Shown piece after piece: positions 1 to 40,773 of a DNA stretch of 40,773 nucleotides (positions are counted from its first letter, which is position 1; each line of letters begins with the position of its first letter). Source of the stretch: Prevotellaceae bacterium. Lineage in GTDB: Bacteria; Bacteroidota; Bacteroidia; Bacteroidales; UBA932. Under the pieces are notes generated by a model. The model made no database searches. It saw only the letters and a list, made by a program, of their open reading frames with translations, and was not told the DNA's origin. The translations under genes were made by a program, and so were the position numbers. Where the stretch lies: NCBI GenBank assembly GCA_031275825.1, contig JAISOH010000072.1, positions 1 through 40,773 of the forward strand, read 5' to 3'.

Positions 1-53
1 GTCTCCAAATGAGACTTTTCTTCTTCAGACAGTGTTACTTTGTACTTTTTCAT
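1..53 (-). CDS. IS630-like transposase, N-terminal fragment (truncated by window edge)
   Basis: Reverse complement from the ATG at 53-51 reads MKKYKVTLSEEEKSHLE, resembling the helix-turn-helix N-terminus of IS630-family transposases; runs off the left edge. Confidence 0.5.
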   Translation of the reverse strand, partial: MKKYKVTLSEEEKSHLE

Positions 54-223
54 TGCTGTTTTTTTGAATGCAAAGATACAACATTTTTAAGACTTTCTAA
101 ATATGACACGACACTACTTCTTGTTTTAAGTCTATATTCGGTTTATTCAGACTGTTTTAGCCTGTTCTTATTTTAAGTCCGGCGTCGGCAAATACGGACT
201 TTTGTCCTCAAATTTCAATTTCA

Positions 224-438
224 AATACGCACATAAAAAAAGCGCGGACAAACTCTAACATATATCCGTACTTGAGGTTCTAGACTACCTAAACGACCAA
301 ATAAATTGAGTAAAGCCCACGCCGGGTACAGCGTGAGCGTCATCGCATTACTCTTGGTCGTTTCGAAATTGTCTAGATTTCAAGTACCGAAGTGTAAGCT
401 AAACGCTTTTTCCAATAAAAACTTAAAATGTGCGTATT
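224..438. other. Long nested imperfect palindrome: candidate structured ncRNA (6S-like topology) or MITE
   Basis: Perfectly complementary arms: 224-234/428-438 (aatacgcacat/atgtgcgtatt), 237-244/404-411, 268-275/380-387, 279-285/371-377, 291-300/354-363 (aaacgaccaa/ttggtcgttt), 308-313/348-353, 318-322/331-335. No ORF. Confidence 0.6.
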
Positions 439-543
439 GTTTGCCTGTTTTTTAATTCATAAGCATTCAACATTTACATTATGAATGCAAAGGTATAATA
501 ATAATTAACAAAAACAAAAAAATCGAAACTTTTTAAATTGCAA

Positions 544-575
544 TTTGCTGTTATCTCAAAAAATATCTAATTTTG
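544..575 (+). promoter_or_regulatory. Bacteroidetes-type promoter (TTTG-N20-TAATTTTG) upstream of the AAA+ regulator
   Basis: TTTG at 544-547, 20-nt spacer, TAATTTTG at 568-575; matches the TTTG/TAnnTTTG consensus of the Bacteroidetes primary sigma factor. Confidence 0.5.
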
Positions 576-629
576 CAAATTGTTTATAATATTATAGACA
601 GAATATATTGATTTGATTATAACCTTATT

Positions 630-1838
630 ATGACAACAGACATACAACAAGTTAAGCAGCGTTTCGGAATAATCGGCAATAATCCCGAACTCAACAGAGC
701 ACTGGATATTGCCTGTCAGGTTGCTCCTACGGATTTGTCGGTGCTTATTACAGGAGAAAGCGGCGTCGGCAAGGAATTTTTTCCACAGGTAATACATAAT
801 TTGAGTTTGCGTAAACACAACAGATATATTGCTGTAAACTGCGGAGCAATTCCCGAAGGAACAATAGATTCCGAACTTTTCGGACACGAAAAAGGCTCGT
901 TTACCGATGCAAAAGAAACCCGTAAAGGTTATTTTGAAGTTGCCGACAACGGAACTATTTTTCTTGACGAAGTTGCCGAATTGCCGTTATCAACGCAAGT
1001 AAGACTGTTGCGCGTTCTTGAATCGGGCGAATTTATGAAAGTAGGTTCATCGGCTGTTCAAAAAACAAACGTAAGAGTAATTGCCGCAACAAATGTAAAT
1101 TTATCTCATGCCATACAAAACGGACGTTTTCGCGAAGACTTGTATTATCGTTTGAACACTATTCCCATAAATATTCCTCCTCTGCGCGAACGCAAGGATG
1201 ACATATATCTGCTATTCAGAAAATTTGCCGCCGATTTTGCTGAAAAATACAGAATGCCGGTCATTTCGCTGACCGCCGAAGCCCGTGCGCTGCTTGAAAA
1301 TTACGACTGGCGAGGAAACATAAGACAATTGAAAAATATTACCGAACAACTGTCAATAATTGAAGAATCGCGTGAAATTGACGAAAATACATTGAGTAAT
1401 TACTTGCCGAATCAATCTTCGGCTTTGCCCGTGATTTACGGAAAAGGCAACAACAGCAATTCGTTTGACACTGAACGCGAAATTCTTTACAAAATACTGT
1501 TTGAAATGAAAGCCGACATGAGCGAACTGAAAAAAGTGGTTCACGATTTGAGCCTTGGACGTACGGCAACATATTATCCTACCGAAGTTAAAAACGATTT
1601 TACCCAAACAAATATCGTAACTTCGGCAAATCCCGCATCGATAAATATCACGGCAAAACACAAAAATATTACCGAAACCGAAGAAATTGTAGATGAATCG
1701 CTTTCGATTGATGAAAAAGAAATAGAACTTATACGTAAAGCTCTCGAAAAATATAACGGTAAACGAAAACAGGCGGCAAATGAACTCGGAATATCGGAAC
1801 GTACGCTTTACAGAAAAATAAAAGAACATAATATTTAA
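630..1838 (+). CDS. Sigma-54-interaction-domain AAA+ regulator with C-terminal Fis-type HTH, no receiver domain
   Basis: Walker A GESGVGKE, GAFTGA-loop equivalent GSFTDA, Walker B GTIFLDEVAEL, RLNTIPINIPPLRERKDDI, C-terminal Fis HTH (KRKQAANELGISERTLYRKIKE). Confidence 0.9.
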   Translation: MTTDIQQVKQRFGIIGNNPELNRALDIACQVAPTDLSVLITGESGVGKEFFPQVIHNLSLRKHNRYIAVNCGAIPEGTIDSELFGHEKGSFTDAKETRKGYFEVADNGTIFLDEVAELPLSTQVRLLRVLESGEFMKVGSSAVQKTNVRVIAATNVNLSHAIQNGRFREDLYYRLNTIPINIPPLRERKDDIYLLFRKFAADFAEKYRMPVISLTAEARALLENYDWRGNIRQLKNITEQLSIIEESREIDENTLSNYLPNQSSALPVIYGKGNNSNSFDTEREILYKILFEMKADMSELKKVVHDLSLGRTATYYPTEVKNDFTQTNIVTSANPASINITAKHKNITETEEIVDESLSIDEKEIELIRKALEKYNGKRKQAANELGISERTLYRKIKEHNI

Positions 1839-1846
1839 ATCGTAAA

Positions 1847-2359
1847 ATGAAAAAAAATCAAATCAAAATATACCTTTCGCCGGTTTTATTTGCATGTATA
1901 ATGACAACTTCATGCGGAATTTATTCGTTTACGGGAGCATCTTACGGAGCGGCAAAAACGGTGAGCATAGATTATTTTCAAAATATTGCGCCAATAGTAA
2001 TACCCATGCTCGGTACCACATTTAACGAAGCATTGAGAGAAAAATTTGTAAAACAGACACCTTTGACTCTTGTTACAAAAGATGCCGACCTTGAATTTGA
2101 AGGCGAAATTCGCGACTATTCGGTAAGTTCGATAGCAGTAACAGCCGACGAAATTGCTTCACAAAACCGGCTGACAATTAAAGTACACGTGAAATTTACA
2201 AACAAACTTGATGAAAAATGGAGTTTTGACAAGGATTTTTCGGCTTACGAAGATTTTGAAAGCTCGCAAAGCTTGAACAGCGTTCAGGATGACCTTATAA
2301 AAACCATAGTTGATAAACTTATTGAAGATATTTTTAACTCATCTGTCGCAAACTGGTAA
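1847..2359 (+). CDS. lptE: LptE-like outer-membrane LPS assembly lipoprotein
   Basis: Lipobox-like TTSCGIYSFTGAS; SIDYFQN..., DLEFEGEIRDYSV pattern typical of Bacteroidetes LptE; located between the sigma-54 regulator and secG. Confidence 0.75.
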   Translation: MKKNQIKIYLSPVLFACIMTTSCGIYSFTGASYGAAKTVSIDYFQNIAPIVIPMLGTTFNEALREKFVKQTPLTLVTKDADLEFEGEIRDYSVSSIAVTADEIASQNRLTIKVHVKFTNKLDEKWSFDKDFSAYEDFESSQSLNSVQDDLIKTIVDKLIEDIFNSSVANW

Positions 2360-2364
2360 AATTT

Positions 2365-3018
2365 ATGAACGCATCAAATTTAATATCAATAATGAACATG
2401 GAATACAAACCATCCGAAAAATGTTTGCAGACATTGCAAAATATGATTGCCGACAATCCATGGTTTTCCATAGGACGTCAATTACTGGCAAAAGAAATTC
2501 AGCGACTCGAAAAACCTGATTTTGAAAATTATTTGAGCATGGCGGCAATTTACAGTTTAAACCGTGAATTTTTATACAACAGATTGTTTGATTCAACTCA
2601 AATTATTAAAAATAATATTGAATTACAGAATTTTAACATTGAAGAATATCCATCTGACGAAAAAGTCGAAATAGAAAAACAGGCTATATTTGACTATCCC
2701 GTAGCCGATTATTTTGCAAATCAAACCATCGCAGTAAATGAAACAACCGACGATATAGTTGATAAATTTTTAGCATCATCGCAAAAAATATCAATAGAAC
2801 ATAAAGATGAAAAACACGAAGATGGCGAAATAATCGAAAACATAGATACAGAACCGATTACGGAATATGATTTTGTAACCGAGACTTTAGCAAAAATATA
2901 TGCCGAACAGGGTTACATTTCAAAGGCAATTGAAGTTTATGAAAAATTAAGTTTGCAAGATTCAAAAAAAAGTGTTTACTTTGCAGCCCTTATTGAAAAT
3001 TTAAGGAAAAGAAATTAA
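2365..3018 (+). CDS. TPR-like protein
   Basis: C-terminal TETLAKIYAEQGYISKAIEVYEKLSL is a TPR motif; operon context. Confidence 0.6.
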   Translation: MNASNLISIMNMEYKPSEKCLQTLQNMIADNPWFSIGRQLLAKEIQRLEKPDFENYLSMAAIYSLNREFLYNRLFDSTQIIKNNIELQNFNIEEYPSDEKVEIEKQAIFDYPVADYFANQTIAVNETTDDIVDKFLASSQKISIEHKDEKHEDGEIIENIDTEPITEYDFVTETLAKIYAEQGYISKAIEVYEKLSLQDSKKSVYFAALIENLRKRN

Positions 3019-3031
3019 AAATAAATATACG

Positions 3032-3433
3032 ATGTTTTACACAATACTCATTGTTTTAGCAACAATTGTCAGCATTCTGTTAGTATTTACAGTGCTGATT
3101 CAAAACTCAAAAGGCGGCGGGCTTGCCGCAAATTTCGCTTCGGGAAATCAAATTTTCGGAGTGCGTCAAACTGCTGATACACTCGAAAAAGCAACATGGT
3201 ATTTATCAATCACTCTCGGTTTGATTTGCATTATTGCAACGCTTAATCCGCCGTCCTCAGAAAGAGGAGTCATAAACACAAGAACCGAATCTGTTATTCA
3301 GCAAAATGTAATGCAAAATCCCGCAGCCCAACCCGAATTTGGAATAGAACAAACACAACCCGAAGAACAGCAAAATGCGCAACAAACCCAACAGCAGGAA
3401 CAAACACAGTTGCAGGATAATGCAACCGAGTAA
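3032..3433 (+). CDS. secG: Preprotein translocase subunit SecG with Gln-rich C-terminal tail
   Basis: LLVFTVLIQNSKGGGLAANFASGNQIFGVRQTADTLEKATWYLSITL is a SecG signature. Confidence 0.92.
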   Translation: MFYTILIVLATIVSILLVFTVLIQNSKGGGLAANFASGNQIFGVRQTADTLEKATWYLSITLGLICIIATLNPPSSERGVINTRTESVIQQNVMQNPAAQPEFGIEQTQPEEQQNAQQTQQQEQTQLQDNATE

Positions 3434-3461
3434 ATAGATTTTTTTATACATTATTTTTATG

Positions 3462-3496
3462 AAATACCGATACTTTTATGTATCGGTATTTTTTTT
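3462..3496 (+). terminator. Intrinsic terminator after secG
   Basis: aaataccgatac / gtatcggtattt 12-bp stem, 6-nt loop, T-tract. Confidence 0.85.
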
Positions 3497-3623
3497 AATT
3501 CGCAGAAACAAACCCGTATATCCACAGTATGCAAAATAAAAACAAAATATTTTGATTATACTTACTATTATTTCGCAAAAAATTGTACTTTTGTAAACTT
3601 AAATCATCAAATATGTTAAGACT

Positions 3624-5561
3624 ATGAAAAGAACAGTAATTTTATTGATAGCAATATTGTTTTTGCAGCCTGTTTCGGCTCATGATTTTTCGCGAAAATT
3701 TGGCAAGATAACCAAAGACGAACTTGAAATGACGGCATACGACCATGCGCCTGATGCCGAAGCGGTTATTTTATACGAAACTGTTGATATATATTACAAT
3801 GTTTTTAAATCTATCAATATTGTTTACGAATATAAAATAAAAATCAAAGTATTGAAAAAAGAAGGAACAGCGTGGGGCGATGGCGAAATTATTTTGTACA
3901 ACAGAGGCTCGGCTGACGAATTTTTGTCGGGACTGGATGCATCATCATATAACCTTGCAGATGGAAAAATTGTAGAAAGCAAATTAAAAAAAGATTATAT
4001 TTTCAAGGAAAAAATAGATGAAAAACGTACGCGCGTAAAATTTTCAATACCTGAAGTACAGGCAGGTTCGGTGATTGAATACAGATATAAAATCACATCA
4101 GATTATATTTATTCGATTCCCGATTTAAATGTGCAACATTCGATACCTGTAATGTACAGCAAATTCAATGTTACGGTTCCCGAATATTTCAAATTCGATT
4201 TGAACGTTAAAGGTTATTACAGATTAAATATACAGCGTGAATCCGGAAGTTATAATTCGGGAGGAATTTTTTTTAACACAAGTATCGTTTCATGTGAAGC
4301 CGAACATGTTCCCGCATTAAAAGACGATTCATATATATGGCATCTCGATGATTTTAGAACAAAAGTTGAATTTGAACTTTCGGCAATCGCAATTCCGGGA
4401 CAGATTATAAAGTCATACTCAAATACATGGAAAGCGGTGAATGAAACTCTTGATAAATCTGATTTCAGTTCCGGTTTGAAAACATCATATCCTTTCAAAA
4501 AAGAAGTAGCAGCAATAAAAGAATCCACTGTTAGCGACAAAGAAAAAATAAGAAATATATTAAAACTCGTACAGTCGAAAATGAAATACAACGGCAAATA
4601 TTCTTTACTGTCAAACAGTCCGCGTCAAGCGGCGGAAAAAGGCACAGGTTCAAGCGCCGATATTAATTTTGTATTACATTCGGCTTTGCGCGATGCCGGT
4701 TTTGATGTTGTTCCAGTTTTATTAAATCCACGCAGTTACGGACGCTTGCCTCTGGCTAAACCGACAATAGACAAAATAAATACTTTCATTGTTCGAGTAA
4801 CATTAAACGATGAATATTTATATCTGGATGGCACAAACATTCATTCCGATATTAATGTGTTACCTCCAAATTTACTTGTTGACAGAGCAAGAATCTATAA
4901 AATAAACGATGAAAGCGGATGGGTTAATCTGACAAACATTTCAGAAAGCACATTGTCAATATATGTTAGAGGAAATATCAGCGACAAAGATGAACTTTCG
5001 GGAACCGTACACAGGATATATACAAATCAGGCTGCATATTCTTTTGCAAATAAATATGAGAACTATAATACAAAAGAAGAATATATTGAAGCAATAGAAA
5101 AAGAATTTTCGATAACAGTAAATAATATTGAAGTCAAAGGTCTCGATTCGACAGTTATAACCGAAATTATTTCATTTACATCAACATTAAATTCTACCGG
5201 CGAGTACATTTATTTGAATTCTACCGTTTTTCCTTTCATGTCTGAAAATAAATTAAAGCAGCAGGAAAGAATTTTACCCGTAGAATTTAATCATCAGATA
5301 AAGTATAATATAACTTGCGGAATTATTCTTCCGCCAAATTATGCTTTAGAAGAAAAACCGGAAAACATTAACCTGTCGGCTTGCGAAAACGGCGTGAAAT
5401 ATACGTATATATCGCAGGCAACATTTAATAGTGTGCAGATGAAATTTTCTTATGCTGTTGACAGACTGATTTTTGCCACGCATGAATATAAAGATTTAAG
5501 CGCTTTTTATGGAATGCTGACACAAATGAGCAACAGTCAGATTGTAATTAAAAAAAATTAA
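3624..5561 (+). CDS. DUF3857/transglutaminase-like protein, apparently catalytically degenerate
   Basis: Signal peptide; DUF3857-like N-terminus; transglutaminase-like region with GTGSSADINFVLHSALRDAGFDV where the Cys motif is expected. Confidence 0.75.
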   Translation: MKRTVILLIAILFLQPVSAHDFSRKFGKITKDELEMTAYDHAPDAEAVILYETVDIYYNVFKSINIVYEYKIKIKVLKKEGTAWGDGEIILYNRGSADEFLSGLDASSYNLADGKIVESKLKKDYIFKEKIDEKRTRVKFSIPEVQAGSVIEYRYKITSDYIYSIPDLNVQHSIPVMYSKFNVTVPEYFKFDLNVKGYYRLNIQRESGSYNSGGIFFNTSIVSCEAEHVPALKDDSYIWHLDDFRTKVEFELSAIAIPGQIIKSYSNTWKAVNETLDKSDFSSGLKTSYPFKKEVAAIKESTVSDKEKIRNILKLVQSKMKYNGKYSLLSNSPRQAAEKGTGSSADINFVLHSALRDAGFDVVPVLLNPRSYGRLPLAKPTIDKINTFIVRVTLNDEYLYLDGTNIHSDINVLPPNLLVDRARIYKINDESGWVNLTNISESTLSIYVRGNISDKDELSGTVHRIYTNQAAYSFANKYENYNTKEEYIEAIEKEFSITVNNIEVKGLDSTVITEIISFTSTLNSTGEYIYLNSTVFPFMSENKLKQQERILPVEFNHQIKYNITCGIILPPNYALEEKPENINLSACENGVKYTYISQATFNSVQMKFSYAVDRLIFATHEYKDLSAFYGMLTQMSNSQIVIKKN

Positions 5562-5565
5562 TAAA

Positions 5566-7449
5566 ATGAAAAACAACTTTTTAATTGTAACTGTATTTTT
5601 ATTTGCATCCATAAATGTTCCGGCGCAAAATTATGCAGCAGACAATATTCCCGAAGATTTGAAAAAAAACAGTAACGCAGTTGTTCGTTACAGTTATACG
5701 GAATTTGTTTACAACGATATAAAATCGGCGACAGAAAAAAATATTTATGTAATAACAATATTAAACAGACAGGGAGACGATTTGTCCGAATTTGTTTGCT
5801 ATGGCGACAAATTCCGAAATCTGAAAAGTTTTTCGGGCGAAATTTATGACAGAGATGGAAAATTAATACGCAAAATAAAACGGTCGGAAATTAAAGAAAC
5901 CGAATATTCCAAACATTTGGCATCCGACAGCAAATATTATTTTCTGTCGCCGCAAACTTCCTACTATCCATACACAATAAAATATGAATATGAAACAGAA
6001 TGGAAAAACGGCATTTTATCTTTTCCTGTATTTTCGCCCGTTTCAACATATAATGTTTCATTAGAAAGAGCAGTATATAAGTTGTCGCTTCCGAAAAACT
6101 GCGAATATTTATCAAAAAATCTGAATACCGATATAAAACCGATTATCAGCAACAGCGGAGCATCTGATATTTGCGAATGGACGCTTGATAATTTTGCTGC
6201 AATCAAATCCGAACCTTTTTCGCCGCCGGCAAGCGAAATTTTTCCATTGATATATCTTACCCCAAGCAATTTTTACTACGACAATACAACAGGAAATCAA
6301 AACGGTTGGGAAAATTACGGAAAATGGCAGTGGTCGCTGTTGCAGGGCAGAGATTTGTTGCCATCCGAATTGAAACAGAAAATATCGGATATTACAAAAG
6401 GATTGACAGATCGCGAAAAAGTGAAAGCGCTTTACGATTATCTCGGCAAACATACGCGATATGTAAGTATCCAGCTTGGAATAGGCGGTTTGCAGCCAAT
6501 GACTGCCGAAGAAGTTTACAGAAACAAATTCGGCGATTGCAAAGCGCTTTCAAATTTTATGAAAGCAATGCTGCAAGAATGTGGAATAGAATCTTATTAT
6601 ACCGAAATAAGCGTTAAAAACAAACGAATATTTAAAGATTACGCATCAGCATTGCAAACAAATCATGTGATACTTCAAGTTCCTCTCGAAAACGAAACTG
6701 TCTGGCTTGAATGTACAAATCCCGAAATTCCTTTCGGATACGTTCACGAAGATATTGCAGGACACGATGCATTGGTTTATAAAAACGGAACTGCACATTT
6801 TGTTACGCTTCCTCAAAATCCGGATTCGCTGAACCTGATGAAACAAAATATTACAGTCAATATCAGCGATGATGGTTTTGCCGGCGTTCATGTCGACAAA
6901 CATTATGAATTACAGCAATATGAAAGTATTGCAAGTATTGTAAAACTTGAAGAAAAAGACAAAATAAACCGTTTGCAGAAAATGATTGACTTACCTCTTT
7001 CAACAATAAAGAATTTAAAAATTAACGAATATAAAAATTCCACACCTGTTATACATATTGACTTTGATGTTGATGTTCACAAATACGGAAATATTTCGGG
7101 AAGCAGATTTTTTATTCCTGTAAATCCATTCAATAAAAATTCGTTCAAGCCTGACAAAGAACGCAATATGGATATATCAATAACACGCGGTTATAAAGAT
7201 ATTGATACGATAATTGTAAATTTTCCGGCAGCCATGACTGTTGAAGCAATGCCCAAACCAATATCCGAAAAATCGGATTTTGGCGAATGCATTTTTGATA
7301 TAAAATACGAAAAAGGAAAAATCCAAATTATTCAAATTTTCTTTTTGCGTTCGGGAAATTATCCCAAAGAAAAATACGAAGAATTTTTAACCTTTATGAA
7401 AAACATTTCAAAAATCGAAAGTTCAAAAATAGTTCTTAAAAGGCAGTGA
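5566..7449 (+). CDS. DUF3857/transglutaminase-like protein
   Basis: Signal peptide; RNKFGDCKALSNFMKAMLQECGIESYYTEI (Cys motif), TNHVILQVPL (His), WLECTNP. Confidence 0.82.
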   Translation: MKNNFLIVTVFLFASINVPAQNYAADNIPEDLKKNSNAVVRYSYTEFVYNDIKSATEKNIYVITILNRQGDDLSEFVCYGDKFRNLKSFSGEIYDRDGKLIRKIKRSEIKETEYSKHLASDSKYYFLSPQTSYYPYTIKYEYETEWKNGILSFPVFSPVSTYNVSLERAVYKLSLPKNCEYLSKNLNTDIKPIISNSGASDICEWTLDNFAAIKSEPFSPPASEIFPLIYLTPSNFYYDNTTGNQNGWENYGKWQWSLLQGRDLLPSELKQKISDITKGLTDREKVKALYDYLGKHTRYVSIQLGIGGLQPMTAEEVYRNKFGDCKALSNFMKAMLQECGIESYYTEISVKNKRIFKDYASALQTNHVILQVPLENETVWLECTNPEIPFGYVHEDIAGHDALVYKNGTAHFVTLPQNPDSLNLMKQNITVNISDDGFAGVHVDKHYELQQYESIASIVKLEEKDKINRLQKMIDLPLSTIKNLKINEYKNSTPVIHIDFDVDVHKYGNISGSRFFIPVNPFNKNSFKPDKERNMDISITRGYKDIDTIIVNFPAAMTVEAMPKPISEKSDFGECIFDIKYEKGKIQIIQIFFLRSGNYPKEKYEEFLTFMKNISKIESSKIVLKRQ

Positions 7450-7745
7450 TATAATTTATTGCGTGGTTGATATTGCTAACATGACATTTTGCCGTATGTA
7501 AATAAATAAATTTACAAGCAAATTTAAACATTTTATTAATAATTTTAAAAACCTAAAATAATATTGTATGATATTAATTATAAGCAATATGAACATCCGA
7601 CAAATGTCAGATTTTCGATTTTGGCAAAAAAATTTTTTTGAACATTATTTTTTTTGTTTTTACTTTGTAGAAAAATTTGCTCCGAAATTTAATGAATGGG
7701 AGTTAAAATATTTATAAAAACAAACAAAAAGGTTCTTTTTGCTTT

Positions 7746-10109
7746 ATGAAAACAACAAAGAACCTGCAAAAAATACTCTTAATGCAAGAAAATTTAGTAA
7801 TAGTAGAATCGCCCGCAAAAGCAAAAACAATAGAAAAACTGCTGGGTAAAAATTATTTGGTAACATCAAGCTACGGACATATTCGCGATTTGGTAAAAAA
7901 AGGACTTGGCGTTGATGTAAACAATAATTTCAAGCCCGAATATATTATACCAACCGACAAAAAGAAACTTGTTGACGAACTGAAAAAATTGTCGAAACAG
8001 GCAAAAATGATATGGCTTGCATCCGACGAAGACCGCGAAGGCGAAGCAATAGCGTGGCATTTGCAAAACGTGCTGAAACTTGATGATAAAAATACAAAAC
8101 GCATCACATTCAACGAAATTACAAAAGATGCAATATCCAAAGCAATACAAAATCCGCGAAAAGTAGATTTGAATCTCGTAAATGCACAGCAGGCTAGACG
8201 AATACTCGACAGACTTGTAGGATTTGAACTTTCGCCCGTTTTATGGAAAAAAATAAAATCGGCGCTGTCGGCAGGGCGAGTACAGTCGGTTGCCGTACGC
8301 CTTGTTGTAGAACGCGAACGCGAAATAATGGATTTCAAAACCGAAACATCATACAAAGTTTCGGCAATCTTTGATTCTGTAAACAAAGATGAAAAATTTC
8401 GATTGAAAGCAAATCTCACATCGGATTTCAAAACCGAAAAGGAAGCAAACATCTTTCTGGAAAAATGTAAAAGTGCAATATTTACGGTTGAAAATACAAA
8501 TAAAAAACCTGTAAAAAAATCGCCTGCCGCCCCGTTTACAACATCAACGCTGCAACAGGAAGCAAGCCGAAAGTTCAGATTTTCGGTAGCGCAAACAATG
8601 AATATTGCGCAACATTTATACGAACGCGGACTTATAACTTACATGCGTACCGATTCAACAAATCTATCAACTCTGGCGCTGGGAGCGGCAAAACAGGCAA
8701 TAAAAAATATTTTCGGTGAAAAATATGTGAAAACACGTCAGTATAAAACCAAATCAAAATCGGCTCAGGAAGCGCACGAAGCAATTCGTCCCACATATTT
8801 ACAAAATACTGAAATTGAAGGCAGCGCACAGGAAAAAAAATTGTACGATTTGATTTGGAAACGCACTGTAGCATCGCAAATGGCAGATGCCGAACTCGAA
8901 AAAACAATAATAAACATCAATATATCAAATGACAGTGAAAAATTTCAGGCAACAGGCGAGATAATAACATTTGATGGATTTTTGAAAGTTTATATGGAAT
9001 CAAACGATGATGACAGCGAAAATCCTGAAACATCGGGATTGTTGCCGGCGCTTACAGCCGGACAAATACTGGCACGCAAAGAAATTACGGCAATACAGCG
9101 TTTTTCACAACATCCGCCGCGATATACGGAAGCAAGTCTGGTGAAAAAATTGGAAGAATTGGGAATAGGTCGTCCATCAACTTACGCTCCTACAATTTCG
9201 ACAATCATAACTCGCGAATACGTAACAAAAGAAGACAGACCCGGAACAGAACGCAACTATACCAAACTTACGCTGAAATTAAACGATATAAAATCGGAAA
9301 ACCTGAAAGAAACTGTCGGCATTGAAAAATCAAAATTTTTTCCTACCGACATAGGAATTTTAGTTAATGATTTTCTTACCGAAAATTTTCCGACAATTCT
9401 GAATTATCAGTTTACGGCAAAAATTGAGGAATATTTTGATAAAATCGCCGATGGAAAATTAGACTGGATTGCAATGCTTGACAGCTTTTACAAACCATTT
9501 CACAAAAAAGTTGACGATTCTCTCGAAAATTCGCAAACTGCAAATGCCGAACGCATTTTAGGTATTGATGCCAAAAGCGGAAAGCAGGTTTCGGCGCGCA
9601 TGGCGCGATTTGGTCCAATTGTACAACTTGGCGAAAACGACGACCCTGAAAAGAAATTTTCGAGCCTGAAAAAAGGACAACTCATAGAAACGCTTACCAT
9701 AGACGAAGCACTTAAATTATTTGAACTTCCACGCAACTTAGGTGAATACGAAGGAAAAGAAGTTATTGCATCAGCAGGCCGTTTTGGACCTTATGTTCTC
9801 CACGACTCGAAATTCATTTCAATGAAAAAAAATATTGACGACCCGTACTCCATAACCATAGAACGGGCAATAGAACTTATAGAAGAAAAACGAAAAAAAG
9901 ACAACGAAAAAAACATAGCGAAATTCGGAGATATAGAAGTATTGAACGGATTTTACGGTCCTTATATTGCATACGATGGGAAAAACTATAAAATACCCAA
10001 AAATCAAGACCCTAAAACGCTTACCAGAGATGACTGTATGGCATTGATAGAATCACAAAAAAATAAAGAACCAAAAACAAAGACAAAAAAAACGGCAACA
10101 AAAAAATAA
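7746..10109 (+). CDS. topA: DNA topoisomerase I (likely start at the internal Met, 7782)
   Basis: NLVIVESPAKAKTIEKLLG, LASDEDREGEAIAWH, GRVQSVAVRL, GLITYMRTDST, GIGRPSTYAPTI; C-terminal GRFGPYV repeats. Confidence 0.97.
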   Translation: MKTTKNLQKILLMQENLVIVESPAKAKTIEKLLGKNYLVTSSYGHIRDLVKKGLGVDVNNNFKPEYIIPTDKKKLVDELKKLSKQAKMIWLASDEDREGEAIAWHLQNVLKLDDKNTKRITFNEITKDAISKAIQNPRKVDLNLVNAQQARRILDRLVGFELSPVLWKKIKSALSAGRVQSVAVRLVVEREREIMDFKTETSYKVSAIFDSVNKDEKFRLKANLTSDFKTEKEANIFLEKCKSAIFTVENTNKKPVKKSPAAPFTTSTLQQEASRKFRFSVAQTMNIAQHLYERGLITYMRTDSTNLSTLALGAAKQAIKNIFGEKYVKTRQYKTKSKSAQEAHEAIRPTYLQNTEIEGSAQEKKLYDLIWKRTVASQMADAELEKTIININISNDSEKFQATGEIITFDGFLKVYMESNDDDSENPETSGLLPALTAGQILARKEITAIQRFSQHPPRYTEASLVKKLEELGIGRPSTYAPTISTIITREYVTKEDRPGTERNYTKLTLKLNDIKSENLKETVGIEKSKFFPTDIGILVNDFLTENFPTILNYQFTAKIEEYFDKIADGKLDWIAMLDSFYKPFHKKVDDSLENSQTANAERILGIDAKSGKQVSARMARFGPIVQLGENDDPEKKFSSLKKGQLIETLTIDEALKLFELPRNLGEYEGKEVIASAGRFGPYVLHDSKFISMKKNIDDPYSITIERAIELIEEKRKKDNEKNIAKFGDIEVLNGFYGPYIAYDGKNYKIPKNQDPKTLTRDDCMALIESQKNKEPKTKTKKTATKK

Positions 10110-10172
10110 TTTTCACATTTTCAACAAAATACACAAACAAACCTTGCAGTTAATTATAATATGTAAAAATAA

Positions 10173-11216
10173 ATGAAGAAATCTGATAATAAAGACAATG
10201 CGATTAAAATCATCAATAAAAAAGATGAATCATCACAAATCGGCAGTATTATTACGTTTTCCGATAACGATAATTTTTTTTCGACCAAAACAAAAAAACA
10301 CTTTACAGCCGCAATAATAGGAATTACAAGCAGAAACAGTAAAAATACATTTTCAAAACTGCGAAATGAATTTAATGCCTTATATGTAAATAATCAAAAC
10401 ATAAAAATACTTGATTTGGGAGATACGGCATTTAACAAGAATAAAATCAAAGAATTAACAGATAAAATAAACAGTAAAAAACTAAACGTAATTTTTTTGT
10501 GCGAAAATGATGAAATTTCGTCAACAATACTGCAAGTCCAACAAAATAAAAATTCAAGTACAGCGCTGGTATTAGCCGGTATAACATCCGAAAACAAACA
10601 TATTTCAAAAATACAGAATGGCAAAAATGAAATATCCGTAATAGGCTACCAAAATTATTTTTCCGACAAAACATTGATAGACAGACTCAACAGCAATAAC
10701 TGCACAACCGTGCGTTTAGGCGAATATCGCATCAATCCGAACAACATTGAACCCGTTTTGCGCGAAAGTAATTTTATTGCCATCGATCTTTCGGCGGTAC
10801 GCTACAGCGATGGAGGCACAGGACAGTCTCCAAACGGTTTATACGCCGAAGAACTTTGCGCTATTGCCAACTGTGCAGGGCTGTCGAGCAAAATATCACA
10901 ATTCAACATTATTTGCAATAACGATGACAGTATGCTTACAAATAAACTTGCAGCACAAACAATTTGGCACTTTACGGATGGACTTTCGTACAGAATTATC
11001 GAAACTCTATCAAAAAGCAAATTCAAAAAATTTATAGTTGATATGGGAAACTCAACTGCAAATTTAATATTTTATAAGAGTAATATAACAAATCGATGGT
11101 GGATGGAAGTTTCAAACGGAAAAAAAACGAAAATTACAGCCTGTACATTTGACGACTATCAAGAAGCGTGCAGGAAAAATATTCCTGTACGCTGGGTAAA
11201 AGAAATGCAAAGATGA
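10173..11216 (+). CDS. Ureohydrolase (arginase/formimidoylglutamase)-like protein, metal-binding motifs apparently degenerate
   Basis: AIDLSAVRYSDGGTGQSPNGLYAEELCAIANCAGLSSKISQF resembles the C-terminal region of Bacteroidetes formimidoylglutamase-like proteins near T9SS genes; canonical DAHxD not seen. Confidence 0.55.
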   Translation: MKKSDNKDNAIKIINKKDESSQIGSIITFSDNDNFFSTKTKKHFTAAIIGITSRNSKNTFSKLRNEFNALYVNNQNIKILDLGDTAFNKNKIKELTDKINSKKLNVIFLCENDEISSTILQVQQNKNSSTALVLAGITSENKHISKIQNGKNEISVIGYQNYFSDKTLIDRLNSNNCTTVRLGEYRINPNNIEPVLRESNFIAIDLSAVRYSDGGTGQSPNGLYAEELCAIANCAGLSSKISQFNIICNNDDSMLTNKLAAQTIWHFTDGLSYRIIETLSKSKFKKFIVDMGNSTANLIFYKSNITNRWWMEVSNGKKTKITACTFDDYQEACRKNIPVRWVKEMQR

Positions 11217-11286
11217 GTTAAAACACAAAGTTAAACTGTTAATAAATTAAAAAAAATATAATTACAATAAAATTTTATCTACAAAT

Positions 11287-11317
11287 ATTGTTGATAAATA
11301 AAAAAGTTATAACTTTG
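11287..11317 (+). promoter_or_regulatory. Putative promoter of the porPKLMN operon
   Basis: ATTG (11287-11290), 19-nt spacer, TAACTTTG (11310-11317). Confidence 0.5.
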
Positions 11318-11363
11318 CAGTTCAACTAATATAAGAAAGTTGATTTTTTTGGAATAAATTACA

Positions 11364-12296
11364 GTGATAAAACAATTAATGATGATAGCTGCGTTGCTAT
11401 TTCCGGTAAGTTCTATTGCGCAACAGGACAGTTACTTTAGTCAAGGCGTATTTAATTCGGGATACATCAATCCCGGAAGTTACGGTATTGATGCCGATGG
11501 ATTGTTTTGTATAACCGCCGTTAATCGAATGCAAACAAAAAATATGGATGGTTCTCCCGTTACAACGGTATTAAATGTTAACGGTCCACTTAATTTTATA
11601 AACAGCGGCGTCAGCATTTCGTTTTTTAATGACAAAATAGGATTTTTAAAAACGCCGGGATTTAATTTGGGATATTCGTACATGTTTGAACTTCCAACAG
11701 GCAAACTTGGCGTTGGAGTATCACTTGGAATGATAAACAGCAAATTCGACCAGAGTGACTGGCGATTGCCCGACAACACAACAGGCGATATAGCACTTCC
11801 CACAGGAGACGTAAATACAACAACATTTGACGCCGGGCTGGGAGTCTATTATACAACCGATAAGTTTTTTGCAGGCATATCGTGTTTGCACATAAATCGC
11901 ACGGCAGTAACAAAAACAAGCGAAAAAACAACTTTTGGAAGAACATTTTACGCTATGGCAGGCTACCGTTTTACATTCGGCTTTACAGATGACTATGAAC
12001 TGCGTCCCTCCGTTTATCTGAATACAGATTTGGGCATTGGAAAATATAGCGCAAATTCACATTTATTTTACAAAAAAAAATACTGGGTAGGACTATCATA
12101 CAGACTTGACGAAGCTATAGTTTTTAATGCAGGTTTGGAATTAATGAAAAACTTGAAAATAGGATATTCGTATGATTATTTTACAACAGACATACAAAAA
12201 TACGGCGGAGGCGCTCATGAATTTTTAATTAGCTACCGCTTCTCAATATCAACAGAAAAAGGAAATAATCAACGTAAAAGTATTCGTTATTTATAA
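11364..12296 (+). CDS. porP: Type IX secretion system membrane protein PorP/SprF (GTG start)
   Basis: AQQDSYFSQGVFNSGYINPGSYG..., beta-barrel-like repeats, SPrF/PorP signatures; directly upstream of porK. Confidence 0.9.
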   Translation: MIKQLMMIAALLFPVSSIAQQDSYFSQGVFNSGYINPGSYGIDADGLFCITAVNRMQTKNMDGSPVTTVLNVNGPLNFINSGVSISFFNDKIGFLKTPGFNLGYSYMFELPTGKLGVGVSLGMINSKFDQSDWRLPDNTTGDIALPTGDVNTTTFDAGLGVYYTTDKFFAGISCLHINRTAVTKTSEKTTFGRTFYAMAGYRFTFGFTDDYELRPSVYLNTDLGIGKYSANSHLFYKKKYWVGLSYRLDEAIVFNAGLELMKNLKIGYSYDYFTTDIQKYGGGAHEFLISYRFSISTEKGNNQRKSIRYL

Positions 12297-12306
12297 AATT
12301 AATAAT

Positions 12307-13677
12307 ATGAGAAAAGTATTAACAATAAACATTTTAATGTGTATCTTAATGAGTGGATTAATGACAGGATGCTCGCTCTTTAAAAAGGGAAACAACAACG
12401 ACCTCGGCGGTTCATGGACTCCTCACGACAAACCAAAGGTAAAAGGCGCATCAGGTATAAAACGAACAGAAATTCCACCGACAGGAATGGTTTTAATTCC
12501 GGGAGGACATTATGTGTTGGGAGCAAGCGATGAAGATATCATGCTGTCATTCAACAATGACCCGCATACCGAAACGGTAGATGCCTTCTGGATGGATCAA
12601 ACAGAAATTACAAATTACGAGTATCGTGATTTTATAAGTTATGTAAAGGAATATAATCTGCGGAAACGACTGGGACAGGAATACGAAGAATTTCTTATAG
12701 TTGAAGACGAAGATGGAACTCCGCTTGATGAACCTCTCATAAACTGGCGAGAAAGAATAAATACAAAAGAACAAAGCATACGCGAAATTCTAAATGAATT
12801 TAATATTTCAGGAGAAGAAGCCCTGTTAGGTAAAAAAGAATACGATGTAAGAACATTGATTTACGAATGGCAAAATATAGATTTTGACAAAGCAGTTAGA
12901 GGCATTTGGAATCCTGAAACAAAATTATACGAAGGCACAGTTATAAACGATGAAGGAGAAGAAGTCGAAATAAAAAATCGTGGAGACTTTATCACCAGAA
13001 ATTCGGTTTCTATTTATCCGGATACGCTTTGCTGGATGCGCGATTATAAATTTACATACAACGAACCTTTTATGATTCGTTATTTTTGGCATCCCGCATA
13101 CAACGACTATCCTGTTGTAGGAGTATCGTGGCAGCAAGCAGTAGCATACTGCAATTTCAGAACGGAAACAGAAATACACCGCAAAGGAGAAGCACCTCAT
13201 CATTATCGTCTTCCTACCGAAGTAGAATGGGAATACGCATCACGCGGCGGACTTCCAATGCAAGCATATCCATGGGGAGGACCTTATACCACAAACAGAA
13301 GCGGCTGCTATTTGGCAAACTTTAAACCACAACGCGGAAAATATGATCTCGACGGAGGCGTAAGAACATTGCCTGTAGGCTCGTACGAACCTAATGATTT
13401 CGGACTTTACGACATGGCAGGAAACGTAGCCGAATGGACAAATAATGCATACGATGAAAATGCATATTCATTCTATCACGACTTGTCGCCTACATATTCG
13501 TACAATGCAAAAAAATCAGACCCTCCGGCATTAAAGCGCAAAGTAATACGAGGAGGCTCGTGGAAAGATATTGCTTATTATTTGCAATGCGGTACGCGTA
13601 CATTCGAATATCAAGAAAAATCACGTTCGTACATAGGATTTCGCTGTGTAAGATCATATATGGGAATGCACAGATAA
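12307..13677 (+). CDS. porK: T9SS lipoprotein PorK/GldK (FGE-sulfatase fold)
   Basis: Lipobox LMTGC; WMDQTEITNYEYRDF, PVVGVSWQQAVAYCNFR, YRLPTEVEWEYASRGG, DMAGNVAEWT, RGGSWKD. Confidence 0.95.
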   Translation: MRKVLTINILMCILMSGLMTGCSLFKKGNNNDLGGSWTPHDKPKVKGASGIKRTEIPPTGMVLIPGGHYVLGASDEDIMLSFNNDPHTETVDAFWMDQTEITNYEYRDFISYVKEYNLRKRLGQEYEEFLIVEDEDGTPLDEPLINWRERINTKEQSIREILNEFNISGEEALLGKKEYDVRTLIYEWQNIDFDKAVRGIWNPETKLYEGTVINDEGEEVEIKNRGDFITRNSVSIYPDTLCWMRDYKFTYNEPFMIRYFWHPAYNDYPVVGVSWQQAVAYCNFRTETEIHRKGEAPHHYRLPTEVEWEYASRGGLPMQAYPWGGPYTTNRSGCYLANFKPQRGKYDLDGGVRTLPVGSYEPNDFGLYDMAGNVAEWTNNAYDENAYSFYHDLSPTYSYNAKKSDPPALKRKVIRGGSWKDIAYYLQCGTRTFEYQEKSRSYIGFRCVRSYMGMHR

Positions 13678-13732
13678 TTAAGTAGATAACTAAACAAACA
13701 AATAAAAAAATAATTTTTAAAATATCAAAACT

Positions 13733-14671
13733 ATGGTGAATTTTTTAGACAGACCGGCTTTTCAGAAATTAATCCATGTTGCCTATGGATTAGGAGCAGC
13801 GCTCGTTATTATCGGCGCTCTTTTTAAACTTCAACACTGGACAGGTGCAGGAATAATGCTTACTATCGGTATGATGACCGAATTTTTTATCTTCATTTTA
13901 TCAGCGCTTGAAACCATGCCAAAAAAATATAGTTGGGAAAACGTATATCCCGAACTGGAAATGGCTTCAGGAGAAGTTAAACATGCAAGTAAAACAAAGA
14001 CTAATAATTCTTCTTCACTGTTAGATCTTAATTTCAATATTGAACAGACGCAGTTAAATGATATAAAAACAGGGTTTGACAAACTTAACGATTCGCTTAA
14101 AAATCTGACATCGTTGGCAGCTGTTTCGCAAGGCTCGCAACAATTGGCAACCAGCTTGATAAATGCAAATCAATCTGTTGCAAATGTTGCGCATACATCT
14201 AACGCATTAAGCGAAACTTATGCATCAACGGCAAGAATTGTAGCTTCGTTTGCAAATGAGACTCAAATAGGAATAGAAAATTCTAAAAAAGCAATGAACG
14301 TCTATGGCGAACATATAAATACATTGAACAGAAATATAGGAGCAATAAATTCAACCGTTGAATTTCAACTGGCTTCGCTCAATAAAACAATAGGAATGGT
14401 AAATTCATCGTTTGAATTACAGTTGAATACGCTTAATAAAACAATAGTAAACGTAACATCATCGTTTGATGCTCAATTGAAAGACAATCAGCAATATCAA
14501 CAGGCGTATAATTCGCTTAACAAAGAAGTTATGACGCTGGTTGCAGATGTAAAAAAATCTGTTCAATCATCAACAGAATTATCTGTACAGATGCGGTCAT
14601 TAACCGAAAATGTATCAAGATTAAATTCGGTTTATGGAAATATGTTAACATCAATAACAAATTTAAGATAA
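13733..14671 (+). CDS. porL: T9SS inner-membrane protein PorL/GldL
   Basis: Two TM segments near the N-terminus (VAYGLGAALVIIGALFKLQHWTGAGIMLTIGMMTEFFIFILSALE); position between porK and porM. Confidence 0.95.
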   Translation: MVNFLDRPAFQKLIHVAYGLGAALVIIGALFKLQHWTGAGIMLTIGMMTEFFIFILSALETMPKKYSWENVYPELEMASGEVKHASKTKTNNSSSLLDLNFNIEQTQLNDIKTGFDKLNDSLKNLTSLAAVSQGSQQLATSLINANQSVANVAHTSNALSETYASTARIVASFANETQIGIENSKKAMNVYGEHINTLNRNIGAINSTVEFQLASLNKTIGMVNSSFELQLNTLNKTIVNVTSSFDAQLKDNQQYQQAYNSLNKEVMTLVADVKKSVQSSTELSVQMRSLTENVSRLNSVYGNMLTSITNLR

Positions 14672-14680
14672 AATAAAAAG

Positions 14681-16255
14681 ATGGCACAAGGAAATCTAAA
14701 TCCTCGTCAGAGAATGATAAATATGATGTATTTGGTGCTTACAGCGATGCTGGCATTGAATGTGTCAAACGAAGTACTTGATGCGTTTGAAACTATCGAA
14801 AGCAGATTTGGACACTCAATAGATATTGTTAGGCAAAACAACGAAAGCAGATTCAGCAGTTTTGATCTTGCCGCCGAAAATTCGTCTGTTGAAAAGGTTA
14901 AACCATGGAAAGACAAGGCTCAAAAAGTAAAAGATAAAACACAGGAACTGACAGGCTATATAGACTCGTTGAAACATGAACTTATATTTGCTGCCGATGG
15001 AAAAAAAGCCCGTATCTATACAGGAGATTTAAACAAGTACAAACTTCTAAACAGAGAAAATACAGATGTGGGAACCAGTCTTTTATATGGAAATGAAGAG
15101 TCAAAAGGTTCAGGTTATAAATTAAGAGAAAAAATTGAACAGTATAAAACGCAACTTATCGAAATACTGTCGGAAACGGAAAACGGCAGAAAACTTGTTT
15201 CGACAATAGAAGGAATGCTTACAACAGACGATGTAAGCGAAGGTATAGATGGCAGTAAAGACTGGGTATATGCCACATTTTACAATGCGCCTGCAATTTC
15301 GGATTTGGCTATATTATCGTCCATATCATTAGATGTGCGTAACTGCGAAGCGCAAATGATGAACTATTTGCTTGAGCAAATAGATGCATCTTCATTTAAA
15401 TTCTCCAATATTCAGGTTGCCGTTATTCCCAATTCAAGATACATCATTAAAGGTACTCCACTTGAAGCAGATATATTTTTGGCAGCATACGACCCAAGCG
15501 TCAGACCGACGGCAAAAATCGGCGGAAGCACTTTCAATTCAGACGAAAAAGGTCAAATTCTATACAGAAGCATACAAAGTTCGGTAGGCATGCATCGTCT
15601 TACCGGAATTGTAGAATATCCGGGACCGGATGGAATGCAACAGGTTAGTATTGATTTTCCATATCAGGTAGGAGAAGCGGCAGCAGTAATATCTCCAACA
15701 AAGATGAACGTGTTTTACCTTGGTGTTGATAATCCAGTTGAAATTTCCGTTTCAGGCGTACCGCAGGAAAAAATTTCGGCATCATGCAACGGAGGACAGC
15801 TTCGCAAAGAAGGCTCAGGATACGTTGTAAATCCAAACGCAGGAAGCAAAACATGCGAAATATCGGTATCAGCCGAGATTAACGGAATTCATCAATCAAT
15901 GAAAACGCAAATTTTTCGAGTTAAGAAACTTCCTACGCCAAATGCAGCAGTGAGCGGAATAACAGGAAAAACAGCAACAAAAGGCGAACTTGCATCATCG
16001 CAAGGCTTGATGGCAAAAATGCCCGACGATTTTGAATTTGATTTGAAATACAACGTTACCTCTTTCAGAGTCAGCGTTACAGGTCGTGGCGGATACGAAA
16101 AAGAAGAAGCCTCAAACGGAGCATATTTTTCACCTGCTCAAAAAACACTGTTTAATAATTTACAGCCTGGACAACGCATATTTATTTCAGATATAAAAGC
16201 TAAAGGTCCCGGAGGAGAAGTTGATTTGCCAACATTGGATATAAGAATAAAATAA
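14681..16255 (+). CDS. porM: T9SS inner-membrane/periplasmic protein PorM/GldM
   Basis: NPRQRMINMMYLVLTAMLALNVSNEVLDAF N-terminus, GldM-like C-terminal domains, synteny. Confidence 0.96.
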   Translation: MAQGNLNPRQRMINMMYLVLTAMLALNVSNEVLDAFETIESRFGHSIDIVRQNNESRFSSFDLAAENSSVEKVKPWKDKAQKVKDKTQELTGYIDSLKHELIFAADGKKARIYTGDLNKYKLLNRENTDVGTSLLYGNEESKGSGYKLREKIEQYKTQLIEILSETENGRKLVSTIEGMLTTDDVSEGIDGSKDWVYATFYNAPAISDLAILSSISLDVRNCEAQMMNYLLEQIDASSFKFSNIQVAVIPNSRYIIKGTPLEADIFLAAYDPSVRPTAKIGGSTFNSDEKGQILYRSIQSSVGMHRLTGIVEYPGPDGMQQVSIDFPYQVGEAAAVISPTKMNVFYLGVDNPVEISVSGVPQEKISASCNGGQLRKEGSGYVVNPNAGSKTCEISVSAEINGIHQSMKTQIFRVKKLPTPNAAVSGITGKTATKGELASSQGLMAKMPDDFEFDLKYNVTSFRVSVTGRGGYEKEEASNGAYFSPAQKTLFNNLQPGQRIFISDIKAKGPGGEVDLPTLDIRIK

Positions 16256-16265
16256 TTTTTAGATT

Positions 16266-17171
16266 ATGAAGAATAATATTTTACTGATAATTTTAAGTTT
16301 AGCATTTTCGTTCACTGTGTTTGCACAGGAAAATGTTAATACTGCACAAAACACGGGACAGCAAGACAAAAAGAAAAGTCTTGTTGCCGGAACAAATCTT
16401 CCGAAAAAAATTATGACAGAACGCAATATCGTTCCTTATCCCGAAACGGAAGAAGCAGATGTTGTATGGCAACGCAAAATAGTGCGCGCCGTTGAATTGA
16501 GTGAAAAAATGAATCATCCTTTATATTTTCCTACCATTGAATCAAATTCAAATAAAAGTTTTATACAAACTTTAATAGAAGGAATAGAAAAAGGCGAGAT
16601 AACAGCTTATAACGAAGATTATACGGATACTTTTTCGATAAAAGCCATTCGAGAACAATTTGATGCGCAAGACAGAGAATACGTTGAAGAAAAACTGGAT
16701 GGTTCGGGAGATACTACAATTTTTGTAAAAGGCTCTTTCAACTGGGGAGATGTTAAAGAATTGCTTATAACCGAAGAATGGTTTTTTGATAAACGCTATT
16801 CGCAAATGTTTGTACGCATAGTAGGGATTTGTCCGGTAAGAGTGTTTCAACGCTCATTAACAACTGCCGATGGCGACGAAGAAAAAACAAGCGATTATTC
16901 AAAAAAACAATTATTCTGGATATATTATCCCGATGCACGTAAATATCTGTCAAAAACGTTGTGTTATACAACTAAAAACGAAGCAGCGCCAATGTCCTAC
17001 GATGATGTGTTTCAAAGGCGCAGATTTTCGTCCCGCATAATTTCTGAAGGACTTTCGATGAACAACAGACATGTTGACGATTACAGCCGTTCAGGCTTGG
17101 AGTCAATGCTCGAATCTATGCGGCTGGAAAAAGAAATAATGAATACCGAACACGATTTTTGGGAATATTAA
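16266..17171 (+). CDS. porN: T9SS protein PorN/GldN
   Basis: ERNIVPYPETEEADVVWQRKIVRAVELSEKMNHPLYFP and QLFWIYYPDARKYL; synteny. Confidence 0.95.
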   Translation: MKNNILLIILSLAFSFTVFAQENVNTAQNTGQQDKKKSLVAGTNLPKKIMTERNIVPYPETEEADVVWQRKIVRAVELSEKMNHPLYFPTIESNSNKSFIQTLIEGIEKGEITAYNEDYTDTFSIKAIREQFDAQDREYVEEKLDGSGDTTIFVKGSFNWGDVKELLITEEWFFDKRYSQMFVRIVGICPVRVFQRSLTTADGDEEKTSDYSKKQLFWIYYPDARKYLSKTLCYTTKNEAAPMSYDDVFQRRRFSSRIISEGLSMNNRHVDDYSRSGLESMLESMRLEKEIMNTEHDFWEY

Positions 17172-17228
17172 ATCTTTTTATCAGACGCATATTTTGTGTG
17201 TCTTTTCATAATTTTTTGTAAAAAAAAA

Positions 17229-17263
17229 TGTCTAAAAAGTTTTTGCTTTTTAGACACTTTTTT
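17229..17263 (+). terminator. Intrinsic terminator after porN
   Basis: tgtctaaaaag / ctttttagaca perfect 11-bp stem, 6-nt loop, T7. Confidence 0.85.
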
Positions 17264-17276
17264 AATTCAATACAAC

Positions 17277-17627
17277 ATGAAAAATAACGATTGGAAATCA
17301 CGGTTAAACGTTGTTTATTCAACAAATACCGACTATCAGTACACATTGGCGAACACCGACAAAGAACAGCAAACACTGCCGCCTCGCCAGCAAAATCTGA
17401 CAGTTTGTCTTGATAAAAAACAGCGCAAAGGGAAAAAGGTTACGCTTGTCGGCGGTTTTACAGGTACAACCGAAGATTTGAAAAATCTGGGTAAAGAACT
17501 GAAAACAAAATGCAGTACAGGCGGTTCGGTAAAAGATGGAATAATAATCATTCAGGGCGACTTTTGCAGTAAAATATTGGAATTGCTTGTAAAAGCAGGT
17601 TACAAAGCAAAACGTTCAGGCGGTTAA
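17277..17627 (+). CDS. SUI1/eIF1-like translation factor (YciH family)
   Basis: RKGKKVTLVGGFTGTTEDLKNLGKELKTKCSTGGSVKDGIIIIQGDFCSKILELLVKAGYKAKRSGG; ORF track start (17196) lies upstream of the porN terminator, so the ATG at 17277 is preferred. Confidence 0.9.
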   Translation: MKNNDWKSRLNVVYSTNTDYQYTLANTDKEQQTLPPRQQNLTVCLDKKQRKGKKVTLVGGFTGTTEDLKNLGKELKTKCSTGGSVKDGIIIIQGDFCSKILELLVKAGYKAKRSGG

Positions 17628-17644
17628 AATTATTAACAATAAAA

Positions 17645-18451
17645 ATGTCATTAATTTCCGGTTACATATCAGCAGATAAATCATGCAATACATGCAGTAT
17701 TTGTAATGACTTGCAATATTGCGGCAGTTCCGATGTTGAGATTTCAACAACTGAAATGTACAGCAGTAAACAGGAACTGCTACATTCATCATTAATTGCG
17801 GAAGTGACGCCAAATATATTCATGAACGGCAGAGAAACAACAAGTTGGATGATTTCTGGCTTGCTGATACTTTATATTGGCGCACTTATACTGTCAAAAA
17901 AAAACATGCCTGTAATCGGAATTATGCTTTTCTCAAAAAATCACAAGAATATCAGATACAATGATTTGTCGCACAGTTTTATACGAACGACTAACATACT
18001 TGTGGCTTTCTCTATATTCATTATTTCCATGTTTTTTTATTTGATTGAAAAACATGCAAGCCAACTTAATAAAACTCCATCGGAACTTTTTACAATGATT
18101 GCAATTGCCGTATGCCTGTATTTTGTTTTTAAAATACTAATCATAAAAATTACCGGATACATATCAGAAAATGACGGGTTGAAAAGTAAACTGTTTGCCA
18201 TAGAAATAATAATTTTGAGTATATATATACTGTTTTCCGGCTTTTTTTTAACATTATGTTTTGCCAATCCTGTTTATAAAGTAAATATTTGGTTGACAGT
18301 AATTTCAGCAATTACATTATTGTTGTATTTATTCAAAATTTTTAAAATAATAATGATTTTTGTTGATGAAAAAATTTCACCATTCTTTTTGATTTTGTAC
18401 CTTTGTGCCATCGAAATATTGCCGGCATGGCTTATTATTGACTTTTTATAG
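17645..18451 (+). CDS. DUF4271-like multi-TM membrane protein
   Basis: Multiple hydrophobic segments; located directly upstream of a hemD-like gene as is usual for DUF4271 in Bacteroidetes. Confidence 0.65.
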   Translation: MSLISGYISADKSCNTCSICNDLQYCGSSDVEISTTEMYSSKQELLHSSLIAEVTPNIFMNGRETTSWMISGLLILYIGALILSKKNMPVIGIMLFSKNHKNIRYNDLSHSFIRTTNILVAFSIFIISMFFYLIEKHASQLNKTPSELFTMIAIAVCLYFVFKILIIKITGYISENDGLKSKLFAIEIIILSIYILFSGFFLTLCFANPVYKVNIWLTVISAITLLLYLFKIFKIIMIFVDEKISPFFLILYLCAIEILPAWLIIDFL

Positions 18452-18462
18452 AAATAAATGAT

Positions 18463-19206
18463 ATGAAAATACAAAAAATATTAATATCACAAACCGAACC
18501 GACAGAAAAATCTCCATACAGCGATTTGGAAGAAACTTTTAATGTACAGGTTAAATTCAAACCGTTAATACAGATAGAAGGAGTTACGGTAAAAGAATTT
18601 CGCCGTCAACGTGTTGAAATATTGTCGCATACGGCAATAGTTTTTACTGCGCGTACTGCTATTGACCATTTTTTTCGCATCTGTGAAGAATTAAGAATAA
18701 ACATACCCGAATCAATGAAATATTTTTGCACAAGCGAAGCTATTGCACTGTATCTTCAAAAATACATTGTTTACAGAAAACGCAAAATATTTTTCGGTTC
18801 AGGCAGTATAGAGAGCATAATGAAACCGATAAGTTCAAAACATAAAACCAATAAATTTTTGCTTGCTCTTAACAATAATCATAAAACCGATTTGTCGGAC
18901 GCCTTTATAAAGGCAAAACTTACTTATACGGAAGCAATATTTTACAAAACAGTAAACGCCGACATGAAAAAATTTTCACTGAAAGATTACGATATAATTG
19001 TGTTTTACAGTCCCGCAGATATTAAATCATTCTGCGAAAATTATCCGCGTTTCAAACAAAACGATAAAATTATTGCAACATTCGGATCCGCAACAGCAAA
19101 AGCTGCAGAAGATGCAAAATTAAACGTTACAATTAAAGCGCCAACGCCTGAAATGCCATCGATAAAAACAGCGCTTGAAAAATTTTTGAAACAGCAACAG
19201 CAATAA
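18463..19206 (+). CDS. hemD: Uroporphyrinogen-III synthase-like protein
   Basis: ILISQTEPTEKSPYSDLEE, IVFTARTAIDHFFR, FYSPADIKSF, ATFGSATAKAAEDAKLNVTIKAPTPEMPSI. Confidence 0.75.
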   Translation: MKIQKILISQTEPTEKSPYSDLEETFNVQVKFKPLIQIEGVTVKEFRRQRVEILSHTAIVFTARTAIDHFFRICEELRINIPESMKYFCTSEAIALYLQKYIVYRKRKIFFGSGSIESIMKPISSKHKTNKFLLALNNNHKTDLSDAFIKAKLTYTEAIFYKTVNADMKKFSLKDYDIIVFYSPADIKSFCENYPRFKQNDKIIATFGSATAKAAEDAKLNVTIKAPTPEMPSIKTALEKFLKQQQQ

Positions 19207-19225
19207 AATCAACAGTAAATTCGAT

Positions 19226-19684
19226 TTGCGTAAATACAGCAATACGCAGTGCAAAATGATACAAAACAGCAGACATGTTTTTAAAAAAAGCGAACGTTTA
19301 TGTTTGCGTAAAGATATAGAAAGTGTTATGCGTAACGGCAAAAAATTTTTGGCATATCCGTTTTTTGTTAATTATGAAATTAAAGATGAAGATAAGCAAA
19401 ACGGCGGAACAGTAAAAATTGCAATCTCGGTTACAAAACGAAACTTCAAAAAGGCTGTTGACAGAAATCTGTTAAAACGAAGAATTCGCGAAGCATACAG
19501 GCAGCATAAACATGATTTGGAAATTGCATGCAACCAAAATAAAGTTATAAACGCAATTATAGTATATGTGTCAAAAGAAAAATTGCCATATGAAGACATC
19601 AAAAAAGGTATCATCAAATTATTGGAAAACCTTGCAAAAAATATTGAAACGCACAGCAATATTTCCATTCATACTGCTGATTAA
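19226..19684 (+). CDS. rnpA: Ribonuclease P protein component
   Basis: [53 protein letters not shown]. Confidence 0.92.
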
Positions 19685-19865
19685 ATTTTACCAGATTTGT
19701 TTATCTCCGTTGAAACCGCCGACATGCAGATTTACGCCTACATGTTCGGAATATGCAATAATTGCATTAAAAAAACACGGATTGATAAAAGGTTTGTGCC
19801 TTGCCGTAAAACGCATTTTATCGTGTCATCCATGGGGCAAAAGCGGTTACGACCCTGTTCCGTAA
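19590..19865 (+). CDS. yidD: Membrane protein insertion efficiency factor YidD
   Basis: [62 protein letters not shown]; overlaps rnpA 3' end. Confidence 0.93.
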
Positions 19866-20215
19866 ATTATAAAATTACGCTGTAAGTTTGAATATATATT
19901 TGATGCGCCGCAGCCATGTTTCCTGATTTCCCTTTATGTAAAACAAAAAACTGATAAATTGCAACTTTGACAGCACTTGTATTTTGTTGCCGTTATTCTG
20001 AAAACCTGTTTAGATTTTATTATATAGAATACAGTCGAAAATTCCAATTATATTAAAATTAAATTGTTGATTTTTAATGCAATAAATCACAATTATTTAT
20101 AAAATTTTATTATATTTTATATAAAATCCTAAAATACACCTTTGCGAGGGAGTCAGCCACTAATTAATGATTAATCACTAATAACTGCTTTTTTAACACT
20201 TCCCTCAATTTTTTT

Positions 20216-20243
20216 CTGTCCGATAATATATATTATGAGACAG
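20216..20243. promoter_or_regulatory. Palindromic site, copy 1 (ctgtccgataatatatattatgagacag)
   Basis: 28-bp imperfect palindrome sharing the 20-mer tgtccgataatatatattat with copy 2. Confidence 0.55.
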
Positions 20244-20348
20244 AGTAAATGCTGGCATATCAATAGAATAAGCGCTTTTTTTACAAATTTTAAAAATATA
20301 TTACAGTCCTGTTATTTAAAAAATTTTGTTATCTTCGCTTAAAATTTT

Positions 20349-20376
20349 TTGTCCGATAATATATATTATTGGACAA
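20349..20376. promoter_or_regulatory. Palindromic site, copy 2 (ttgtccgataatatatattattggacaa)
   Basis: 28-bp near-perfect palindrome between a TATCTTCG promoter-like box (20330-20337) and the susC start. Confidence 0.6.
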
Positions 20377-20412
20377 GGTTAATATTTATATTATTGTAAA
20401 ACAAAAATTATT

Positions 20413-23400
20413 ATGAAGAAAATCTTATTATTAATGATTTTAATTATAGAGATTTGTCCGGTTTATGCACAGGATAAAATTACAGGAACTGTAATTGATG
20501 ATGCAACAGGCGAGGCAATATCCTTTGTGTCTGTTATTGTAAAAGGAACCAATAATGCCGTAACAACAAACGATAACGGTTCATTTTCAATAACTGCTCC
20601 CGCTTCGGGAATATTGGTATTTTCGTTTATCGGCTACGAAACGGTAGAAGTTGCAATAAACGGAAAAAAGGAAATAAATGTGCGGCTTAAATCGTCCACA
20701 ACAATGTTGGAAGAAGCAGTCGTAACAGGTATGACTAAAATCGACAAACGTTTGTTTACAGGAGCATCCGACCATATTTCGGCTGAAACCGCCAAGTTAA
20801 ACGGAATTGCCGATGTAAGTCGAGCTTTGGAAGGTCGTTCGGCAGGAGTTTCCGTTCAAAACATATCGGGAACTTTCGGAACTGCGCCAAAAATAAGAGT
20901 ACGCGGCGCTACTTCAATTTATGGCAGTTCGAAACCGCTGTGGGTTGTTGATGGAATTGTGATGGAAGATGTAATCGAAGTTGATTCTGACGGATTGTCG
21001 TCGGGTAATGCCGAAACTCTTATCAGTTCTGCCATAGCCGGACTTAATGCAGATGATATTGAAAGTTTTGAAATATTGAAAGACGGTTCGGCAACATCTA
21101 TTTACGGTGCTCGCGCTATGGCGGGAGTTATTGTTGTTACCACCAAAAAAGGCAAGGCGGGCAGCAGCAGTATCAATTACAATGGCGAATACACTGTGCG
21201 TCTGGTACCGCGTTACGCCGATTTTAACATTATGAATTCTCAGGAACAAATGAGCGTTTATCAGGAAATGCAGCAAAAAGGCTGGATGAATCTTTCGAGT
21301 ACGGTTAGAGACAGAGAAAGCGGAGTTTATGGCAAAATGTATCAGTTAATAAATACTTACGATCTAGTAACGAAAACATTTATGCTGTCAAATACCGATG
21401 AAGCAAAAAACGCTTACCTGCGTCAGGCGGAAATGCGAAATACCGACTGGTTTGAAGAACTGTTCAAACCAAGCATTATGCAGTCTCATTCGGTAAGCAT
21501 GTCGGGCGGTACGGACAAAACTACGTATTATGCTTCGATAAGCGCGCTGCTCGACCCTGGCTGGTCAAAGGCAAGTTCGGTAAATCGCTATACGGCAAAT
21601 ACCAATGTTACTTATAACATGTATAAAAATTTGTCGTTAAATTTGATTTCAAACGCTTCGTACCGTAAACAGAAAGCGCCCGGAACATTAAGTCAGGATG
21701 TAGATGCCGTTTCGGGAGAAGTAAAACGCGACTTTGACATCAATCCTTACAGTTATGCGTTGAATACATCGCGAACAATGAGCCCCAACGAATATTATAC
21801 GCGTAACTATGCATCTTTTAATATCAGTTCAGAATTAGACAATAATTATATGGATATAAGTCTGACCGATTTGAAGTTTCAGGGAGAATTAAAATGGAAA
21901 GTTCGGAAAAACCTTGAACTGTCTTTATTGGGAGCCGTTAAATACACAGGATCATCCGTAGAACATAATATCACGGATAATTCAAATCAGGCGCTGGCTT
22001 ACCGCACCATGCCCGATGCTACAATACGAGACAACAATCCTTTCCTTTATACCGACCCCGATATTCCTTATGCTTTGCCCATTTCGGTATTACCCAACGG
22101 AGGCATATACAATCGCACCGACAATAAAATGCTTGGATACGATTTTCGTACATCGGTAACATGGAATAATACGTTCAACGATATTCATATTGTTAATTTT
22201 TTCGGAGGCATGGAATTGAATTCCATTGACCGCGAAAATTCGTGGTTCAGAGGCTGGGGACGCCAATATACCTTAGGAGATGTTCCCAATTACGCTTATC
22301 AGGTGTTTAAACAGGGAATGGAGGAAAATACCGATTATTTTACAACAGGAATGTCAAAATCGCGCAATGTTGCGTTTTTTGCCTTGGGAACATATTCGTA
22401 TAAGGCGAAATATACAGTTAACGGAACAATACGTTACGAAGGCTCAAATAAATTGGGCAAATCGCGTTCGTCACGCTGGTTGCCTACATGGAATATTGCC
22501 GGCTTGTGGAATATTTACAAAGAAGACTTTTTCAGCCGGTTTGAATCGGTACTGTCTCATGCTGCTTTGAAAGCATCGTACAGTTTGACAGCCGACAGAG
22601 GTCCGAGCTTTGTAACAAATTCACAGGTCATTATCAACAGTGCAAGACCATGGAGACCTACCGAAAGCGCAAAAGAAACCGTGCTCGAAATATCCGATTT
22701 GGAAAACAGCGAACTTACTTACGAAAAGAAAAACGAGATAAACATAGGCGCCGACTTTGGTTTTTTGAACAACAGAATAAATATCAGTACCGACTGGTAT
22801 TGGCGCAATAATTTCGACCTTATAGGACCTGTTGCAACAACCGGAGTAGGCGGAGATGTTGACAAATATGCAAATATTGCCACAATGAAATCAAACGGTA
22901 TTGAATTTTCTCTTTCAACAAAAAATATAAGCACAAAAGATATAGAATGGACATCAAGCTTTATATTCTCATACAGCAAAACCGAAATCACCGAACTGTT
23001 AGCCAAGAAAAGAGTTATTGACCTTATCAGCGGAACCGGTTTTGGTATGCAGGGATATTCGTACAGAGCATTATTTTCCATTCCTTTCAAAGGACTGAAC
23101 GAAGATGGACTGCCGACTTTTATTAATGAAAAAGGCGAACTGACAACTACCGATATTAATTTTCAGGAAATTGAAAAAACCGGTTTCCTGAAATACGAAG
23201 GACCGACAGAACCTACGCATTTCGGCAGTTTTGGAAATATATTCAGATATAAAAACTTCAGATTAAATGTATTTATTACCTATTCATTCGGCAACAAGGT
23301 TCGTCTTGACCCCGTATTCAAAGTTGCCTATTCGGATGTACGGTCTATGCCCAAAGAATTTAAAAACCGCTGGGTATTGCCGGGAGACGAAGCATATACC

Positions 23401-23727
23401 AGCATTCCAGTTATTCCAAGCTATCGCCAATACTACGATATTAGTCATTTGAGCTATGCTTACAATGCGTACAACTATTCGGATGCCAGAATAGCCGATG
23501 GCGGATTTATACGTCTTAAAGAAATATCCCTGTCATACGATTTTCCGTCTAACTGGATTTCACCTTTAGGATTTAAAACTCTCAGCGCAAAAATTCAGGC
23601 TACAAACCTGTTCCTGCTTTATGCGGATTCCAAATTAAACGGACAGGATCCCGAATATTTCCGCTCGGGCGGAGTTTCTTTGCCCGTACCTAAACAAATT
23701 ACAATGACATTAAAATTAGGATTATAA
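20413..23727 (+). CDS. SusC/RagA-family TonB-dependent outer-membrane transporter
   Basis: Signal peptide, CarboxypepD_reg-like domain (ITGTVIDDATGEAISFVSVIVKGTNNAVTTNDNGSFSI), plug (DDIESFEILKDGSATSIYGARAMAGVIVVTTKKGK), C-terminal barrel. Confidence 0.97.
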   Translation: MKKILLLMILIIEICPVYAQDKITGTVIDDATGEAISFVSVIVKGTNNAVTTNDNGSFSITAPASGILVFSFIGYETVEVAINGKKEINVRLKSSTTMLEEAVVTGMTKIDKRLFTGASDHISAETAKLNGIADVSRALEGRSAGVSVQNISGTFGTAPKIRVRGATSIYGSSKPLWVVDGIVMEDVIEVDSDGLSSGNAETLISSAIAGLNADDIESFEILKDGSATSIYGARAMAGVIVVTTKKGKAGSSSINYNGEYTVRLVPRYADFNIMNSQEQMSVYQEMQQKGWMNLSSTVRDRESGVYGKMYQLINTYDLVTKTFMLSNTDEAKNAYLRQAEMRNTDWFEELFKPSIMQSHSVSMSGGTDKTTYYASISALLDPGWSKASSVNRYTANTNVTYNMYKNLSLNLISNASYRKQKAPGTLSQDVDAVSGEVKRDFDINPYSYALNTSRTMSPNEYYTRNYASFNISSELDNNYMDISLTDLKFQGELKWKVRKNLELSLLGAVKYTGSSVEHNITDNSNQALAYRTMPDATIRDNNPFLYTDPDIPYALPISVLPNGGIYNRTDNKMLGYDFRTSVTWNNTFNDIHIVNFFGGMELNSIDRENSWFRGWGRQYTLGDVPNYAYQVFKQGMEENTDYFTTGMSKSRNVAFFALGTYSYKAKYTVNGTIRYEGSNKLGKSRSSRWLPTWNIAGLWNIYKEDFFSRFESVLSHAALKASYSLTADRGPSFVTNSQVIINSARPWRPTESAKETVLEISDLENSELTYEKKNEINIGADFGFLNNRINISTDWYWRNNFDLIGPVATTGVGGDVDKYANIATMKSNGIEFSLSTKNISTKDIEWTSSFIFSYSKTEITELLAKKRVIDLISGTGFGMQGYSYRALFSIPFKGLNEDGLPTFINEKGELTTTDINFQEIEKTGFLKYEGPTEPTHFGSFGNIFRYKNFRLNVFITYSFGNKVRLDPVFKVAYSDVRSMPKEFKNRWVLPGDEAYTSIPVIPSYRQYYDISHLSYAYNAYNYSDARIADGGFIRLKEISLSYDFPSNWISPLGFKTLSAKIQATNLFLLYADSKLNGQDPEYFRSGGVSLPVPKQITMTLKLGL

Positions 23728-23734
23728 AACAATT

Positions 23735-25300
23735 ATGAATATGAAAAAATATCTTATATCAATAGCGTCTGTTATATTAATAATGTTAAACGTTTCGTGT
23801 AACGACTTTCTTGACGAAATACCGGATAACAGACTTGAATTAAATACCGATGAAAAAATTACCAGATTGCTGGGAAGCGGATATGCCGACCATCTGATGG
23901 TATTTACTACGGAAATGATGTCGGACAATGTTGACGACGTAGGCGACAGACTGTCATCTTATTCTCTTCTTCAGGATGAAATGTACGCATGGAAAGATAT
24001 TCAGGAAATAGGAAACGAATCGCCAAAACGCGTATGGGAAACTTACTATCTGGCTATTGCAACAGCCAATCAGGCTCTTGATGCTATCGAAAAAGAGGGA
24101 AATCCCGAACGGCTGAACCCGCAACGCGGCGAAGCGCTTATGATCAGGGCTTTCCATCACTTTTATCTTGTAAATGTATTTGCAAAACATTATTCAACGG
24201 CTAACGGCGACACAGACCTCGGCATTGTATATATGGAGAAAACGGAAACAACCGTAAAACCTGATTATAAACGCGAATCGGTTGCCGCAGTTTACAAAAA
24301 AATTGAACTCGATATTGAAAAGGCTCTTCCGCTGATTGATGACAATATCTACGAAGTGCCTAAATACCATTTCAACCGAAAAGCCGCTTATGCTTTTGCA
24401 GCGCGTTTTTATCTGTTTTACAGAAAATACGACAAAGTTATTGCCTGCGCAAATGAAGTTCTTGGAGAAAATCCTGCAAGGGTGCTGCGCGACCTTACCC
24501 GAATTTCAAGCCTTGTACAGGAATACGGACCTATTGCCGAAGACTATGTAAAGCCCGAACAAAATGCAAATTTGTTGCTAATGACGGGATATTCTCAATT
24601 AGGACGCATATTCGGAAATTATACAACAGGAAAAAAATACATGCATTCCATATATTTGGCTGGTACCGAAACAACTCAATGCAGAGGTCCATGGGGAAAC
24701 TTTGTTTCGGGAATATTTCGTCTTCCAACTTTTACATACACTTCGGCAGGCGGATTCATAGCTGTGCCCAAATTACCAAACCTGTTTGAATATACCGACC
24801 CTGTGGCGGGAACAGGATACCGCAGAACTGTTTATCCCGCTTTGCATACGGATGAAACTCTGCTGTGCAGAGCCGAAGCTTACATTATGCTTGAACAATA
24901 TGACAAAGCTACGGAAGATTTGGCTTTGTGGATGTCGCAGCATACAACTTCAACAGTAACTCTTACGCGTGAACTTATAAACAGTTTTTATTCGGCGCAG
25001 GAATATTACAAACCCGATGATCCTACGCCTAAGAAACGGCTAAATCCGGAAATTCCCATTGTTTCTGACGAACAGGAAAACTTCCTGCAGTGCCTGGTAC
25101 AGTTCCGCCGTATCGAAACAATGTTTGAAGGTTTGCGCTGGTTTGATATTAAACGCTTCGGCATAGTGATATATCGCCGATACCTTGATGTAAACAATAT
25201 GGTTACCGTTATCGATGAGCTTACGCTGGATGATCAGCGCAGGGCTATTCAACTTCCTGCCGCCGTTATAAGCGCAGGAATGGAACCTAATCCAAGATAA
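23735..25300 (+). CDS. SusD/RagB-family nutrient-binding lipoprotein
   Basis: Lipobox VSCNDFLDEIPDNRLEL, TANQALDAI, GEALMIRAFHHFYLVNVFAKHY, C-terminal RRIETMFEGLRWFDIKRFG. Confidence 0.96.
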   Translation: MNMKKYLISIASVILIMLNVSCNDFLDEIPDNRLELNTDEKITRLLGSGYADHLMVFTTEMMSDNVDDVGDRLSSYSLLQDEMYAWKDIQEIGNESPKRVWETYYLAIATANQALDAIEKEGNPERLNPQRGEALMIRAFHHFYLVNVFAKHYSTANGDTDLGIVYMEKTETTVKPDYKRESVAAVYKKIELDIEKALPLIDDNIYEVPKYHFNRKAAYAFAARFYLFYRKYDKVIACANEVLGENPARVLRDLTRISSLVQEYGPIAEDYVKPEQNANLLLMTGYSQLGRIFGNYTTGKKYMHSIYLAGTETTQCRGPWGNFVSGIFRLPTFTYTSAGGFIAVPKLPNLFEYTDPVAGTGYRRTVYPALHTDETLLCRAEAYIMLEQYDKATEDLALWMSQHTTSTVTLTRELINSFYSAQEYYKPDDPTPKKRLNPEIPIVSDEQENFLQCLVQFRRIETMFEGLRWFDIKRFGIVIYRRYLDVNNMVTVIDELTLDDQRRAIQLPAAVISAGMEPNPR

Positions 25301-25331
25301 TATATTATGAAAAAATTAAAATAAAGATATC

Positions 25332-26216
25332 ATGAAAAAAATAAAAATATTCTTAATAATAATTATGACTGCGGCTATAGCATGGTCGTGTTCCGAAGAA
25401 AAATTGAACGACGAAAGCGTATTCAAAGACCCCGATCCTGCGTTGCTGACCGAGTTTGACAAATGGATTTTAAATAATTATACCTATCCTTACAATATCA
25501 GTTTCAAATACAAAATGGAAGATATTGAATCGAATATGACTTACGACCTGGTGCCGGCAACTACCCAGAAAGCCATTGCCATGGCAAAAATAATAAAGCA
25601 TCTGTGGCTCGAAGTATATGATGAAGTAGCAGGAGTTGATTTTACCCGAACTTATATTCCCAGAGTTATTCATCTTATAGGTTCAGGCGCTTACAATACC
25701 AACAACACATTTCTGCTGGGAACTGCCGAAGGCGGGCTTAAAGTTACTCTTTTCCGCATAAATGATTTGGATATAAACAATGTAAGCATAGAATTGTTGT
25801 CTGACTGGTATTTGAAAACCATGTATCACGAATTTGCGCATATATTGCATCAAACAAAGGATTATCCGGCTGAATTTAAAGCGATTTCCAATTCCGATTA
25901 TATCGGAGGCGACTGGTCGTCAAACAGTGCGACTTTGGCAATGGCATATCAGTTGGGATTTGTAAGCCGGTATTCGCGTCAGGAAGCAAATGAAGATTTT
26001 GTTGAAATAATAGCCATATATATAGTCCGCGGTCAGGCTAACTGGGATTCTATTCTTGCGCAGGCAGGAACCTCAGGCGCCGCTATTATCAATCAAAAAT
26101 TGGAAATAATAAAATCCTATCTGCGAAATTCGTGGAATATTGAAATCGATGAACTTCGCCGTGTTTTTGAATCAAAAGCATCAATGCTAAATTATCTGGA
26201 TTTGTCTAATCTTTAA
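25332..26216 (+). CDS. Putative zinc-binding metallopeptidase lipoprotein (Peptidase_Mx1-like)
   Basis: Lipobox AWSCSEEKL; YHEFAHILHQ HExxH-type motif; located after SusCD. Confidence 0.8.
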   Translation: MKKIKIFLIIIMTAAIAWSCSEEKLNDESVFKDPDPALLTEFDKWILNNYTYPYNISFKYKMEDIESNMTYDLVPATTQKAIAMAKIIKHLWLEVYDEVAGVDFTRTYIPRVIHLIGSGAYNTNNTFLLGTAEGGLKVTLFRINDLDINNVSIELLSDWYLKTMYHEFAHILHQTKDYPAEFKAISNSDYIGGDWSSNSATLAMAYQLGFVSRYSRQEANEDFVEIIAIYIVRGQANWDSILAQAGTSGAAIINQKLEIIKSYLRNSWNIEIDELRRVFESKASMLNYLDLSNL

Positions 26217-26227
26217 AAAATTATGTT

Positions 26228-27580
26228 ATGAAATTAATTAAAAATGCAGTTTATTTATTTGTCGCTTCGTTATTTCTGACGCAGTCGTGCGTAAAAGACG
26301 AAGAAAACATATTTGATGATACCGCGTCGGCGCGGGGTCAAAAGGCTGTTGAAGAATACAGACAATTGCTCGTAAGCGCCGAAAACGGATGGTATGTTGA
26401 TTATTATCCCGAACTTGACCATAAAGTAGGCGGATATGCAATGTATCTGAAATTCTCATCCGATGGCACGGTTGATGTAAGTTGCGAAATTGCAACAAAC
26501 CTGCCTGCGCGCCAAATCGAAACTTCTCAATTTGAAGTATTCATGGAGCAGGGACCAATACTTTCGTTCAGCACTTACAATAAAGTAATGCACTATTTCA
26601 GCGAACCTTATTCTACCGACGTCAACGGACGCGAAGGCGATTATGAATTTATAATCATGAAAACCGAAACCGACGAAATTATTATTAAAGGCAAAAAAGG
26701 CGGAAATAAAATGACCCTTCGCCGCAATACCGGCAATCTTAATCCGGATACTCATCTTGCCGAAATTGCAGACCTTGTATATAAACTGTCAACATACGGA
26801 ATGTTTGAATTTGTTGTTGCCGATAATTCTATAGGAATTGCCACTGTAACAGAAAGAACTTTTGACATGGAATATGCAGACAACACGAATACTGCAAAAA
26901 TAAGTTATGCATTTACTGCTGATGGAATAAAGCTTTACGAACCTTATACCTTAAACGGAGTGAGCATGAGAAATTTCGTGTGGGACGATGCAAACGAAAG
27001 GTACGTTTGTACCGACCAGGGCGCAAATGCTTATCTTAAAGCGTATTTTCCTCCCGATTACCAAATAAAGTATGATGATTTTTTAGGAAAGTGGAAATTG
27101 AATTATCAGCCGAGAAACAGTTCCGGATGGTTAACGGCTGATATGGACACTGTTGAATTTGTAGAACTGAAACGAAATTCCTCATTCATGATGAAGTGCG
27201 ACAAAATGTTTAATTTCGCCGGTATAACTTTAACCTTTGATTCGCGTAAAGGAACGGTATCTATTAACTGTATCAATACGGATGTACATTCAAGCGGAAA
27301 CTTTATACGGCAATGCCCCTACGATACTCAGGCAGGTTATATATACACTTCGGTATATAATCCGCCAGACTATCTTGGAGGACTGATAGGCGTTTGGAAC
27401 AACGACGAAAACGGCGAACGCATAATTACATTTGAAGACAACAAAGTATGGAGCACTTACACGGCAGATGGAATACTTTTAAGATTATACAATGCATCCA
27501 ATACAAGTCAGGGCAATTATAGCGGTAATATTGACGGAAAATATGGTTTTAGAAATTTGGTTTTAACAAAAGTAGATTAA
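26228..27580 (+). CDS. DUF4302-like lipoprotein
   Basis: Lipobox TQSCVKDEE; ARGQKAVEEYRQLLVSAENGWYVDYYPE signature; operon context. Confidence 0.75.
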   Translation: MKLIKNAVYLFVASLFLTQSCVKDEENIFDDTASARGQKAVEEYRQLLVSAENGWYVDYYPELDHKVGGYAMYLKFSSDGTVDVSCEIATNLPARQIETSQFEVFMEQGPILSFSTYNKVMHYFSEPYSTDVNGREGDYEFIIMKTETDEIIIKGKKGGNKMTLRRNTGNLNPDTHLAEIADLVYKLSTYGMFEFVVADNSIGIATVTERTFDMEYADNTNTAKISYAFTADGIKLYEPYTLNGVSMRNFVWDDANERYVCTDQGANAYLKAYFPPDYQIKYDDFLGKWKLNYQPRNSSGWLTADMDTVEFVELKRNSSFMMKCDKMFNFAGITLTFDSRKGTVSINCINTDVHSSGNFIRQCPYDTQAGYIYTSVYNPPDYLGGLIGVWNNDENGERIITFEDNKVWSTYTADGILLRLYNASNTSQGNYSGNIDGKYGFRNLVLTKVD

Positions 27581-27590
27581 AAATTAATAT

Positions 27591-28688
27591 ATGAAAAAGA
27601 TTTATATAATACAGATATTGCTGCTGTCGATATTTTTGGCAGGATGCAATTCTACGGAATACTATGAGTTTGAAGACACTCAGGTAAAAATAGAAAGCGC
27701 CGGCGTTAATTTCACAGCCACAGGCGGAACAGGCGAAATTGTTGTAGCCGAAGCGGGAAATTTTACGGCTGATGTTGATCAGGACTGGTGCAGTCTTAAT
27801 ATAAACGGCAAGGTAATTTCCTTAACGGTAACTCCCAACATATCTATATCGGGACGCAGCGCACGAATAACAATTAAATCGGGAAACAGAGTGAATTACG
27901 TTCAGGTAACGCAAACTTCAATAACTTTCGCCATAGATGCCGCCGCCGTCAATATTGATGGCAAAGGAGGTGAAGCGCGTATTGCCTGCCATACCGAGGC
28001 ATTGCTGGCGATTGATACAGTTGCCGACTCGTGGCTGGATGCTTCGATAGATGGTAACGAAATAGTGTTGAAAATAACAGCAGGCAATCCGAGCATAACC
28101 GCTGCGCGATCGACTGTTGCTACAATAGCCTTACAGAATGAAGGCGGTACGAACATATTTACGTATGACATTAATGTTACGCAGGAAAAAAATTATCTTC
28201 TTTACGAAGATTTTCTCGGAACATATACAATGTATTACTCAATAACAAATACATCGTCCGTTTCTACGCAGTCGCTTCCTGTAACATTATCGGTAAAATC
28301 GGCAACAGACAAAACATACTATCTTGAAGGTATATTGACTGATGAATTTGCTCAATATGGCAATATAACTGTTAAATACAATTCAGATGGAACTCTTTCT
28401 ATTTTAGGTCAAATAATGTTCAAATATCTCAGCACTACTTGGGATACATGGTGGCTTCCATATTCCGAAGACAGTTATGTTTCAAGGACTACAACATACG
28501 GCATGGTTTCTTCCAATATTGAACTTTCTAATGGAATACTTACATTTAAAATGACAGATAACGGCGTATGGACTCGCAAAACCGCAGGATTTAATATTAG
28601 AGTTTATGATAATTCTACAAATATGGGAGTTATAAACGGAAAAGATGGACAATCATATTATTTTTATCCATCATTTGAAAAGCAGTAA
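27591..28688 (+). CDS. BACON-like domain lipoprotein
   Basis: Lipobox LAGCNSTEY; two BACON-like stretches (NFTADVDQDWCSLNINGKVISLTVTPNISISGRSARITIKSGN... and a second DSWLDASIDGNEIVLKITAGNPS...ARSTVATI). Confidence 0.7.
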   Translation: MKKIYIIQILLLSIFLAGCNSTEYYEFEDTQVKIESAGVNFTATGGTGEIVVAEAGNFTADVDQDWCSLNINGKVISLTVTPNISISGRSARITIKSGNRVNYVQVTQTSITFAIDAAAVNIDGKGGEARIACHTEALLAIDTVADSWLDASIDGNEIVLKITAGNPSITAARSTVATIALQNEGGTNIFTYDINVTQEKNYLLYEDFLGTYTMYYSITNTSSVSTQSLPVTLSVKSATDKTYYLEGILTDEFAQYGNITVKYNSDGTLSILGQIMFKYLSTTWDTWWLPYSEDSYVSRTTTYGMVSSNIELSNGILTFKMTDNGVWTRKTAGFNIRVYDNSTNMGVINGKDGQSYYFYPSFEKQ

Positions 28689-28710
28689 ATAAAATTTAAA
28701 TATAAAAGAT

Positions 28711-29076
28711 ATGAAGACAATAAAAAATAAATTAATAATGCTTATAAGTGGATTAATGGTATTATGTATGTCCAATATAGCCAAAGCAGATGGGTATGAA
28801 TATACTGTTTCAGGACATACTTGTGGACAATCTTATAATATTGTAATCCATTCGGTTATTCATTTAACCCAATTTGAAATTCATTATTTGATAGCACAAA
28901 CATTAGGCTGTCCTTTTAATGCTTCAGATTATGATGATTCGGAAGAAATGATGAGTTATGAAATGGCAACTTGTTACTTCTGTTTTTTAAATGGAATTTA
29001 TCATATCTATCTATATTGTGATGGTGAATCCGCAGAGCATCCTTGTCCATGTGAGGAAAAGGCAGATGATATATAA
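28711..29076 (+). CDS. Small secreted Cys-rich hypothetical protein
   Basis: N-terminal signal peptide (IMLISGLMVLCMSNIAKA), mature region with seven Cys including CYFC and CPC; follows the SusCD operon in the same orientation. Confidence 0.65.
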   Translation: MKTIKNKLIMLISGLMVLCMSNIAKADGYEYTVSGHTCGQSYNIVIHSVIHLTQFEIHYLIAQTLGCPFNASDYDDSEEMMSYEMATCYFCFLNGIYHIYLYCDGESAEHPCPCEEKADDI

Positions 29077-29166
29077 GACCCAATTTAATGCTAATAAACA
29101 CTAATCAGGCTTGATGTCTGTTATAAAATTTGAAAAGCAATAAATTTTATCGGATGGTTAATTATT

Positions 29167-29205
29167 AAAAAACGAGGGCATCCCAAAAGGATGCCCTCGT
29201 TTTTT
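29167..29205 (+). terminator. Strong intrinsic terminator after the SusCD operon
   Basis: aaaaaacgagggcatcc / ggatgccctcgtttttt, 17-bp stem, 5-nt loop. Confidence 0.92.
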
Positions 29206-29770
29206 CAGTCGCTCCTTACAGGGGTAATTGAGAATTATTTGTTTGTCCGACGCAGCCAGCCGCAGTGAAGCAACCCGTTCTCAATTCTAAACTCCAAATT
29301 AAGTGTGCCGTATCTATGCATGTCTTTAATATTTTATTGTTAATATTTTGTTATTTTACTCAATTTAATGCTCAAAACACATGTCCTTTTATGTCAAACG
29401 TAAGTACGTTTATCCCGAACGTACGCATCTTTTTGCCAAATCCGGACGGCGTTGTTGCTGTGTTTTTCATACTGCCTGTGTTTGATGTTGCTGTCAATGA
29501 TAACTGATAATAAAAGAGTGAAGCCTTTAAATCATTAGCGCAGTGCAACACCCTGTGGAATGGATAATTGATAACGAAAATAATAAACGTAAGTCTGGAT
29601 TGCTTCGGGCTAAAGTCCTAGCAAAGACGAACAGACAGGATATAGCGCGTCATTTCTAATTGAGAGGGCAGCGAAGCAATCCAGAATAATTGATAATGGA
29701 TAATAACGGACAAACAAATTATCCATTATCAACTGTCAATTATCAATTATTCCTGTAAAGAGCGACTGAA
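29204..29770. mobile_element. MITE-like non-autonomous element with inverted termini
   Basis: ttcagtcgctccttacaggggtaattgagaatt (left) is the inverted repeat of aattatcaattattcctgtaaagagcgactgaa (right); subterminal atttgtttgtcc (29237-29248) / ggacaaacaaat (29708-29719). No convincing transposase ORF. Confidence 0.6.
29594..29685. repeat. Dispersed-repeat-like hairpin with ggattgcttcg arms
   Basis: tctggattgcttcg (29594-29607) / cgaagcaatccaga (29672-29685); resembles the widespread 'cgtcattgcgag...cgaagcaatcc' palindromic repeats. Confidence 0.6.
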
Positions 29771-29816
29771 TAAGGGGCTGTCTCAAAAGTATTTATTCTT
29801 GTTGAAATTCACAGAA

Positions 29817-31643
29817 TTACAGATTATATGCAGCCAATTTTTCGCCGATAATAACAAATGCCATATTGATATTGGAAACGAGTTCATAAATAATTTTGCG
29901 ATTGTTTCCCATATTGAAAGATTTTATTTCTTCGCCTGTGTTTTTATCAACTTTTACCAGCGAAAGAAAATCCTGTCCATCTTTTCTTTCGCCCGATATA
30001 AAGTATGCAAAATCGTTGGTTGTTTTTGAAGCGTTGCGTAATTTAGCCTGCTGTTTAAGTTTCGCAACTGTACCCGACATGTGTTTCGATGCTTCCGCAT
30101 ATTGTTTTGTGTTGCTTGTAAACGCTCCGAATGTTGTGCTGTTGCCACTTCCGTCCGATACTGTTATTTCCGTTGACATTATTCCTGCGCCTATACTGCC
30201 GACTGTCAGCAATGTTCTTTCCAGACGGTCAGTTGCCAGTTGCTTGAAATATTTATGCGCCAATAGTTCCCCGTTGTTATCTATAAAAAAATATTCGTTT
30301 ATTCCCTGTACAAAATAGCCTTTGTTGCGTGTTTCAAAAAGATATATTTCTTTTGGGTTTTCGATATCTACCTTGATGCTTTCGGGTTTTTTAGTCAATT
30401 CATCCGGATTAAACAAATAAAATCTTTTCCAGTCAAGTATTGCAACTTTTTTGTTTTTATCGTCAAATGCTATTTTTGCATCTTTGCCAAAATTCAATCG
30501 CCATATTGATTTTCCTTTCACCTTATCTACAAATCTTGCAAATTCGGCGCTTAAAATCAAATAACCTTTTTTATATTCTTTTTTCGATACATCATTATCT
30601 TCATCGTCCAAATCCATTTCAAATGGTTTTTTCCAAAGGTTTTTTCCTGTTGCCTTATCAACCAGCATGGTTTTATTTCCGTAAAAAACTTCGTACCCTT
30701 CTTCTTCAACCGTTACATCTTTGAGTTTTTTGGCTTCATAATCTTTTTTCCACAGTTTTTCGCCTGTTGAATATTTATAAATATTAAATCCATCTTTTCC
30801 TGCAATCAATACACTTTCGGCGTCAACCTGAATTTGTTTTATAAAGTTATCGGCAATTTCAACAGGTTTTTTCCATAAATTTTTTCCGGTTTTCAAGTCA
30901 ATAGCCGAAACTTTTTTACCGAATGATGATGTTGACAGCGAAAGCAAGCCTCCGCTTTGGTCAACCGCTATCAAATGTTCTTCTTTGTCGTCCATAAAGA
31001 ATGTTCCCGGATTACATTCGTTTTCCCAAATAATGCTGCCGTTTTTACTGTTTATCAGATACAGTTTTTTGCCGTGTTTGTAAACAATGTCTTTTGTTGA
31101 AGTAATTTTGGGTTCAAACGCATTGTACAGTCCAAAAGAGCTTATGCCCGTGATTTTTCCCAGATTTTTCATTACGCTTTCTTTTTCCAAATCAATACTC
31201 CACATCAATTCGCTTTTTTCCAAATCTATGCAGTGCAGTTTTACAATTCTGTTCGGAGAATTTGCCTTGACCAAAAGCACAAATGTTTCGGGAATGATAT
31301 TTGTTTCTTCAATACTCAAAACTTTTGTTGCAGAATCTGCGCCAAACAGTATTTTTCCTGTTTCTGCATTAACAAACATGTTGTTGACAGTTGCAAAAGG
31401 AGTAAGCGGTATTTCTTCAAATACATCGTTTATTTTTTCAAATTTCCATAATACTTCGCCTGCAATGTAGTTTACTCCGTAATAAAATGCGGATGTTTTT
31501 ACTACCGGAACTCCGGTAAAATTATGTACAAAAATTTTTTCAGGTTTTCCTTCTACAGGAAACGACCAGTCGGGATTTGCCTGTTGCGCTTTAGCATATG
31601 CGAAAATGCAAAAAACGCATAATAATAACAATAATTTTTTCAT
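29817..31643 (-). CDS. Secreted PQQ-binding-like beta-propeller protein
   Basis: Signal peptide; repeated GKNLWKKP, GSIIWENE, GEKLWKKD, KGKSIWRLN blades. Confidence 0.85.
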   Translation of the reverse strand: MKKLLLLLCVFCIFAYAKAQQANPDWSFPVEGKPEKIFVHNFTGVPVVKTSAFYYGVNYIAGEVLWKFEKINDVFEEIPLTPFATVNNMFVNAETGKILFGADSATKVLSIEETNIIPETFVLLVKANSPNRIVKLHCIDLEKSELMWSIDLEKESVMKNLGKITGISSFGLYNAFEPKITSTKDIVYKHGKKLYLINSKNGSIIWENECNPGTFFMDDKEEHLIAVDQSGGLLSLSTSSFGKKVSAIDLKTGKNLWKKPVEIADNFIKQIQVDAESVLIAGKDGFNIYKYSTGEKLWKKDYEAKKLKDVTVEEEGYEVFYGNKTMLVDKATGKNLWKKPFEMDLDDEDNDVSKKEYKKGYLILSAEFARFVDKVKGKSIWRLNFGKDAKIAFDDKNKKVAILDWKRFYLFNPDELTKKPESIKVDIENPKEIYLFETRNKGYFVQGINEYFFIDNNGELLAHKYFKQLATDRLERTLLTVGSIGAGIMSTEITVSDGSGNSTTFGAFTSNTKQYAEASKHMSGTVAKLKQQAKLRNASKTTNDFAYFISGERKDGQDFLSLVKVDKNTGEEIKSFNMGNNRKIIYELVSNINMAFVIIGEKLAAYNL

Positions 31644-31672
31644 AATATTTTTTAAAAAAGATTAATTAACAA

Positions 31673-31680
31673 CAAAGATA
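31673..31680 (-). promoter_or_regulatory. Promoter -7 element TATCTTTG upstream of the PQQ-like gene
   Basis: caaagata on + strand = TATCTTTG on - strand, matching TAnnTTTG; no clear -33 box. Confidence 0.35.
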
Positions 31681-31722
31681 ATACATTTTCACATATAAAT
31701 GCCTTTATTTTTGCATTAAAAT

Positions 31723-31747
31723 AAAAAAGTTCCCTGTGAGGGAACTT
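31723..31747 (-). terminator. Intrinsic terminator after the DUF4295 gene
   Basis: aagttccct gtg agggaactt with T-tract on the minus strand. Confidence 0.85.
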
Positions 31748-31794
31748 CAATTTGATTAAAAATACCAATTTTTATTGGCAACATATAAAAACAA

Positions 31795-31947
31795 TTATTT
31801 TGAAAAAAATGTTTTTACTTCTTCGTTATCTAAAATTTCTTCTTTAAAAGCATAAGCGCCTGTTTTTGGCGATTTCACCATTTTGATGCACTTTACGTTT
31901 TTCTTTGCGCTTTTATCTCTAAGGGTTGCAACTGCTTTTTTTGCCAT
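31795..31947 (-). CDS. DUF4295 small protein (50 aa; not in the supplied ORF track)
   Basis: Manual translation: MAKKAVATLRDKSAKKNVKCIKMVKSPKTGAYAFKEEILDNEEVKTFFSK; conserved next to rpmG/rpmB in Bacteroidetes. Confidence 0.88.
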   Translation of the reverse strand: MAKKAVATLRDKSAKKNVKCIKMVKSPKTGAYAFKEEILDNEEVKTFFSK

Positions 31948-31958
31948 AACTTAAAAAA

Positions 31959-32147
31959 TTATTTGATTTCTCTGTGAATAGTTACTTTTTTCAAATACGG
32001 ATTATATTTTTTACGTTCTAACCGGTCAGGATTGTTTTTTTTGTTTTTTGTGGTAATATATCTTGATATTCCGGGAACTCCCGATTCTTTTTGTTCGGTA
32101 CATTCCAGTATTACCTGAATTCTTACATCTTTACTTTTTTTAGCCAT
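31959..32147 (-). CDS. rpmG: 50S ribosomal protein L33
   Basis: [62 protein letters not shown]. Confidence 0.96.
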
Positions 32148-32164
32148 TGTTTAATCTCCCGTTT

Positions 32165-32407
32165 TTAATAAATATTAATTAAACCTTTTTCCCTGGCTTC
32201 TTTTAACGCAACTTTCAATCCTTTTTTGTTGATTGTGCGAATACCTGATGCAGATACTTTAAGCGTTACAAAACGCTTTTCATCTTCAAGCCAGAAACGT
32301 TTTGTTTTAAGGTTTGGACAAAACTCTCTTTTGGTTCTGCGTTTCGAGTGCGATACATTGTTACCTATAATAACGCGCTTTCCTGTAATTTGACAAATTC
32401 GTGACAT
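32165..32407 (-). CDS. rpmB: 50S ribosomal protein L28
   Basis: [39 protein letters not shown]. Confidence 0.97.
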
Positions 32408-32796
32408 CTTTTTTATAGAATTTATTCTGTTTTCAAAATATCTTTATGATTAAAATTAAAATCTGATTTTCAATTTTAGCCTGCAAAGGTCGCAATTTTT
32501 TTTGGATATGCAAATTTTTTTTCGTTTTTTTAGAATTTATTTTTTTGCCGTTGCGCAAAATTATGATATTTCATGCAAAATTTATGAGTTTTAAATCCAA
32601 TACTTCTGTTGCAAAATACCCTTTAACAACAGTAACCTCACAAACTAATCGCTTATTTATCTTTTTGTTGGCATATATCAAATCGGAGAGATTGAAGCTT
32701 GTGCGCAATTTTGCTCTTAATTTTAACGAATAAAAAACGCCTGAAAAAACTTGATACTGTCAGAAATTATGAATCTTATCAACATGAGTTGATATA

Positions 32797-33288
32797 TCAC
32801 AATTTTTTATAAATTATAAACGAATATTCCAATCCGTTTTTTTCGTCAGTAAAAATTTGGCTTTGGCTTTCAACAATAAATTTATTTTTATCAATATTCG
32901 GAAAAAACACATCGGCGTCAAACGATTGATGTATTTTGGTAATATATAATCTGTCGGCAACAGGTAAAAACTGTTTGTAAACGGCAGCTCCGCCTATAAT
33001 AAAATTTTCGGAATTTTCATCGCAAACATCAATGGCAGCCTGTATTGTGCGTACTGCAAAAACATTTTCTCCATGCAGATTCAAAGTTTGCGAAATTATA
33101 ATATTTTTGCGTTCCGGTAAAGGTTTCACAGGCAACGACAGCCATGTGTTTTTTCCCATAATTACCGTATGTCCCGAAGTTATTTTTTTAAAATATTTCA
33201 AATCATCCGAAATATGCCAGAGCAAATCGTTATTTTTGCCTATTGCATTGTTTTCGGCTATTGCTACTATTATCGAAAATGTTTTCAT
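32797..33288 (-). CDS. folA: Dihydrofolate reductase
   Basis: FSIIVAIAENNAIGKNNDLLWHISDDLKYFKKITSGHTVIMGKNTWLSL, FIIGGAAVYKQFLPVADRLYITKIH. Confidence 0.96.
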   Translation of the reverse strand: MKTFSIIVAIAENNAIGKNNDLLWHISDDLKYFKKITSGHTVIMGKNTWLSLPVKPLPERKNIIISQTLNLHGENVFAVRTIQAAIDVCDENSENFIIGGAAVYKQFLPVADRLYITKIHQSFDADVFFPNIDKNKFIVESQSQIFTDEKNGLEYSFIIYKKL

Positions 33289-33299
33289 GCTAATTGAAT

Positions 33300-34094
33300 T
33301 TAAACAGCTATGGGAGCTTTTATTGCCGGATGGCAGTTGTAATTTATCAGTTCAAAATCTTCATATTTGAAGTCAAAAACAGATTTTACGTTTTGATTAA
33401 TTTTCATTTGAGGAAGTTCAAACGGTTTGCGTAACAACTGGGTTTTTGCCTGTTCGATATGATTGAGATAAACATGCGTATCGCCGAGAGAATGAATAAA
33501 TTCGCCGGCTTGCAGATTGCAAACCCGAGCCATCATCATTGTCAGCAAAGCGTATGAAGCAATATTAAAAGGCACGCCCAAAAACACATCGGCGCTGCGC
33601 TGGTAAAGCTGGCACGAAAGTTTGCCGTTTGCAACATAAAACTGAAATAACACATGACATGGAGGCAAAGCCATATTATCCAAATCGCCTGCGTTCCACG
33701 CACAAACAATATGCCGCCGCGAGTCGGGATTGTTTTTTATTGAATTTACCGTATTGTTTATCTGGTCAATATGTTTACCATCGGCATTTTGCCACGAACG
33801 CCACTGATAACCGTAAACATGTCCCAAATCGCCGTTTGCGTCAGCCCATTCATCCCAAATTGTAACATTATTGTCGTTCAGAAATTTTATATTGGTATCG
33901 CCTTTCAAAAACCATAGAAGTTCGTAAATGATAGATTTAAGATGAATTTTTTTTGTAGTAACAAGCGGAAAACCATTGTTCAAATCAAACCGCATTTGAT
34001 AACCAAAAATACTCAAAGTGCCGACGCCTGTACGGTCGTGTTTTTCAATGCCTTCGCTTAAAATTTTATTAAGTAAGTCAAGATATGCTTTCAT
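33300..34094 (-). CDS. thyA: Thymidylate synthase
   Basis: [79 protein letters not shown]. Confidence 0.98.
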
Positions 34095-34136
34095 CGTTTA
34101 TTTTGAAAATAAAAACCTAAATTCATAATTGTTTTA

Positions 34137-34144
34137 CAAAGATA
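34137..34144 (-). promoter_or_regulatory. Promoter -7 element TATCTTTG upstream of thyA-folA
   Basis: caaagata on + strand; no well-spaced -33 box. Confidence 0.35.
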
Positions 34145-34317
34145 GCATTAAATTTTCAAATCACACACCGACAAATAAATTTGAAAATACAGGTAAGATA
34201 TGATTTTTAATGTTTTGTGTTAAAATTTTTTGAGAATTAATTATTTTGGAATAACGTAAATTACATTAATTATAGTTAATCAGCACAAAACGACTGTTAG
34301 GAAAAAACATCAAAAAT

Positions 34318-34325
34318 TACCTTTG
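34318..34325 (+). promoter_or_regulatory. Promoter -7 element TACCTTTG
   Basis: TACCTTTG 17 bp upstream of the 171-aa ORF; matches TAnnTTTG. Confidence 0.35.
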
Positions 34326-34341
34326 CGGTATATATAAAATA

Positions 34342-34857
34342 ATGATAAAAAATGTTGTAATATTTATTTTAATCGTCAATTCGATTAAAATATCGGCTCA
34401 AACGGAAATACAAAAATTGTCCGACACAAGTAAATTTTTGTTTGACTTGAAACCTGCAACTCCGATTAACAATAATTTTAATCTACTGATAAATCCTTTT
34501 CCTGCAAAACTTACGGCAAATCATACCAACATTTATCATTCAATAAAGGATACATTACAGCGAGATTCGTTGAACATGCCGCATGAGCAAAAAATCAATC
34601 CCGAACTGTTGTTTGTTCGCAGCGCTTATTTTTCTCCCGATTCAAAATTATTCAAATTCAAAAAACAAAGTTTCGGTTTGTTATCAGATGAAGAATTAGG
34701 AAAAAAACTTTCGTTGGAAATAGTAAAAACATATAAAGAAAAATATGGAAACGTTTCCTCTGGAAGACGTTCCGGCGGCATCAGCATTGGCATACCAACC
34801 AAAGAAGAGCGAATGAAAGAAAGAGCCGAAAAACGGAAAAAGGCTTATGTATATTGA
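34342..34857 (+). CDS. Secreted hypothetical protein
   Basis: N-terminal signal peptide ending ISAQ; good upstream promoter-like box; no family recognised. Confidence 0.6.
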   Translation: MIKNVVIFILIVNSIKISAQTEIQKLSDTSKFLFDLKPATPINNNFNLLINPFPAKLTANHTNIYHSIKDTLQRDSLNMPHEQKINPELLFVRSAYFSPDSKLFKFKKQSFGLLSDEELGKKLSLEIVKTYKEKYGNVSSGRRSGGISIGIPTKEERMKERAEKRKKAYVY

Positions 34858-34913
34858 CAGTAAACGCCGAAATATCTTTTGCACATCATTATTTTTTGAC
34901 TTTATCTTAATAG

Positions 34914-34947
34914 AGCAGGCAGTTGAATTTTCATTTAACTGCCTGCT
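34914..34947. terminator. Hairpin between the 171-aa ORF and the tRNA fragment
   Basis: agcaggcagtt (34914-34924) / aactgcctgct (34937-34947). Confidence 0.6.
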
Positions 34948-34956
34948 TATATTTTG

Positions 34957-35001
34957 TGGGCCCAGTAGGGCTTGAACCTACGACCCCCTGATTATGAGTC
35001 A
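34957..35001 (-). pseudogene. 3' fragment of elongator tRNA-Met(CAT): attachment-site scar
   Basis: Minus strand tgactCATaatcagggggtcGTAGGttcaagcCCTACtgggccca: half anticodon stem, CAT anticodon loop, variable loop, perfect T arm, acceptor 3' strand. No D-arm or 5' acceptor follows (taattttattgcc...). Confidence 0.8.
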
Positions 35002-35124
35002 TTAATTTTATTGCCAACAATATATTGTAAATCAATATATTATATATTGCATATTTTTTGTCCGTAAAAATATAGTAAAAAAATTATTTATTTTTACTAA
35101 AAAACAAATTCAATCCATCTTCAA

Positions 35125-35394
35125 TTATTTTTGATTTTGAGATATTGTTCTTATTTCTTCTAAAAATTTTTCAATTCCCGCTATTATTTTTTGCTTTTGT
35201 TCGGCAGAAAAACAACTGGGATTGCCATTGGCATTTCTACCTGCCAATTTGCGCATTGTATTTGAAGTATAGCGTATTGCGCAATAATCAGGAAAAAAAC
35301 TGCGGCATTTCAGGTATTTAATTTTTTGGGTAAATTCGTCTATTTCTGGTTTTTTCATATTCATAAATTTTATAAGCCCTATGCCATTCCGCAA
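35125..35394 (-). CDS. Small hypothetical protein (start may be the internal MNMKKPEI)
   Basis: ORF in operon orientation; KxxxxxFLEEIRTISQNQK C-terminus; no family recognised. Confidence 0.5.
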   Translation of the reverse strand: MRNGIGLIKFMNMKKPEIDEFTQKIKYLKCRSFFPDYCAIRYTSNTMRKLAGRNANGNPSCFSAEQKQKIIAGIEKFLEEIRTISQNQK

Positions 35395-35593
35395 GGCGTT
35401 TCATTAATTTTTCTATTCTGTCGGCATTACCTTTGTAATGCTCATTGAACGAGTCTATCATATCAACGATTTCAAACCTGCCATTTTCTCTCACTTTTGC
35501 TAAAAATCGAGGCTTGCGCGTATGTAAAATATACACGCCATCGAGGTCTACCATTTTGTTTTCGGCAATTAAAAACGCAGGATAATCAGCCAT
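35318..35593 (-). CDS. Small hypothetical protein (MADYPAFLIAENKMVDLDGVY...)
   Basis: Start moved to MADYP at 35593, overlapping the IbrB-like stop by 8 bp (translational coupling). Confidence 0.6.
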   Translation of the reverse strand: MADYPAFLIAENKMVDLDGVYILHTRKPRFLAKVRENGRFEIVDMIDSFNEHYKGNADRIEKLMKRLAEWHRAYKIYEYEKTRNRRIYPKN

Positions 35594-36245
35594 TTTCCAC
35601 CTCCCATGCCTGCGAAAATTCATTATCGATAAACAGCGAAGCAATGCCTGTTAACTGTTTCAGCCGCAATATTTCGTCTGTATCCATACCTATATGTTTT
35701 TTTATCCATGTTTCCTTGCGACCGAGCAGTATCAGTTCTTTTACTATATTGCTCATCAAATCAATATCGTGCGAGCCGCGAGCGCGGTTGTGTCGAATTG
35801 TTGATGCCATGCGGCTGTCAAGTTCGCGGTGATCTTCGCGAATAAACGACACAGGCAAACGTCCAAAAGTGCTTGCGCTTATTTTTTTCGATTTTCGTTC
35901 CGACTGCCGACGATGAAAGCCATCAACTATTCTGATTATATCTTCTTCCGGATTGCCAACAATCGGCATTGTATAGCCATCTTCCTCTATGGAAGTAATA
36001 AGCAGCGCCATTTCGGGCGGAGCCACGCTGTTCGGATTATAATCGTTACCTTCTATTTTTTCTGATTTTTCCCATGCTACAAAATCAACCGGATGGTGTT
36101 TTAATGGGCTTACTTTGTGCAGTTCAGCGCGAACATAATTAAGTGCATCAATTTTTTCATCTACATCGGTTATTGCGCTTATCAATGCGCACAGTTCTTT
36201 AATTTTATCTTTTATATTTGCCTGATTGTTAAATAAATCTGTCAT
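35586..36245 (-). CDS. IbrB-like ParB/Srx-fold protein
   Basis: NDYNPNSVAPPEMALLITSIEEDGYTMPIV, RIVDGFHRRQ, GRLPVSFI, RMASTIRHNRARGSHDIDLM, LGRKETWIKKHIGMDTDEILRLKQLTGIASLF. Confidence 0.88.
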   Translation of the reverse strand: MTDLFNNQANIKDKIKELCALISAITDVDEKIDALNYVRAELHKVSPLKHHPVDFVAWEKSEKIEGNDYNPNSVAPPEMALLITSIEEDGYTMPIVGNPEEDIIRIVDGFHRRQSERKSKKISASTFGRLPVSFIREDHRELDSRMASTIRHNRARGSHDIDLMSNIVKELILLGRKETWIKKHIGMDTDEILRLKQLTGIASLFIDNEFSQAWEVENG

Positions 36246-37561
36246 AACATATCATTATATTTCTGTAATAATTCATTTTGTCGCAATACCTGTCGTTTTG
36301 TTATTGAGAATGAAAGCGATTGACAGGTAATATCATTCTTTAAAATGGTCATACACAATCTTTTCCATGAAAGAAAATCAGCCTTATTGTCAAGCCCCGG
36401 CAATACATCGGGAATGGATTTTGCCTTTATTACTTCTTTGTAGCCTTTACCGCGATTACTGAATGTATGTGTATTAATAAACGCATCGGGAGCCAGTTCT
36501 TCAAATAATTTAATATCATTTTCAGCGATTGGACATCCGACTTGTTGCCAGTAGCGAATAAATCTGACGAACTTTTTTGTGTAAATATCACGGGTTTCTT
36601 TTGGCAGGGTTTTTAACAGGAATTTACAGTAACTTTTCCATGTATGACCTTGCGGCAGGTCAATATGTTTTGCGCCGGTTGCCTTGCTGCCTGCATAGAT
36701 ATTGCCGAAGTTTGCGCCCGAAACTCTGTCCACAACCCTAAACCATGTTTCCGGTTCTATTATCTTAAACATATTTAATCCCGCTTTCTGTTCATCTCCA
36801 TAAGGCTCGCAAATCCGCATCTTATGAAGCGGAACGCCGGCTTTGTAGAATAAATCGTAAATCCTGTTATAAGGCTTATGAAATTTACCGTTGTATGTCC
36901 AAATATCATTCACATGCCAATCGTAAACCGGATAAAAATTTACCGTACTGTCAGATACGACTGTCGAATATATTTTACTATCATAAATTCCCTTGTCGGC
37001 TCGTGCAATCGCACGGAATCTGTTCAAACTTTCATCTGTTCTGATACCCACAAGGCAGGCGGTACTTCCGCCGCCATGAACAGCGGCATACCAGTCTCCG
37101 AACTGTTCGATAAATTCCTCAAATGTCATATTCTGTTTATAAAAATCAAACGGATTATTTTTTTCGCTGATTATAAAATTATATGCAGGCATCGGTCGCA
37201 CCCATTTATCGCGCTTGCTTTCTTCCCAGAATATCCAGTAAGGTTCATACATCGAAACCGCATTTGTTGTAAGCATCGGCAAACATACCCAATACGGCTC
37301 AATCAAATCTAAATTATCAAAAATCATTTTTTCTATAAAGTTAATCGTTCCTTTATAAAAAGCCTCTAAATCAATGAATAATATACCTATTTTCTTCTTA
37401 ATATTATTTTTACGCATATAGTCAACAACGAGATTAAATACAACCCCGCTATCCTTACCGCCTGAAAATGAAACATAAATATTTTCAAAATTTTTAAATA
37501 TATAATCTATCCTGTTGTTAGCGGCATCGTAAACATTAATATTTAAGTAATACTTTTTCAT
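36242..37561 (-). CDS. IbrA-like phosphoadenosine phosphosulfate reductase family (PP-loop, DUF3440-like) protein
   Basis: NVYDAANNRIDYIFKNFENIYVSFSGGKDSGVVFNLV PP-loop; GILFIDLEAFYKGT; IEPYWVCLPMLTTNAVSMYEPYWIFWEESKRDKWVRPMP; overlaps ibrB start by 4 bp. Confidence 0.9.
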   Translation of the reverse strand: MKKYYLNINVYDAANNRIDYIFKNFENIYVSFSGGKDSGVVFNLVVDYMRKNNIKKKIGILFIDLEAFYKGTINFIEKMIFDNLDLIEPYWVCLPMLTTNAVSMYEPYWIFWEESKRDKWVRPMPAYNFIISEKNNPFDFYKQNMTFEEFIEQFGDWYAAVHGGGSTACLVGIRTDESLNRFRAIARADKGIYDSKIYSTVVSDSTVNFYPVYDWHVNDIWTYNGKFHKPYNRIYDLFYKAGVPLHKMRICEPYGDEQKAGLNMFKIIEPETWFRVVDRVSGANFGNIYAGSKATGAKHIDLPQGHTWKSYCKFLLKTLPKETRDIYTKKFVRFIRYWQQVGCPIAENDIKLFEELAPDAFINTHTFSNRGKGYKEVIKAKSIPDVLPGLDNKADFLSWKRLCMTILKNDITCQSLSFSITKRQVLRQNELLQKYNDML

Positions 37562-37968
37562 AATATCAATTCAACCCTGTGCCATTTTGTAAATGCCTTG
37601 ATTATTTTAAATCCCGCCTTCAAATAGTGCGGCAAACATTCATTGGTACAGTCTGCTTTAATGTGCTTTATTCCATTTTTTTTACACCATTTTATACGTT
37701 CCGATATTAATTTTTTATGAATGCCTTTTTGTCTGTAATCGGGAATAACATAATCATACGTAAATTCGACATCTTTTTGTGTTTGCCGTATTGCTGAAAA
37801 TCCAGCCAAATTTTCATTATCGAAAACAATAAACCAGCAATAATTTTCGTCTGTCAAAATCGGATAACCATCAAACATTGCCACAATACTGCGATTCATT
37901 GCATACGGAGCAATGAGTTCGTATAGCCGTTTGTCTGTTCCTGATAGTTTTTGTATTTTCATTTTCAT
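37558..37968 (-). CDS. GNAT-family N-acetyltransferase
   Basis: FTYDYVIPDYRQKGIHKKLISERIKWCKKNGIKHIKADCTNECLPHYLKAGFKII; overlaps the IbrA-like start by 4 bp. Confidence 0.85.
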   Translation of the reverse strand: MKMKIQKLSGTDKRLYELIAPYAMNRSIVAMFDGYPILTDENYCWFIVFDNENLAGFSAIRQTQKDVEFTYDYVIPDYRQKGIHKKLISERIKWCKKNGIKHIKADCTNECLPHYLKAGFKIIKAFTKWHRVELIL

Positions 37969-37977
37969 TTTTTTTTA

Positions 37978-37985
37978 CAAATATA
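37978..37985 (-). promoter_or_regulatory. Possible internal promoter -7 element TATATTTG for the GNAT-IbrA-IbrB operon
   Basis: caaatata on + strand, 10 bp upstream of the GNAT start; no clear -33 box. Confidence 0.3.
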
Positions 37986-38001
37986 GATATAATTTTAATT
38001 G

Positions 38002-39642
38002 TTATAAACTTTCGATATATTTTTTCAATTTTGTTTTGTCAAGCATAAGCCGTTTTATCTCATCTGCCAGATTGCCCTTGCGCCTCAAATTTCGCATGAT
38101 TTTATCGTCAATATTTGCTTCCGTGCGAAAATCATGTATAAACATTTTATTTCTTTGCCCCTGCCTGTCGATACGTCCGACAGACTGTTTTCTGTGAAAA
38201 TATGAAAATGAATTTGAAAAAAATACAATCCTTCGGCATACTTCCTGTAATCCATTCAGCCCTGTGCCGCCTGACTGCATTGTCGCAACAAAATATTTCT
38301 TTTTACCGCTCACGAAGTCGGCAAGTTCGGCATCGCGATCCTGCGGATTTTTGCCTGTAAAAACAGCACAGTTTTCATATCCGAAATAATCGACAATCAT
38401 TTCAATTTCAAATATATATTTACAAAAGAAAATCACCTGTTCATCAGCGGGAATATTGTTCATAAGCGAAAATTTGTTTGTTCCCAAATATTCACGCTCA
38501 TTGTCATGCCTGCAATAACCGCAGCAAATCTGCTGCATTCGAGTAAATGACTTGAATATGTCTGTTGCATAGAAATTATCGCTCTTTATCTTATCAAGCA
38601 GCCATTCCTTTTCTTCGTGATACAGTTCATATTGAATGTCATTCATTTTACATGTATGTATATAAAATTGCTTTGCCGGCAAATTTAAACATTCTTCTTT
38701 CGTGATTTGATAAGTGTAAGGTTCGAGTAAACCCATAAGGTGGTCAATATTCTTGTAACCTATAATCTCATCACCGAACATGCCGCCCATTACTAAATAT
38801 CTTTCTTCAAACTTTTTCCAGTCGCGAACTCCGATAATCAGCGGCGACAAACACGCATACTGCATATAAAGATTATGAACATTATCGGTTACAGGCGTGC
38901 CTGTCATTACAAGTTTGTAACTGGTTTTATCGCAAACCATTTTAATACGTTTCGACCGCTTGGCAGTCGGCGTTTTTATTGCATGGCTTTCGTCTATAAT
39001 GATTTGCGTTTCGCTGTCGGCGAAATTCAGAGCCTCAAAAACAGCCCTGTTGCTGCTGCTCATGCTCTCATGCCCGATTAATTTCCATTCGATTTCCTTG
39101 TGGGCGCACCACAAGTCAATTTGCGCCTGAAAGTTTTTTTTAGTCGAAACAGGCAGAAATACAAGAACTTTCTTTATTTCTTTTGCCTCGTATCGACTTA
39201 CGGCAATATCAATAGCAATCTTAGATTTGCCGGTGCCGGTATCGGCATACAGCGCCGACACTTTCATCGAGCAGCAAAACCGCAACGCATCAGCCTGATG
39301 GCGCAGACTGCTATCGTCATAAACAGGAAGAATATCATCGCGCAATCGGATATGTAGCGGCGTCTGTTTGCGTTCAAGTTCACAGTCGTTTATTATCTCG
39401 TAAAACTGTCGTTCAATTTCCGCTTTATATTCTGTTTCAAGCGAGCGGTCGCGCAGTTCGGCGCACCTCATATTTTCAATGCGCACAAAAACAGTCAGTC
39501 TGTCGTTTACAACTTCAAACCATGCAACAGTTGTAATATCTCTGTTATTTTGCCCGAATTTAAAATATAACCGCTCGACTTTGTCGGTTTTAAAAAGGCG
39601 AGAATATTTAATCCTCGCCTGCAATTTATCAAGCTGATTCAT
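38002..39642 (-). CDS. SNF2/DEAD-like helicase (SWI2/SNF2 ATPase)
   Basis: SALYADTGTGKSKIAIDIA (Walker A), IIIDESHAIKTPTAKRSKR (DESH), LVMTGTPVTDNVHNLY, SVGRIDRQGQRNKMFIHDF (motif VI). Confidence 0.92.
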   Translation of the reverse strand: MNQLDKLQARIKYSRLFKTDKVERLYFKFGQNNRDITTVAWFEVVNDRLTVFVRIENMRCAELRDRSLETEYKAEIERQFYEIINDCELERKQTPLHIRLRDDILPVYDDSSLRHQADALRFCCSMKVSALYADTGTGKSKIAIDIAVSRYEAKEIKKVLVFLPVSTKKNFQAQIDLWCAHKEIEWKLIGHESMSSSNRAVFEALNFADSETQIIIDESHAIKTPTAKRSKRIKMVCDKTSYKLVMTGTPVTDNVHNLYMQYACLSPLIIGVRDWKKFEERYLVMGGMFGDEIIGYKNIDHLMGLLEPYTYQITKEECLNLPAKQFYIHTCKMNDIQYELYHEEKEWLLDKIKSDNFYATDIFKSFTRMQQICCGYCRHDNEREYLGTNKFSLMNNIPADEQVIFFCKYIFEIEMIVDYFGYENCAVFTGKNPQDRDAELADFVSGKKKYFVATMQSGGTGLNGLQEVCRRIVFFSNSFSYFHRKQSVGRIDRQGQRNKMFIHDFRTEANIDDKIMRNLRRKGNLADEIKRLMLDKTKLKKYIESL

Positions 39643-39644
39643 CC

Positions 39645-40220
39645 TTATAATTTTAATATGTCTATTATTTTATTTTCATCAAGCAAATCGTAGAATGATG
39701 ATTTACCTGCTTCAATAATATTAGGAAAATCGCCTGCTATTGGCGTATTATCGTCATCTATAAAAGTACCGACAAAACCGATTTTGCCGCCAAAATCGTA
39801 CACTCTAACGCCAAGTTCGCCGCTAAATTTCATTGATAATAATACAAAAAACACTTCTTCGGGCTTCAAAAAATCATACTGCGGATATTTTTCATAAAAA
39901 TTTATAATCGCATCTATACGTAATATAATTGCAGAATAAAACGAATGATTTTTGGGTATCATTTTTATTATGTTCTCGCGCGTTTTCTGCTGATTTGCCT
40001 GCTTCACTTCGCAATTTTTACAGGATATTTCGCCTGTGCTTCCAAAGCAATTAAGCATTATTTCGCGAACATATTCCAGCATACTGTCATCAAACCAGAA
40101 TGCGTTATCTTTCCATATTCCGCGCAAATTGCGAGCTTTGGATATGAACTGCGAATGATAAGGCGATGTTACTTTCACCTTGTCATCTATAATTTCAAGT
40201 TTAATTTCCTTATTTTTCAT
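39645..40220 (-). CDS. HARP-like domain protein, coupled to the SNF2 gene
   Basis: VTSPYHSQFISKARNLRGIWKDNAFWFDDSMLEYVREIMLNCFG resembles the HARP-type module at the N-terminus of SMARCAL1-like SNF2 proteins; 2 bp gap to the SNF2 ORF. Confidence 0.5.
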   Translation of the reverse strand: MKNKEIKLEIIDDKVKVTSPYHSQFISKARNLRGIWKDNAFWFDDSMLEYVREIMLNCFGSTGEISCKNCEVKQANQQKTRENIIKMIPKNHSFYSAIILRIDAIINFYEKYPQYDFLKPEEVFFVLLSMKFSGELGVRVYDFGGKIGFVGTFIDDDNTPIAGDFPNIIEAGKSSFYDLLDENKIIDILKL

Positions 40221-40231
40221 AATTTAAAATT

Positions 40232-40468
40232 TTAATAATTAAACCATTTTACTTTTTTTGAAGAATACTGTAATTTACAGTCGTTTTTTTCAAGAATAAA
40301 AGCCGCAATCCAAACCGCCTGTGATTTTTGCGGATCGTAATCGTATCCAAATACCATTGACTTGGGAATAATCGCAGTTGAGCCATCGTAGGCTGCTGCC
40401 TTGTAAGTTTTGTCCGTGTAATTTGTAAGACTTTCAAGCCTTACCGAGTAACATTTAATTTTTTTCAT
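40232..40468 (-). CDS. Small hypothetical protein (MKKIKCYSVRLESLTNYTDKTYKAAAYDGSTAIIPKSMVFGYDYD...)
   Basis: ORF directly upstream of the HARP-like gene, with a good promoter upstream. Confidence 0.65.
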   Translation of the reverse strand: MKKIKCYSVRLESLTNYTDKTYKAAAYDGSTAIIPKSMVFGYDYDPQKSQAVWIAAFILEKNDCKLQYSSKKVKWFNY

Positions 40469-40528
40469 ATTTTTTTGCCTGTTTTTAGTCTGCTGGCTCC
40501 GCAGGATTTAAATTAATAAAAATATCTA

Positions 40529-40558
40529 CAAAGATAGATATAATTTTCTATCTGCAAA
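40529..40558 (-). promoter_or_regulatory. Promoter of the minus-strand element operon (TTTG-N18-TATCTTTG)
   Basis: caaagata at 40529-40536 and caaa at 40555-40558 on + strand. Confidence 0.5.
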
Positions 40559-40617
40559 AAAATCATTTCCGTTAAATAATCTTAATAAGAAGAAAATATT
40601 TTTATAGATATTGAAAA

Positions 40618-40652
40618 TCAAAAAAATATAGAAAGCCCTTTTCGGGGCTTTC
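40618..40652 (-). terminator. Intrinsic terminator for the rightmost minus-strand ORF
   Basis: gaaagccc / gggctttc hairpin followed on the minus strand by tatattttttt. Confidence 0.65.
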
Positions 40653-40677
40653 AAAAAAAAAGAAATTGAAAAACAAA

Positions 40678-40773
40678 TTATTTCTTAAATTTGCTTATAA
40701 ATTTGTATGCGTAAATTATTGCTGTTATTATCGTTGCGCATATTGCAATCCACATTATATATTTTAACCAGTA
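40678..40773 (-). CDS. Small single-TM protein, N-terminus beyond the window
   Basis: Minus-strand frame reads ...WLKYIMWIAICATIITAIIYAYKFISKFKK*; hydrophobic helix plus basic tail. Confidence 0.45.
   Translation of the reverse strand, partial: YWLKYIMWIAICATIITAIIYAYKFISKFKK

Follow-up and report, generated by a model that had tools for sequence, protein, structure and literature searches.

The window analysed here, a stretch of 40,773 nucleotides, is the entire contig C170 of a 2.46-Mb, 202-contig Prevotellaceae genome (G000). Towards its right end lie, in order, the host gene thyA, a gene for a 171-aa protein, a hairpin, the 3' half of a tRNA-Met(CAT) gene, the arm of an integrated element and a run of phage genes, all of the latter on the minus strand (Table 1). 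The initial annotation had placed host genes to the left of the tRNA fragment and accessory genes to its right, and this division holds, with thyA and the 171-aa gene kept in congeners and phage genes on the right. Genes beyond this left flank vary between species.

Table 1. Features around the displaced tRNA-Met half, in window coordinates
Feature	Position	Strand	Evidence
thyA, host thymidylate synthase, conserved in the genus	33300..34094	-	Pfam Thymidylat_synt E 2e-127; 86-92% identical in congeners
Last host gene before the element, 171 aa, paired with thyA in congeners	34342..34857	+	matches 10/10 congeners, 0/30 other relatives
Native tRNA-Met 3' hairpin (terminator), left with the displaced half	34913..34948	.	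hairpin family at intact tRNA-Met 3' ends in five congeners and at the G003 fragment
Displaced 3' half of tRNA-Met(CAT), host part of attL	34957..35001	-	44/44 identity with G000:C71:222-297; break by alignment with intact sites
Element arm of attL, presumed integrase/accessory protein binding arm	35002..35124	.	homologous to G003 attL arm
CGTAAAAATATAGTAAA, direct repeat, candidate arm-type site	35063..35079	+	17-bp exact match to C71:109-125, 0/500 shuffles
Small phage gene	35125..35394	-	homologue in the corresponding position in sister prophages L126, L127, L128
Small phage gene	35318..35644	-	phrog_36815, weak
Phage ParB-like protein (IbrB-like)	35586..36245	-	phrog_2159 E 3.5e-65
Phage PAPS-reductase-like, DUF3440 (IbrA-like)	36242..37561	-	DUF3440 E 9e-51; phrog_2302 E 4e-105; 85-87% identical in sister genomes
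GNAT acetyltransferase	37558..37968	-	PF00583 E 4.7e-10
Phage SNF2-type DNA helicase	38002..39642	-	PF00176 E 1.4e-18; phrog_62 E 2e-87
Phage protein	39645..40220	-	phrog_18108 E 6e-12
Phage protein	40232..40471	-	phrog_5809 E 2.9e-26

On the minus strand, the intergenic segment 34957-35001, which lies outside coding sequence, comprises the acceptor strand, T arm, variable region and anticodon loop of the tRNA together with three bases of the 5' anticodon stem. Of these bases, 44 (34958-35001; or 45 when the discriminator base at 34957 is counted) match without a difference the 3' half of an intact tRNA-Met(CAT) gene, and this 44-bp pattern occurs twice in G000, once in the window and once inside the intact gene on contig C71 (222-297). 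Because the reversed 44-bp pattern, searched as a control, gave no match, the exact match is not due to chance. ARAGORN found no complete tRNA in the window, and the segment is therefore a true half gene. In alignment with the intact tRNA-Met genes of four congeners (G004, G005, G006 and G008), identity stops exactly after GAGTCA, beyond the 7-nt loop and after three of the five anticodon-stem pairs. The clean 3' half broken at the anticodon stem that the initial annotation described is thus confirmed as a real observation, with the identity ending three bases into the 5' stem. An Rfam scan of the att region returned no family at the gathering score (three weak matches were discarded), and an exact search for the attL junction in IMG/VR gave no match.

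The displaced half has kept its original 3' neighbour. A hairpin of the type CAGGCAGT...ACTGCCTG stands 3' of the intact tRNA-Met in G004, G005, G006, G008 and G010, and the same type occupies 34913-34948 of the window. In the 1.15 Mb of the 85%-complete G000 bin that was examined for tRNAs and hairpins, the strict form of this hairpin occurs only twice, in the window and at the 3' end of a tRNA-Arg. Being rare in the genome and common to the intact sites of congeners, the hairpin indicates that the fragment still stands beside its native terminator. The two closest congeners, G002 and G007, are without it. The 171-aa gene has no tRNA within 1.5 kb beside it in any congener, so that its synteny is no test of an empty site, and the conserved 3' hairpin was used instead. 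As a side observation, the tRNA-Arg whose 3' flank bears the hairpin of the window's fragment is tRNA-Arg(ACG) on contig C97 (L265:5900-6016).

The only intact elongator tRNA-Met that was found lies on the minus strand at C71:222-297, with an element end on its 3' side and a host gene on its 5' side. This is the intact gene with the same 45 bp that the initial annotation had predicted, and it has the predicted orientation but sits on another contig. The host gene, of the HAD family, is also present in eight congeners and adjoins tRNA-Met in seven of them, which marks the 5' side of the C71 tRNA as native host surroundings. The contig ends 221 bases beyond the tRNA on the 3' side, and these bases encode LNHVDTMHKMADVYIERDWNVIDEANRKVIDYVFS and a stop, followed by a hairpin with a T-run in tRNA orientation; this hairpin was recognised in the sequence itself, as its loop of 12 nt exceeds what the terminator scan accepts. 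The intact copy therefore has a terminator that differs from the native one and is borne by the element. In particular, C71:3-113 encodes the C-terminal 36 aa of a phage-type tyrosine integrase (LNHVDTMHKMADVYIERDW...VIDYVFS), whose stop lies about 110 bp from the tRNA 3' end, and the adjacent tyrosine recombinase that had also been predicted is thereby found as a C-terminus. The tail is 56% identical (E 5e-6) to the C-terminal end of the integrase from Bacteroides phage Versailles, a protein with matches to PF13102 and PF00589. Of the catalytic set of tyrosine recombinases (R-K-H-R-H/W-Y), the part encoded on C71 is limited to the stretch with LNH and MADVY, the latter being the presumed nucleophile, and the spacing of the two in this partial protein fits the last histidine and the nucleophilic tyrosine of such enzymes. 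Another contig that breaks off within an integrase gene, C169, was weighed as the missing part and set aside: there, an efflux operon and excisionase-like genes are the neighbours, and nothing connected the contig to C71 or to the window.

Relatives with an empty site, as predicted, do exist: the tRNA-Met gene is uninterrupted in the four aligned congeners and in G010. A further congener, G003, carries a junction of the same kind. Its attL pairs a tRNA-Met 3' half of consensus sequence with the hairpin seen in the window, breaks at the same base and continues into an arm that is 77% identical over 76 bp to the window arm. The junction is independent of that in the window, and the DNA to either side of it has diverged. 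Of the two tRNA-Met sequences in G003, the displaced fragment is consensus, whereas the intact gene (L068:5990-6066, contig C152) combines a consensus 5' half with an altered 3' part. This pattern would be expected if strands were exchanged within CCTACGACCCCCTGATTATGAGTCA and the element brought in the 3' half. In that intact gene, the T loop is aberrant (ATCATGC) and the acceptor has two mismatches. As in G000, the element of G003 is divided between contigs, and the tRNA there adjoins unrelated transposase-like sequence.

Taken together, we judge, at a probability of about 90%, that 34957-35125 of the window is the attL formed when a temperate phage entered the elongator tRNA-Met gene of a Bacteroidales bacterium from the gut. 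The element is visible over at least 5.8 kb, and its two ends lie on different contigs with no contig spanning both; the ends in the window and on C71 probably belong to one and the same element. We propose that a tyrosine integrase would cross the phage attP with the tRNA-Met gene inside the anticodon arm, leaving the original tRNA 3' half and native terminator at the window site and joining the tRNA 5' half to a 3' half and a terminator that the phage would bring as replacements. An intact tRNA-Met would thereby remain at the other end of the element, on C71. The prophage is presumably functional, and with it an uncultured Bacteroidales lineage gains an att site that is mapped precisely.

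The arms at the two ends share short motifs. CGTAAAAATATAGTAAA recurs at C71:109-125, beside the integrase tail and in the same orientation, and ATATATTGTAAATCA at 35020-35034 is shared with the G003 arm, which none of 500 shuffles reached. Judged from their sequence and placement, ATATATTGTAAATCA and CGTAAAAATATAGTAAA are candidates for arm-type or accessory protein sites, and the end motifs may be arm sites of the integrase. ATATATTGTAAATCA overlaps the first of two caatatatt copies that the initial annotation had pointed out as possible integrase arm or excisionase sites. These copies are indeed present, at 35018 and 35033, yet a repeated 9-mer arose in 195 of 2000 shuffles of this AT-rich 49-bp segment, and at about 10% by chance the repeat was dropped as evidence of arm sites. 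Promoter-like sites near the arms occurred at chance level only. The arms also bear on whether the junction is an assembly chimera, in which a phage contig would have been misjoined to host DNA at a common tRNA fragment. The bin is fragmented, and the starts of C71 and of a further contig, C70, share exactly 119 bases before the first difference; since k119 is the label in contig names of sister MAGs and corresponds to the k-mer size, the two contigs look like two branches of one assembly node. The 45-bp fragment, however, is shorter than a join at k=119 requires, the same junction occurs in the independent genome G003 between diverged DNA on both sides, and the window arm carries a motif of the other element end, so that we regard a chimera as extremely improbable.

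The genes to the right of the scar point to the nature of the element. A module of helicase, GNAT, PAPS-reductase-like and ParB-like genes recurs at 73-81% DNA identity in sister MAGs labelled Prevotellaceae (L125-L128) and at 66-69% in Dysgonomonas (L131-L135). L126 (8,240 bp) has the genes of G007:C285 and thus comes from a congener. In L125 the module adjoins the small and large terminase genes, L128 carries an endolysin gene, and L127 (6302-7698) and L128 (8480-8728) end at intact tRNA-Ser(GGA) and tRNA-Ser(TGA), respectively. These two sister prophages therefore sit at tRNA-Ser genes, as opposed to tRNA-Met for the element in the window, and the PAPS-side end carries a different tyrosine integrase gene in L127 and a serine recombinase gene in L125. 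An integrative conjugative element or another non-phage genomic island might look alike over so short a stretch, as only 5.8 kb is visible and the window holds no capsid, portal or terminase gene. All annotated genes, however, belong to phage families, the sister copies of the module stand beside terminase or endolysin genes, and the same bin contains the phage-like contigs C19 and C51. We consider such an island very unlikely. The genes of the visible 5.8 kb, which is the lesser part of the element, include no relaxase or type IV secretion gene. The earlier reading as an integrative element at tRNA-Met is supported, all three of its predictions having been borne out, and the element is best called a prophage, with a tailed temperate phage as the best reading. 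The IbrB/IbrA-like pair (35586-37561) is common to Bacteroidales prophages, and DUF3440 relatives also occur in Verrucomicrobia-related and Elusimicrobiota genomes. L128 additionally encodes a reverse transcriptase (93-1343, phrog_1423), possibly of a diversity-generating retroelement.

The arrangement is a textbook one and largely ordinary. Islander lists 3919 tDNA-borne islands, 2083 of them anticodon-centred (PMC4383910), and the anticodon loop is sublocation A of Williams 2002. Like the element in the window, Islander elements have a displaced 3' tRNA half, a regenerated tRNA and a tyrosine integrase in the same orientation, whereas the Islander definition places both ends 2-200 kb apart on one replicon and the ends here lie on different contigs. 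Bacteroides phage Versailles (ON453897.1) resembles the C71 end in that its integrase gene adjoins a tRNA gene; there it is the start of the integrase gene that faces a tRNA-Arg, and on C71 it is the end that faces tRNA-Met. In IMG/VR, contig L104 has a tyrosine integrase gene with the 3' half of a tRNA-Met just upstream of it, as would be expected of the attP.

The part worth following is that the same element end stands at four tRNAs. The integrase-tail and terminator end of C71 also adjoins tRNA-Lys(CTT), tRNA-Asn and tRNA-Ile2(CAT), at 80-99% identity. Specifically, the first 221 bases of C70:1-295 (L076) are 99% the same as C71 and lead into an intact tRNA-Lys(CTT), and shorter stretches of the end (80-88%) adjoin tRNA-Asn (C60, L162; G008:C73, L159), a second CAT tRNA (C199, L163) and tRNA-Lys (G001:C33, L158). 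The C199 tRNA is taken for Ile2, as initiator and elongator Met were both found elsewhere. A fourth match to TGATTANGAGTCA in G000, on C175, lies inside a host gene and was put down to chance. Among 17 tRNAs in the 1.15 Mb, the anticodon arm TGAYTNNTAATCA is found only in Met, Lys-CTT, Asn and Ile2, exactly the four that carry the element end; a random draw of four would give this once in 2380, a figure to be read with the element-end contigs having been fetched on purpose and the TGAYTNNTAATCA motif having been read off the same four tRNAs.

This pattern also bears on where strands were exchanged. The 44-bp identity block alone does not place the exchange within the block, and a crossover at the tRNA 3' end or in the T arm would make the 45-bp half the element's and not the host's. 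The four tRNAs, however, share the TGAYTNNTAATCA anticodon arm and not their 3' ends, and the altered intact 3' part beside a consensus displaced copy in G003 limits the crossover to CCTACGACCCCCTGATTATGAGTCA; a more 3' exchange thus seems improbable, and we infer that the crossover took place in the anticodon arm.

The copies on C60 and C199 and in G001 and G008 have a truncated integrase part and lack the element body, yet the terminator hairpin is kept, and these copies are probably decayed prophages whose terminator now serves the tRNA. Such bodiless ends in the genome and genus raise the question of whether the window fragment is itself an old dead scar, left by an earlier element unrelated to the adjoining phage DNA. 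That is highly unlikely, since its 45 bp have not diverged from the intact gene, the arm runs on into intact phage genes and its 17-bp motif matches the C71 end.

Returning to the prophage reading, the occurrence of one end at four tRNAs that share TGAYTNNTAATCA suggests that a single integrase lineage spread over four tRNA genes. We incline, if only slightly, to the view that one phage integrase lineage recognises a degenerate TGAYTNNTAATCA and has colonised Met, Lys-CTT, Asn and Ile2 within one bacterial genus, keeping the integrase end and swapping only the carried tRNA 3' half, with decayed copies leaving a phage-derived terminator as the tRNA gene's own. The 3' halves may have been exchanged by recombination between related phages or, possibly, by conversion between the two tRNA halves that flank a prophage in a near-cognate tRNA. 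Target spread as such is documented in archaea, where related integrases of the pT26-2 type have spread over several tRNA genes by target switching (PMC8371274); those archaeal integrases reach up to 14 tRNA genes, while the case here is bacterial and concerns four tRNAs with one anticodon-arm sequence. In one large set of bacterial satellites, integrase clades followed a single site (PMC10111431). The four-tRNA pattern therefore offers a natural experiment in integrase target change, and in the Met and Lys copies, where the ends are nearly identical (99%) and the tRNA halves differ, the use of several anticodon arms by one integrase can be put to a direct test. It also suggests that prophages may replace the terminators of host tRNA genes and leave them behind after decay. 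Between the integrase stop and the terminator, C71:133-158 (L077) contains a palindrome, CGGTTAAATTTAACCG, and a dyad, CCGAAATATCGG, which are kept in most copies of the end.

Follow-up and report, generated by a model that had tools for sequence, protein, structure and literature searches.

The window, by which we mean the whole stretch of 40,773 nucleotides from a Prevotellaceae bacterium that was analysed here (contig C170 of the assembly), carries a cassette of three genes on the minus strand. The first gene of the cassette encodes a GNAT-fold protein of 136 aa (37558..37968; PF00583, 4.7e-10). It is followed by the gene for IbrA (36242..37561; 439 aa), a protein with a PP-loop ATP pyrophosphatase domain (approximately residues 1-268) and a DUF3440 domain (residues 242-424), and by the gene for IbrB (35586..36245; 219 aa), in which a ParB/Srx-fold domain with the motif DGFHR precedes a helix-turn-helix region. 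IbrA was detected by the PF01507 and PF11922/DUF3440 models (E 9e-51 for the latter; 172.6 bits against a cutoff of 25 for DUF3440 and 48.1 bits against a cutoff of 22.5 for PAPS_reduct) and, over its full length, by phrog_2302 (4e-105); IbrB was detected by phrog_2159 (3.5e-65). Both gene junctions (37558-37561 and 36242-36245) are 4-bp overlaps that read TCAT on the plus strand, i.e., the start/stop arrangement ATGA. The preliminary description of this DNA had given the same three open reading frames, strand, and overlaps, and its family names for the three genes agree with the domain models.

The triplet is part of a longer run of same-strand genes, which extends from position 40468 to approximately 35125 with gaps of no more than 33 bp. 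This run starts with a 78-aa phrog_5809 protein (40232..40468, minus strand), which has homologues in IbrA loci L022, L054, L073, and L089, there too encoded upstream of the helicase. Next come a 191-aa protein with no assigned function (39645..40220, minus strand; phrog_18108, 6e-12) and, directly upstream of the GNAT gene, an SNF2-type helicase (38002..39642, minus strand; phrog_62, 2.3e-87, and PF00176), which probably shares one transcript with the cassette. After the GNAT, IbrA, and IbrB genes, the run ends with two small genes. One of them encodes 91 aa (35318..35593, minus strand; phrog_36815, 2.4e-4) from an internal ATG of the open reading frame 35318-35644; it overlaps the end of the IbrB gene by 8 bp, and a weak homologue follows IbrB in locus L054. 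The other (35125..35394, minus strand) is the last gene before the end of the element, and Pfam and PHROG scans assigned it to no confident family.

The cassette is carried on a tailed prophage. It lies at the tRNA-Met/attachment-site end of this element, which on its left borders on a 50-bp repeat with the 3' half of tRNA-Met(CAT) (34952..35001), a putative attachment site. The identical 50 bp is present inside an intact tRNA-Met on another contig (G000:C71:218-267). Beyond this end of the element lie host genes that we judged, by inspection of their translations, to encode thymidylate synthase and dihydrofolate reductase. At the other end of the window, 119 bp (40655..40773) overlap the end of contig C147, which continues the element and contains endolysin, DNA methyltransferase, holin, tail, and portal-type genes. 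No prophage integrase could be placed with certainty, and the contig with an integrase (C171) has no join to the attachment-site contig C71. A scan against Rfam produced zero matches in the window or in contig C147.

Recurrence of the three-gene unit and its alternative partners

Our survey of phage records, viral contigs, and genomes yielded 175 loci with a full IbrA. All but two of them (173) have an IbrB gene no more than 2.5 kb from IbrA, and in 17 a GNAT gene homologous to that of the window directly adjoins IbrA, either upstream or downstream. When the GNAT protein of the window was used as the sole query, it retrieved 13 homologues from the 174 other IbrA loci, and all 13 were immediate same-strand neighbours of IbrA (approximately 12% expected); the nominal probability of this outcome, approximately 1.5e-12, is indicative, since the loci are partly related, and better support comes from the independent Bacteroidales sample described below. 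GNAT matches obtained with an iterated profile in loci L179 and L085 were rejected as spurious (E approximately 2-5e-4), as they fall inside the IbrB or helicase open reading frame, and no relative of GNAT was retrieved when viral contigs were searched in the reverse direction. On the IbrA tree, on which gains and losses of GNAT are indistinguishable, the GNAT label changes at least 11 times. Together with the adjacency counts, this indicates an association that recurs and is not a single local accident.

In Bacteroidales, DUF3440 is present in 34 of 393 genomes. Of the 29 loci examined, 25 have the GNAT gene immediately upstream of IbrA, and these 25 represent 11 genera and 9 families. Two loci (L212 and L215) end too early to be judged and were left out, so that GNAT-IbrA-IbrB is present in 25 of 27 judgeable loci; the remaining two (L228 and L230) have a helicase in place of GNAT upstream. 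Of 20 regions read in a 12-kb context, 19 have the three genes side by side, one of them with a helicase upstream of the triplet, as in the window, and no outer neighbour recurs across genera in these regions. Thus, the Bacteroidales triplet is mostly an isolated three-gene chromosomal unit, and the cassette is self-contained, occurring in prophages and stand-alone on chromosomes with a patchy distribution. Its recurrence across many Bacteroidales genomes makes GNAT-IbrA-IbrB a real conserved system and not a chance association: the grouping of the three genes in the preliminary description is upheld, and the co-occurrence survey that it proposed reveals a non-random link between GNAT and IbrA loci.

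Other IbrA loci have other partners. A cupin of the ectoine synthase (EctC) type adjoins IbrB, or is fused with it, in 38 loci; such cupin-IbrB fusions were seen in several phages. This cupin is a true EctC homologue (135.5 bits to PF06339 and 91 bits to the solved enzyme 5bxx). The IbrA proteins of the 38 loci form a single clade on the IbrA tree, and the loci always contain a family of approximately 140 aa, which we call W140, and a stand-alone DUF3440 piece. W140 is present in 63 loci, and 36 of the 175 loci encode a member of the SNF2 helicase family no more than 2.5 kb from IbrA; no locus has both. In L075, W140 is fused to IbrB. GNAT was found in none of the 38 cupin loci (Fisher p 0.015), a weak exclusion, given that all cupin loci fall into one clade. 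Viral ectoine synthase has been read as an osmoprotection or metabolic gene (PMC13079714), and the context of the cupin loci speaks against a part of these phage genes in sulfate metabolism or osmoprotection. Our search of the literature on ectoine synthase with ParB in phages, and on ybdN/ybdM, found no biochemistry. Many IbrAB pairs are lone chromosomal genes: PADLOC and Pfam scans of their neighbours revealed no recurrent partner, no enrichment of defence genes, and no defence-island setting.

Properties of IbrA, IbrB, and the GNAT-like protein

The assignment of IbrA to the PP-loop enzymes in the preliminary description is well founded. IbrA contains the ATP-using loop SGGKDS (S33-S38), in which G35, K36, and D37 are invariant in 92 homologues, and its AlphaFold2 model (pLDDT 89.6) matches PP-loop structures with Z scores of 13-15. 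The best among the matches listed are the PAPS domain of human FAD synthase (Z 15.2) and the ATP sulfurylase CysD (Z 14.3), followed by PAPS/APS reductases at Z 14.2 and below, a ranking within approximately 1 Z that leaves adenylyltransferases and reductases unseparated; TilS (MesJ), NcsA, and TtuA are weaker matches (Z approximately 10-11.7). The IbrA and IbrB models were built from alignments without rows from annotated phage records; residue numbers given here are those of the full-length proteins, whereas the models and their alignments do not include the initial Met.

Although PAPS reductase is the routine annotation of IbrA, the protein is not one, because it keeps SGGKDS (the aligned segment of CysH reads SFGIQAAV), because the catalytic CysH motif ECGLH/ECGIH is found in 0 of 92 homologues, and because its scores to the curated CysH models are far below their cutoffs (23.0 bits versus 154 for PRK02090 and 23.2 versus 165.1 for TIGR00434). 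The DndC model TIGR03183 also scores far below its cutoff (25.9 versus 290.4 bits). The cassette proteins have weak partial matches to DndC and BrxP in PADLOC (3e-8 for DndC). Just two cysteines, C93 (92%) and C413 (98%), are conserved at 90% or more; CxxC occurs in 1 of 92 homologues, and neither an iron-sulfur cysteine set nor the DndC cysteine dyad is conserved in the 92-98 homologues aligned. Nine tryptophans are more than 90% conserved in IbrA and would suit an aromatic pocket.

The AlphaFold2 model of IbrB (pLDDT 86.9) matches KorB (Z 12.4) and Noc/ParB (Z approximately 11) among the matches listed, and the KorB alignment spans both the ParB domain and the helix-turn-helix. Srx (Z 9.3) and the free serine kinase SerK also match, at Z of approximately 9. 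The DGFHR motif of IbrB aligns with DGVHR of SbnI and not with GERR of ParB. Judging by the model, IbrB is a ParB/Srx-superfamily protein that combines this fold with a predicted kinase-like nucleotide motif, DGxHR. A canonical partition ParB was rejected as its identity: the score to TIGR00180 is 15 bits against a cutoff of 58.45, and DGFHR stands in place of the CTP motif GERR.

The GNAT protein of the window scores 40.2 bits to PF00583 (cutoff 20.7) and has RQKGIH at the aligned position of the acetyl-CoA motif (R/QxxGxG/A-type). This motif is present in 7 of 40 aligned family members, the window copy included. It is absent in the other 33, among them the closest relative (L102), L167, and nearly all other Bacteroidales copies. 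Conserved features of the family are W45, F57, Y16, P21, and the NNYPFKT region. Since the motif is missing in 33 of 40 members, acetylation, as judged from the alignment, cannot be the general role of the GNAT partner; in most lineages, we infer, it more probably serves in recognition or has a structural role. The Mom family was not found among the Pfam and PHROG matches of the cassette. The earlier suggestion of an enzymatic, Mom-like acetyltransferase is weakened by the absence of the acetyl-CoA motif from most homologues.

Possible functions of the cassette

A nucleic-acid role for the cassette is plausible. The best single reading is that of a self-contained, ATP-dependent, nucleic-acid-directed modification (marking) module with swappable partners, a tentative view to which we give somewhat less than an even chance. 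It is the best reading because a PP-loop enzyme stands with a ParB/helix-turn-helix partner and, in many phages, with a helicase, and also because there are published examples of an enzyme that modifies nucleic acid and is paired with a member of the ParB superfamily. In such a module, the PP-loop enzyme IbrA would act by adenylation, spending ATP to activate a group carried either by a base or by a small-molecule donor, with DNA or another nucleic acid as the presumed substrate. IbrB, as a partner that binds nucleotide and DNA, may direct the reaction to DNA or act as its gate, and the SNF2 helicase of helicase-type loci could give access to DNA. The GNAT-like protein would fill a swappable third slot, our guess being that it is a substrate-recognition subunit in most lineages, with the window copy possibly a true acyltransferase; the EctC cupin of many phages, which occupies a similar place, may be its equivalent. 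On the other hand, many IbrAB pairs are lone chromosomal genes with neither other DNA-modification genes nor defence islands around them, which leaves a small-molecule or regulatory role some probability. A more specific and more doubtful proposal makes IbrA-IbrB the central pair of a family of systems, so far unrecognised, that hypermodify DNA with the use of ATP and have swappable modules for tailoring or recognition. In the chromosomes and prophages of Bacteroidales, this module would be a degenerate GNAT-like subunit; in a large clade of phages, it would be an ectoine-synthase cyclase joined to the ParB-like protein. Some phage "cysH" and "ectoine synthase" genes that are at present taken for metabolic genes would then be members of the family.

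IbrAB might instead be a transcriptional co-activator, in which IbrB binds DNA, IbrA senses ATP or a metabolite, and the two switch on phage or host genes. This is how the pair got its name: IbrAB is reported to activate the eib genes of E. coli prophages (Sandt 2002, cited in PMC6008420), the sole published IbrAB phenotype that we found. The ParB/KorB-like fold of IbrB with its helix-turn-helix suits such a role. So does the reported 73-fold increase of ibrA, together with cro and capsid genes, in the gut of carbadox-treated pigs (PMC5550749), an increase that fits a role in the induction phase and does not separate the competing readings. However, a co-activator leaves the intact catalytic PP-loop, the recurring EctC and GNAT partners, and the helicase unexplained; the window shows no evident target gene, nothing that could be regulated recurs beside the chromosomal triplets, and modification could indirectly cause an effect on expression as well. 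We regard this explanation as rather unlikely.

An improbable explanation is that the cassette is a metabolite enzyme set, in which IbrA adenylates a metabolite, IbrB is a SerK/SbnI-like kinase, and GNAT or EctC tailors the product. The resemblance of DGxHR to SbnI and the structural matches to Srx and SerK would fit, EctC and GNAT proteins usually have small molecules as substrates, and the Phocaeicola copy of the cassette adjoins an operon for a FecCD-type transporter. However, this transporter neighbour does not recur in other Bacteroidales genera, IbrB has a ParB-type helix-turn-helix region, and the setting is one of phages and prophages with helicases. The structural matches to TilS, NcsA, and TtuA raise the prospect of a module of the TilS/TtuA type that modifies tRNA or other RNA; but these tRNA enzymes are not the closest to IbrA among the matches listed, and the ParB-type partner and the helicase point to DNA, which makes such a module quite improbable.

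Phosphorothioation of DNA or another DndC-like transfer of sulfur, which the preliminary description had brought up, is very improbable. The local similarity of IbrA to DndC in PADLOC and the two conserved cysteines, which could in principle relay sulfur, are outweighed by the near absence of CxxC, the lack of a conserved iron-sulfur set, and the low TIGR03183 score; DndA/D/E-like genes were not recognised beside the cassette. Specifically, phosphorothioation of the DndC type was rejected, as the cysteine pattern of IbrA is unlike that of DndC. Sulfate assimilation by a phage-borne auxiliary CysH, suggested by the PF01507 match and common annotation, was rejected by the motif and cutoff tests described above and is further contradicted by a near-obligate ParB-like partner, which leaves it a negligible chance.

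Phages (among them Streptococcus phage CHPC1230 and Mycobacterium phage Nebkiss), prophages, plasmids, and chromosomes commonly carry IbrA and IbrB genes. A fixed GNAT-IbrA-IbrB unit across Bacteroidales, with an EctC homologue as the third gene elsewhere, turns a vaguely defined pair into a testable three-part system, and phage genes labelled "cysH" or "ectoine synthase" and counted as auxiliary metabolic genes may in some cases serve neither sulfate assimilation nor osmoprotection. If the modification module acts on DNA, it would represent new chemistry relevant to phage-host conflict.

Comparison with known systems

Three published systems resemble the cassette in pairing an enzyme that acts on nucleic acid with a ParB-superfamily protein. 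In the Dnd system, the PP-loop enzyme DndC is paired with DndB (PMC10853773); however, DndC has an iron-sulfur cysteine set and a cysteine dyad (PMC10853773), neither of which is found in IbrA. In the phage system CmoX/CmoY, an AMP-forming ligase encoded near a ParBc gene was shown to hypermodify DNA (PMC12783734); of these two proteins, CmoY resembles asparagine synthetase and CmoX is a C5-carboxymethyltransferase, and no such pairing was seen with IbrA here. In DpdA-DpdB, a system for 7-deazaguanine modification of DNA, the modifying enzyme is accompanied by a ParB-like ATPase (PMC12839542), but DpdA is a TGT, unlike the PP-loop IbrA.

The nearest listed folds to the catalytic domain of IbrA, the human FAD synthase PAPS domain and CysD, share the ATP-using loop; however, these proteins are adenylyltransferases of metabolites and have neither a ParB partner nor DUF3440. 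EctC, which is truly homologous to the cupin partner of the 38 related loci, is absent from the window and elsewhere is set among IbrAB, W140, and DUF3440-fragment genes. In the IbrAB island of E. coli and in YbdN-YbdM of strain K-12, the same two families are found in the same order as in the window; a related IbrA-IbrB pair was matched in 1,913 of 5,426 complete E. coli genomes. The E. coli IbrAB locus read here and phage PhiR5_2 have the pair without GNAT, whereas the window adds both GNAT and the SNF2 helicase.

Sequence families accompanying IbrAB

In phage contigs, true ectoine-synthase (EctC) cupins are found fused to or adjoining IbrB (loci L013, L020, L041, L043-L047, L050, L052, L056-L058, L063, and L070), and at L010, L048, and other loci the cupin is a stand-alone gene. 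Such phage cupins at IbrB may be mistakenly annotated as osmoprotection genes. Another partner that adjoins or is joined to IbrB is W140, an unnamed family of ~130-140 aa (L013:4521-4937, L087:5621-6019, L018:4628-5026, and ~60 more members) with the conserved motifs WE, NR.AWIG.AAC, and TR.AW..LT; two members scanned against Pfam and PHROG gave zero matches. In some IbrAB loci, small separate proteins (L012:2779-3042, L014:7559-7840, and L065:2454-2714) match DUF3440 over its C-terminal part only, and these loci also carry the cupin and W140.

The prophage and repeated sequences in its genome

The prophage carrying the window cassette also encodes a phage DNA methyltransferase (phrog_67; L005:986-2005 on continuation contig C147). 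The sequence flanking the intact tRNA-Met in the same genome, G000 (C71:1-222), recurs at C70:1-222 (99%) and is also contained in C60 and C199; because of this recurrence, the genome may hold comparable element ends at other sites. Short stretches of ~50 bp within window positions ~40530-40620 are 81-84% identical in two other contigs (C51:5015-5065 and C92:15843-15898).

Chromosomal cassettes and E. coli pairs

In Phocaeicola/Bacteroidales chromosomes (L167, L172, and L176), GNAT-IbrA-IbrB has a transporter operon (periplasmic-binding protein/FecCD/ABC; scanned with Pfam in L167 only) immediately upstream of it, an arrangement that did not recur in other genera. As to locus L017 and E. coli, an IbrAB-like pair, annotated as PAPS reductase and IbrB-like protein, is carried by 1913 of the 5426 complete E. 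coli genomes. Compared with the pair of phage PhiR5_2, which lacks GNAT, the E. coli pairs mostly show 80-90% DNA identity.
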